Shown here: one piece after another, positions 1 to 64,000 of the stretch | How positions within the stretch are numbered: the stretch's first letter is position 1 | How the letters are laid out: the number at the start of each line of letters is the position of its first letter | Source of the DNA: Gongronella butleri | Lineage: Eukaryota; Mucoromycota; Mucoromycetes; Mucorales; Cunninghamellaceae | Direction of reading: 5' to 3' | NCBI GenBank assembly: GCA_025201375.1 | Contig: JAIWZP010000002.1 | Span: 434,001-498,000 of the forward strand | Length of the DNA stretch: 64,000 nucleotides | The notes under the pieces: model-generated | Told to the model about the DNA's origin: nothing | What the model saw: only the letters and a program-made list of their open reading frames with translations | The model's database searches: none | Position numbers and translations under genes: made by a program

Positions 1-475
1 CTTTTGCAGCGCGACGTGCCGTTCAAGGCATTTATCGATCTTGTGTTTGAGAATATCGAGGAAGAGATCGACGTGGTGATAATGCTGTGCCTCATGCGGC
101 AATTGACGGTGCAGAGCGCGCCATGGGCCACGTTTTTACAACCGCTGCGTGCGCAATGGACGTAAGCAAAGCGGTTTTTTTTGTGTTTTTTGTTGTTTTT
201 GTGTTTTTGTATTTTTTTGAAATCTGCCCCACGAGGAGGCTGTAACGCATGGATTTACCATTTTTAGGATGGAGCACGCTGACGAGGAAACAGTGCAAGA
301 TCTTCAGGAGCTATACGACGGTCTGTTCCCGCAGTCGTTTGCGCACATGAATGGCGTGGCGACAGACGTCTTTACGCTCGAGAACCTGGTGTGGGCGAGC
401 GACATGATCCGATGCCATGCCGTGGAATCATCGAGTTTGGACGAATGGCCCAGTCTGCTGCTTGTCTTTTTGTGA
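1..475 (+). CDS. 3' end of an unidentified protein gene, weakly SET/LSMT-like
   Basis: Two in-frame coding pieces are visible: 1-161, then an intron 162-267 (GTAAGC...TTTTTAG, T-rich), then 268-475 ending in TGA. The junction keeps frame (phase 2). The 5' end is off the window. The peptide has the pattern SAPW-ATFLQPL followed about 60 residues later by FTLENLVWASDMIRCHAV, which resembles the region of SET-domain lysine methyltransferases (SETD/RKM/LSMT type) that precedes the catalytic NH motif. The catalytic motif itself is not seen, and the reading frame stops soon after. Either this is the end of another protein, or an intron starting at about 472 (GTGAAA) leads to an exon I could not identify. 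Function is therefore not assigned. Confidence 0.4.
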
Positions 476-844
476 AACGAGGAAAATTGCGTAGCAGCGG
501 GGAGTGTAATTGTTGGAAAAGGAGGAGAAAAGGGAATATAAAAAAGCGGGGTCGGATGTACCTTTTTTTTTTCTTCTTGCTCTTTTGCTCTTTTTACCAC
601 TGTTTTGTCGCTTGTCGTCGTTTTTCCCCCCGTGCCTTTTTTTTTCGTTTTACCCCACGGTCTCTCGTTCCTCTTTTTTTTTTTTTTCTCTTTCCTCGTC
701 CTCGTCACGACGCTGGCTCGGTAAAAGATAGCGTTACAATAATGGTATGCCTGCTCATGCCCTTGTTTTATTTTCTTTTTGGACACTTTTTTTTTTTGCC
801 TTTTTTTTTTACGGGTTTTAGACGATTTCTCGGAGGGAATTACG
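476..844 (+). promoter_or_regulatory. Intergenic/5' leader of the FMP27-like gene
   Basis: This stretch lies between the stop at 475 and the ATG at 845. It contains a TATA-like TATAAAAA at 537-544 and then long pyrimidine (C/T) tracts up to the start codon. Pyrimidine-rich leaders also precede several other genes here. No convincing coding exon was found. The TATA is about 300 nt from the ATG, so its assignment is uncertain. Confidence 0.35.
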
Positions 845-3800
845 ATGACGCTCAGTGTGTATGATTATATTGTTGTGGTTGTTGTACTTTTAGTCGGACG
901 TATGCTTCTGCACTGGGTTATTGGGCTTTGTTTCCAGCTTCGTTTTGGGCGTTTTGGGTTCTTTTCCATCTCGGACATACAATACCGTCAGCGGACCAAG
1001 GCGGGGGCGGACGCGCTTGTTGTGTCGATCGGAACAATCAAGGTGCGCGTCAAGCGGCCTGCGTCTTCGCTGTCGTCTGCGTGGATCACGGTGCATTTGG
1101 ACCATGTGACGGTGGATGTGCCTTCCATGGCCGCCTGGCGTGCCAAGCAGCAAGCGCAACAGGAGCAAAAGCAGCAGGCATTGACGCGACGCGTGTCGTC
1201 TCGGCTGCATGATGCGCTTCCTCAGCTGCCATGGTGGTATTCGCTTTCCATTGTGAAACACGTCATTAAGCTCTCGTCGGCGTTGCCTGCACAGCTGCTC
1301 ATGGCCGGCTTGGCGAATTACGTAGATTTACAGGCGACATCGTTGCGATTTGCCATTGAAGGCACCGCAATGTTCCAAATGCACGACGCGTCGTTGTCAT
1401 CGATCCTGTTTGCCGCGGTCCATGCGCCCGACACCCCCATTGCCGTCGACGAACCTTTATTATCGCCCTTTTCACTCAATGCCAACCACGAGAGGCATTC
1501 ACTCAAGCGCGCGCAGCATCTGTTCAAGGAGAAATTCTTTGAAATCATCGTTGCCATGGGCCCCATCACCATTGGGCCTCACGCCTTGCGTTTCCCACAA
1601 GGTGGCCGCATCGCCATCTCGTGCCACTTGTCTGCCGGCTGTGTCACACTCAAAGACGTCGATGTCTCGGTCCAAATCGACGATATTGATCTTCACATTG
1701 ACAAGATCAAGGCCCTTGTCGCCTCGTTGCCTACGTTTAAAAAACCTCCCGCTCCTTCGCCCACCCCACGACTAAAAGCCACTTCAACCAAAAGGTCGCA
1801 GCAGCTCGTACGCCTCATCCGCTCGCTGGGCATCACCACATCGCGCATCCACGTCTACCAGGACATCCGAAACGTCACTTTTGGCCTTGCCGTCGACCTT
1901 TTGCACGCCAATGTCACGCTGGATCACGGGGTAAAGCCTGGAAAAGAGGGATGAATGGATGCGAGAGGGGGGGAAATGGAGGAAATGGAAGAAAAATGGA
2001 CCAATGGTGGGAATTTGGAGGGAAAAAGAGAGAGAGAGAGAGAAAAAAAAGCCAATTGTTTTTTCTTCTTCTTGATATTAGGTGGACCCATCGTGCAATC
2101 TCAAGGTGGGATTGGAGCATCCCAAGGTGTTTTGGGTTGATGGGGCGGTGCAATGGCAGCTGTTGAGCATGACCCATGTCGAAGCCCACGCGTCGTTGTT
2201 TGGTGTACCGCTCGTGCCGCTTGTCAAGCGCGTGCAGGACGACGCACCTAATGAGCACGCGGTCCTCGTGGACGTGAGCATGCACAAGCCGTTGGTGGAC
2301 ACGGATACGGACCAATTGCAGCGCCTGATGGCAAAACTGGCCCCCAAAGCGCCAAAAGCACCAAAGCAGACAAACGAGGTGGAGAGGGGGGCGCTGGACG
2401 CCGATGGTGGCCCCAAGGTGATGTACAAGCAGCTGCCCAAGATGGATCTTCACGTCAAACTGGTGGAGCCTGTTGTGCGTGTGTGTGTGCCATCGGGTCA
2501 TGCGTGTGTCATTCAATTTGGCGCCATTGCGTTGAATGCGCTTGGCGAGTACACGCACGACGACCCTCATGGAGCTGCTGCTGCTGCTGCTGCTGCTGCT
2601 GCGGCAACGGCAACGGCTCCGGAGAACGGCGGTCTGCGTAAACGAAAACCGATGCATTGGACGCGGTTTTTCAGAAATACATGGCGATTCCGGCGTGCCA
2701 CCGTGCAAAAACCCAGCAACCATGGCGGCGACGACGACGATGTCGATGGCCAATGGATGTACGCCGCGTCGACGCGCTTGTCCATCGACCAATGGCGTGT
2801 GTTTTCGTCCATGGACAAGCATGACGACGAAAACAATGCACTTTTGGACATGGCATCGTTTCAATGTCTGGTTGCGACGCGATTCAGCACGTTCACCGCG
2901 TCCACCGGCCATCTGCTCGTACAATGTCAACTCGAGTACAATCCATGTCACGATGTCGAGGTGCAATTGGATCAATTGGCCCTGTATCCATGCGCCACCA
3001 TCAAAAAGGATGCCGAGGACATGGTTGTGCCTTGGCTTGCCCTCGAGCGCGCTGCGCGACGCGTCAAATCAACCCATCGAGCTCCTGAAACACGCGTTTA
3101 TACGGCCCCCGCGGTTGTGCCCATTGACCAATGGTTTGATCGCGTGCTGAATGGATGTCGCATCAATGTCGTGTTGAGCCATTTATCGGTTATTGTGGAT
3201 GGATGCGACCAAGGCGTCAAGGGACAGCGGCCTGTACCCGAGGGATTCATTGACAATGCGCCTGATCAGGATATTCTGACCCACGTCACGGCGCAAATGG
3301 CACGTCTTGCCCTTACATTCCACGGACCCGACCACACGACCAAACCGCCACTTGCCGGATCGTCCTCGTCACAGCTCATGGCCAGCAGCACGTCACCATG
3401 GGTCCAGGGCCAGATGGATCGCATCAAGATTCTGAGAAGATTCGACACGCACGAGAAAACAGGCGACACCCACCTCATTCTTTGGGTCCCGCACGCCAAC
3501 ACGAATCTTTTCCTGGAAATCAATGCCGACGACCATTGCTGCATCGCGTCGCCATCGCTCATCATCAAGCAAGTCGGCGTCCACGCTACCATTGCCAATC
3601 ATTATGCGCTTTTACTCGTGCATGAGCGCATTCTCGCCCTGAAAAGCAAAATAGCCGCCATGCAAAAAGAAGAAAAAGAGAATGGCATGCCACCACCACC
3701 AAAAGCATCCATACGAGAAGAACCACCAAAACAGCCCATCTTTGTGCTGCAAAAGGCGCAATTCCAGCTGAATCGGCTCGACTTGCATTTGGTGCTGCCC

Positions 3801-6800
3801 GAAGAGGTTGCGCTTTTCTTGCGCATGGATGGCTTGCGTCTTGCGCGTGTGATGGACAATGCGCTTGCCGTGTGCATGCGCAATGCCGGCCTGTTTGGCC
3901 AAGGCGCCATCAAGGGGACATGGGACCAGCTCATGGACTTGGACGAGTTGCAGTATGCCGTGCAAACCGGCGGCGTGCACACACTGGACGTTGCGAAATT
4001 CCACGTGCGCATGCCCTACGAGTACGTGGCGGCAGACATCATTGACAATGTCGTGAATTTGATCAAATACGTGAAAAGCATCCGTCCGCGGCTCGTGGGC
4101 AGCAACACTCAGCCATTCACCTTTTTTGGCCCGAGCATCAAGGACGACCCGGTGCTGTTGCCGCGCATCCGTCTGCGCTGCGACAAGGTGTGCCTGCAAC
4201 TCGAGGATGATCCATTTGAATCGCGTTTGCGCTTGATTTGGCGCACGGGCCTGGCCGAGCAGCGCGCGCGCTTGGACGTGCTCGATGCGTTTGAGGCAAA
4301 AGCCAAGACGGAGCTCCCGGAACGCGTGCAACACGCACGTGAGCGCCTGGATGAGCATAATTCGCGATCGTGGATCAAGCACATCAACGAAGCCATCCGC
4401 CAAGAAACCATGATGTTCACCCATCGCCACAGCCAGTATTATCGCGCGACAACCGACTTTTTCCAACGCGAACAGGCCATGAAGCATGACGAAACAACAG
4501 TCGAAAACGCGAAAAACGAAAACGAAAACGACGAAAGCGTGGCCAAGGCGTTGTTTGAGATGCCGGTGATGGATCTACCCAAGCACTATGCACTGCTCGA
4601 CTGGACGGCGCGTGACATTGACCTACAAATTCGACCTCCGGACTTTTCTCTTGAAAATACGCGCGCCTTTATGCACGATCTCGGCAAAGGCCTGCCCCTC
4701 GACACCCAATTCTCGACATTGATCCCGTTCCACGTCGATTTAAAGGGCGGCGAGCTGTCTGTGCAGCTGCGCGACTATCCGATTCCCTTGGCACACGTGC
4801 CGGGCGCGTGGCACCTGACAGGCGACTATGTGTTTGGCGACGAGGCGGGCGATCAGGATGGCACGCGCACGGTGCCGATCCCTGTGCTTGTCGACCGCCA
4901 ATTGGGATTCAATTATGTGCTACACGCCGTGCGCGTGTCGTCGCCGCCCAAATTCTACTCGGTCGTCCACATCCGCGTCGACTCGCCCAAGCTCACAAGC
5001 ATCTGCTGGTGCGTGCCTTACCAGCCAGCCATCCAGGATGTCACGCGTACCATGGACTTGCTCACGCGGCCACCCGTCGATCCTTCGGAAAAGGTCGGCT
5101 TCTGGGACAAGCTGCGCCTCATGATCCACACGCGTACCAAGATTTGTTATGCGGGTGACCTCGCTCTCGTCCTAAAGGGCACACGCGACCCCTACGACAT
5201 GACCGACCAAGGTTTTGGGCTCGCCAAGATCTGGAAGGGCAACGTCGTGTGGTGGATGGGCCACGCCAATCCGCAGGAGGAATTCACCCAAATCACCAGC
5301 CAAGATTTGCTCTTTGGCGTCCCCGACCTCATCCATGGCGGCTTCCAGACGCTCTTGTTGGACAATGCCTCGTCCTCCTTCTCCTCTTCCTCTTCGTTGG
5401 AAAAGGACTATCAAGATGACAATGACGACGCCGCATCCCGCACCACCCTCGAGCTGCCCCATCCTTTCCTAAAGATGGCCCTGCGCTTTACAGGCGGCAT
5501 TCGCATGGGCCTCGGCTGCCACCTCGAGCGCATCTGCATCGGCCCTTGCGAAAAATGCGACGGCAAGCCAAATCGCGAAAAATGCAGGCATTTGCATTTT
5601 CTTCCCCATTACAAAGTTCGGTACAAGTGTCCCCGTGCTGTTGCACAGCTGCCTGACCATGGCAAGGTAAAAATGAGATGAAAATGCGATGACATTGGGG
5701 GAAGGCGCGTCAAAATGGAGGAGACGCGTAAAAAAAAGAGCGGCAGAGAAAACGAAAAGAGGGAAAAAAAAAAAAAAGACGCTGACGCGCCCTTTTTTAT
5801 GGCAGGACTATGACGCGTTTGCAGGTTTCCGGTCGCATTTTATCCATTTTTCAATGAGTATCACGAAATTGTCGGACGACGAGTACGCCGATGTGTTTGA
5901 AAAGGAGCGCGACACGGCGCAGCAGTGGATGAACTCGCTGCACCTGACGCCTGGCTTTGTGGAGCACTTTTTGTCGTGTTTCCGTCTGTTTGGCGGCAAC
6001 ATGAGCTACCCGCTGCGTACGGGGTCGTATTATCCACGCGTCGACACGCGTCTGCCCAAGAAATTCGGGTTCCACATGCAGTCCATGAAGTACAAGGTGG
6101 TTGTCGATCCGCTGCGCATTGGCTATTTTTACAAAAACGAGAGTCTAGTGATGGACGACGAGCACAGCATGGATGGGCTTGGCGACGTTGTGGGCCTCAA
6201 GGGGCAAGTCAAGCGATTTGCCGTGGATGTGCACCAGCAGCGCGAAATCAAAAACAACCAGCGGTCCTGGGCCATGACCGAGGCCGAGGTCCAGCTTGTG
6301 CATCTGGATTTGCGTGCCGTGCGCGCGACGTACACCGACCTTGGAGGCACAAGCACCAGCAGCACGAGCGGCGCCGCATCCACGTCCGCAGCCACCACCA
6401 CGACCACCGCCACGACGGTGCTCGACGACTATGAATCATGCATCCACGCCGACCCGGACCTCATGCAGGGCACTGACAGGCACGCCGACGAGAACCAGGT
6501 CGACATCAATTGGGTCGACCACGAGGATTTTGTCGAGCTCAATGTGTTGACGCCGGATGCCCTGCCCAATGTCCACATTCTACCCTTTGCCTACTCGCCA
6601 TGCATGTATTACCTCAAACAAAACGATCCCCAGGACGTCCAGCGCTACCAATACCTCCGCGGCACACACGATTGCATCATCGGCACGGCTCCTGGTAAAA
6701 AAAAAAAAAAAAAAAAAGAAAAAGAAATACGCCCAATTGGGGCTCATTTTCGTGCTTTTTTTTTTTATTAGACACAAGAGACATGCAAATCTCGTTGCTA

Positions 6801-9800
6801 GAGGAGCGTAGCAAAAACATTGACGTGCAAATCCGCAAGCACCAGACACGCCTGCACAATGTCGAGCGCAAGCTACATGAATCGCCCGAGGACGAGGCCA
6901 TCCTGCTCAAAGAGGTAAAAAGTAGAAATTGATCATGCTCATGCGACCTGAATGTTCATATCCATTATTTTCATAGTCAAAAGCGATTGTGGAAAAGACC
7001 GAGATCCTGTTCGAGAAGCGTAATCTGCTGCAGCAATACCTGCGTGAGTTGTCGACCAAGAATGCGCAGTCCAACTCGACGATTTTTGGCCAGGACACGA
7101 TCAAGCGATGGGAAGAGGTCATGGGCCACTTCAAGGTGCGGTACATTTTGCACAATCCTCAAATCATCTGGAACAATTCGATCCGCAACATTGTGTACCA
7201 CTTTATGGACTTGCAGGCGCACTCGCGCGCACTGAAATATTACATGTCTGCGCGGTCGGTCAAGTTTATCCGCGACATTACGAAAAAGTACAAGCAAGAA
7301 CAGCGGCCGCCCAAGCACCATCATCATCAGTATCATACGCATCAAGCGCATGTCGTCGACGATGTGAGCGACAATGAGCTGGACAAGGAGGTCATTCAAG
7401 ATTTGCTCGACCATCTGCTCGCGGAGCGCGCGACCAAGCTGTACGCGACGAATGAGACTGAAAACGACCCGACATTGCTCACCGAGACCATTGATTTGAG
7501 CAACAGCGACCACGTCAACAACCCCGAGATGCAGGCGCGCAGCATCCCACTCGGCTACAGCATCACGAGTTCGTATTTGATTGATTTGCTCAATCCGCAA
7601 GTCAGCCTGCAGAGCGACCACGACCCCAACAACCTGGTGCTCATGCACAATGAGCGCATGCAGGTCAAGGCCATGGCCATCACTGACGACAAGGAGCAGG
7701 ACGAGGAAATCCAATTGGTCAAGAATCGCACCGTCGTCAGCCTCAACAACACGCAATTCTTCGTCGCGAAAAAGGAGCAATTCGACACGGTCGATTTGCT
7801 GCTAGACAACCACTATGGCGCAAAGGGCCACGAGCATTGGCTCGCATGGGTCCCCGCCGAAATGCTCATTCGCTATGTCAAGCGCAGCGACAAGTTCCAG
7901 CGCGTCGGCACACGCGTCTCACCGACCATTTTAATCGATCGCTACAACGATTTGCGACTCAAAGCACATCACCACCACCATCAGCAACATTCCTCGTCGT
8001 CATCGGCCGTCTTTGCCCAATGCCACCCGTTGGAGGAACGATGCGACGCCGTGTACCTGAATTTCCTCGAATTGGCACTGACCGCCGATTCCGCGCAATA
8101 CAATGCGATTTACGAGGTCATTGTCGATTTGCTGCTGTACAAGGAACCTGCTAAAAAGGAGCGATTGGAGCGTTTGCGCGATATCACCATGGCCGCCGAC
8201 CAGGGCAGCCTGCTGTTGGATGCTACCGAAAACATCGTCGAGCTACAGAACCGCGTGCGTCGATGCATTGCACTGCGTGACCAATACCAACACAATTTGG
8301 CCCTGCTCGACGAGAAAAACATGGCCGACTTTAAGCAGGTCCGTGTCGCGTTACAAGATGCATTCGAGGATCTTTACCTTGGCATGGAAGGCTTCAAATT
8401 GCTTCAACAGACCCACAGACGTTCGGCCGCGACAACCATGATGGACGACGATGATGACGACGATGCGCCACACGACACCATTACCTGGAAATTCACGTTT
8501 TCCGCCGCCAAGATTAGCTGGGAAATGCGATTGGACAGCGAGACGCCATTGTGCGAATGGCACTTGACCAACACGACCTTTTCGTTGGTGAACAAGGACG
8601 ACCACTCGCACATCAACACGGCCGAAGTCGACATGCTCTACGTGAAAAACACGTCGACAAACCCGGCATTTGGCGACATTTTGTCCCCCTTTATCGACAC
8701 GACCACCCAAAACAAGAAAAAGCTGCCGGATTTCTCGCGCCACAAGATGCTGCGCTGTTACTTGGTCGCGCTCGCGCCCGTTGGCGGCATCCCCGTCATC
8801 CAACACCTGGAAATCAATCTGTTCCCCATCCGCGTGCAAATGACCTACGACTTTGGCCGCGCCATGGCGTCGTATTTCTTCCCTGCAGAACGCCGGCAGC
8901 AACGCGATGCGGAAAAGCAGCAGCAGCAGCAGCAATCCCTTTTACAGGATGCGCCACAGGTCGCCATCACGCGCACCGCATCGCACCAGCAATTGCATCT
9001 TCAAAATGACCAGCCCCCGCCATCGCCCGCATCCTTTACCGCCACCATCGACTCGTCGAGCGACACCAATACGCCGTCAGGTTCATTGACCGTGTCCGCC
9101 GATCGCCTGCAAAAATCAGCATCAGCTAATTTGGAGTTCAAGGATCGTCGCGACAGCGCCTCCAACCTTAGCACCAGCGGCGGTGGCGGCAGATCGTCGT
9201 ACCCGCGCTCCGCCACCATTGACAATCTGCGCTCCGTCGGCGCCGGCACCGCCGCCTCTGATAGCCTATCGTCATCCTATGATGCACTCGATGTAGCGTC
9301 CACAGACACTTCCAGCTTGTCCACGTCGCCATCGTCCAAACGCAAGCAAAAGCAACTAGCAAAGCAGCAGCAGCAACCGCCGCAGTCGCAGACGCAAGTG
9401 CTACAACAAGGCCCAGACGACCTCGAGGTCATGAAACAACGCGCCACCGGCAACCGCACTTTTATTCTCGTCAAAATACCCGGCACCAAGCATTGTATCA
9501 CCTACAAGGGCCCAAAGGACAAGAACATTGAGGATTTGACCGATTTCGCGTTCCAGCAGCCCTACCTCGAATACAGAAACAAAACTTGGTCGTGGTTTGA
9601 GCTCTTGTCCAACATCAAGCGAGGTAATTGCATGGAAGAAAAAAAAAAAAGAGAACAAAGCAACTCACGCAACTCGTTAGATTTCATGCGCACGGCCCTG
9701 CTGCACAACAGTCGCGCACTGCTCAAGGAAAAACTCACCATCCGCCGCCAACCACGCCATGATTTTAGCTTTGACAGCTTCATGTACCCCGACTCCTCGG

Positions 9801-10249
9801 CCTCGTCGCCACTCGTGCTCCCCATCGCCACACCAGACTCGGCGCAACACCGCCAAAGCATCTCCGACGATGACGCTCTCGACGGCTCAGACAGTGATTC
9901 ATTGCAGGATCTCGATTCGGACAAACCCGCATCCATTGCCGCCTCCAGCTCGTCCTGGACCAGCAAGTATGATAAGGATTTGTTGTGCAAAAAAAAAAGG
10001 ACGTGCCGACTCACTAATTTTGTTAGATTCAAGCGCAAAAAGCCCGAATCGTCGCAACCATCGCTCTACTCGGTCGACATGTTCAAGAATCGCGACGGTC
10101 TGCCACGCTCACCCATGGAAGAATTGACCATAAAAGGCCAGCTGCTGCTCGGCAAGCATTATCACGGCCCGACCCTGCCGCGCCTCACCAATGTACCCTC
10201 TCCTCCATCCAAAAAGCACGCGGACAATACAAATGGATTCTCCCTCTAA
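845..10249 (+). CDS. FMP27: FMP27/Hobbit/BLTP2-family bridge-like lipid transfer protein
   Basis: Seven exons: 845-1930, 2082-5666, 5806-6694, 6772-6914, 6977-9623, 9681-9966, 10027-10249. Together they give 2,952 residues with no frame break. The N-terminus (residues about 6-30) is a hydrophobic membrane anchor, as in FMP27. The diagnostic GFWDKLR motif of the Fmp27 GFWDK domain lies at residues 1368-1374 (about 5097-5117). Family members form long hydrophobic grooves that move phospholipids at ER-plasma membrane contacts. Size fits the family (yeast about 2,600; many fungi near 3,000). Low-complexity inserts occur: poly-Ala at about 2574-2605, His-rich stretches near 7315-7350 and 7965-7990, and Ser/Gln-rich segments at 8920-9400. 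The last intron boundary (GTATGA at 9967) was chosen because it keeps frame; a second possible donor lies at about 9985. A poly(A) signal AATAAA is at 10351. Confidence 0.93.
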
Positions 10250-11119
10250 ACCCACGACTCTTGTCAATGCGCTAATTTTTTTCTTTCATTCTTTTGATCC
10301 CCCCACCCATCACATCTGTACATACCAGCATCATCTTGCGCTTGTTTGGCAATAAATTTTATCCTTTTTGTCACCCATCAACGTGTTTCTGCTGTTCTGA
10401 CACTTGGAAAATGACATGCGCACAAAATGGACAATGCACGTTGCATGATTGCTGCGGCAAGCTGGCGGTGCCTGAAACCCGAAAATTTAACAGCGCCAGC
10501 GAGGTTGGCAGCAGCGCGTACGTACGGACGGTATCATACGATGTACCGTATCATAGAAAAAAATGTCAATGGTAGTTTTTTGCATGCATCATTGCAATAC
10601 TGTATGCCTTGATATTATCATATTAGGGTCGCCTCAAATGAATCAGGCAATCAGCAGCCCAAAGCAGCAACGGCGCTTGTACTGTATTTTGGAGAGATCG
10701 TATTGAGATCTGGGCGACTTGGTGTGCAATGATATTTCAGAGAGCTCGCATTTTCGATGCTGTACGTATTGATTTGGCACATTGGCAGAAGACATGATGC
10801 TGTTTCGAAGCTGCATACCTCCTGATTCATATCATACTGTACAGTACGATACTGTACGTATTCACAGATTCTACAGTACTTTACAAGCGGGAAAAATCAG
10901 TCAGCATCTCAGAAAGTGTGAGTCTGAAAAATGCACAAAAGCACAAAGTTTTTCATCCGTTTTTTAATTTTTGCACACCACTTGCAATATCATACGATAA
11001 AAAAGGTCCATGTTTCAATTTCAGTGGACTGAAAAGGATGCGTGCTATCATTTCAATGCCTAAAGAATCGCGCTACACTGCACAAAAACGTGCACATTTA
11101 CCTTTTAAAAATCAAAGAG
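10250..11119. other. Gene-free region downstream of FMP27
   Basis: AT-rich intergenic DNA. It holds the AATAAA at 10351 and repeated short motifs of the TACTGTA/GGTATCAT type near 10529-10556 and 10832-10860. No ORF with recognisable protein character was found on either strand. Confidence 0.5.
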
Positions 11120-12120
11120 CACATTTTTCAGACTTTACCGGCCTGCTGTGCCTCCAGAAATTTTTTTGCAGCCTTCTTGCCCGCCAATGAAAAATGCGCC
11201 ATGGAGTAAACTATAGCCCAGTGTTCAAGACAGACCCGCGCGATTTTTTTGGACTCGAAAATGCCAAAAATCTCCTATTTTTACTATTTTGCATTCATCT
11301 GTCTACCTGCATGGTCGACCCCGCTCAAAAATAGCCGCATCAAATTCAGCGCTAAATTTGCAACAAAAAAGTTTTAACCCCCAAAGCGCTACGACCACTT
11401 TTGAAAAATTCAGGGGTCACTCAGGGGTCACACTTTTCAATCTCAGAAAATGCCAAATTTGTGAAATTTCGAACTCCGAGTGATCAATGCATCCCAAACA
11501 AATAACTCTGACAATTTGCGATTGGCAGACAAAATGACAAATCGCCCCAAAGTAAGCAAGAAATCCAAAGAGTGACGCATGAACGCCGATCGACTGAGAA
11601 CATTATTGCTTACTTTGGGCAAGATTTTTTACAAAAATTTAAGGTTTGACACTTCCAAATTAAGTTTTGGATTGCATGGAATTTTTATTTTTTTTCTATT
11701 TTTTTTATTTTTTTATTTCGCACATTTTTGTGCGCTGAATGGGCTGGCGCCTGGTGAAATGACCGATGCACAAAGTTAAAACTCAAGCTAGCGTGCTGCA
11801 AGTCATCCCATTAGATGCTTTACACTCCTGTTTGTTAGTAAAACTGCAATAAAAATCGAGGGTCAACTAGACCGATGTCGAGCAAGTCGCGATCAAAGAT
11901 TTTGATGAAAAAGTGGATTTTCTCTGCGAGTTTTAGCTATCCATCGACGAAACTTGTCTCATTCTATAGAGATTCAACAGTTGCTTTCGACACGTTAAAA
12001 GCGACGTGTGTCGTGCTACGGTTGCCGAGAACATCGGGGTTGAAAATGTTTGCAATGTTTGAACGGCTTTCACAAGCGTACAAAGCTCATGCATCGGGTA
12101 AACAAACATTCTGGAAATGA
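11120..12120. repeat. Dispersed repeat, left full-length copy
   Basis: About 1 kb that aligns by eye, with many substitutions and small indels, to 30020-31730. Shared landmarks in the same order are: GCCGGCCTGCT followed by CCAGAA; TCAGGGGTCACTCAGGGGTCACAC; TCAATGCATCCCAAACA; CAAGTCGCGATCAAAGAT-like sequence; TTTTGATGAAAAAG; GTTGCCGAGAACAT; and a terminal GGTAAACAAACATTC-like segment. No transposase-like ORF is evident, so it looks like a non-autonomous or relic element. Confidence 0.7.
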
Positions 12121-12984
12121 CATCCAAATCTTTATTTCTGATTCGAAAAATGCAAATTTCATGGCGATCAAAGAAGAATTTGACCAAGACATTGTTACAA
12201 TTGTGAAAATGTCGATATTTTGCATTCATCTGCACAACGACTGATCGGACCTCGGGCTTTCAACAACATGTTAAAAAAGACGCGAGAAAATAGTCCAATG
12301 AATCAGTCTGGGAGGCGATCCAACAACGGTTTGTGCTGTTACTGTAAAAATTCGATTTGTAAAAATCTTTGAACAATTGTCAACTTTTCAAAATTGTCAG
12401 CAACTCGGTCAAGTTGACCTCTGATTTTTGACGATTTTTGAAAACAAACGCGCGGGAATGATCAAGTGGTACCGTTATCACAATGATCCAACACTCGTTT
12501 TTGGCGTTCATATTCATGAATTTTTCAAGATTTTGTGAAATTGGCGATTTCCTCGATAATGGCCCGATCGATCTCCGATTTTCAATGGTTTTCCGAAAAT
12601 AGAGGCAAGAATCACCCATTTGGTAAATTTTGGCGGTGATTGAAGCATGATTTTGCTGCGAAATAATTTTTTGAAAAACGCGCACAGTCAAATTTTCAGC
12701 AATGTCCATGTTCTCGCTAAACCAGTTGATTGATATCGGTGTTTTGATTTCTTTCTGAAAAGAGAAGAGCTAAATCCTATAGATGGGAAAGTTTCGTGGC
12801 GCTGCAATGAATTTTTGGTGGTGAAATAATTTTTTCACTTTTTGGGGAAAAAGTTGCTTGTATTACCGTACGGTATGTTGGTCTGGTCAAAATGCATCTG
12901 GAGGGTCCCCCGCTTTAAGAGATCCAATCTCAGCAGAAAATCCAAATCCGTTTGGCAACCTACATACCAGCGCTTTGAGAGTCA

Positions 12985-13370
12985 TGTCATTTGGTGCATT
13001 GGCCCCCTCTTTGTAAGCAAATCTGCATTAAAAATCGAGGGTTGGCTTGACGGATCGCGACGAGGAAAAAGCAATCAAAGCCAAATTTTAGAAACTTGAA
13101 TTTCTCGACCAGTTTTGGTCGCATGCCTGTGAAACTGGTCCCATTTGACAGAGAATCATACAGTACAATATTCTGCATTTTTTATCACTGCAAATTTTTG
13201 CCGTGGGTTGCCTTGTCCGTTGCCGAGAAAAGTAGTGAGGTTGAAATCTTAAATCTGGTGGCGTCGTCGCGAGTGTACAAGTGTCACGCATCGACTTTGC
13301 CAAGCTCAAGCGAAATGTTCATTACTGTATGTGCGTCTCTTTCATCTTGTAAATTTTCAGCATAATCGAA
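12985..13370. repeat. Diverged partial copy of the dispersed repeat
   Basis: This stretch shares the order of landmarks seen at 11840-12110: a TAAAAATCGAGGGT box, CAATCAAAG, GAAACTGGTCCCATTTGACAG, GTTGCCGAGAA and CACGCATCG. Identity is lower than between the two long copies. It also matches 18785-19145. Coding potential is absent. Confidence 0.5.
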
Positions 13371-13604
13371 TAACAATTCAGCTTTCTAGAGCCAAAATTG
13401 TGAATTTCTAAAGAAATATCGATTTTCTCGTGAACACGCCCCATCAAACCCCGGTTTTGGCTTTGTGTCCGAGAAGCAAATTGTACAGTATGATACTTTA
13501 CTCAGTACTGTACTATATCCAAAATGCACAAATGACAATACCGTAATTTTCATGGAGCGGCTCAGTAGGGTTTCTCAATGGGCCGCTCAACTCACTCATC
13601 AATT

Positions 13605-13768
13605 CAATTCATTGAATTGAATTGAATTTTTATCTATCGAATTCAATTCATCATCAACAATTTTATAATTCAATTTTTCTTACTTCAATTCATTCAATTC
13701 ATTTCGCTAATTTCTGTGTATGAATTGAATTGAATTGAATTGAATTGAATTGAATTGAATTGAATTGA
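13605..13768. repeat. GAATT pentanucleotide microsatellite and flanking inverted AATTC repeats
   Basis: A perfect (GAATT)n run of about nine units occupies 13722-13767. It is preceded from 13605 by imperfect alternating AATTCAATTCA and TGAATTGAATT blocks. These are complementary to each other, so the whole region could fold into a hairpin. Confidence 0.85.
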
Positions 13769-14103
13769 GTTCTTGTCCCAGAGCCACCATGGACATGCTG
13801 CTGCCCATTGCCCATCATTGGCGATCGGTCAAAAATATTTGTAAATCCCAAATTTTTTTGTCCATTGCTTGTCCAAGTGTCTATGATTTTCTGATAAAAA
13901 TGGGGGGTGACGAAGTGGGGCAATCCCCCTAATAGTTTCGCCACCCCCTGGGTGGAGAACTATGATTTCTGTAGCGAGCCCCACCCACCCAGTTGACCTT
14001 ATGATACCAAGAGTTTATTAAAAGTCTACCTGAAAATGCCACAAACATGGAATTCTGTCCGTCCTCCATTGTACTTATACTGTACCTACAGTAGTACTCA
14101 GTA

Positions 14104-14484
14104 TCATACTGTATCATAAATGATACTCCTCAATTTATCATATCTTTGCATTTTTTGGCGCAGCATTTGCACAGTAGTACCACCACCTCGCACCTCCTGC
14201 AGTAGTACGTAGCTCGTGGACTGTCTGATCTGGCCGTAATTCCAGAAGGGGGTAAGGACATGCACTCTGAAGCAAGCTGATTTTATTATCATAATTAGAT
14301 GCCGCCGCTTCGTGAATCTTAATAAATAATGCTTATGATAATGCCATTTGTGCATTTTGGCTACTGTCGTACATACAGTACGTATCGTATGTAGTTGTCG
14401 AGCAATGATGTCAAAGAACATGGACGTGCAAAATGTTTCCAAATCAACCACGCTTACTGCCATTTTACAAGGTGTATTTATCAT
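14104..14484 (-). CDS. Unidentified ORF, 126 residues
   Basis: An open frame with ATG at 14484 and stop at 14104. The protein is rich in Ile, Arg and His, and no family is recognised. It lies just downstream, on the same strand, of the ORFs at 14528-15248. It overlaps motif-rich DNA (TACTGTATCAT-like repeats at 14080-14125), which argues against a normal gene. It may be a chance ORF or a remnant of an element also represented by its upstream neighbours. Confidence 0.15.
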   Translation of the reverse strand: MINTPCKMAVSVVDLETFCTSMFFDIIARQLHTIRTVCTTVAKMHKWHYHKHYLLRFTKRRHLIMIIKSACFRVHVLTPFWNYGQIRQSTSYVLLQEVRGGGTTVQMLRQKMQRYDKLRSIIYDTV

Positions 14485-14527
14485 AGACCAACCACTTTCA
14501 CGCGAGATAACTTTGTTGTTGTGAAAT

Positions 14528-15248
14528 TCACCTGCAAGGTGCGGCTATAGAAGAAATCTCACTATAATTTAGGTTTGCAACAAGTTTGCCTCGTTTCATC
14601 TTCTTTTTGCTTGTAGTTGTTTGTCTAAGGTCTGAGAGTCTGAGTTTGTTGTCGATGATGGACACCCAGATGATGATGTCATTTCTGCGTAGGGTGGGGA
14701 TATCGATCTCGTCCGGGATGTTTCTGATTTTAGAGGTGCCGTCACTTGAGTAGCAGATAGCGCGGTCTTTGTATATGTTGTACCATGATATTTTGTTTGG
14801 GTTGGTATCGAAGCACTGCGAGAAGTCCCATATATTATCATGTATGCGATATACAAATCTGTTATCGGGGATTGGCAGGGACAGGTGTGGTTGGTTAATG
14901 CAGTTCTCTGTCCAGACAGACTCTTCGATCATGAAGCCAATCTCGGTTGTGATGTCGATCTCTTTGTCCCACGCGATACTATGGACGTTCCTCCATGGCA
15001 GCGCTGTACGTAGTAGCGCGTGTTTTTCTAATGTTATTCGTTTCGCCTGAAAAAAAAAACGTTTTTGGCCGGCTCGTCTCGATGTGGCGCATTTCCGATC
15101 CTCCTTCTTCCATAATGATGCTCTTCCGGAAAACACGCATCCCGCGTCCAAATGACCATTCGTGCGTGGCCGCATCATGCAGGAACGTTGTACTATAAGA
15201 CTCTGAATCACAACCATGTCTTATGATGAAGCAACTCAGGTTTTGCAT
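14528..15248 (-). pseudogene. Unidentified ORF pair, possibly one gene with a homopolymer frameshift
   Basis: Two overlapping frames look protein-like. The upstream frame starts at ATG 15248 and runs in one phase to the A10 tract at 15050-15059. The downstream frame (open to 14528) carries the stretch TEIGFMIEESVWTENC, then RIHDNIWDFSQCF, then NDIIIWVSIIDNKLRLSDL. A one-base slip in the A10 tract would fuse them into a protein of about 235 residues. On the minus strand the tract reads TTTTTTTTTTCAG and could instead be a 3' splice site, but no good donor was found at a matching phase. No family recognised. It is either a decayed gene, a gene with a missed intron, or a sequencing error. Confidence 0.3.
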
Positions 15249-15368
15249 TTTGTGACATACGGTATTTTTACTTTCAAAAAGACCCTAATGGCCTAAGCAA
15301 TAATTTTGATATTTTGAAAAAGGCAAAAAAAGAAAAAAAACTAACAATGCGAGCCGGGATCTTGCGTG

Positions 15369-16969
15369 CTATTCTTGCATTTGCTCCATGCGATCCTAAA
15401 AAAGAAATACAGTAAGATTTTCATCATTTCATTTTAAATGGTTGTTTTCTTACCTTTTCGTGTTTCTTCGTATTGATATGCAGTTTCAAATTGGAAGGCT
15501 TTTCAAAAGCCACGTTGCAGCCGCGAAAAGGACAGACAAATGGCTTTGGACGCTACGTATGATACAAAATAAATGAGATCATTGTGTCATATATAGGCCG
15601 CACTTCATCGGTTGAATGACTTACGCTTTGGTCATGAACCTTCTTATGGCTCCTCAAATCGTCAAGCGAATAAAATGCCTTGTCGCAGCCCGCCACCTTG
15701 CATTTGTAGGAGCGCTGGCGCTAATAAAACAAAATAAAGGAATGAGATCATGCTCAAATCATGTCCAGCGCCAGTCACACGTGTACAGTACATTCGCCTG
15801 ATGAGATTGTTTGTGCCGGTTGAGAGTCTTTTTATGCATGTAGCTCTTGCCACAATTGGGAAAATCGCAAACAAACACCACAGCCGACGCCTAAAAATGA
15901 AAGAAAAATCATGAATGGTGGATCGTCGTGGATGAAATTTGCGCATCTCTTACTTGATGTTGTGTTTGGTTATCGCGACCAACTTGGCTTGAACTCTTTT
16001 GGGAAAAATCATAAGAGTAAAAAAAAAAAAAAAAAAAAAACCGCGTCAGACAAGCAATGACCCTGCTTTTTTTTTTTTTTTTTTGTCATATTTTGCCTGA
16101 GCGGGATGCGCTTTTGCCATGTGTTGATCCAAATGGGATTGAACTTCAAATGCAGCACAGCAACCAGGGACTGGGCAAACGGGCAATGGCTGATAAAATA
16201 AAATAAAAATGAGAAAAATTGACATTTTTCATCAAAAATCTTACCTGAAATTGATGGACAGCGCGCATATGGTCGTCAAATTCACGCTCGTTGAAAAAAG
16301 TCAGGAGACAATCTCTCATGACGCACTTGATTCGAGTTGTCTAGCAGAAAACAAAAAAAAAAAAATGAGACAATTTTGCATGCGACGCTGTAAAAAAGAC
16401 TGTATTACCTGAGTGCCATGAATTTCCTCGACGTGGCGCATCACAGCGTACTTTTTTTTGAAGGATGAAGGACAGCCCGGAACCGGACAAGGGATTTTCG
16501 GCTACGCATGACACAAATTAGATGAAAAACGCGAGCATTTTCATCACTTACGAAACCGTGCACATCAATTTGGTGCCTGTAAAACACCTCCTCCTTGCGA
16601 AAGATTAGGCCACAGTCGCACCAGAATCCCAACTAAAAAAATAAAAAAATAAAAAAAATAAAATCAAAAAAATGCAATTTCGCAATACTGTAGGTGATGA
16701 TGAATGTGTCCTACCCGAGCCTTGTTGATGGGTTCCACCTTCACGATGCGCGCCTTCAAATGACGATAGAATGCCTGCAAAAGCATTTCGTCTCGTGTGC
16801 GAGCCTCGCGCGCCGCCAGTAGCGCCAACTTATCAACGAATTGACGCGGATTGACGTTGTGACACGACGTCACCGACAGCCCAAGTGGCGACATGAGCCG
16901 GTTGACATGAGAGACGGTGAGGTAATAAAGGTCCCTACAAGAAAATCCTTATTGTCAGGAGCTATTCGC

Positions 16970-17012
<43 letters not shown>

Positions 17013-18496
17013 ATTTTCTCATTTCATGCGTCTTTTCCTTACTGCGCAGCCACATTGACGATCGGGTCGGAGAGACCAGTGCCGATGAATGTCTTGAATG
17101 GGATCATGTTGGTATGCGCGGACAAATCAGAGGTCTTGATATGGTCATTGGTGATGTAGTCCTTGAGCAGCTGCATTTTGCCAGGCAAAACGTCAAGGAC
17201 CGATTCGACAGCAGCTAAACCAGCGCGGACCAGCTCGAAATTGCGTGAATTTTCATCAGCAATCGAGATGCGGAGCTTCCAAACGGTCTTCTTGTTTTTC
17301 TTCTCGGCCACGCTGATGTACAACAAGCAACTGCCACCAATCTTTTCAAAGCGGTCTTGAACCCAGCGCAAAAAGTCGTCTTTTGTTGAGGAGAGCTCCA
17401 ATAGGTACTTGCGCGACACACCATTGTTGACGCATTGAGAGTGAGAGCCATACACACTGCCATCAGCTTGCACAAAGCCCAAAATAAAAGACATGAGAGC
17501 GAGGATGTACGCTTCCATGTCATCAAAGTCATCTTCATCGAACCACTCGTCCACGAGATCCTGGATAAAATCGAGAATTTGCGAGGAAGGCAATCCAAGT
17601 TGCCTCCAAAGGCGGCATATTTCCTCAACAAAAATTTGCCACGTTACATTTCCAAAATGGCCACCTTGAAGTGAGGTGTTTGTAGCTCCGGCAGCAATGA
17701 ACCTACAAAAAATTGAGGATAGTGAGTCAATTTGCTGCGCAAAACGACCATTTTGCAGATCCTACATAAGATTCAGATTTGGAATGCCAACGGTTTGGAG
17801 CAAATCAGCAAGTTCAATCATAGACGTTGATCTCTGACGGACACCAAAGAGAGCACTTGTTGAAGAATGGATGCCGTCGCCTGCCATGAACGCGTAAAAA
17901 TACGCCCTCAGAGGATCGACAGGGCCAGAAAGAAGATCAGCGGATATGTGGTTGTCATGCGCGCCAGAAAATCTGGCAGGAAGCGCACCGGCACGGAGCG
18001 GAAGATTGCGGACGTGAAAACTGGTGCTGATGAATGGGCCAGCGGTCGATGTGGAACCAAGTCCTGTGGAACCATGGACCAGCTGCACGGCTTCCGTAAT
18101 GCTAATAATACTCTGCTCGTCAGTGGCTTCATCACTTTCGTCGTCGTCGTCTGTGTCGTCATCCACAAATGGCTCCTCATCGTCCTCGTCTTCATCCGCG
18201 GCGCCATCAGTGCCCACGCCTTGGTCATATCTCGTGTGCGAATCGCTGCTGCCAAGATCGTAGCCATCATCGTCATTGGTGATTGTGCCAGACTCGCGGC
18301 TGCTTGGTTCGTAAGAATCTTCTTCCACGGCCATGATGGCGTCAGAATCGCTGTCATTGACCACAAATCCGTCGAGATCATCGACGCTCATGTCGCTGCC
18401 CGAGTCATCAGAGTCGTAAGAATCATTCGTTTCATCGCAAGTGTCACCAGGATCATCAGAATCGTGAAATGAGTGAGGTGGGGGTGAAATGTCCAT
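15369..18496 (-). CDS. HO-like LAGLIDADG endonuclease fused to C2H2 zinc fingers
   Basis: Twelve exons on the complement: 18496-17766, 17702-17043, 16934-16715, 16632-16552, 16501-16409, 16340-16245, 16189-16097, 15995-15954, 15890-15798, 15720-15625, 15552-15454, 15395-15369. They give 776 residues in frame. Residues 1-150 are very acidic (Asp/Glu/Ser). Two LAGLIDADG motifs follow: FYAFMAGDG (200-208) and ILGFVQADG (317-325), both keeping the catalytic Asp and the Gly. The 117-residue spacing fits a one-chain endonuclease. Residues about 465-490 (start DLYYLTVS, end SCHN) resemble the C-terminal Hint block of inteins. After residue 537 come one atypical finger (CDC start) and six C2H2 fingers. 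By family this should be a site-specific double-strand DNA endonuclease in the nucleus, with DNA contacts added by the fingers. A TATAAAA lies about 65 nt upstream of the ATG (559-565 of the 18 kb block, i.e. 18559-18565). Function is inferred. Confidence 0.85.
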
Positions 18497-18558
18497 GGTG
18501 AAACGGCAGTAAAAAAAAAAAAAAGATTGAAAGAAAAAAAGAAAAAAAGGGGGGTTCA

Positions 18559-18565
18559 TTTTATA
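18559..18565 (-). promoter_or_regulatory. TATA box of the LAGLIDADG-zinc-finger gene
   Basis: The minus-strand TATAAAA lies 63-69 nt upstream of the ATG at 18496 and is followed by an A/T-rich leader. Its spacing matches TATA boxes upstream of other genes here, which suggests the gene is or was transcribed normally. Confidence 0.6.
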
Positions 18566-18784
18566 CTGATTGTATGATTGACAACAATGGACCACACGAT
18601 CATCCCTTGGCCCCCATTGTCCATTTCATACATGGCAACACGCGCCAATCAGAATCAAACTCAATTCTTTTTCTTCTGTTGCATTGAATGACGCAACCAC
18701 GCCGCCAGGATACACAGGATAACGCTGCCATGACATTCAGGCTATCTTGGGAGATCTGTGGATGCTGCAGCGTGAGCTCGTTTC

Positions 18785-19145
18785 AAGAAAATGGCTATGA
18801 AAGCCAGGTTTTAGTTTAAGACTACAATTTTTCGGTCACTTTTGGTCCAGAATTGCTGAAACTGGGTTCATTCGACAAAGAATCAAGTTTGCTGTCTTTT
18901 GTATCAGCATCGTGCCGTGTTTTTCTTTGTCCATCGGCGAGAAATATGAAATTATCATAAAATGTTTGATCGAGCGCTGCAAGTGCACAAAGGTTGTGCA
19001 TCGGCTCTGCCAGACAGGGACTAAATGACACGCGCGCACTTTTCGTTCCATTTACAAGTTCTGAGCTTGATCGAACAGAATTTGACGCACCATGGCCAGA
19101 ATTGCCTATTTCTGGAAAAACATCATCAATCCTCTCGCCAACAGC
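18785..19145. repeat. Diverged copy of the dispersed repeat
   Basis: Landmarks shared with 13085-13400 and 11930-12110: TTTTGGTC...GCTGAAACTGG, CATTCGACA-AGAATCAA, CCATCGGCGAGAAA, AAGTGCACAAAGG and GCATCGGCTCTGCCA. After these come GATCGAACA and GCCAGAATTG, which also follow the 13.1 kb copy. It sits about 300 nt upstream of the LAGLIDADG-zinc-finger gene. Confidence 0.5.
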
Positions 19146-20321
19146 CTGATTGGAACGCGATTTTTTTATAGTCGTTCCAAGAAGCATGGGGTTAAAAGAC
19201 CATACGGAAAAGTTTCATAGGGCAGATGTCACTCAGTGACGTGCCACGTCGATTTTCAAAAATTGCGATTTTTCAAAAGGATTAATTGACAAATTCATAG
19301 CAGTTAAAATCAGGTTCTTGGGTTGCCACACTATTCATACCCTGTTTACCAACAAAAACAACCTGAAAACCAGAGGTCAATCGTGTGTTTTTGAAAAAAA
19401 AATGCAATTTGGTGCATTATAAACTTTGTTTTCGACCTGACTCGATGAGGGTAAGCAACAACGCCTTGAAACCGAGTTCACCGGAAAAGGCACGATCTGC
19501 TGCGTGTGTAGATATCGATGATTGATAAAAAAAAAACCGAGTTTCAACAGAATGAGGGCAAATCAGAAAAAGGTTCGATTTTGCCGTCTCTGTCGACGCG
19601 TGATAAACCGCGTCAAACGTCTAGTTGCACGCGTTTGCTCCTTATCAAACCCATGCACCTGGTGCAACTCCAGTTCGTGATTGTGTCATCGCGGCGCTGT
19701 GGCGCGTTTTCCTGGTGATACGTCTCACATTCGCACAAAATGAAAATTCCAAGTCGCTAATAACTTACAACTTGATGGATCCTCTTCTTTTTTTTTTGCA
19801 TTTTCGTAGTTTCCCATACCTTTTTTTGCGGAGAAGTCCGACGTAATTATGGAGAATCATTTGTTCGATTTTTATTTTTGGTCGGGCATGGCTCATTTAC
19901 GGCCTCTACTTTACTTCCGGAAAGAGCACATGCAAATGATTACAGTGCCTGGGATGAGGCTGTGGGGCTCTGGATCGCAATTTTTGACTGCGAGTTTCGT
20001 GCGGATTTGTCCATCATGACTCAACAAACGGCAATTTTTACATTTTGTTCTCAAAAATGCAAGAAATGTTGATCAATTATGCTGCTCGGATTGCCGATTT
20101 TAGCCATGAACACGTCGCGTCTGGACGCGCTTCAGTTTCAATCTCAGCAGAACGTGTGCTACCTTAGAGCATTGCGGATTGGCTCACGCATTATATGCAA
20201 ATCACGGATTTTTTTATAGTGGGAAGTTCATTTTTTTTATATATTGGTACATTTTTTTTATCTACAAATGCCTTTTCCATGGCTTACGACAGAGCGAGAG
20301 TAAAATTTTGAAGACTTTTCT
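19146..20321. other. Gene-free region with weak repeat similarity to 31.9-32.1 kb
   Basis: No supported gene. The segment 19440-19640 (CTTGAAA...TTCA..GAAA, later ACGCGTGATAAACCGCGTCAA) parallels 31905-32095 in order and spacing, so the dispersed repeat family probably extends here. Confidence 0.35.
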
Positions 20322-21932
20322 TTACTCGCGTTCAAACAACGCGGCCATGCCCATGCCAGTGCCGATACACATGGAAGTGCAGCCGATCTTGGCATTTTGT
20401 TGCTTCAAGATGTTGAAGAGGGTGGCGATTTGGCGAGCACCGGTGGTGCCGAGAGGGTGACCCTGATTTGCACAAGAGAGAAAAAGAATGAGTCTTTTTG
20501 CGCATTTTTACACGATTTTTGGGCTTTGACTTACAAAGGCGATGGCACCGCCGTTCATGTTGACCTTGGCATAGTCGAGGCCGAGCTTGTCGACGGAGTA
20601 GGTGGCCTGCGAGGCGAAAGCCTCGTTGATCTGTTGGATGAAAAGAAGAAAGGGATGAATTTGACGTTTTATGGCATTTTCACGCGCGCTTTTGTGTTTT
20701 TTTTACCTCCCAGACATCAACGTCCTTGGTGGTGAGGCCGGCCTTTTCGAGGGCGACGGGGATGGCGAAGGCTGGGCCAATGCCCATGACGCGAGGGGGC
20801 ACGCCAACGACGGCGGAGGTGAGGTACTTGCCGAGGATGGGGAGGCCGAGCTTTTCAGCGGTCTTGCGCTTCATCAAGAGGACGGCGGCGGCGCCGTCGG
20901 AGACCTGGGAGGCATTGCCGGCGGTGGTGGAGCCCTCATCGTCGAAAGCGGGCTTGAGCTTGGCGAGCTTTTCAGCGGTGGTGCCAGCACGGACGCCATC
21001 GTCACGGTCGACGATGACCTCGACGTCATTGCCGTCCTTGTCCTCGACAATGGCCTTGATGGGGACGATTTCGTCCTTGAACAGACCGTTCTTTTGGGCG
21101 TTCTCGGCGCGGCGGTGCGACTCGGCGGCGAACTCGTCTTGCTTTTGGCGGGAGATGCCAAACTCGGCAGCAACGTTCTCCGAGGTGATACTAGACGAAA
21201 AAGACAGCCACGATGAGCAATCCACGGGGCCCATTGCCACGACTTGGCTCTTGATTTTTCTCTTTTTCTCTTTTTTTTTTTCCTTTTTTTTCCTTTTTTT
21301 TGCTTACCCCATGGGAATGGTGCAGTCAGCGGCAGCGGGGCACTCCTCGGCGATCTTGTCCGAGGTGGGGGCCATGGCGGAGGCGCCGTAGCTCTTGGTC
21401 ATGGACTCGAAACCAGCGCCAATGCCAATTTCGATCAAGCCAGCTTGGATGGCGGTGGCGATTTGGACGACGGCCTGGAGACCAGAGGAGCACTGACGGT
21501 TGACGGTGCTGACGGCGGTGGACTCGGGGAAACCGGCGTGGAGAGCAGCCATACGGGCATTGGTGGCGCCGCCACCCTGGGCCAAGACGGTGCCGACGGT
21601 GATGTCATTGACCAACGCGGGGTCAATCTTGGTTTGGGCAAGGACAGCCTTGAGGACAGGCGACAGGATTTCTAGTGTGAGAATAAAATAAAAAAAAGAC
21701 GGGATAAATATGACAAATCCAAGGGGGTTTTCCGCGTTTTTTTTTTTTTTTTTTTTTTCCTCTTTTTACCCTCAGGAAGCGAGTCCTTGAAGCCGCCCTT
21801 GCGAGCGCGGGTGATGGCCGAGCGCAGAGCAGAGACGATAACAACGTCCTCAGGGGACTTGACACCAGCCTTGTTGGCAACACCGCCCGAGGGGGCAAGG
21901 TGGCCAGAAACTTGTTGCAGACGAGAAGACAT
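20322..21932 (-). CDS. POT1: Peroxisomal 3-ketoacyl-CoA thiolase
   Basis: Five exons on the complement: 21932-21770, 21671-21308, 21190-20707, 20630-20535, 20462-20322; 415 residues. The enzyme splits 3-ketoacyl-CoA with CoA to acetyl-CoA and a shortened acyl-CoA, the last step of beta-oxidation. The N-terminus holds a textbook PTS2 signal, RLQQVSGHL at residues 4-12, so import into peroxisomes is expected. The nucleophile Cys115 (NRQCSSG), the His371 ([11 protein letters not shown]) and the acid/base Cys401 (MCIGTGMG) are all present. There is no PTS1 at the C-terminus. Length is typical for the family. A TATAAAT lies on the minus strand at about 22033-22039, roughly 100 nt upstream. Introns are A/T-tract rich, notably 21672-21769. 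Confidence 0.97.
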
Positions 21933-22032
21933 ATTTGTGTGTATGTGTGTGTGGGTAAAAAGGGTTTGTAACAAAAAAAAAAAAGAAAAAGAAAAAAGAA
22001 AAACAAAAAAGCTGCGAAAGCAAAGAGGGAAA

Positions 22033-22039
22033 ATTTATA
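22033..22039 (-). promoter_or_regulatory. TATA box of the thiolase gene
   Basis: TATAAAT on the minus strand about 100 nt upstream of the thiolase ATG at 21932. Between it and the ATG lies a long C/T-rich leader on the minus strand. Confidence 0.5.
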
Positions 22040-22673
22040 CAATTGTCTTTAGTCAGTGGAAATGAAGCCAGAAACCAGCGGTTGTTGGATTCATGCGTTG
22101 CCCCGCCTTTTTGTTCATCCATTGTTGGCTGGCGCACCCCCGCTCCCCCCTTGTGAGATGAGCGTAAGCAGCTATGCACTTTCACATGCCGGCCGACCCA
22201 TTGTCACGCTCGTGATTGGGCGTTTTCCCCGCCATCATCATCAAAGCAACCACGTGCCTCTCTATATTTTTTTTGGGCCACCATGTGTCAATGGCTCTTT
22301 TTTTTGTTGCAGCAATGCCATGGATCGCCTTGCAAGACCGGATAAACAGAACGCTATGATGATGCTTTGGTGTCGACTTTTATTTCAAGCGCTGGCGGAT
22401 TTGACGTTCCGGCATTTTTGATCTGTCAGCACATGGATCGGCGCTGCGATTGGCCCCACGGAATTGGTGCTCCAGGGCGGGCCTGCTGCCCATTTGGTCA
22501 GAGGAATGATGATTACCTCATGATGGTCAAACTTTAAAACATGTTTTGCTGTGCATTTGCTGGCCATCCGCGTCCCTGACATGTTCACCCCACATTTTTT
22601 TTGTCTTTTTTCCCTGATGCTGTCAAATTTGCTTTTTTTATTATCATTCCCTTGGATGGGTATTGATTGGCTC
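22040..22673. other. Intergenic region between POP1 and thiolase
   Basis: About 630 nt between the POP1 stop (22674) and the thiolase promoter. It contains only short, low-quality ORFs. It would serve as the 3' region of POP1 and the upstream region of the thiolase gene, both on the minus strand. Confidence 0.4.
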
Positions 22674-25580
22674 TCAGATCACAATGAGGGTGAGCCAGGC
22701 GGCGCGGCGGCGTGGGCTGTTTGGATTTTGGACGAGCACCTCGTAGCGGCTTTTGACAATGTTGGGGCCATGGACGGATCTGTTGAAAAAAACAAGAAAC
22801 ACGTGAGCCGCGGGTTTGTCAATGGCCTTTTTTTGCCCCCTTTTTCTTTTTTTTTTTTCTTACTTGGCTTTGATCAATTGCTCAATGGCTGTCAATGAGC
22901 AAGCGCCGATGCCTGCGCCCTTGCCCTCTGTCATGGAAAAGCCGGCGGTGGTCAAGTAGCCAATATGAGCGTTTGACGTGGGATCCAAGATGGCGGCATT
23001 CTGGACAGGTTTCCCACGCTGCGTCAGCACAATTCGAACCTTGACCAAGGCCGACGCGGTTTGTTCAATTGTCCATGGAGATGGCGTGGCGTCGTCGACA
23101 TGGGCGAGCAGGCTGCGTTTGGCACGGATGACCCACAATGGGGTTTTTAGGTCGACAAGTGTTTCAAAGGCGGGTTCAAACGGGCTTTTTCGGTCGAGCA
23201 GGGTATAATTGACGCGTTTTGCGGGCGGGCGGCGTTGCCAGAGGCGCTCGGCTTTTTGCTTGTAATTGTCGCGCAGGTCATTCCATGCGCTCGTGGCTGG
23301 ATCATCAAAAGGATAGAATGGCGCGCCGCTTTCAAAGTGGATGGTGCGCATTTCCAAGAGTCCTGCGGGGCGCGCGCCGGCAAAGGTGCACGACTTCCAA
23401 AAGGGCATGGCCCAGCCATGCGGCACGAGCAGCGTCCATCCTTCGGCACATTCCTGTGCATTTGTCTTTTTCGTCAATGAGGCCACCATGGAGCCGCGCT
23501 GGATGAGCATGATCGGCACGGCCACGTCCGACGAACAAAAGTCAAGCACCGCGCTCTTTTGAGTTTCGCGTCGTCGCACGAGCGCATGATCCGACGGGCG
23601 ATCGGCACGCACCTGATTCCGCACACCATCGTCCCAAAGCCGCGATGCCGCCGCAGCCTCCAATGGCCAATCCATGCAAACTTTGCGCAACGCAGGCGAC
23701 TCACACACAGCATGGTGCCGATCCACCTTTTGCGGGAAGCTTTTTTTTAAAAAAAAAAAAAAAAAGAAAAGAGCAAAATTAAAAAAAACGAAAAAAAAAA
23801 ACGAAAAAAAAAGACTCTTTTCTTCTTACGCAAGACGAGGGTCCTTGACATCCATGGCAAGCACGACGCCCGGGGCAAGGGAAGACGATGAGCGTAGCGC
23901 ACGCAAGGCGCGCCACGTCTTGGCATTGATCGTTTCGTCATTGACAGGTTCGAGAATCGCCTGCAGCAATTCGGTGGACTGGGGCCCGGCAAAATCGAAG
24001 CGCACCAGGTCCTTGCGCCGGTCCACCATTTCAATGTCTATGAAAAAAAAGGGTCAATACGCGGTCTTTTGATAAAATGGATGAATTTACCCAACATTTG
24101 CTTTGACATGGCGTCTTTAAACATGGCGTGGGCCGTGTCAAAGACAGAGGCATGTATCCACATCCAAAGCTGGGCATTGTCGTCGTCATTGGCGGTATCA
24201 TTGCGCCAAAGAAACATGACGGGGCATAAAAAGGCGGTTGGATAGCATTGATACAGCAGCTGGTGACCGATCCGGTGGCCATTGGCGAATCTGGAGGAAA
24301 AAATAGGGGTAAAAAATGGGTTCTCTTTCTGTTACACGAGCGACCCGCGCGTTTTTTTTTTTTTTTTTTTTTTTTTTTACCTGACACTGTTCAGGCAAGG
24401 CAATGCCGGGTCCAAATAGGGGGACAAGAACGCGGCCACGTTGTGCGGCGCGCCTTTCCATTCCAGGCAGCCAACGTACGATGCGTCGTGGATGACCGAC
24501 AGGTGCGAGTACGACCGATACGACGGCCGTTGCGACTTGAAGTGCAAATGCCGCGCAAGACGAAATCCCCATAAATCCGCCATCTTCATCCGCTTGGCAT
24601 GCCAAATGTGCGTCTCGAGCCACGTCTTGTTGCCTAAAGAATGCGCATGTGAGCTCTCTCTCTCTCTCGCTCTCAATTCCAATTTCCCCCCCCCAAAGAG
24701 TCCCCTCCATTTGCTTTTTTTCCTTCCATTCACATACCCTGGCGCCGCTGATATTCTTTGACCAGGTTTCTAGGGTGTGGGCGTCGCTTGCATTGTTTGG
24801 GTTTTCGTTTGACAGGAGGTGATTTGGCAATCTATAGAATACGTTTTTTTTTTTTTTAAAAAAAAAAAAGAGGGGGGCCAGGGGGTGGGCGCGCGTGAGT
24901 TGGCCATTCATCCCATGATGTCGCCGGGCCCCCCGCCACCCGGTGCCTTACATCCTTGGCACCCCATGCTCGGAGGCGTCGCGGCAATCGATGGGCGTTT
25001 TTGCTGGCCGTCCTACGTCGAAGGGTCTTTGGCGTGCATTGGAAGGCTAAAAAGTTGGTGGCGTAGCTACCATATGAAAAAAGGAAACGGCGTCAGCGCG
25101 TCCGTTTGGCAAAAAACACGCGTCCTTTATGCTTGGATAGGCAAAAACATGCCTGACGCGGGCACACAATCGTTTTTACCTGGCCTTTGTAATAGCCGTT
25201 TGTATCGTCTGGATCTGGCGGATCCGCTTGTTGCCGTGGCCATATGTCCTGTAGCCTTGATCTAGACAAGAAAACAACAACAACAAACGCGTCTATATAA
25301 ACAAGGCGAAAAAGGACCCTTTGTTTGGAGAAACCCCCTTTTTTTTTCTTCTTTGGCAACGCGTGCGCGCGCGCGCGCTCACGCCTCACTCTCCCCTCGC
25401 CCCCTCTTTTTACCTTGCTGCTGGTGGGTCATACGACGCGCATCGCTGTACTTTGCTACAAAGACGCGAAAAATGAGCACCTTTTTTTCAAAAAAGCATA
25501 TCAATTCGCTCACCTCGTCTCTTTGCACGGCCCGTCTTTTCCTGTTCCGGCGACGTGCGTTTCTGTCCCTGGGTGGCCAT
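22674..25580 (-). CDS. POP1: RNase P/MRP protein subunit POP1
   Basis: Ten exons on the complement: 25580-25514, 25455-25414, 25261-25180, 25066-24952, 24831-24738, 24633-24381, 24290-24091, 24037-23830, 23739-22864, 22779-22674; 680 residues, all junctions in phase. POP1 is the large protein subunit of nuclear RNase P (tRNA 5' processing) and RNase MRP (rRNA processing). The family signature LRRRTASKN is at residues 79-87, WLETHIWHAKRM at about 138-149, the POPLD segment GWTLLVPHGWAMPFW at about 454-468, and the C-terminal GFSMTEGKGAGIGACSL at about 622-638. The last exon supplies the VKSRYEVLVQNP tail; without it the protein would stop early at a TAA that is really part of GTAAGA. The 5' end of exon 4 was placed at the GGTAG acceptor, because the closer TTTTTAG acceptor breaks the frame. 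The first three short exons are less certain. Confidence 0.93.
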
Positions 25581-26023
25581 AAACGCAAACAAAAAAAAAA
25601 AAAAAAAGAACAATGAAATTAAAAAAAAAAAAAGAGAAACAGAGCAGCAATTAGGGCGGCTGGAGGGTCAATTGCCCTTTCAAGATCCAAACCCCGACAT
25701 TGAGCGCTCGCATGGCTCCCGGAAACAATCAAATCATAAAAATAATTCTTGACGATGGACATCCCTTTCACGGATCTCCTTTTTCTCCCTGTTTTTCTCT
25801 CTTTTTCTCTCTTTTTCTCTCTTTTTCATTTCATTGTCTTTTTTTTTTCTCTATTGTCAATTTACGACGACTCCCCGTAATGGCAAGTGATTTGTTTATT
25901 GGCAGGGGGGAAAAGGGGTGAAAAAGGGGAATTGGCGCCTGGCCAAAAAAAAAAAAACTCGTCGGCTCCCAATTTGCCACTGATCTCATTCCCCTTTCTT
26001 TGGATGGGCCTGCCTCCTTTTTT

Positions 26024-26054
<31 letters not shown>

Positions 26055-26202
26055 TGCCTCCCCCCTCGCTTTTTTTCTCTTTGTTGCATTCTGTTTATGT
26101 GTACTTGTGTGAGGCCCGGCCATTGAGTATAAATGGCATCCATTCAATCGCAAGAAAGCCTGTGCTTTTTTTTTTCATCTCCCCCTTTTTCCACTTTTTA
26201 TC
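25581..26202. promoter_or_regulatory. Divergent promoter region between POP1 and the C2H2 gene
   Basis: About 620 nt between divergent genes. It contains long A and C/T tracts, a (GT)13 repeat at 26029-26054, and a TATAAAT at 26128-26134 about 70 nt before the ATG of the downstream C2H2 gene. No gene is supported inside. Confidence 0.6.
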
Positions 26203-27406
26203 ATGTCTTTTCCCGAGCACCCTAAAAGCGATGCGTTTGCATCGAGCAAGAACGAGACGGCTGAGATGCCTGCGGTGCCGACGGTGAGCAACAGCAGCAG
26301 TAGCAGCAGCATCAGCAGTGTGAGCACGGATTACCTCGGTGAAGAAGTGTGCGTGCCATTGCCGCGCACGTTGTCGCCGACGCCCCTCAACCCGGTGCCA
26401 CAAAAGGACCTCTTGTCGCCATTGCCTGCGCTGTACGACGTCTTGGATGTGCCGCCGCCCACGTCGCCCATCCCGTACACGACTCTGTTACGCGACGGCG
26501 TCCCATCGTTGGCGCCCTTGATCGAGCCAGTGTGGAAGCCTGATACGGTCGCCAATGCTGTTTCTTTGTCTTCTGCGGCGTCTGCTTCTTTGTCTTTGAC
26601 TGCTTCTGTTTCTTTGTCTTCTGCTGCGTCATCTTCTGCTGCTGCTTCAGCTGCTGCATGCGACGACTGGGATCAAAAATGGCAAAGCATGTACTACCAC
26701 CCGATTCCCGCAGCTCCCGCTGCCGCCAACATGCTGGCCACCACTCGCGCGCCCTGCCAATGCGCTCAATTGATGCAGTTCGCAAACGTGTACGACCCGT
26801 GCCATGGCCCCATTCAAGCCGACCATCAACATCAGCTCCAAACGTACCCAAAGATGCACGCCTATGCGTTCAATGCTTCGCGTAACCCCGTCTATAATTA
26901 CGGTCCCATGGTTCTTTCCACTTCGTCGTCGTCCTCGTCCCTTGACGAAGCGCCGATGCCAACCGCTGTTTATCCTCCCTTGGCCGAATCGTCGTCGTCG
27001 TCTTCGTCATCCACCTCACGTGCGGCGCTGCGCGCCTCGCCCGCATCCATCGACCCCATGCCCAGACCCGCATCGCCTCCTGTGTCGTCCGCCGGCACCA
27101 ATTCGTCTCAGATGCCTCGCAGATACAAGTGCGACCTGTGCACCAAGCGCTTCACGCGTCCAAGCTCCTTGGCCACGCATATGCATAGCCACACAGGCGA
27201 GGTAAAAAAAAAAAAATGGGTCATGGTCCTTTAGATCGCAACTCATCTTTTTTTTTTTTTGTGCATTGGTTGCCAAACAGAAACCGTACAAATGCTTGTT
27301 TGAGGATTGCGGCCGTCGATTCTCCGTTGTCAGCAACCTGCGCCGCCATTCAAAGATCCATCGCGCTGGTGGCGGGCCTAAAATCCACAATGGGCGCACT
27401 CTCTAG
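26203..27406 (+). CDS. Ser-rich C2H2 zinc-finger transcription factor
   Basis: Two exons, 26203-27201 and 27281-27406, give 374 residues. The intron splits the HTGE/KPYKC linker between fingers. Residues 1-300 are low-complexity (Ser, Pro, Ala runs), typical of fungal activation domains. Two tandem C2H2 fingers follow: YKCDLC...H.HSH at residues 308-330 and YKCLFEDC...H.KIH at about 336-358, joined by the classical HTGEKPY linker. It should be a sequence-specific DNA-binding regulator in the nucleus; the target is unknown. A TATA box sits at 26128 and an AATAAA at 27681. Confidence 0.9.
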
Positions 27407-28120
27407 TTCCCAGAAAGTGTTTTCATTGTTTTTCAATGTGTGTGTGTGTAATGCTCGTCCTGTTTTTTTTTGTACCTCTCTCTGTGTGTGTGCACCTTGC
27501 TTTTTCTTTGTTTACCCTTTACCCTGTTGTTGTGTTGTTTGTCCCCCATGTCCCTCCTTTTTTTTTTTCTTTGTCAACCATAATTTTAGCTTTGTACGTA
27601 CTATTTGTTGTCCTCTTTTTTATTATTTTTATCGTCCCATTTGCCTTTTTACCCTTGTTTGTCACGTCCTTTTGCTGATGAATAAAATAGAGCACCTTCC
27701 ATCCTCGGACAACCTATTTTCTTTGTTCCCTTGGCTTCTCGAAACAGCTCGCGCGCGCCCCCGCGGGGTTTCGAACGCGTGCATGAAATCAATTTGCGTG
27801 TCCCATGGGCCACGTTGATAAATGGGCCTCCTTGCAGGGAAAACATCTCCCCTTTAGCCCCTCTTTTTTTATCTCTCACTCCTTTTTTTTTTTGCTATTC
27901 TCTCTATTTTTTTTACATGTAAAAATAGACTTTTGGCCTAGTTGGGGAACAGTACATGATGCAAGCATGCATTCACGATCAAGGAAGCTTCTCCCCCCTT
28001 TTTATTTTTCTCGGAACAACGCAATCACGAGACAAAAACACCGAGAGTCACTCCAAAAAAAAAAAAAACAATGAGAATGGCAGCATGAGCTCGTTTTTAT
28101 TTTATTCATCATCTATTGCT
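27407..28120. other. Intergenic region between convergent genes
   Basis: 3' regions of the C2H2 gene (AATAAA at 27681) and of the thioesterase gene on the other strand. T-rich and with short ORFs only; nothing else is supported. Confidence 0.45.
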
Positions 28121-29155
28121 CTATGCCAAGCGAGCCTTGATGAACGCGGCAATCGCCTGAAGCTCCTCTGGGCAGGCCGAGTGCGGCATCCCAGGATACG
28201 TCTTGAAATCGACCTTGTAGCCATACGACGTCAGGCGCTCGGCCGATTCCTTGCCAAACTGGTACTTTACCACATCGTCTGCATCACCGTGGCACATCAA
28301 AATCGGCGTCGACTTGTTCGCATCCGTGCCCATCTGATCAAAAAAATAAAAAAGAGAGATTGGAGCCGATACACGTCACGTGGCTCTGGGTTTTTATGCT
28401 TTTTCGCTCGCTTTTTGCTCCAGTGGGTGGGGGGATGAGGGCACTTACCACCTTCATCTTGTCGGCCATCGCGAGCCATGTGCTGCAGGCAATGATGCCG
28501 CCCAATTTACGCTCAGACGTCAAACCAGCCAACAGGGCCATCACGCCACCTTGCGAGAACCCGCCAACAATGATCTTCTCAGGGGCAATCCCGCTGCTCA
28601 ATTCCTGCTCAATCACCTTGTTCACTAATTAAAAAAAAATCAGGGGCGGCCCATCCAATTGCCCTCTTATCCATGGTCGTGTTTTCGCATGGTCCCAGTT
28701 TTGCCTTTTTGCATTGCCCTCCATGGATCACCTACCAGATGAAAGCGACGACAGCATGCCCTTTTCGTCCTCATCGTCCAAGCTCGACTTGTCCAAACCA
28801 GTCAAATCGAACCAGCCTTGTAAAAAGGGCAAATGTCAGCGCCATTTTCCTTGTAAAAGCGTCTGCGTCTTTTGTTTTACCTGGCATTTTATAACCGGCA
28901 TTCAACGTGATAGGAATAGTCGGCCTAAGCGTGAGAATAAGGACCAAGGGGGGAACATGAGTATGCACGCGGATTGATCAGCTCCACCTCTTACGCATTG
29001 GGCAAGATCCACTTGACTTGTGGAAAGCTGTTGCTGAGCTCATTGGCCAGAAACGACCAGCCATGGCCAGAGTCGCCCAGACCATGGAGGAAGATAACCG
29101 TGGCAGAGTGCGTCAGGCGTGCGCCAACGACAACAGATGTCAGAGAAGTGGCCAT
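28121..29155 (-). CDS. APT1: Acyl-protein thioesterase (APT1/lysophospholipase family)
   Basis: Five exons on the complement: 29155-28995, 28924-28881, 28816-28736, 28624-28449, 28333-28121; 224 residues, the usual family size. It is an alpha/beta hydrolase that removes palmitate from Cys of membrane-bound proteins such as G-alpha and Ras, and can act on lysophospholipids. N-terminal FLHGLGDSGHGW forms the oxyanion region. The nucleophile Ser119 lies in GGFSQGG, the Asp173 in HGDADDVV, and the His205 in GMPHS. NAGYKMPGWFDL matches the conserved WFDL region. The enzyme is normally cytosolic. A possible substrate, G-alpha, is also the client of RIC8 encoded next door, but this proximity may be chance. 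Confidence 0.95.
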
Positions 29156-29454
29156 TTGTACGAAAAAAAAATGAATAAAAAGCAAAAATGAGAAAAAAAA
29201 AAAGGGGGGGAGCAAACTTGACGTCCGCCGATCCTCGTCGGCCTTTTTTATTTTTATCATGTTGAAATAACGCAAATTGCGCACCGACGCGCGATCCAAC
29301 CTGTAATATTGTAGCGGCATTGCGATCAAAATGCATCATTACATGTATTTTCCAGTGGACAACCTCATTTTATTTTTAATGCCGTGCTTTGTCGAGCACT
29401 TGTGCCTTCCAATTTTGCCATTTGCTTCGGGGACACTTGCATGGTCCAAAGAAC

Positions 29455-29485
<31 letters not shown>

Positions 29486-30019
29486 CTCACGTTTTATTAC
29501 ATACATTTTGCGCGTTTTTCTCTCCATGCAATTGTCTAATCACGAGACTACTGGATAAAATGTACAGCCTACAGTATTTGGCCATGTCATAGTTTTTTGC
29601 CGCTCGCGGCGCACCGAAAACATGCCACACTGGCACTTTGACCGCGTCAAGTGCTGAAAAAGTAGAGCAAAAACATCAAATCAAGCAAAATGGTCATTGG
29701 AAGTCCAAGTCCTCGACCATTTGAAATAGGCACACGCTTCAGTGTCCAGCCTTCAACGCCTGCATGCCATTTTTTTTTGCTTCAGGGCCTGGTTTTAACA
29801 TCACTTGCACAAAATGTGTTCTTTCTTCCCAAATTAACACGTATTGTAAGATATGTATACAGTAATATCACGCAGCACGCACATTCTTAAAGATGTTTTT
29901 CTCGCAATTGGTGCTGTAGAGCTGTTGAGCTGTATACGGTACTGTATTCAATTTCTCACAGCAGATAGATGATTCACTGAGCAACATTTTACAGTATACT
30001 GTATCATTGTTTGCAATTG
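29156..30019. other. Gene-free region upstream of the thioesterase gene
   Basis: Contains an A29 tract at 29455-29483 and TACTGTA-type motifs at 29935-30006. No gene is supported. Confidence 0.4.
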
Positions 30020-31730
30020 GAAAAGACGTTGCTCAGGCTTTGCCGGCCTGCTATCCTTCCAGAATTTTTTTCACAGCCTACTCACCCGCCAATGAAACCT
30101 GTGTCACGGCGTAAACTATACTGTAGTAGCATAGAGTTCAAGACGGACCCGGGCCCGACTTTTTTTTGGACTCGAAAATGCCAAACACCTCCTATTGTAT
30201 TTGTACTACGTATTTTGCATTCATCTGTCCATCGATCGGTTTAAGGTTGACCCCGCTCAAAAACAGCTGGATCGCATTCAGCGCAAAAATTACAACAAAA
30301 AAGCTTAAAACCCCAAAGCGCTACTACGACCACTTTTGAAAAATTCAGGGGTCACTCAGGGGTCACACATTTCAATCTCAGAAAATGCCAAATTTGGGAA
30401 TTTCGAACTCCGAGTAATCAATGCATCCCAAACAGATAACTCCGACAATTTGCTATTGACAGACAAAACGGCAGCAAGTCGCCCCAACGTAAGAAAACGG
30501 CCCAAAGAGTGACGCATGAACGGCGATCGACGGAGAAAAGTGCCTACTTTGGACAAGATTTTTTTTGCAAAAATTTAAGGTTTGACACTTCAAATTTAAC
30601 ATTTACGATATATGGACAAGCTCCAATTAAGTTGCGTGGATTGCATGATTTTTATTAATTTTTTATTTTTTTGGCACTGATGATACTGTAACCGCTGAGT
30701 GGTGGCGAGCTGCTGCAACCTGCAGAAATGACCGATGCAAAAAGTTCAAACCCAAGCTAGCACACTGCTGCAAGTCATCTGTCATCTCACCATTGGATGT
30801 TTTGACCCCTGTAGAGTATGTTAGCAAAACTGGAATAATAATCACAGGATTTTTAATATTGTACATACTGTATTATACAGTACTGTACAGTAGACAGTTA
30901 CTGTTGTATCGAGCAAGCAAATTAATTAATCGCTCGCGATCAAAAATTTTGATGAAAAAGAAGTGAATTTTCTCTGTGAGTTTTATCCATCATCTCTCAT
31001 CTGTGAATCTAGTGAACAAGACAGAAAAGACGGGACTACTAAAAGTACGGCTTTACAGTAATGGGGAAAAGAAAGATGAGAGGGAAAGAGAAAGAGAGAC
31101 TAAGGGAAGCTGGGAAGGCGAGCTTAAATAAAGGGGAATGGATGATTCAGGGTCAGACATTCAGCTGTGTGCGAGCTGACCGGAGTCTCGGGCAGTGCAA
31201 AGGGTCCGATCATGGGAATCAATGCATTGCTGCATTGTTGGGCACCCTTTTTTGCATCCAGCGCGTCATGCTACGTACTGTATCATATGATACAGTACAC
31301 GAAGAAGGAGGGGCAATGTGATGAGTGCTAATGAGCGTCACGCGTAGCCGCAGCACATGCTGCTGATGCTGTGTTTTACCTTTTACGATATGCACTACTG
31401 TAATATGGAGCGTGTGCTAGGAAAAGCAAGATGTCAGGCCTTGTGTGCAACCGAGAATGAATCTTCTTGGCTGTGATCTGCTGCCTTGCATGCTCTAATG
31501 ATCCATGTCAAGATTGACATCATCCATTGATGAAACTAGTCTCATTTGATATGATAGAAATTCAACAGGTCTGCCTTTGACACGTTAAAAGCACTGCGCG
31601 TTGTCAATAAATCAGTTGCCGAGAACATTGAGATTCAAAATTTTTCAAATGTTTGAATGAACGGTTTTTACAAGAGGGCAAAGGTCACGCACCGGACAAA
31701 CATACAAACATTCCAGAAAAAATGACGTCC
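30020..31730. repeat. Dispersed repeat, right copy, interrupted by about 530 bp
   Basis: Colinear with 11120-12120. The match breaks inside GAGTTTTATCCATC near 30990 and resumes at ATCCATTGATGAAACT near 31522. ATCCAT is present on both sides (30985-30990 and 31522-31527), consistent with a target-site duplication. The remaining 30020-30990 and 31528-31730 parts keep the same landmarks as the left copy. Confidence 0.7.
30991..31521. mobile_element. Candidate 530-bp insertion nested in the right repeat copy
   Basis: This segment is absent from the homologous place at about 11938 in the left copy. It is bounded by ATCCAT repeats. It has no clear terminal inverted repeats, no coding capacity and a perfect 24-bp palindrome at 31275-31298. 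It could be a short non-autonomous element, or the left copy could have a deletion; the flanking repeat favours insertion. Confidence 0.5.
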
Positions 31731-32659
31731 AAGTGTGTTTCTTTTGAATGGTGCCCGTTTGCGTACGTACTGTAGAATTCCCTCATTCACAGACTGAAGT
31801 GAGATAAAAGCCAGGGGAGAGGGGACCATTGACTGGTTGTCGCGAAAAACGCAATAAGCTGCGATTTTTCATCTTAAAGCAAAGTCAATGAAGATTGGCC
31901 TCAGTGCCTTGAAAGTTATTTCATTAGAAAGAACTCGACTCGAAGCATGCGGAGACATCGTTGATCTGCCCAAAAAACGACTTTTTGGCATGTTTGTGAT
32001 ATGATATCATAACACAGTTTCAAAATCATCAGATGTATTTTTTGACGCGTCGTGATGATGAACCGCGTCAGTCGACGATTGACACGCGTCTGTTACTAAT
32101 AAAATACAGTAGTTGCAACAGGAGTATCTCTTGCTAATGGACGCGTCAGAAGAATGGCGACGAGGGTGCGCTTTTGCCGTGGCATTTGCCCATGAAATTA
32201 AATCAAATATCCCGCATTGCTCGTCAACGAGGGCATGGACCAAGCTCTTTTTTTTTTTTTTTTACCTTTTCTGCGGTTTGACCGATCGGCCCCTCTTGAG
32301 GGCAATTGGGTCCCAATCGGCGAACCTGAATTTTCAATTTTGCATTCGAGGGCTGGAAAGGCCGATTTTGCCTTTTTGCGTGTGGCGCGCCAACATGCTA
32401 GTTGATAGCGCGCGAGTTGCTTGCCCCTCGACGTTTCTGGCTCGTCGTTTGACGTTGAGACGCGTTTGGAGCTGCTGGAGTGCGTGATTGCGCACAATTA
32501 CCGGTACCTATAATTTTTCTGCAAAATGGATGCAAAGATAGAAAATATTTTCTAAACTTTAGCGGTCTCAAATATGATAAAAAGAAATGTGAAGCCACCC
32601 ATTTTTCCGGGCCATTGAGCCATTCATTTCTGTGACAGGATGTGTGACATTCGGTCAAA

Positions 32660-32693
<34 letters not shown>

Positions 32694-32890
32694 GAGCCAA
32701 TTGGCCGAGTCTGGGCGCGCGCTGTCAATTTGTCAAGACGCGGAAAGTGCAGCGGGGGGCGAAAGCTTAAAAAAGTCGGCCCGTTGCCCCCCTTTTTTTC
32801 GCTTCACTTTTCTTTTGTCTTTTTTACTGCGCTTTTTGCCTTTTTGCCTTTTTTTTTTTTTCTTTTGCTCTGCTTTCTTCAACGATCGTC
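31731..32890. other. Gene-free region upstream of RIC8
   Basis: 31800-32200 resembles 19440-19640 in parts. 32241-32890 is T-rich with a T27-type run near 32666-32693, then a pyrimidine leader before the RIC8 start. No gene is supported. Confidence 0.4.
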
Positions 32891-35000
32891 ATGTCTGTGG
32901 AAACGCTGCGCTCCGACGATGAGGCCAAAGTCAGTGCGGCTCTGCAGTCCATTATTGCCAATCCCAATGGTAGGTCCATGGTTCCAAAAGAAAAAAGTGC
33001 CAAAAATGACTTTTGCTGCCATTTCTCCTTTTTTTTTAACAATTGCCCCCCTCTTTTTCATTTTTGCTAGTGGTTTGTCTGAGCAGCAAGAGCCAGGTCA
33101 TGGACGTGCTACTTACACGTCTTGAGAAAAACGAATGGCAAGGTCAAGGTAAAAAAAAAAAAATTGAAAAAAGAAGCCTTGGTCCCGCGCATGCCGGGCA
33201 TTTGGAAATATTGCGGCGGCAATTGACCTCGTGCTTTTTGCATTTCTAGTGAAGCTTCAAGCAATCCAAGCCCTAAAGTTATTAGGTCGTACAATCACCG
33301 GGTCAGACGTCCTGTTTGCCGAGAAGGTAAGGCACACGTTGCTCGACACAAAAAAAAAAAAATAAAAAAAAATAAAAAAAAAGGGACGCGTCGACTGACT
33401 CTTTTTCTAAAAAGGGCTTTGTGTCGCTGATGTGCATTGCCGGGCTTGGGGCATGCGACAAAGGCAATGGCGGTGCGCCGCCAACGGCATTTGTGGACGA
33501 TGAATGCTCGCACGAGGCGCTCAAGTGTGTGTACAATTGCATTTTTTTGGATGACAAGGTCAAGCCGTATTTTGAGCAGTGTGGTGGCATTGCGGCAAGC
33601 TGCCGCTGGCTCGCTCAAAAAAATGTCAGCATCGAGGTCCAATTCCTGCTGTGCCGCATTCTCTTTTTTGTCGCTGTGCACCGCGCCGACATCATTGACC
33701 AGTTGATTCAACATGACATTGCCGCATCTGCCGAAAGGGTACAAAGAGGGAGAGAGCGCGAACAAAATAAAGAGAAAAGAGAGGCCCATTTTTTTATTTT
33801 TTATTTTTTTTTTCATAGATATTGAACGAAAATGTAGAAAAGTTGGTGGCGGATCCGTCCGTCAAGGACCATGGCGCGATCAATCCTTCGACGGTGACGA
33901 CGGAGGTGCTAAAGTTGCTTTTTGGGATCAATTTAGCGTGTCCATCTGGCAAGCAGCAAGAGAACGATGAAAGCAAGGAGGGCGGGTCGTATCGCGAGCT
34001 TTTGAAAGGATGCCTTGTGCCTATTTTCAAGCTGACGTTCCGTTTGCCTGCACCGCAGCCACTTCCGATGGCGGCGCCCTTGTCGCATGCGATTCATGTG
34101 CTGATGCAATACCCCTATCGGTCGATGCATGAAGTATGGACTGAGCATTATACGCAGCTTGTGCCGCGGCCCATGTCGCTCGACGAGAGCCACACGTATC
34201 TTGTCGACGCGCTCATTGCCCTGTTGCGCGATACCATTGGCTATTTGATCCCCACGGGCAATCCGGACGACGCCACGCCCGCCGATCGTGCCCAACACAA
34301 CATTGACGCGTGCCTGTCGCCATTGATCCTCGTCATCCAGAGCATTGTCCAGGACGACGTGGTTGCATGTGCCCAATTCGCCCATGCACTGCTCCCCCAG
34401 CAAGAGTAAGGTTTACTCTTTTTTTTTTTCTCTCGTTGTTGTCGTTTTTATTTTTTTATTTTTTTGATTTTGCTGACTCCCTAATTTTTTTTTAGAGATC
34501 GCGAGCAGCCTGTGCATCAAGGCAAGCGTCTGGCAGCCTCCCTGATCCGTCTGATGACGTGCACCATGCTGCCTCAGACGCGCGATGCGATCAGCGAGAC
34601 ATTGTTTGTGCTGTGTGACGAGAATGCGTCGAAATTCAGCCAGCAAGTGGGCTACGGTAATGCCATTGGGTTCCTTGTGAACAAGGGGATTGCCATGGAG
34701 CCTCCTTCGGCTGCTGACGGCGCCGACGATGGGCCTGGAGGCAGCCATTCCGGTGGTCATCGCCCCGTGCACCCCATCACGGGCCAATACTTGGATGTGC
34801 AAGATGACGGCCCGTCGCTCGCTGAAATGACCGACGAGGAAAAGGAACGCGAGGCCGAGCGCCTGTTTGTCCTTTTTGAACGCTTGAAAAAGACGGGCGT
34901 TGTCAATGTCGAGAATCCCGTGGCCAAGGCGTACCAGCAGGCGAGTGCTTCAAAGATCACCGAGGTCCATGACGCTAGCGACGACGACGACGATGATTAA
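32891..35000 (+). CDS. RIC8: RIC8/synembryn, guanine nucleotide exchange factor and chaperone for G-alpha
   Basis: Six exons: 32891-32969, 33071-33148, 33250-33326, 33415-33738, 33819-34405, 34496-35000; 549 residues. RIC8 folds nascent G-alpha subunits and promotes GDP release in the cytosol. Armadillo-like helical sequence is seen throughout. The family signatures are clear: ALKCVYNCIF, then DREQPVHQGKRLAASLIRLM, then GYGNAIGFLVNKGI, followed by HPITGQYLD. The C-terminus ends in an acidic (Asp) run, as in other members. Each intron has an A-rich start and a T-rich end. A poly(A) signal AATAAA is at 35034. Confidence 0.96.
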
Positions 35001-35477
35001 AATATTGGCCATCAACACCAAATAATAAAAAGTTGCTTGTTTTGACATTTTTTTTTCTTTTTACCATGTGCATCCATGTGTTGCTGCGCGCTTCTCGAGG
35101 TCGGACGCCTGATTTAATACTGATCTGACCGCCTCCCCATTAGCTCGCTGGCAACATTCTACCAAAAGATGGGGCCCATGCGGCTACAGATGGAATCAAA
35201 GTGGCAAAAGGGAGGAGTAAAAAAAAAACAGATTGAAAATCAGGCTCATTAATCAACAGGTTTAGCCTTTTAAAAAATGCTTACTTGTGTTCCTTTGCGG
35301 AATTGATCGGCGCGCGTCTCTCTTTTTTTTTTTTTTTTTACGAGATGAGCAGCAACGATGCATGAATGGTGTCTGTGATTCAATGTTGGTTCTCCCCCCC
35401 CCCACCATGCTCTCTTTTGTTTGGCTTGCTTTTATTCTTTGCATGCCGCGGTGAGCGCACGCACTTTTGGTTGGGCT

Positions 35478-35484
35478 TATAAAG
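35478..35484 (+). promoter_or_regulatory. TATA box within a short palindrome
   Basis: TATAAAG lies in an inverted repeat GGGCT-TATA-AAGCCC, about 170 nt upstream of the ATG at 35653. It probably drives the coiled-coil gene. Confidence 0.5.
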
Positions 35485-35652
35485 CCCCTATTGCAAGAAT
35501 CTCGCTTTTTTTTTTCCTCGCCTTCTTTTTCTCGTGCTCATCACTCTTTTTTTTTTACATCGTCTGTTGATACCCCCTCCCCTTCAATTCCTTGCTCTTT
35601 AGATACCTTGTATTATTTTTGAATTGTCCTCGCGCTTTTTTTTTTCTCTAGT

Positions 35653-37424
35653 ATGGCCACCACGCATCCCCCACCCAATCAAAAATTTTGGCCATTGAAA
35701 CGATTTACGCGCGGCAAGACGACGGGCCAGGCGTCGGGCTCGCTTTCGCGCAAGCCGTCCACAGGTACAATCACAAAAAAAAACACAGATCGACCGATGG
35801 CGTGTGATGAGATGGGTCCCATCTCACCTTTTTTTTTTTTTTGCCACCCCTCCTTTTTTCCAATCGATCTTTTTTTTGCTCCTAATTTTTCAGTGTCGAT
35901 GAAAAAGGATGCGATCCACTCGTAAGGAACACAAAACGCAAAAAAAAAAAAAAATATAACCCCCTCGGGAGGGGCTGGGACGAGGGGCGTGTTCATGCAG
36001 CTTTGCTATCGAGCCCACACTCTAACGCCTGGGTTTGGCCACTCTCTTTCTTTTAGCAGTGGAGGCGACGATGCCATTGGCAACATGGAGACAGGTACTC
36101 GTAAAAAAAAAAACCAGGAAAAAAACGGGTTTACTCATTTTTGGTTTTGCCTCTGTGCCCCCCCTTCGCGTCCAAAAAGAAAGTGTGCCGTTGCGTCGGC
36201 ACGCGTCGGCGACGAGTCTTCCGGGGCCAATTCCCGCGCAAGGCACTGTTTCTGCGGCACGTCTATCGCGCAAGCAGCAGCAACGGCTGTTTTGCGCGCG
36301 TCGGCGGTCGTCCGATGCGACGTTTGATGATCAGGTCATTTCGACGCCACCAGACGACGGGTCCGTGGACATGCTCGTGCACGACGAGTACGACGACGAC
36401 TTGACACTGTACTCGAACAGCTTCCACTCGATGGATGCGGCGTCGCATCTCATTCTTGATTATGCAAAGCAGCCTGTCGCGCCATCGGTGCCACCTTCCA
36501 TGCCGCCGACGCGTTACTACCGCACGCGCGTGTCGTCGCACCAGCCTCAGCCACACCAGCCGCACCAGGTGCCTTCCAATGCCATGCTCGACCATCATGG
36601 GCTCGGCTACTATTACATTTCGCCGCCCAATTCGGCCATGGATCTGCCCACCTACCTGAAAAAGCCCACGTCGCCCGCCGTGTCGCCCAAGATGCCCATG
36701 GCAACGCTGCATCCTCCACCCCACCATGCACCACCACGCCAAAAGCAGCAGACCCGTGCGCAAGACCCCGCAACCACGACTTCCATGCTCCCCAGACATC
36801 ATTTGACGGTCGAGTTGCTCAATCAAGAACTCGAGAGCGAGCGCGCCGTCGTGCATGCATTGCAGCGGCAAAAAGATGGTAAAAATCAGAGAAAACTAGA
36901 AAACTAGAGTTGTGCTTTTTTCGTCACATGATCCGCGTGACGCGCGCGACATAAAAGACGCGTCTCATTATTTTTCTTTTTTTCTTCTTTTTCTAAAAAG
37001 CGTACAACAAGGATATTTCGTACTTGTGTCAAAATGTCGACACGTTGACCAAGGAAAATCAAGAATGGAAGCGCAAGTGTCAGCTGATCCAGGTACCTGA
37101 GAGAGCGAAATAGGAGAACAACTTGGTCAAAATAAGGGGGTTGGGAAGGCGAACAAGGGGATTGAATCTCCGCCGCCAAGCTCAGACTTCAAACCTTAAT
37201 TTAATTTTTTTTTGGCTTGTGATTTCTGATTTTTCTTCGGTTTTGGCCGTTTAGGAGGACAAGATTCGGTGTCAAGATCAACTTTCGGCGACGATGGACA
37301 AGCTGAATGAGGCGATGGAGCAGCTAAGGCAGCTGGATCGCGCCAAGCAAGCGCTTGCCGAAGAGCTGCAGACCAAGTCGCTGCAATTGGATGCAGTCTT
37401 GCAGCAACAGCAACAGCAGCAACA

Positions 37425-37464
<40 letters not shown>

Positions 37465-38324
37465 CAAGCACCATCGCCGCCGCCATTGCCATTGGCATCT
37501 TTGCTGTCGCCCGTCGGAGACTCGGTCGACCCAACTCAGCTCAGGGTGCTGCAGTCCACCTTGGAGCAATTGCTCAGAATGGATTTGTTTGAAAACAAAA
37601 AGGCGAGTCTCAACAAGCCAAGGTACCGAATGGGCTAAAAAAGGGTTGTCCCTTGAAAAAAAAAAAAAGAGGGAGCGCGTGCATGGCAGCGCCTTCTCTT
37701 TTGGGAAAATAGGAGAAAAGGGTCGCCACTCACTGGTTTTTTTTTTTTTTTTGTTTTTGACGACGCCTTTCAGGGAGGACAAGGCCAAAGCGAGTCCGAC
37801 GGTGTCCAAGGCCATGTCCAAGGCGGGACAAAAGACATCGTCCACGTCGGCGGCACCGACCAATAGCACGACGTCTTCGCGCCGATCGCCCGTCAGCACC
37901 ACAAAGAGCAATTCGCTTCCCTTGAAGGATCTGGATGCCCAAATGCAAGCCTATCTGCGTGAAAAGGAATTGGTACGACCCTCCAATGGGGCTATGGGAA
38001 GCGCTCATTCATCAGAGAGAGAGGGAGCGTGCGGGGTATACGAGGAAAAATTAAGATTTAGCGTGTGGACACTTGTATTTCTCTACTTGCTCCCCTTCCC
38101 TCCTCCAGGTACGCTTTTTTTTTTCTCCAGCTCACCTTGTTTTTTTTTTTTTTTGATATACTTAGTTACAAGCCGAGTATAGCAAAATACCCCTGACGGG
38201 GTGCAGTCCTCTGTACCGACGGAAGCGAGAGGACCTGGAGGCTCGATTGGACGATGTGGACGCGCGGCTCCGCAAGGTTAGACTAAAGATTAGAAGACGA
38301 AATAGGCCCGTCGCACAAGCATGA
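35653..38324 (+). CDS. Coiled-coil protein with poly-Gln tract and enkurin-like tail
   Basis: Eight exons: 35653-35764, 35894-35921, 36057-36094, 36180-36878, 37001-37092, 37255-37622, 37774-37972, 38166-38324; 564 residues, in frame throughout. The N-terminal half is Pro/Ser/His-rich and probably disordered. Residues about 280-390 form heptad-like coiled coil (ELESERAVVHALQRQKD, later MEQLRQLDRAKQALAEELQ). A poly-Gln run is encoded at about 37405-37467. The tail LQAEYSKIPLTGC...LEARLDDVDARL resembles the C-terminal part of the enkurin domain, but this is weak. Function unknown; a scaffold or polarity protein is possible. The two very small exons (28 and 38 nt) are the least certain. The final exon is taken to run through to TGA at 38324 rather than splice at GTTAGA. 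Confidence 0.72.
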
Positions 38325-38634
38325 CATCATATAAAGTCAATGAAAATAAAAAGATGGACAGGGATCAGCCCAATTCCTCATCCCAATTGTTGAACCTTGT
38401 TTTCTTGGACAAAGGTGGATCGTGGTTGGACGCAGAAAAAGATAGAATTGACGGAGCGGAGCTCAGCCAGAATCCTGTCTTCCGCTCGCAAACCCCGAAC
38501 TGGCGCTTGCTTGCCGGATCACACAAGCAAAACATGAAAATAAGAAAAAAAAACAAGGTTAAGCACCGCCAATTTCCAGCTGTGAAAAAAGACCGACAGG
38601 GTCATCCTGTTGAAAGGGGTGAATCAAAATGGGG

Positions 38635-38640
38635 TATAAA
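38635..38640 (+). promoter_or_regulatory. TATA box of the P5-type ATPase gene
   Basis: TATAAA lies 100 nt upstream of the ATG at 38740, and a C/T-rich leader follows it. Confidence 0.55.
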
Positions 38641-38739
38641 GCAACCCACCAGCTCCGCAATTGCACATTTTACTTCTTTTTCTTCTTCTCTTCTTGACCC
38701 CTCTTTCTGGAACTTGGCTTTTTTTTTTTTTTTTACACC

Positions 38740-41700
38740 ATGACCCGTCTCTTGTTCCTGACTGGCATGGCTTCATGTCTAGCCTGGGTCCATGCGACAC
38801 CCAAGTTCAATACAGGTAAAAAAAAAAACAAAAAAAAGGGGGAAAAGCGCGCGTAAAAAAAAAAAGGTCATGGACGTGCTTATCAATGACCATACCTTGA
38901 TGTGCCTCGCTTTTTTTTTTTTGCTAGTCAATGGGTGGGATCTTAATGGCAACAAATGCCCCTTGCCTTCGTACAATGCATATCCATGCCCGACACTTTG
39001 TGTGCGCAACATTGCGAGCTGTCCTTTGTCGATCCGGCCATCGTGCCCTGCGGGGCAGACTTATTGTGTGGATGGTACCTGCCAGTCGTCGTGTAGCGCG
39101 TCATTGGTGTCTGCATGCGCGTGCGCATCCGAGACCAGCTTGCAAGGCAATGTGTATCCGTGTTTGACGCTGACGGTGACCATCAAGGACTTTGACGCGA
39201 TGAACAAGACTGAGCAAGGCCTGGCCACTTGCCAACAGACCGTGCAGGCCGGCAATGCCTCGATTCAGAGTGTCACCCCCTGGACGTCCAATCCTCCCGC
39301 TTCTGATCAAACCCCCATGTGGAACACCTGCCCTGTCGCCGTGCTGCCACCCATCCGCTTCACCGAGCCTGTGTACATGACCATCTACATCTTTTACGGC
39401 TCGTGCATCGTCAATCTGATTCTGTGGGCGCTTTACAAGCAATTCCGCGAACGCGTAAGTATTGCCACCCAAAAAAAAAAAAGCGTGAGAAGCGAGCGCC
39501 CATCGATCTCGCGATTTTTATGAAAAAAAGAGGAGGCGAAAAAGGAGAAAAGAGCCATGGGCCAAGGGGGGAGGGGCAAGCCAGAGACAAATCCGGCCAG
39601 TGTCTGCCGGAAAGGCAAGCGGGGCGGGGGAAAACGGCGGGTTGTCTCCACATGTAGGGGACGCAAAGGGGAGGTGGGGTTCTCCAAAGGGGGAAGGGGG
39701 ACGACGAGGAGACGAGGGGGGGAAAAAAGGAGACGGGGGCGCAAAACCGAAAAACAAACGACACACCAATGACTTGATCTCACCCCTTCCTGCACGCGAC
39801 GGCATGGCTCATATTTGGCACATTTGAAAATAGTCTATCAAGGATGAAGTTGGCCAGAAAAGGCAGGCATTTGACGATGCACCTTTGGAAAAGAACGAAA
39901 AGGTAAGGAAAAAAAATGCACGAATCCAGGCCGCCAATGCCCCCCCTTTTTTTTTGAATGGCGCCAGGTGTCGTCAAAGGAACAGGATGAAGGCATGGAT
40001 GACGACCAGGACATGAACATCAAGGCATATCGTCGTGATTTCGTGGGTTACCTGGCTTTGAGCATCTTTTTGCTGCAGACGCTCGGTCATGTGGGTCTGA
40101 TGATCATGCTGACCAAGGATTATTATGATAATTACGCGCTGTTCAACGGTGACGCGCTCATTGCGTCCTCCACGTTCATTGGCATGTGGTATCTGCTTTT
40201 TGGCTGGTTTGCATCCATTACATTGTTCCGCTCGCGCATCTCCAACTTTTTCCGCCTGCGCTGCCTCTACAAGGATGGCCAATACGTCCAAGTCGAGGCC
40301 AAGCAAGAAGGTGCGGGAAAGCAATGGAATAGTAAGGAGAAAACTGATTTTTTTTGTTTTTTTGTTTGGCAGCCATGGTCTTTATGGAGGCTCGGGCCGA
40401 CGTGGTCATGCGCTTTGCCCAATTCGTTGAGCAGCGACTCAAGGCGTTGATTGGCTCAGACCTTGCTGTGACAACGACAAAGTTGGTGCGCACAAAGGAG
40501 GGCACGTCGTACTTTGTGTACCAATGCACGCGCTTCATTTACCATGAAGAATCCGGCTACTTTTTGACGCACAGCATCGACCTTGGCAGCCGCCATTCGG
40601 ATCTGGCCAAGTTGACCAGTGGGTTGACCACGGACGAGGCACAGGCGCGCCAAGTGCTCGTTGGACCCAATTTCATCTCGGTGTACGTGCCCAACGTCTT
40701 TATGGCCTTTGTGCGCGAGTTCACCTCGTTTTTCTACACGTACCAATTCACGGTCCTCTGGCTCTTTTATTACTTTGCCTATTGTAAGTCGAAAAAAAAG
40801 AGAGAGAAAAAAATGAGAAAAATTAAAGGGGAGGAAAACAACACAAAAACAAAGACGCGACGCGGTCCCCGCCCCGCCCCCAATGATGGCATTGCCCTTC
40901 TGACTCCTCTCACTCTTTTTTTAGGGCAAGTTGGTATTGCTGACACGGCGGTGATTTTGATTTCTGCCATGATCAAGGTGGTTGTGCGCCTGCGATCGGA
41001 AAAGCGCATCAAAAAGATGGCCGAGAGCACGGACACTGTGATGATTTTGCGCGACGGGCAGTGGAAGGAGATGTCGACGGACCACTTGTTGCCTGGTGAT
41101 GTGATCCAGCTCGTGCAGGGCAAGGTGACGCCGTGCGACGGCGTGATTTTGGCCGGCAATGTGGTGGTGGACGAGAGCTCCTTGACGGGCGAGCCGCTGC
41201 CCATCCGCAAGTTCCCATTGCGTCGCGAGGACGACACGGTGTACGATCGTACGGGCGGCACTGGCAAGATTTCGACAATTTTCGCAGGCACGACTGTTGC
41301 GCAGGTGCAGCCGGCGCCCCATGAAGAACACGTCCTTGCGCTCGTCACACACACCGGCACCGCAACCGACAAGGGCCGCCTCATCAAAAAAATCCTGTTC
41401 CCAACGCACGTTTCCTTCATTTTCGACGAACAGCTCAAAATCGTAATTCTCATCCTGCTTGCGTGCGCGCTCATTGTGCTTGGTCTGGCCATCTGGCTGT
41501 ATGCTACCGGCACCAGTAAGATGGACACCTCGTAATGATGCCATTGGACCCAGTATTCACACTTTTTTTTTCATCATTAGGTGCCTGGTTCTATGCTATG
41601 TTTGCCATTTGTCAATTGATTTCGCCTCTTTTGCCCGCTGCTCTTGTCGTGGGTCAATCAGTCGCTGCAGGCCGCCTTCGCAACAAGCAAATCTACTGTG

Positions 41701-43110
41701 TGGATCTGCCGCGTATTCTCATGGCTGGCAAGGGTAAGCCTGAAAAAATGAAGAAAATGAGAAAATGGACAAACTGACTCACTTTTTTTTTTTTTTTAGT
41801 TCAAATATTCTGCTTTGACAAGACGGGCACACTGACCAAGGAAGGTCTCGAGTTTTATGGCGCGCAGGGTGCCAAGGATGCGCAATTCGACATGATGCAA
41901 GAAAAAGTGGGCGATTTGCCTGATTTGATGCAGATGGCCATGGCGTCGTGCCACTCTGTGACGCAGCTGCACGGCCAATGGATTGGCAACCCGGTGGATA
42001 TTGAGATGTTCAAGGCGTCGCAATGGCAATTGGAGGCTTCGGATGATTATGTGGACACGCTGCAGGCGCCCAGTGGTTCGTCATTGCAGACGGTGCATGT
42101 GCTCAAGCGATTTGAATTTGTGCACGCGCGCATGTCCATGTCGGTGGCGGTGCTGGACACGGCCACCAACAAAGTGCACGTGTTTGTCAAGGGTGCGTAC
42201 GAAAAGATCAAGGAATTGTCGTCGAAAACATCGATTCCTGCCAATTACGACACGGTGACCGCGGACATGGCGCGTCATGGTTGTTACGTGCTTGCGGTTG
42301 CGCACCGCGAGATCGATCTGGGCGCGATTGACGGCGGCAAGGACGCGTTTATGCAATGGGACCGCGAGCAATTGGAGCAAGACGTGGATTTGCTCGGTTT
42401 GCTCCTGTTCAAGAACCAGCTAAAGGCCGATACGACGGAAAACATCAGCAAGCTCAAGCAAGGCGCGACACGCACAGTGATGATCACGGGTGACACGGCA
42501 TTGACGGGTGTGTACATTGCACGCCAATGTGGGATGACGCAACAGCCCAATGGCAAGGTGTTGCTTGGCGATCTGGTCACCAATTCCGATGAAAAGAAGA
42601 ACGGCGGCGCCATTGGCCCACGCGTGGTGTGGACCGACGTGGATGAGCCCGAGACGTTTGACGACGTGGATGTGGACCAATATTTGAAGAACAAGGCACA
42701 TACCCCCGTGGAATTGGCCGTCACTGGCAAGGCATTCGATTGGCTCGTGGATCACGACCTGATGCGCCAGTATCTGCTCGACACACGCGTCTTTGCTCGC
42801 ATGACGCCCCATGGCAAGGTCCAATGTATCAAATTACACATGGAGCGCGGCATCACCGCCATGACCGGCGACGGCGGCAACGACTGCGGCGCTCTGCGTG
42901 CCGCTCACGTCGGCATTGCCATGTCCGACGCCGAGGCTTCCATCGTCTCCCCCTTTAGCACAAGCGTCCGCTCCGTCAAGTCGTGCGTCGAATTGCTCCG
43001 TCAAGGCCGCGCCGCCCTCGCCACCTCCATCACCGGCTACAAGTACCTGATTCGTAAGTTGCTGACCATTCTCAAAAAAGGAGCAATTCTGCCTTTATTC
43101 CCCCCCCCTA

Positions 43111-43146
<36 letters not shown>

Positions 43147-43979
43147 GGTGCTCCAAATAAGCTGACGCATTTCTTATTTTTTTTTTATTCCTTCCACGGT
43201 TAGTGTACGGCCAGGTGATGATGATGCTCAAGATTTTTACATTTTACTTTTCGATTTCCATGTCGCAAAATATTTGGATTGCCGTCGACGTGTTTATCAC
43301 GGTGCTGCTGACAATTGCCGTGTCGCAATCGCAGGCGGCCGACGAGCTGACGCCGCACAGGCCCACGGCCAAGATTCTCGGCCCGCAGATTCTTGCGAGT
43401 GCCATGGGCGTGGTCTTGATCAATTGGCTCTTTTTGATTGGTGGCTACATCATGCTGTTCCAGCAACCCTGGTTCCGGTGCAACGAGTTTGACTCGGCCG
43501 CCGTCGACATTTCAAAGTGGTGGCTGCTGTCGGACAACTACGAGGGCGCCCTGCTATCGCTCATGTGCGTCTTCCAATTCATCAACAATGCCGCGCTGCA
43601 AAACTGGGGCTACCACTTCCGCAAGTCGTTCTATCGCAACTATTCACTCATGTTCCTGCTGGCCCTGTATTTCGCCTGCGCGTCGTACTGGTGCCTTGCA
43701 GAGCCAAATCGCTTTGGCTGCCTGTTCCGCTACAATTGCGGCACCGCCGACGTCCTGGCGCAGCAATTGCACTACCCGATGCCCGACTATTACATCGAGC
43801 CTTACAACACCCCGCTCGGCCACAATGTGTTCCCTCAGGCCTTCCGATGGAAACTGTGGGGCCTGATCCTCGGCAACATTGCGACAACCCACGTCTGGGA
43901 ACGCTTCGTCGTCCTTGGCCCCGTCCACGCCTATCTGGCCAAACGATATCCTGTGCGCCGCACGAAAATGATCTTTTAA
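38740..43979 (+). CDS. P5-type (P5B-like) transport ATPase with Cys-rich N-terminal domain
   Basis: Nine exons: 38740-38815, 38928-39454, 39834-39902, 39968-40310, 40373-40783, 40925-41515, 41581-41733, 41800-43053, 43204-43979; 1,399 residues. A signal peptide (residues 1-20) precedes a region of about 170 residues rich in Cys, then a membrane segment. The P-type core follows: actuator motif SSLTGEPLP, phosphorylation site CFDKTGTLT (Asp730), nucleotide site FVKGAYEK, ITGDTALTG and hinge MTGDGGNDCGALRAAHVG. The DCGALRAAH and EASIVSPF block is typical of P5 ATPases, and FCFDKTGTL suggests P5B (ATP13A2/YPK9; polyamine transport in endolysosomal membranes). The substrate motif that is PPALP in P5B reads SPLLP here. 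AATAAA is at 44030. Substrate is not known. Confidence 0.92.
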
Positions 43980-45451
43980 AAAAAGCCCATTGTTGTATTT
44001 TTCTTCCTTTTTTATGTGTCAACGTGTTTAATAAAGCCCAAAAGTGGCGTCATTCTGTTTATTTTGCTTTGTAAAAGAGAAAAGAGCAGTAATGACGAAA
44101 ACTGCTTTAAGAGAAGTGGCGGTTTAGTGTGGTGATTGTGTACGATCTGGAGAATTGACGCGTTGAAACCCACTTTCAAAAAAACGCGGTTTCGACGCGT
44201 CGCCAATCTCGTGCAAAGCGCGTTTTCTTGCGATCAACGATAGCCACGTGTTTGTACAATTCATGTGCGCGAGATATATTTCTGCAGGCCGTTAAAAGTT
44301 CATGTCGATCCGTGGGATCGAATTGAAAATGTGGGGTTTTTGGTGCGCTTTTGTCGGTTTTCTCGCCAACCTGCATGACAATGCTTGCAGCGCCATTGTC
44401 ATCTTTGTTGTGGGCACTGCATTCTTGCCTCTCTTCAACTACAGCAACGATTTTTGCTTTTGGAACACTGACCAAGGTATCGTTACCCATCATTTATGCC
44501 CATTTGGCCATTTTTAGTAATGCTTGCCACCTTCAGACAGTAGCAATGGGCGCAAGGGTGGGCTCAATCGAACGGTCTGTCACGGCCTTGATGGCACAGC
44601 GCGAGTATTAGCCAATAGGCTTTTGGGACGACCGCCAAAAAGCCGAAATTGAAGCTTTGTCACCTTTATTTGTTCATTTTACTCGCGATGGTGCTTTAGA
44701 ATAAAACCGATGCCAATCGAGAGCCACGAAGTTCGATGATCATCTGTCTATCCCGAGCAACTTTGGGAACCATTGTTGCTTCGCGAAGAATTCGCATGTT
44801 TCTAATGTTAAAAAAGAGGCTTTGGCGTTGTCCAGTCTCTTTTTTGTTGATTTTGAGCTTGTTCAAAGGATTCCACTCCATACGTGCAGTCTGAATGAGG
44901 GTGTGGCAAAAAAAAAAAGGGGCCACCAAGCGCGGCGGCCTTTAAATTTGTGCCACAAGTGGGCTATAAAAAGCGGGGAAAGGGGGGGCTCCACCATTTT
45001 GGCCACACATTGTGGCAACCAGTAAACGCGCATGATCATGCACTGGATTAAAGGAAAAGACGACATTGCGCGAGGTGACACGGAAACAAGAGGGGATCAG
45101 AAAATCCATTGGGCGGAAAAAAGGGGGCGCAAGCAAAACGACCAGCGGATGGCCCCTCCCCTCACACGACCAAGCCCATGGGGCACGATTGGAAGGAGGC
45201 TCAGCGTTGCACAATGGTGCTACCATTTGATTTGCCTAAAACAAAGAAAGGCAGGGGGACACGCCAGCAATTCGTGCAAATCGAGAAACGTTTTGGGCTG
45301 GAGCCAGCTTTTTTTGCACGAAATCCAAGTATTAGATGCGCGGGCTTGTCGGCGCCATCGTTTCTTCGTGCCTTTTTTTCGCTCTTTTTTCTTCCCCACT
45401 CTCCCCCTTTTCCTCTTTTTTTTTTTTCCTCGTTTTTTTTATTATTATTAT
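43980..45451. other. Intergenic region before the SKT5-like gene
   Basis: 3' region of the ATPase gene (AATAAA at 44030), the minor minus-strand ORF listed separately, a TATAAAAA at 44965-44972 and pyrimidine tracts up to the ATG at 45452. The TATA is about 480 nt from the ATG, so an intron in the 5' leader or another start site is possible. Confidence 0.4.
44176..44493 (-). CDS. Unidentified small ORF, 105 residues
   Basis: ATG at 44493, stop at 44176. It has mixed, non-repetitive composition and an ending with Arg/His-rich ISRAHELYKHVAIVDRKKTR. No family recognised, no clear promoter. Another minus-strand ORF (44698-44929) lies upstream. It may be a chance ORF in intergenic DNA. Confidence 0.2.
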   Translation of the reverse strand: MMGNDTLVSVPKAKIVAVVEERQECSAHNKDDNGAASIVMQVGEKTDKSAPKTPHFQFDPTDRHELLTACRNISRAHELYKHVAIVDRKKTRFARDWRRVETAFF

Positions 45452-48400
45452 ATGTGGCAGCGTCCCACGTCGCCAACGACTCCGCGAGCGCCAACGGTCA
45501 TTGCGACCGAGCGGCCCGTAGCCAACAACGGCGATCCTATTCACTTGCCGGACGGCACCATTATTTTCAATACCGAGCGACCGTCTGCGCGGCGCGACGG
45601 GTCCATTCGCATCCAGACGGAATCGCCCACGCCGCCGCGCCGCCCATCGTCGGAATCGCTCAATTCCACAGCATCATCTGCGTCCAACAGCAGCAGAGAC
45701 GACCGCCGCATCAGTGTAATGGACCGCGACATAGTCAGTGGTCGCATCGGGTTCAAACTCATCAATCCGGACCCTGATATTGAAGAAAGCAGTGACGAAG
45801 GCGACGACGAACATGACGATGACAAGAACGACGAAAAAGAGGATCCTGGCAAGCTTGCCCCGTCGCCTGTGCCGCCATCGCCATTGCCTGCATCTCCATC
45901 GCCAATTCTGCCGTTTGCTTCTGGGCAAAGCGACACTGAGGCGACGCCATCTGCATCGGATGATGCCGCCAGCGTGCAAATGACCACGTCCACGACCGCG
46001 CCAAGAGATTCATTGTCGACGCCAGTCCCAGCGGCCATGGCCATGCCGTCACCGGCATCATCGCCTATCCCAAACGCTGTTTCGGCCATTATGGCGACTC
46101 ATCGTGTGGACGTTGAGCGCAAAATGTCGAAGATCTTGGTTTCATCATCATCCATCCGTCGGGGAACCAGCCAGAGTGACGATGGTCAAACCGAAATGGG
46201 CGAAATGGGAGAAAATGGCGAAAGGGCCATGTCGGCGTCGTCGGATCCATTGGATGTCACGATCCAGTCATTTGATCGGTACGCCAGTGTCATTGAGCCT
46301 ATGCCGCGCACCACCATGGCCACCACCACAGACACAAACATGCCAATCGTTTCAATGCCGTCACCGGGTTCCTTTGGCCCTCAATTCCCAAGCATCCAGC
46401 TCATTTCTACAACGGCAATCCAGGCTGCCGATGAGGAGGCCTGCCTGGACAGGGCAAGGCACGCGGCGCAACAGCATATTGATGACGACGACATGCCCAA
46501 TCCGCACGACAACAATCATCATCATCCGAGCAACGTGCCAATAACCACGTCAACGTCGACGGCACAACAAGCACCCGCCAAACCGCCGACGCCGCCGCCA
46601 AAGGATGACGACGACAAGGACGCGTACAAAAAAAGGATGTTGACAACTCCTACACGCACGTTGAAATCCATCCGCCGCACAAGCGCCCCCATGCACTGGC
46701 TGCCTGAATTGAACCTGCGCCACTCGCTTTTCCCTGATTTTACCAATTTTGGCACAGTGCAACAGCAGGCCGAATCACAACCACAACCACAAACCACCGC
46801 GTCAACGTCCTTAATGTCCGCTGCATCACCAACACCAGCAGCGACAGACAACATCCAATTTCCAGAGCCGGGCGACTCGTATCGGCCGATCATCAAGGTC
46901 AATCGCTATGGCCTCACGTCCCCACAGCCTGTTCTCACCGAATCGCCAGCCGCTTCCGTGTCGGCGTCCACATTGCCCACCACGACATCGCTCCTGGAGC
47001 AGCAGCAGCAGCAACAGCAAAATGACGAAAATCATGCAAATCTCGGCGAATTGGACGCGACGCACACGGGCACGACCACGCCGCAGCATCGGCACAGCAG
47101 CTCATCGTTTGCGCAGTCGTACACGACAAGCCAAGGTGCACGCAACAGCCTGGACAGGCCACTGTCGACACTGTCGCAGCTTGTGGGCAATTTAAACGAT
47201 GTGAGCAACACGACTGCGCAAACATCGAAATTCAACATTGCGTCGTACACGCTGACGAACAACCCGGCCGCCCTTAAACAGTACAGCGAGATGGCACGCA
47301 AGACAAACGACCCGCTCGTCCAGCTGTCGTTTGCCAAATACTTGCTCGAGGTGGCCGCATTTTTCCATCCGACCGTCGGCCACACGGAAAACGTCGAGGA
47401 AGAGACACGCGACAAGAAGCAATCGCTCGAAAAGGAGGCCGTGCGCTGGATCCAGCGTTTGTCCGAGTTGGGGATTCCCGAGGCTGCGCTCATGGAAGCC
47501 ACATGGATCGAGGATCAGACACACGGCTACAAGGGCAAAAACGACAAGAAATGCGACCGCCTGTACCGCCTTGCCGTCGGCGCCAACTTGCCCGAGGCCT
47601 GTTTCCGCCTCGCCGCACGCCTCGAAAAGGCAAATCCCATCTCATCTGAAGCGCTTTTCCTCAACCAGCGCGCCGCAGAACTCAATTATCCGCCGGCCAT
47701 CTACGTGCGTCTTTCAAAAACACATAGCTTCTTTTATTACGCGCTTGCTGATTCCCCCCTCTCTTTTGATTCTCTATTAGAAAATGGCCAAGGTGTATTT
47801 GCACGGCGAATTAGGCCAGGCACAAAATGTGCGTTATGGTATGGAAATCCTCATGAGCGCCGTCCACGCCGCCACAAAGACATGCAACGAGCCGCCGTAC
47901 GTGCTGGCCTTGATCCTCACCAACAAGTATTCCAAGCTCGCCGTGCCCACGTACGACTGCACAAAAAAAAAAAAAAAAGAGAACGAAACGATTCAAGCCT
48001 CACCGTTTTTTTTATGATTGATCATAGTGAGCTTGCCAGCTGCTACGGGACGCTTGCCGACGTGATCACGTACATGGAAATGTCGGCGAATCTCGGCAAC
48101 GTGGGTGCCAAGAATCGTGCGGGCCACATTTATGAACACGGATCGTACGATGTGCCCATGAATTTTGAAAAAGCGTTCCTCTATTACAAGGAGGCTGCCG
48201 AGCAGGGCCACAAGCAGTCCATGCTGGCTCTCAGCCGGCTGTACAACGGTGGCTGCCACGGACCCAACGACCACGACGAACAGCATAGATTAGACAATGA
48301 TACCTCGGGCTGGCTCGCGTCGCATGATCGCGACACCGAAAAGGCCTTTTACTGGTGCCAGCGCGCTGCGCGTGGCAGGCTGCCAGACGCCTTGTTCGTT

Positions 48401-48730
48401 CTTGGGTAACAAAAAAAAAAAAAAAAAAAGAGAGAGAGAGAGAGAGACAACGATGTGCATACGTCCCCCTGACACTTTTGTTCATTTTTGCAAAGATGGT
48501 ACTATGAGATTGGCCTTGGGGTACCTCGCAGCTACGAGTACTCGGTAGACTGCTACGAGCAAGCGGCGCAGCTGGGCCAGTTGGATGCACAGCAGCGCAT
48601 GTCCATGGCCAACTCGCTCACACGGCAACAGCACCGTGAAAGCACAAACTCCTCGCGGTTTAGCCGCGACATGAACATGATGACAATCAAAAACAAGCTC
48701 TTTGCTTTTTCACTCAGTCGAAATTCGTAA
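45452..48730 (+). CDS. Sel1-repeat protein, SKT5/Chs4-like (chitin synthase activator family)
   Basis: Four exons: 45452-47704, 47781-47950, 48028-48405, 48496-48730; 1,011 residues. The first 600 residues are Ser/Thr/Pro-rich and disordered. The C-terminal third holds Sel1-like helical repeats: AVRWIQRLSELGIPEAALM, ADVITYMEMSANLGNVGAK, EKAFLYYKEAAEQGHKQSM, EKAFYWCQRAARGRLPDAL, and SVDCYEQAAQLGQLDAQQR. This layout matches fungal SKT5/Chs4 proteins that recruit and activate chitin synthase at growth sites. No C-terminal CAAX box is present (ends FSLSRNS), unlike yeast Skt5, so membrane attachment may differ. The ATG at 45452 was chosen because upstream in-frame sequence is pyrimidine leader. 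Confidence 0.87.
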
Positions 48731-48822
48731 ATACGGAACGAGTCTACCTTGTAAAATTAAATAATTCATTAAAACCCACTGTTTACCCTTATTTTGCACC
48801 CGTTTCCCTCAAGACATCTTAC

Positions 48823-48880
48823 TACAGTATTATATCAAGCAGATTACAGTATTATATCAAGCAGATTACAGTATCATAGT
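48823..48880. repeat. 22-bp tandem repeat between convergent genes
   Basis: Units beginning TACAGTATTATATCAAGCAG start at 48823, 48845 and 48867 (the third diverges). The units carry the same TACAGTAT core that recurs in other intergenic DNA of the window. Confidence 0.8.
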
Positions 48881-48920
48881 AATCATAATTACTGTATAAT
48901 AATTGTATCTTTTTTATTAT

Positions 48921-50777
48921 TTATCGATAAAATTCAAGCTTGTCTAGATTTAGGGACAGACATGCAATGACGTTGATAAAACGCTTTTGAAGCAAAATCC
49001 AAATGTCTTGGTGGACACCTGTAGGGCAGAGCGGCTTTGACGCCAAGCCATCATTGCCGCCGTTTTCGTAAGCCGTATACATTCGATCGATTTGATTGAG
49101 CAGCCAAAGTGTCTCATCGTGTGTAAGTTTGCAAATTTTGGCGACATGGGCACCCCGTCTTGCATCAAGTTTGCCATGACAAAGAAAAATGACCGGTGTT
49201 GTAGTTTTGGCGAATCCATGATCTTGCAAAAAAATGTAGAGTCCAACCTCACAGCCTGTGATATGCAGCGTAAGATTAGCCACAGGTGCTGATGTCCACG
49301 AGCAATAGTGCATGGACTCCTGCATGATTGTTTGGAGCTTGGGCATCCACGGGTTGTCGATTGGCCGAGGATGATACACCAATTGGTTCTCAATTGTTGG
49401 CTGATTTTGATTCATTATTTCTTGATTGTCGTAAACGTTGACATAGTAGAGTCTCAAACGTGTCAGCCTGGGGGATTGATCGACAAACTTCTCCAAAACT
49501 TGCAATGTGTCCAAGTTGCATTGAAGAAATTCCAAATTTTCAAGTGACAATAGAAGTGGCAGTGCTACATTTTCCTTTCCAAGAAGCAATGTCATTGACC
49601 TCATTTCAAGTGTTTCCAAGCGAGGCACGAGCTGCAGCATTTTCGCCAATCGCTGCAAAGTAAAATCACCATCATTTGTACGCCCAGCACCGCGTAACTC
49701 AAGTTTCTTGATGCCGTCGAGTGGAAAGCAATGGAGCCATGGGTATAAAATATTTTTCATGTTGATCGTCAAGCATAAATGTTCGACAGTATGCATCTGT
49801 GACATGGAATTGCTGTATCCAGGGCCATCGTGCTTTGCATCACCCACCAAAGCGTTGCCTGGTACGCTGATCTTCAGGTATTTTGGATACCCAGAGCGCG
49901 CCACGATGCTCGGAGAGAGTCGGAAGTGTGTTGTAGGGTGCTCAGGGCGGAGGGACATACAGTGTTGCACGCATAAATGCATTGAATGCATGTTGGGAAG
50001 AGTAAAAAAGAAATAGGCAAGCATTGCTTCATAGTCTTGAGAATGTAGTGCAAAATCCGCGAGGCCAAAGGTGAACGACAATTCTTTCAGCATTAGATGC
50101 TGCTTGTTCTTTTGCTCCATGACGTTTTGGACCCAGTCGACCAGTCGCTTGCCGTCAATTTCGTTGAAACCGTGTCTGTCATGCCTTGTGTTAATATTCA
50201 AAGTGACCAATTGCGGTAAATGATCAAGCATTGTGACAAGACGATTCATCAGGCGGTCATAGGGGAAATCAAAGATCAGCAAATATGTCAGCTGGGAAGG
50301 AATCATTGTGTCCGGCACAGTATATCGAGCACGCAGTAAATTTAGCCTCCGTACAGCTGGTAACAAGACCAATTGATCCCATACTATTTGATTCAGCTCC
50401 ACGGACCATTCGCGGAAACTAGAGGCTGCTGGAAAGTCCAGAGTCAAGTCATTTGTCTTTTGGCTCAAGCGGAAAATGGCAGGTGTGAACATTTTGGCGA
50501 TTTCGAAGTCTCTAATATTCATATTATACGTATTGACCCGGATCGTAAGTCGCTTTGTGTGAGCGAGTACTTGCGATGCTGGTGAAAGAGTGTCATCGAA
50601 GCGCTTTAGTCGCTTGGCGTTGCTCAAATCAATGTGGCGCACTGAAAATGCAAGAGGCGTCGCCACGCGTCGAAACGCCGCATTGACGAGCCGCAGCTTT
50701 GGCAAATCTGACTCGAATACGAACGCAAAAATTTTGGAGAGCAATTCGCTTGGAAGATCCATCAATGTAACGGGCAT
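48921..50777 (-). CDS. F-box protein with leucine-rich C-terminal region
   Basis: A single exon of 618 residues, with ATG at 50777 chosen because the F-box begins right there; the longer frame to 51122 adds only low-complexity and hydrophobic residues. Residues about 5-45 (LMDLPSELLSKIF...LPKLRLV) form the F-box, the Skp1-binding part of SCF ubiquitin ligases. The rest is Leu-rich with spacing like degenerate LRRs (for example LENLEFLQCNLDTLQVL). It should choose substrates for ubiquitylation; the target is unknown. A minus-strand TATAAAAA lies at 50857-50864, about 80 nt upstream. No introns, unlike most neighbours. Confidence 0.88.
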   Translation of the reverse strand: MPVTLMDLPSELLSKIFAFVFESDLPKLRLVNAAFRRVATPLAFSVRHIDLSNAKRLKRFDDTLSPASQVLAHTKRLTIRVNTYNMNIRDFEIAKMFTPAIFRLSQKTNDLTLDFPAASSFREWSVELNQIVWDQLVLLPAVRRLNLLRARYTVPDTMIPSQLTYLLIFDFPYDRLMNRLVTMLDHLPQLVTLNINTRHDRHGFNEIDGKRLVDWVQNVMEQKNKQHLMLKELSFTFGLADFALHSQDYEAMLAYFFFTLPNMHSMHLCVQHCMSLRPEHPTTHFRLSPSIVARSGYPKYLKISVPGNALVGDAKHDGPGYSNSMSQMHTVEHLCLTINMKNILYPWLHCFPLDGIKKLELRGAGRTNDGDFTLQRLAKMLQLVPRLETLEMRSMTLLLGKENVALPLLLSLENLEFLQCNLDTLQVLEKFVDQSPRLTRLRLYYVNVYDNQEIMNQNQPTIENQLVYHPRPIDNPWMPKLQTIMQESMHYCSWTSAPVANLTLHITGCEVGLYIFLQDHGFAKTTTPVIFLCHGKLDARRGAHVAKICKLTHDETLWLLNQIDRMYTAYENGGNDGLASKPLCPTGVHQDIWILLQKRFINVIACLSLNLDKLEFYR

Positions 50778-50856
50778 AATGGAGGAAAAAGTGAAAAATG
50801 GACGGAAAACGGGGAACGAGAAAGAAGCTTGGTATAAAGTTTCAAATGGGTAACGC

Positions 50857-50864
50857 TTTTTATA
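50857..50864 (-). promoter_or_regulatory. TATA box of the F-box gene
   Basis: TATAAAAA on the minus strand, about 80 nt upstream of the F-box ATG at 50777; this supports that start over the longer open frame. Confidence 0.5.
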
Positions 50865-51551
50865 TTGTAGGGGGTTTTGTGTGCAACCATCACAAGAAGG
50901 GAGTGCAAAGATGCACCTCCGCAGTCCGATGCCGCAGTCTCTATTCAATGACTTCAATTTTTTTACTGGAATTGTTCGCGCACAAGCTTTGTAGAAAGAG
51001 TGGGGCTGGCTTGATTTCGTGCACGGTGCAGCAAAAATTGCAGAAAATCCCGTACAGTCATAGCTGGTTATTACTATTTTTTTTTTTTTTTTTGGTCTTT
51101 TACATGTTTCCACACGGATCAAGCAAATCGAGGTGAAATGCGCCGAGCTTGTTACAGATACCTTGGTTCTTTTGTAGCCACGAATTATGCAGTCTCATAA
51201 AAATCGCAATCAACTAGACAGATGCGGAGAACAAAGCGAATTTGGCCTATTTTGTCGTTTGGCCGTCTTCCTCCTTGAATACGCGACCTACAAAAGAGCG
51301 CCGGTTGACGTTTTTGCACGACGCATTTTTTTTATCTCCTAGAGAAAGAAAGAATGTCTAATTTAATTTTTTTTTGGCACAAGGAAACCTAAGGAAGAGA
51401 ACTACAAATGATATTTTCTACTACGTACATACATCCAGGGCGATGGCGGATGTTCAATGGAGATAAGATGGATGGGGGGGGGACGAGAGGGATTCAAGAG
51501 AAAGGGAAAAAAGGGGACGAAATTGCTGGTTTTTTTTTTTTTTTTTTTTTT
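50865..51551. other. Intergenic region between the F-box and CLU1 genes
   Basis: Upstream DNA of the F-box gene and the 3' side of CLU1. It has a T22 run near 51532-51553 and a short segment at 51180-51230 weakly like the dispersed repeat. No gene is supported. Confidence 0.4.
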
Positions 51552-54500
51552 TTAGCGGCGCTTGTTGCCTGCGCGTTTGCCGGCTTTCTTGGTGGAGCTG
51601 GTCTTGTTAGCGTCGCCATTGATGTATTGCATGACCTGGTCGATTGGCATTTCACCCGTGGGTATGTCCTGGGTCTGTTGCGCACGGCCATGGGGGACGG
51701 CATGGGTGTTTGTGGGGACGAGATTGGCCTGTTGCTGCTGTTGCTGCATCAGCTTGGCGCGTTGCGCGGTGGCGGTGGCAAGCGCATTGGCCGTCAGCTC
51801 CTTGAGCCACATGTCGCTCTCCTTGGTGCGTGGGTCCTCGTCACCGAGCTTTTAAAAAGAAAAAAACAAAAAGGGATCAATTGTGGCCGATCAAGGAGCC
51901 ATTGGGAAAACTTACCTTCTTTTCAAAGACGCCGTACGCGACGCGCTCGGCGGCCAGTGCCTTGTTAAAGTCGCCTTCGAGGGTGTATGCCTTGGCGAGA
52001 ACGTGGTAGCCGGTAGCGGTGATGACGTGGTCTTTGCCAAGGATGGCCTCCTGCGTGTTGCAGGCGCGCTCAAAGAACTTGGTGCTGGTGGGGTAGTCGC
52101 GTAATGATTGGAGCATAACACCAGCATTGTTCTATTAACCCCCGCCCCCGAAATGAGATTCCGTCTCTTTCTCGTTTTTGGAGACGCTGTCCACCCCCCT
52201 TTTTTTTATCTCTCTTACGTCGGCAGTGGCAGAATCGGGGTGACCAGGGCCGAACAAAAGGTCCCAATAGTAGAGCGCGTGGCGGATGTAGCGCAGCGCC
52301 AGCTTGGTGCGGCCCGCAGCATGCTCAAACAAGCCCAAATTCAGCTATTACGACAATAAAAAAAATTCGGAGGAATGAGACAAAATGATGCATGACATTT
52401 GCCTCGTTTTTTTTTTTTCTCCTGTTCTTACGTAATGATGAACGGTCTCGGGGTGATCGACGCCAAGGGTGCGCTCCGAGGCGATGACGGCCTTGCGTTG
52501 CAAGTCGAGTGCGGCTTCACGATCCTCGGAATGATGGTAGATCATGGCGAGGGTCGCGTAACACTTGCTTGTCTCAGGGTGCAAGAAGCCATACGTCTGC
52601 TCATGCAGCGTCAGCGATTCGAGCAGCAGCTCCAGGCCCAATTGGCGGTGGCCCTGTGCCAATGACACCTTGCCAGCCTCGAATGTCTCCTCGGCAAAGA
52701 CGCTCTGTAATGGAAATGGGTGAGCCATGCGTTTTTTTATCCTCCAGTTCCCCCTATTTTCCCCATTTTCCCCATGATTCCCATTTTTTTTCATTTTTTT
52801 CATTTTTCCCAATTGTTTTTCCACAAAGCTTTACACGAGTGGAAGCCTGCTTGACGGTGGGCAAGACATTGAGGATGTCATCGGGGATAAACGTGGTCTT
52901 GCGGCGTGGTGGGACGGCATTGAGGGCGTCGAGAGCCTGCTGTTGCTTTTTGTTCTTGCGCGCCGTGGGTTTTTGGGAGCGGGCACGCAGGGATTCCAAG
53001 CGAGCATCTTCCTCGGCATTGGTCTTGATCTCTTCCTCGGAGAGGGCGTGGAATCGGTAGTCAATGGCGTGCAATTGGATACCGACGCGCAGGCAGATTT
53101 CGCGGAGGACGGGCAAAGGCTTGATTTCGTCGAATTTGCCTTCTGGGAGGTCGAAACGGAACCAGAGGCGGACTTGCTCGGTCAATTTGTTCTTAAGCGA
53201 CGCCGGGGTGAGGTGGGTCCATTCAAAGTCGTTGCGTTGCTTGTGGGCGGGGACGACGGGCATGGGCTTGGGGTTGAATTCGTGGCCGACCAGACAATTG
53301 AAGTAGTGAGCGATGCAGGCACGCGTCTCCTCGAGAGCGCACTCGGCAAGATACTTGCGCAGCAAGCGCTTGCTGGCGCGCACAATCATCTCTTGGATGG
53401 CCAAGTCGTAAATATGGTGGATGCGCTTGTCGTTGCTAAGCGCAACCAAATTGGCCAGCTTGCCGAGATAGCGCATGTTGATGCCGCGGCGGTGCATGGC
53501 CTTGGTCAATGCGTCGCCGTCCAAAGGCGAAATCGCGTACGACGCGAAATCAAGCACCAAGCTGGGCAAAATCTCTTCGTTGAGGAATTGCGCAGCATCA
53601 CGCACAGCCTGCTCGTCGTCGGGCGACGAAGACGACGACAATTGCGACGTGAACACGTCCGGGTTGAAGCTGAGATCAAAGGCGCTCACGTCAATCTTGA
53701 TCTCTTCCTCGTCCTCTTGCTGTTCTTGCTGTTCTTGGCTTGTTTCGTCATTTTCGGCCTTTTCAGCCTTTTCAGTCTCTTGCGCGTCGTTTTCGCCGTC
53801 CTTTTTGATTTCGGGCTTGTTCTTTGCGCGCTCGGCCTTGATTTCGTCGGTCTTTTGCTTGACCCATTGTCTAAACTTGTGTTCCCAGTAGAGGCTGATG
53901 AGCTCTGGGCGCAGCAGGGTCATCTTGTGCGGGTAAGCGGGCTTTCCGTCCTTTTCAATGCCCTCTTCCTCCTGGAATTGGATATCGACGGGATTGAGGC
54001 GGTACAGATCCAAGAGATAGCGACGGCCATCGGCACCCAATAGACCCTTTGTCTCGACCGACGTGTGCAAGTCAATGGCATTGCCCTGGGCATCGTTGAC
54101 GGCGTGTTGCTTGAGATGCAGGGCCTTTGCAATCTGGGCGCCAATGGCTTCGTGGAATTGGTTGTCAGCAGCGATGGTGAGACCGTTATCGACAGAGCCA
54201 TACACAATGGACGATTCGTCTTGGCGGCGGAAGATGCCGGGCACAATGCTCTGTGCCACAATGCGCTCGCCCTTGTAATCGACAATGACGCTGCCCAGCG
54301 TGGCCAATCCCTCGGGATCGATGCTGTTGACCACCTTGACGCCCTCCAAATCCTTGTTGGTCGCAACATGCGCAGCCGCATCGCCACCCACGGCCTCCAT
54401 GGTACCACGACCGTCGTTGGCCTTGCTGAAAAAGATGTTGTTGTACACAAACATATGCGCGTCTTCAGGCTCCAAAGGGTTCAATGGCGTCACCGAGCCT

Positions 54501-55723
54501 TGAACCACGGACATGGCGCCTTGCACGGCGGCCTCGGTGAACTCCGATTGCACCTTGGTGATCAGACGTTCACGTAGCACGCGTTCTTGCAAATTCGTGC
54601 GCGGTAATTCGCGATGCGACTGCAATTCGTCATTCCAGTCACGAAGCGCGTCCACCGCGTCGGCACCAAAGTGCAAATACGGCTCAGCAGGTCGCGCAGC
54701 GTCATACGTCACCGTCGGCGGCACCACCGCCCACGCGTGCTCCGCGTGATACGTGTTCACAGGCAGCACTTCGAGCATGTGGTGCTGCGTGATGAAATCT
54801 TGCACCAGCGCGAAATTCTTGGCAAAGAGCGGCGACACCTGCTGCAACAAGCGAATCAGCGAGTGCGCGTGCTTGCCAGCACCACGGCCCTTGGGATTGA
54901 ACTCTGTCATCGTGCTCTGGTTCACATAAAACCCGCGCGTCGTCGCCGTGATGCACAAATTCTCGTTTTCAAGCGTCACCACGTTCAAATACAGCAAATC
55001 ACCGGCAAGGCGCCGAGCGTGCTGCACGGGGTTCCACCCAGACAGCGTCAGACTCTTGAGGCACACAGGCGCAGCGCGCACAAACGTCTTTGGCACGAAA
55101 TCAGCCAGATTCGACTTGGCAACCACATCCTTGCCCGTGAACGCGTGCTCGGGAATAGGCTCCGAAGAGAACAGATCCTCCATCTTCTTTTCGCCCTCGC
55201 TGACAATCTCCTCATCTATGAATTTGCCATGAAAAAAAGCCAAATTGAATAAAAATGAGCCAAATAACCCAAGTTTGCCATTTTTTTTCTTACCAATGTC
55301 ACCAGTGACAGCCGTCAAGAAGGACAGCGACGCGTCAATGGCAATGGCGTTGGTGCTGGGCTTGTAAGGGCCGCCCAAAAGGTCGCGCAGACGGTTGATG
55401 TGCAAACGAACATCCTTTTCCGTGTAGACATCTGGTTTTTTTTTTATCAATTGACACGCGTGAGCCATGGTGTCGCGTCTTTTATTGCCCCCTCCCCTCC
55501 ACTCCATGCTTTACCTTCGATGAGCTCAAACTGACACTCGGTTGTAATGCCCTCGACCTCGCCCAATTCCAAGAAATCGCTGATGCGCGCGCCCTTGTGC
55601 TGCAAATAAAAGCACGAGTGGATGCACGTCTCGGGGGACTCCATGATGGACTGCTTGATGTCGTGGATGGTCTCACGCGGGCTGACCTGCGAACAATTGA
55701 TGTGTTAGACACAGTTTTTGCCC

Positions 55724-55769
<46 letters not shown>

Positions 55770-56003
55770 GTGTTTTCATACCAACAGGCTGATTTGGCCT
55801 TGTTTGCCCGACGCAGGCAACTTGACAGTGAGCTGGTAGGGTTCCTCAACAGGAACTATAGGGGGGAAAAAAGGGGGCCAAGTGGTGAGTGAGCAAAACC
55901 AGGCAAAAACGAGGCAAAAACGAAGCAAACAGCTGGTTTCAGCGGCTTTACCTTCTTCCTGAGGCTGATCGTGCTGAGTGGCCGTTTGATCTTTGTCTTC
56001 CAT
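51552..56003 (-). CDS. CLU1: CLU1/CluA, clustered mitochondria protein
   Basis: Nine exons on the complement: 56003-55952, 55855-55782, 55686-55515, 55431-55294, 55215-52835, 52704-52432, 52344-52219, 52131-51916, 51848-51552; 1,242 residues, all phases consistent. CLU proteins bind mRNAs of nuclear-encoded mitochondrial proteins in the cytosol and keep mitochondria distributed; the yeast protein was also found with eIF3 (TIF31). The CLU N-terminal region (ETIHDIKQSIMESPETC), the large CLU domain and the acidic Gln/Glu linker are seen. From residue about 940, TPR repeats follow (YGFLHPETSKCYATLAMIYH, later GVDHPETVHHY and GPGHPDSATAD). The C-terminus is basic (Lys/Arg). Intron 55687-55781 contains a T42 tract. 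Confidence 0.96.
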
Positions 56004-56371
56004 GGCAGCTACAGGGTGGAAAGAGGTGAGTCTCGCGTGAAAAGCAAGAAAAATAAGGTGGAGGGCGCGTTCAGGTACCTAGTAAGCAAGAGGCGTGAAC
56101 AAGGGGGCCGAAAAAAGGAAAAATGTAAGTGAAAGAGGTGTCAAAACGCAAAAGGAGGCACCCCCCGGCCTTTTCCTTGTTGCTCCGCTCGCCTGTCAAT
56201 ACTCAAATGGGGGACCATGGGAAAACATCCCCGTCAAATTCATCTCTTGCCAATGGGTCACGACCCTCTTTTACTCTTAATGTCATCATTAAATTGTGGT
56301 GGCCATGGCAATAGCAAAAAGAGTTATAAATGACACGCTACGCCACGTGAAATCAAGGTTCATATTCCAAA

Positions 56372-56544
56372 ATGGCCCTTTTCACGGAATCCAAGAGCAT
56401 TTTACGGCCGCGCGCTCCCGCCCACCCTGGTAAGCCTTTGCCCTTGCTCTTTTTTTCATGCGCTCCTCTTCCTCATTTCCATCTTTTGTCTCAATGGGAT
56501 TCTCAGAAACAAAAAAGGGCAAAATCGACAATTTTTCGGCGTGA
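56372..56544 (+). CDS. Candidate 31-residue microprotein gene
   Basis: Two short exons, 56372-56429 and 56507-56544, with clean GTAAGC and TTCTCAG splice sites, join in frame. A TATAAA at 56325-56330 is 42-47 nt upstream of the ATG. The peptide starts MALFTESKSILRPRAPAHP and ends KIDNFSA. It lies between CLU1 and ATP synthase epsilon, both on the minus strand. Without splicing, the frame runs to 62 residues, and the extra part is low-complexity. No family recognised; it could be chance, but the site set is well formed. Confidence 0.35.
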
Positions 56545-56658
56545 ACCATTGCATTTTTGACTAAAAGGGACGCCAAGTAACAACAGAGGGGCCCAGTCGA
56601 TGCGAGGGCGACCAGGCTGTTTATTGTATTCGAATGTGGGAAATCATTGCAGAAAGAT

Positions 56659-57114
56659 CTAATGGGATTCGGGCTTGCGGACGAATTGCTATTGTAAAAA
56701 CAAAAAAACAGGTGAGTCTCGGCACGCAATGGCTTTCAATGGCACGCCATGGGGGTATATGATATCCTGTGGGATCCTGATTCCCCCAATCGCACTTTTG
56801 GCTGCCTCAATGGCCCATCATTTCAATCATTTCGAGCCGTACCTGGTCCTTGGCAACACCATTCTCCCACTTGGCGAACTTGAGGCCGTTGTTGTTGCGC
56901 TGGAGGACGGCTTGGGTGCGGACATCGTCCTTCAAGGCGTTGCGGAGAGCACGAGCGCAGATGTTGGCGTATTGAACGTAACTACAGCGAAAAAATAGGG
57001 AAAAAGGTGTAAGCGAGGAGATCAGGCCGGTGAGCGAGCTGATCATGGTGACGACGATATGCAATTCGACTATAGCGTGACGTACGAGATACCAGCAGCT
57101 TTCCAACCAGACAT
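56659..57114 (-). CDS. ATP15: Mitochondrial F1-ATPase epsilon subunit
   Basis: Three exons on the complement: 57114-57086, 56981-56843, 56688-56659; 65 residues. It begins MSGWKAAGISYVQYANICAR, the hallmark of the eukaryotic epsilon subunit in the central stalk of mitochondrial ATP synthase (homologous to bacterial epsilon only by name). The core RALRNALKDDVRTQAV and the KWENG motif are conserved. Length matches the family (about 60-70). The last exon (QFVRKPESH) was preferred because of its strong acceptor TTTTTACAATAG; the alternative is read-through to VRLEMIEMMGH. Confidence 0.93.
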
Positions 57115-57675
57115 GGTGTATAAAGAATGTGAAGAAACAAGAAAGAAAAACACAAAATGGCCGGGATGCGGCCAAGGCTAGAAAAAAAAAATATGGATGG
57201 ACCCCCGCCACGCCGGCAATCCCGGACAAACTCTCGGGGTCGCCGTCACAGGAACCATTGCCAAACCAGGCAAGCGCAACATAATGCCGCTTCAATTCAA
57301 AGGGCGCGTTATCCACGTTTTAAATGGCCTTCCTCCAAAGTAAAACCAGCTCCTTTTCGCACAGAGCGCACCTTTTTCTCCACCATCGTCACAGACGACA
57401 GTCAATGTGACTTAATTTAATGCAATTGAGGACATTCACCCGTAAAAAAATCGAGGGCAATTCCAAAAAGAAACAACACAGCAACTAAAGCACGAAAAAA
57501 AAGTTGGCCAAGGGGGCATTTGGACATCACCACTCACGTCATGGCCGGGTCACATGGCGCGCGTCTGACTTTTTTGGGGAGTGTGTCGAAAATATAAGCG
57601 TGAAACGCACATTTTTCTTTTTTCGCTTTTCTCTCTTCTTATCTTTTCTCGTTTTTATTTTCGTTTATTTACACC
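57115..57675. promoter_or_regulatory. Divergent promoter of ATP15 and the PNS1-like gene
   Basis: Shared upstream region. A TATAAG at 57593-57598 is about 80 nt before the plus-strand ATG at 57676. No other gene is supported. Confidence 0.4.
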
Positions 57676-60198
57676 ATGGACCAGTCGCTTCCCAACCTGG
57701 CCAAGAGCGTGTTTTCGACGCTGAGGCAGAGTATTCTGGAGCCGCCCGCATGGCGCTCGGCGTATGCGCAAATGGAAGCGGAATCGGAGAATGAGGATGA
57801 CGACGGGGACCACGGGTACCGGCAAACCCACCTTCACGCCACACAGCCGTCCGAGAGCCTGTTTTACTCGACACAGCAGCCGGGCCCCGGCGAGGAGAGC
57901 ATACCGCTGACGGACTCGATGGGCCATTACTCCGACCGCAGCCAGCTCATCTTTAGCCAAGACGACCTAGAATCCACTGTCGAAGAAAGCCCCGTAAAAC
58001 ACCCATTTTGCCTGCTCTTTTTTCTTTTTCTTTTTTTTGCATTTGAGTTCCCCAATGGCTCACGTCGCTCTTTTTTTTTTCATGCTAGAAACCATCCGCC
58101 ATCTACCTAGACATCCCATCGACGCAGGCCACCACCAGCCAGGCGCCAAAGCCTTTGTCCGAATCCTTGTTGCCAACCACTGCTGCGGTAAGCCGCCCCT
58201 GCCAAGCCCAATTGGCACCCGTGCCACATCATCTCATCTTTTTTGACGTGTTTAGATTCCAATGGCCATTACCTCTGATACCAAGACCGAGCGCAAGCAC
58301 CGCGATCCCGCATTTGCCATGCTTTACGCCGCCTGCATGGCCATCTACCTGATTTCCGCATTGATCATCCTTTTCACCACCAGTGTAAGCAAATCATCTA
58401 GCTTTATTTGAAAAAGTGGCTAATCGGGTCGCGTTTAGGCAAATGCCATTGAGAAATATGCAAAAGGATCGACATTTGCCACCATCAGAGACAGCGCAGG
58501 CATGCTGACACTAATGATGGCACTTGCCATTGCCGGTGGCGCCATTTGGATCTTTTTGCTACGCACCATGACAAAGGTAAAGCACCCCAAAAAAAAGCAA
58601 ACCCCGGTTTACAGAAAGGCCCTTTTTTTTTTGTTTTAGGTGATTGTGTGGGGTACCCTTGTGCTCATTCCTATTGCTTTTGCTGCCATGTTCATCTGGT
58701 CCATGGCAGAGTCCCTGCACAAGCATGTCTTTTATGGAGGTCATGGGGACGAGATGCAGAACACAAGGTATAATGAGCGCAATGGCTGCAAATCTTGCAT
58801 ATGACCGCATGTTCACGCCTTTTTTTTTTTTTTTTTTAGTTTGACGGTCATTTCCTTTATTCCACTGCTTCTGAGCGGTGTCTATGCATACCTGGTCACG
58901 ATCAATCGCAATCGCATCAACAAGACGATTGGCATCATCGAGGTAAGGGCCCCTTTTTATTTTTTTTTTCATAAAAACGTGTCGCTCATCTCCAATGGGT
59001 CCATTTAGCTCTCATGTGACGTGCTGCGATTTAACCCTGGCATCCTCGTTGTGTCGCTGCTCCTCATGGGCGCATTCATCGTGTTCAGCATCGTATGGAT
59101 CACGCTTTTCAATCGTCTTTGGCTCATGGGCGTGTCTTCCGGCTCAGTGTGGCTCGTCAGCGACAATGCTTACGTCTGGGCGACTTACCACATCTTTATC
59201 TATCTTTGGACCGCAGCTATCCTTATCAACATGCAGAGGTAAATAAGAAAAATGCTCGTGACAAACGAATCATAGGCATGGATAGCCTGATTTCCTCATT
59301 CCCTTTCACCTTCAGGTTCGTGCTTTCAGCGATCACAGCGCAATGGTACTTCCACCGCCACGAGCCGCAGCAATTGGGCTCCGATCATCCATGGGTTATT
59401 GCCTTGCAGCGCGCATCGACCACGTCCTTTGGCACCCTGGCCTTTGGCGGCCTGATTCTTTCGATTGTCCAGCTGCTGCACTTTATGACAAGGCACATGA
59501 AAAAGGTGACAAAAAAAGATGAAAAGAATCTGGTCGGTGCTCATCGATTTGCTTTTTTTTTTTTATTGTGTAGTACACTAAAACAGGATGGCCCTTTGTG
59601 ACCCTGGTTTCTGCCCTTCTTGCATACATCGAGGCCTTGATCAGCAACATCAACAATTATGTCATTGGTCTGGCCGGCATCACGGGCGACGGATTCTGCA
59701 TGTCTGCCAAGGCAGGCACCAAGATTTTCCGGCGCAACCTGATTTCGGGCTTGGTTGGCGGTAAACCCTCCTTTTTTTGCTTCCTTGTGATGCGCGGCGA
59801 CTCATTATTGATTTGTTTTTCTTTCACAGATCTGATAACACGCTTGATTTTGTACATTGGATCTCTGGTCGTGTCGATCGCGTCCGGATTGGCCGCCTAC
59901 ATGTTTGCCAGCCACCAATTGCACTCATCGCACGGCTACGTCGTAGGTATGATTGCCGCGCTCGCGCCCCTTTACATCTCCCAATTCTTCTCGTATACCT
60001 TGATGAGCGTGTAAGCATTTGAAGCAAGAAAAAAAAAAAACCTAAAATTGAGAGAAAAAAAAACATGCTCACCTCGCTCTTTTTTTTTTTTTATGCATCC
60101 CCAGCGTCGACGCCACGTTCCTTTGCTACGCCATAGATCTGGACACCGGGTCCGTGCATCTGTCAGCCGCACACGAGGTCTTTTCCGGCTTTGATTAG
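57676..60198 (+). CDS. PNS1: PNS1/choline transporter-like (CTL) membrane protein
   Basis: Eleven exons: 57676-57993, 58089-58187, 58256-58384, 58439-58576, 58640-58767, 58840-58942, 59009-59238, 59316-59505, 59574-59760, 59830-60010, 60105-60198; 598 residues, all in phase. The first 150 residues are a hydrophilic, acidic tail; about ten hydrophobic segments follow. CTL hallmarks are AITAQWYF, then LQRASTTSFGTLAFGGLILS, and the C-terminal VVDATFLCYAIDLDTG. The family sits in the plasma membrane or endomembranes; choline or ethanolamine is the substrate in animals, but fungal PNS1 has no proven substrate. The C-terminus is HEVFSGFD. AATAAA is at 60332. Confidence 0.95.
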
Positions 60199-61130
60199 AT
60201 CCATTGGCTCGTTCCCTCGCCTCTCCTCCCATTTATCGTATTTATCGTTTACAGGCTCTTTCAATTGTGTGTATTTCCATGTCGTTCTGCCAATTTATCC
60301 CCCCTCACTCTCATCCATCCCTTGGCGTATAAATAAATCGATGATTCCCTTCTTTTTCAAATGAAATGGATGACCATGGACGTGCATCGAAGGAAATCTC
60401 GCTGCTGGAGGCAGAGCTTTGCGACGAGCATCCGCGTGCACGAATTGTCCAAAGGGGTCCATCGTGAAATCTAATAAAAAATCAGGGGTCCAGCTAGATA
60501 CGTATTGGTTTTGGCGTGAAATGCAATCAACTCCGTTTGAGGGCCTATTTTCTAACAAAGTCAATCTCGACAAGGACTGATGCCATGGCATTAAAACATG
60601 AACCACCAAAAAGAACACATTCTGTCGCATATATGAATATTGATGATCGATCAAAACAGCGTGTTTTTGACGAGTCGACAAGAAGCAAGAACGAACTAAT
60701 TTTGGTCAATATTCAATGCGTGATAATCTATTATGCAGCCATAGTAACCGCTCCTTAGGTTCATCAATTTCATGTATCTGGAGGGTGACGTGTTGGATGA
60801 CGGTAAGCGCGGCTCTGTGGCGAGTTCATAGTGGGCAAATCGCTTGCAAAGTTAATTAAAATCTAAATTGGTTCATTGCTCGCTAGCGAAACGATGGATC
60901 GCACTCTTTTTTTTTTTTTTTTTTTTGGCTTTTCGTTTTTTCTCAATGCAGATTGTCTTGTGTACAAGTTGGCGTTGTTCTGGGGACCCCCTTTTTTTTG
61001 AATATTGGTGTGGGAGACTCGCCACGACTTTCCGTATTTGTCCAACAAGTCAGCGCGAAGCAACCATTTTTCAACGCGCAAATTAATTTTTTTTGCATGA
61101 AAATCAGTTGGGCACGTGCAAAATGAATTC
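60199..61130. other. Gene-free region after the PNS1-like gene
   Basis: Holds the AATAAA at 60332 and T-rich runs (60907-60926). A segment near 60470-60550 faintly resembles the TAAAAATC...GGGTC box of the dispersed repeat. No gene is supported. Confidence 0.4.
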
Positions 61131-61231
61131 TAGTGGGCGCGGGTTGCTGGTGTGGGGCGCGCGGATTGGGGTGTGAGGCGCGCGGATTGCTGAAGTGAAG
61201 TGCGCAGGTTGGGATGCAGGGCGTGCAGGTT
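61131..61231. repeat. GC-rich minisatellite of about 18-24 bp units
   Basis: Four to five imperfect units with the core GGCGCGCGGATTG or its variants (GGGCGCGGGTTGCTG, GTGCGCAGGTTGGG, GGGCGTGCAGGTT). It sits directly before the 148-bp tandem repeat. Confidence 0.75.
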
Positions 61232-61815
61232 TAATTTAAGATTTCTGTCGCGCTTCGTCAGTGAGAAATGACGATTTTCACCAACAGCACAAATTTAGCA
61301 CAATCTCAGCGAAACCTCATCGTCCTCGCGTTTCCTCGGTACATATCGCGTCTCTCATGACTATTCTTGTCTGGTTTTAATTTGCAATCTCTGACGCACT
61401 TCGCCGGTGAGAAATGACGCGTCTCATCAAAATTGTGCAAACTTGATACTAGCTCAGGAAAAATGCATCACCTTCGCGTTTACTCTGCACATCTCGCGTC
61501 TCTCATGATGGTTCTTGTGTGATTTTAATTTGGAATCTCTGACGCGCTTCGTCGGTGAGAAATGACGCGTCTCATGAAAATTGCATGAATTTGGCACTGG
61601 CTTAGAAAATACGCATCTCCCTCGCGTTTACTCTGCACATCTCGCGTCTCTCATTATTGTTCTTGTGCGGTTTAAATTTGGGATCTCGGACGCGCTTCGT
61701 CATCGATAAATGACGCTTCTCATCAAAATTGCATGGATTTGACATTAACCCGGCAAAAACGCTTTGCTTTCGCGATTCCTCGATATATCTAGCGTCTCTA
61801 ATGCTTAAGTTTACG
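61232..61815. repeat. Tandem array, four units of about 148 bp
   Basis: The landmark GCGCTTCGTC recurs at 61250, 61396, 61544 and 61692, a spacing of 146-148 nt. Each unit carries GAAATGACGCGTCTCAT, CATCTCGCGTCTCTCAT and TTAATTTGGAATCTC in the same order; the last unit is the most diverged. There is no long ORF. Confidence 0.85.
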
Positions 61816-61887
61816 TGGTTTCGATGCTTGAGAATATGCCTTTCATTTTATTTTATTTGCAACAGAGCCAAAAATATATATTTGCTC

Positions 61888-64000
61888 TTATCGCCGAGAA
61901 TAGATGTCGTGAAGCGCTTCGAATTCCTCATCACGTTGGTTGCCTGCTACAAGACGGTGGTCCCTGCCACCAACTTGAGTTCCGCATTCAGGGCATCTCG
62001 ATTCTTGCATGGCCATTCCACAGTCCGCAATGACATACTATAGATCACGAGGGAAAAAAAGAGCACTCGTTAGTGCGCTTCAGGCAAGGGATAACATAGA
62101 CTACGCGAGCCAGGTGGGGATAAAATTTCACTTACGGGATGCCCGTTGGCGCAACGATACCAATGACCTGAACCAGTAAGATCAGCCTGGATGGCACAGA
62201 AAACTTCCAGCTTGACATTCCGTGACAGAGAAGCTGACGCCATCTCATTTCTCGCAATCTTGCAGGCGGTATCCATCGGTTGACTCAACTCCTCAACACG
62301 AGGCAAAAGCTCATCGCGTAATCCAATAAACTGCGACTCCTCAATCGCCCTTTTTTCGTTCTTCACGATGGACAACAATTCTTCCACTAATGCGAGCCGC
62401 TGCTGCACGTCGGCTGAGTCGCTTGGAAAAGGTTTGTAGCCTATCCACTGAAGACGATACAGCAACAGCTCGATTTTGGCAAATCGCCCATACATTTCCA
62501 CACGAGGGTGAGAGCATGCCTTGCCAGTTTCGATTTGGCGCCCCGTATGCGCATAGCAAAGTTCAATCAAGTCTTTGACAAACCAATGCCAACCAGTTGA
62601 ATGTAGTTCGTCTAGGTTATTGACCAAGTTCATTGCATGTACAACCACCATCTTGAGGAGATTGACGCGCTCTTGATTTGCCAGCGCGAGCGATGACCCA
62701 CCGTAGCCATTTGGTGGCAGTCCGGACATAACGACATAATCGTTGCAGTGTTGAACAAGTGCATCGACCTCTTCTGGCGTCAGCTGCAGATCTTCAGTGA
62801 ACGTCTTGCTGCTGGTAGACACGGCGAGTGACGAAATGATGCCATCCTTTTTGGATCGGTACAATTGTGCAACAGCTGCTTCATACACTTTTATGGTCGG
62901 CGACCTACTGGCGTATCTGAGGACACCTGAGATCTTTTTCATGACTTCTTTCACTGGCTTGATGAATTCCTTCCAAGCCTTGTCATGATGCTCGCTGATT
63001 TGGTATTCAGACAGGCTATCGATCATACCCGGAGTTTTTAGCTGCTTTCTGGGAGGATGAGGGGCAGCAATTGAATCTTGGACTGTGGCTGCGACTTGTT
63101 CCATAAGTTCCGGCCTGTAGTGTTCCAAGCGATCCTTAGCAGTGTTGCTATCTTTCTGGATACCCTTGATGCTAATGCTCTGTTGAACTTCAAACCGGCG
63201 CATTGCCATGTCGAGCTGCGCATTCTTGATACAACGTCCATAGCGAAGCGGGCTCGTAATCGGTTCTCGGCACAGAGGGCAAGTCACAACGCTGTTGCTG
63301 CTACCCAGCAATGGCTTCACGCCGGTGCAATTGGCAATGCCAGTTTCATTGTCCATAGTTGCTTCATAATATTGTCCAATATCAAACATGCCATCAAGTG
63401 TGGAAACAGTCAAGGCATGATTGCAAGCAAGTTGAATAATAGGATCTCGGTCAACATCAATATTGCCCAAGGTTTCTTGCATCGTAAAATCCACCATCAT
63501 GTTCATGGTTTCCGGGTGGCGGCATACAACACAGAACGCCTTGGATGGGCATGGTTCTCCACAAATTGATACACACCGGTGGCCGCAGTCGAATTCTTTG
63601 GTGCATCTTTCATTGCAAGGCAGGCGATCGCACGATGCGCCACATGGAAGGGAACAGGAGCCTTGATGTTCACATTGCCAGGCACAAGTCTTGGCACAGA
63701 TGCCACAAGGCTTACTACATACCATTGAGCATGTTGAGTGTTGACACCTAACCGCGCAGGGTCGTTCGCATGGAGGACACGATTTGGAGTCGTGGCAAGC
63801 CGATGAGCAGCGATGGGAGCAAAATGCCGAAGGTTTGTCGCACTTGTGCTCGCATGGGGCATGCTGGGTTCGCAGGAACGCATTTTGGTTATCAGCATTG
63901 GTTGACACACCACTTGCCTCTCTTGTCACATCTTGACATTTGCAACACTTCGAAAGGCATTTGTGGCCACATTCGAGCAACACGCCACATTCTTCGAGGC
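61888..64000 (-). CDS. ZNFX1-like NFX1/RZ zinc-finger protein, 3' part
   Basis: Two exons on the complement: one running from beyond 64000 to 62136, and 62037-61888 ending in TAA. The 5' part is outside the window. The upstream piece has repeated Cys/His NFX1-type fingers (CEHKCDKPSAFCSHRC, CSMVCSKPCG, CGHRCVSICGEPC), then a helical region. The C-terminal RZ zinc finger spans the intron: GHWYRCANGHP, then YVIADCGMAMQESRCPECG. This order matches ZNFX1-type SF1 helicases, which in animals act in antiviral or small-RNA pathways; in fungi they are linked to RNA silencing. The helicase part would lie beyond the window. Without the last exon the ORF runs to a false stop at 62070. Confidence 0.92.

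Follow-up and report, generated by a model that had tools for sequence, protein, structure and literature searches.

LAGLIDADG endonucleases of group I introns reside in self-splicing introns, mostly organellar, and to our knowledge are not equipped with zinc-finger arrays. The closest described nuclear systems come from budding yeasts. HO of Saccharomyces, which contains an intein-like region, is a single domesticated gene active at MAT (PMC7282813). WHO genes of Torulaspora and Lachancea encode free-standing LAGLIDADG-superfamily nucleases with C-terminal zinc fingers, and the fingers of both HO and WHO are of a Cys-X-X-Cys, GATA-like type (PMC7282813). WHO loci at FBA1 have the order full gene, nuclease gene and old gene end, and Coughlan et al. 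2020 (PMC7282813) explain this order by cutting of the sensitive gene and repair from the element-bearing chromosome, such that a resistant end replaces the old one and the old end is left as a fragment. Among the literature matches listed, no such family appears outside yeasts. Here we describe a gene within a 64,000-nucleotide stretch of DNA (the window) that likely encodes a free-standing two-motif LAGLIDADG nuclease, the targeting of which a C-terminal C2H2 array probably extends, and whose family we consider likely to be nuclear homing elements working like yeast WHO. We infer cleavage of DNA, selection of sites by the fingers, homing and resistance.

The window gene lies on the minus strand (18496..15369), and its 12 exons are spliced into a 776-residue protein. 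Exon 1 (17766..18496) contains the ATG, an acidic tail that forms the N-terminus with 51 Asp/Glu within the first 135 residues, and a first LAGLIDADG-like motif, FYAFMAGDG (residues 200–208; 17873..17899), and ends at a junction whose position and phase are common to paralogues. Exon 2 (17043..17702) encodes the end of repeat 1 and all of repeat 2, including the motif ILGFVQADG (residues 317–325; 17459..17485). Exon 3 (16715..16934) encodes a conserved linker (DLYY...) and, like its counterparts in most other paralogues, joins in phase 2. The spliced model and the strict finger pattern C-x(2-4)-C-x12-H-x(3-5)-H together define the remaining architecture, in which each finger sits in a separate phase-0 exon: an atypical CxC finger at residue 542 in exon 4 (16552..16632), followed by C2H2 fingers in exons 5 (16409..16501), 6 (16245..16340), 7 (16097..16189), 9 (15798..15890), 10 (15625..15720) and 11 (15454..15552). 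In the spliced model, exon 8 (15954..15995) is a short linker exon and the least certain of the 12, and exon 12 (15369..15395) supplies the last codons and the stop. Of the 11 introns, nine have GT-AG ends and two have GC-AG ends, the GC donors following exons 7 and 9. Because the positions and phases of introns 1 and 2 recur in most paralogues, the start of the exon chain is supported independently of RNA data over these first two introns. The gene is free-standing, with its own start, stop and introns and no exteins. An earlier note on this DNA had proposed the same gene model, and its coordinates, its 776 residues and its motifs at residues 200 and 317, 117 residues apart, are correct; of the seven zinc fingers that it counted, six are strict C2H2 fingers and the seventh is the atypical one at residue 542. 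Its proposal of nuclear encoding is borne out by the spliceosomal introns and the 33-Mb assembly.

Using exon 2 as a protein query, we found ten loci in the 33.0-Mb genome (110 contigs), and with three family members as queries the search returned 15 places, comprising the ten loci and five partial matches (C22:428688, C1:1154222 with two in-frame stops, C26:477275, C18:477229 and C25:505589). We built nine cores across exon junctions, from the window gene and eight paralogues; for C44, C1 and C17, the junction of exon 1 with exon 2 was picked to keep the frame and is uncertain. The C29 copy was left out because its reading frame is seemingly broken at motif 2 (L015, oriented 4508–4720), as in a decayed member. 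The intron after the first repeat and the intron at the AQ|D(L/F)Y junction have a phase common to most members, and the C46 copy has no later introns. Downstream of the nuclease exon, the strict C2H2 pattern occurs at 9 of 10 loci compared with 0 of 10 in an antisense control; the locus missed by the strict pattern, C1, has finger-like frames by a looser one. The family therefore appears to be old, with introns and fingers presumably in place before it spread. A tree of the nine cores separates a clade of C44, C1 and C17 from a clade of the window copy, C79, C46, C21, C16 and C23 (1.04 Mb). Within the C21 nuclease gene, a 589-bp tandem duplication (L010 6016–6600 / 6606–7187; 87% identity) holds several C2H2 finger frames, and duplicating a stretch of fingers in this way could be one means of acquiring a new binding site. 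Adjoining the same gene, in this eukaryotic genome, is an Eco57I/N6-methylase-like frame (L010:8139–8816, plus strand).

We next examined the nuclease assignment by profile comparison. The LAGLIDADG_3 family (PF14528, cut-off 22.5 bits) matches above the cut-off with exon 2 alone (24.7 bits) and with the core (23.6 bits) and below it with the whole 776-residue protein (21.1 bits); the same family matches three of nine cores at E up to 1, and in a genome-wide PF14528 search at E up to 0.01 the window exon is the only entry listed. A profile of the nine cores searched against all PDB chains gave 39 matches at E up to 10, 38 of them to LAGLIDADG nucleases, with a best E-value of 1.8e-6 (engineered I-CreI) and a next of 0.0031. 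These comprise I-CreI and many variants, an I-DmoI/I-CreI chimera, I-HjeMI, I-AniI, I-CvuI and I-OnuI derivatives, and three entries bearing only variant names, which we take to be engineered I-CreI. The family resembles the group I intron enzymes I-CreI, I-AniI, I-OnuI and I-HjeMI in that its profile matches around their LAGLIDADG motif, and motif 2 forms the core of both the LAGLIDADG_3 and the PDB matches. The single window core gave two chance-level matches by phmmer against PDB, neither a LAGLIDADG nuclease. Paralogue cores share 20–28% identity with the window core, the mean column identity of the nine rows is 38%, and only 12 columns are invariant, among them the G and D of motif 1 and the G, D and G of motif 2. 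Both catalytic-type aspartates are kept in all nine rows, 110–123 residues apart. Three results concern repeat 1: a first-repeat profile picked out three PDB chains, the best at E 0.27, with no LAGLIDADG nuclease among them; the same profile matched no LAGLIDADG family in Pfam; and hhalign of repeat 1 against repeat 2 gave no alignment, at a probability of 2%. An AlphaFold2 model computed from the window sequence without an alignment had a mean pLDDT of 35 and was unusable. From sequence, motif 2 is thus identified as LAGLIDADG by Pfam and by PDB profile, and the reading of motif 1 as a LAGLIDADG motif rests on the conservation of its Asp; since repeat 1 has no independent profile match, we assign the first half by motif, place and invariance.

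The earlier note had called the gene an HO-like LAGLIDADG endonuclease with C-terminal zinc fingers, with both DG motifs carrying a catalytic Asp. The motif 2 profile matches, including those of the LAGLIDADG_3 check described above, uphold the enzyme type and its fusion to fingers; as to the two motifs, each Asp is present in nine of nine rows, and motif 2 is the one confirmed by profile. The comparison with HO survives as an analogy of architecture, in that both are nuclear genes that combine LAGLIDADG motifs with zinc fingers and have no exteins. Membership of the HO family falls, as the protein has no Hint or Hom_end match and a different type of finger, and, in contrast to the single HO gene (PMC7282813), the genes described here form a multi-copy family with no intein-like region found in the window protein. 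An intein origin, also suggested earlier, finds no support: the Pfam scan of the window protein listed 17 families at E up to 10, with no Hint/splicing or Hom_end family among them, and the gene stands alone, with no Hint match, instead of lying in frame within a host protein. By analogy, the family may work like HO and WHO, and we place it in neither. Searches of 5.8 billion proteins with residues 190–520 of the window protein (E 1e-3), with the nine-row alignment (E 0.01) and with one paralogue (E 0.01) gave no match among the best 7,999 candidates scored, the best 7,996 candidates scored and the 7,127 candidates that shared words, respectively. In viral contigs, 2 and 75 stretches matched the search patterns and none codes for a relative, and the nine rows gave one weak match in PHROGs (E 0.047, one row) and none in NCBIfam at E 0.1.

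Self-comparison of the regions around the ten loci (24.5–40 kb each, 298 kb in total) revealed that four of the ten, C46, C17, C1 and C44, are bracketed by direct repeats whose copies lie 5.0–6.6 kb apart. Each of these four loci, all in one genome, has the order full host gene, nuclease gene and gene-end fragment, with host genes named from Pfam matches of their frames. At C46, the repeat (1,114 bp, 95.5% identity) is the 3′ end, the last ~1.1 kb to the stop codon, of a P450-flavodoxin-FAD/NAD gene; P450, flavodoxin and FAD-binding frames, located upstream on the same strand, are taken together as one fusion gene, and the repeat copy lies beyond the nuclease gene. At C17, the repeat (419 bp, 95%) corresponds to the 3′ end of a gene that resembles FAD-binding monooxygenases and runs on the opposite strand, with the copy on the other side. 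The C1 repeat (924 bp, 87%) contains the 5′ end and upstream sequence of an AAA gene by Pfam, which we read as ClpB-like from its sequence, and the C44 repeat consists of three decayed pieces (265–504 bp, 72–76%) from a GH15 gene's 5′ end and the sequence upstream of it. By their appearance, the fused P450 and the glucoamylase with a KR-type leader are similar to genes of fungi. When the whole genome was searched with a single copy of each repeat, the matches among the best candidates scored were the bracketing copies alone for C17 and C44, the bracketing copies and one 48-bp match for C1, and the bracketing copies and paralogues of 70–75% identity on C25 and C19 for C46. No private bracket is seen at the remaining six loci, the window included, over the regions that were compared. 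On the tree, bracketed members make up 3 of 3 in the C44/C1/C17 clade compared with 1 of 6 in the other, a clustering that is not significant (68 of 500 shuffles were as low). Mismatches between copies are closely packed at the coding-side edge of the C46, C17 and C1 repeats, and an 18-bp stretch at the C46 edge has three silent differences that leave the peptide unchanged; because part of this density is run-out into unrelated flank and because other dense 20-bp bins occur inside the repeats (five at C46, up to 13 at C1), the signal at the edge is no more than suggestive.

Consistent with this arrangement, the reading that we favor for the family follows the WHO model. On a chromosome that lacks the element, the nuclease would cut close to an end of a host gene, and the break would be repaired from the homologue that carries the element, so that the nuclease gene is copied in. 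The same repair would exchange that end of the host gene for a recoded, resistant version, and the old gene end would persist as a fragment beyond the nuclease gene. By this analogy, the WHO-style reading fits the four loci, with the 5′ end involved in two cases (C1 and C44). The WHO elements (PMC7282813) and the family described here have in common a free-standing LAGLIDADG-superfamily nuclease with C-terminal zinc fingers, the order of target gene, nuclease gene and target-end fragment, here at four loci, and the occurrence of decayed copies. Unlike WHO, this family has no intein-like (Hint) part that we could find, carries C2H2 in place of Cys-X-X-Cys GATA-like fingers, has spliceosomal introns, has four different targets as opposed to mainly FBA1, and occurs in 5′-end as well as 3′-end versions in either orientation (PMC7282813). 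The host probably also differs, as the density of its introns suggests that it is not a budding yeast.

The window copy itself is an intact-looking member without a recognizable bracket, and for this reason it shows only the protein type. It lies in a low-GC stretch with dispersed repeats, and a thiolase frame is located ~2 kb away on its strand. Two candidate brackets were rejected: the pair 30033–30843/11128–11857, which a genome-wide search showed to be dispersed, and the pair 13063–13478/18786–19186, taken as dispersed from its better matches in another region examined. A sensitive comparison of the two sides of the window gene gave one strong match (429 bp, 62% identity), which matches another region better and which we take to be a second dispersed repeat, and a search across the window gene, on its other side, for a relic of the flanking-gene end found none. 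A dispersed repeat with no recognized coding function occupies 11128–13478 and recurs at 30033–30843 and 31522–31732; a 730-bp part of it occurs at no fewer than 40 places (from 1113 candidates), 83–87% identical apart from itself. More of the 11128–13478 stretch recurs at the C1 locus. Separately, positions 61230–61803 contain local direct repeats of ~430 bp, with a 69% match downstream of the nuclease gene at C23:1.04 Mb. The window copy may be an old insertion with a decayed fragment or a copy in cellular use.

Cellular use could mean domestication in the manner of HO, in which the window gene no longer homes and encodes a nuclease that introduces programmed breaks for the cell, as in mating-type or surface-gene switching. 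An intact frame of 776 residues with both aspartates and the lack of a bracketing target fragment in the window are in keeping with this explanation, and yet loss of the fragment through decay accounts for the window locus equally well, and the family at large, with at least ten dispersed and very divergent loci, one broken frame, five further partial matches and four target duplications, has the look of a mobile element. We therefore regard domestication as unlikely, and favor the homing-element reading for the family. Less probable again is that the family consists of DNA-binding regulators that combine an inactive LAGLIDADG domain with C2H2 fingers, as in bacterial WhiA for the LAGLIDADG part. 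The acidic tail and finger array do resemble a transcription factor, and the Pfam matches are weak and reach three of nine rows only; against this, invariance of both aspartates in all nine rows stands out from a mean column identity of 38%, and regulators would give the bracketing repeats no reason to exist, such that we consider this explanation very unlikely.

The bracketing repeats could also be ordinary local duplications unrelated to the nuclease, in a genome that does contain other repeats, such as a dispersed family and copies arrayed in tandem within loci, and this too is a poor prospect given that all eight direct repeats of at least 100 bits with copies at least 2 kb apart in the 298 kb span the nuclease gene, that four loci copy the end of the neighboring gene with no further close copy found, and that the spacing between copies is 5.0–6.6 kb at all four. 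The count of eight, which falls at five loci, is to be read with the design of the comparison, as all regions surround family loci with the nuclease gene central, which favors spanning repeats, and as two of the eight spanning matches are not counted as brackets: the dispersed window pair and a weak 105-bit pair at C46 with copies 22 kb apart. Two repeats do not span the nuclease gene: at C29, a direct repeat of 86 bits, which is under the 100-bit threshold, and at C23, an inverted repeat of 178 bits.

Together, these data lead us to favor the homing-element reading, and, with confidence only somewhat above even, a broader proposal: that the family is a second, independently assembled lineage of WHO type outside yeasts, in which a LAGLIDADG–C2H2 nuclease moves among unrelated host genes within a single genome and swaps their 3′ or 5′ ends for recoded ones, with changes in the finger array, such as the tandem finger duplication in one copy, aiding retargeting. 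If this is true, elements of this kind arose more than once and can strike many genes. The family would then offer natural pairs of nuclease and finger array whose likely target sites are marked by the edges of the repeats, and target choice and retargeting would become directly testable.
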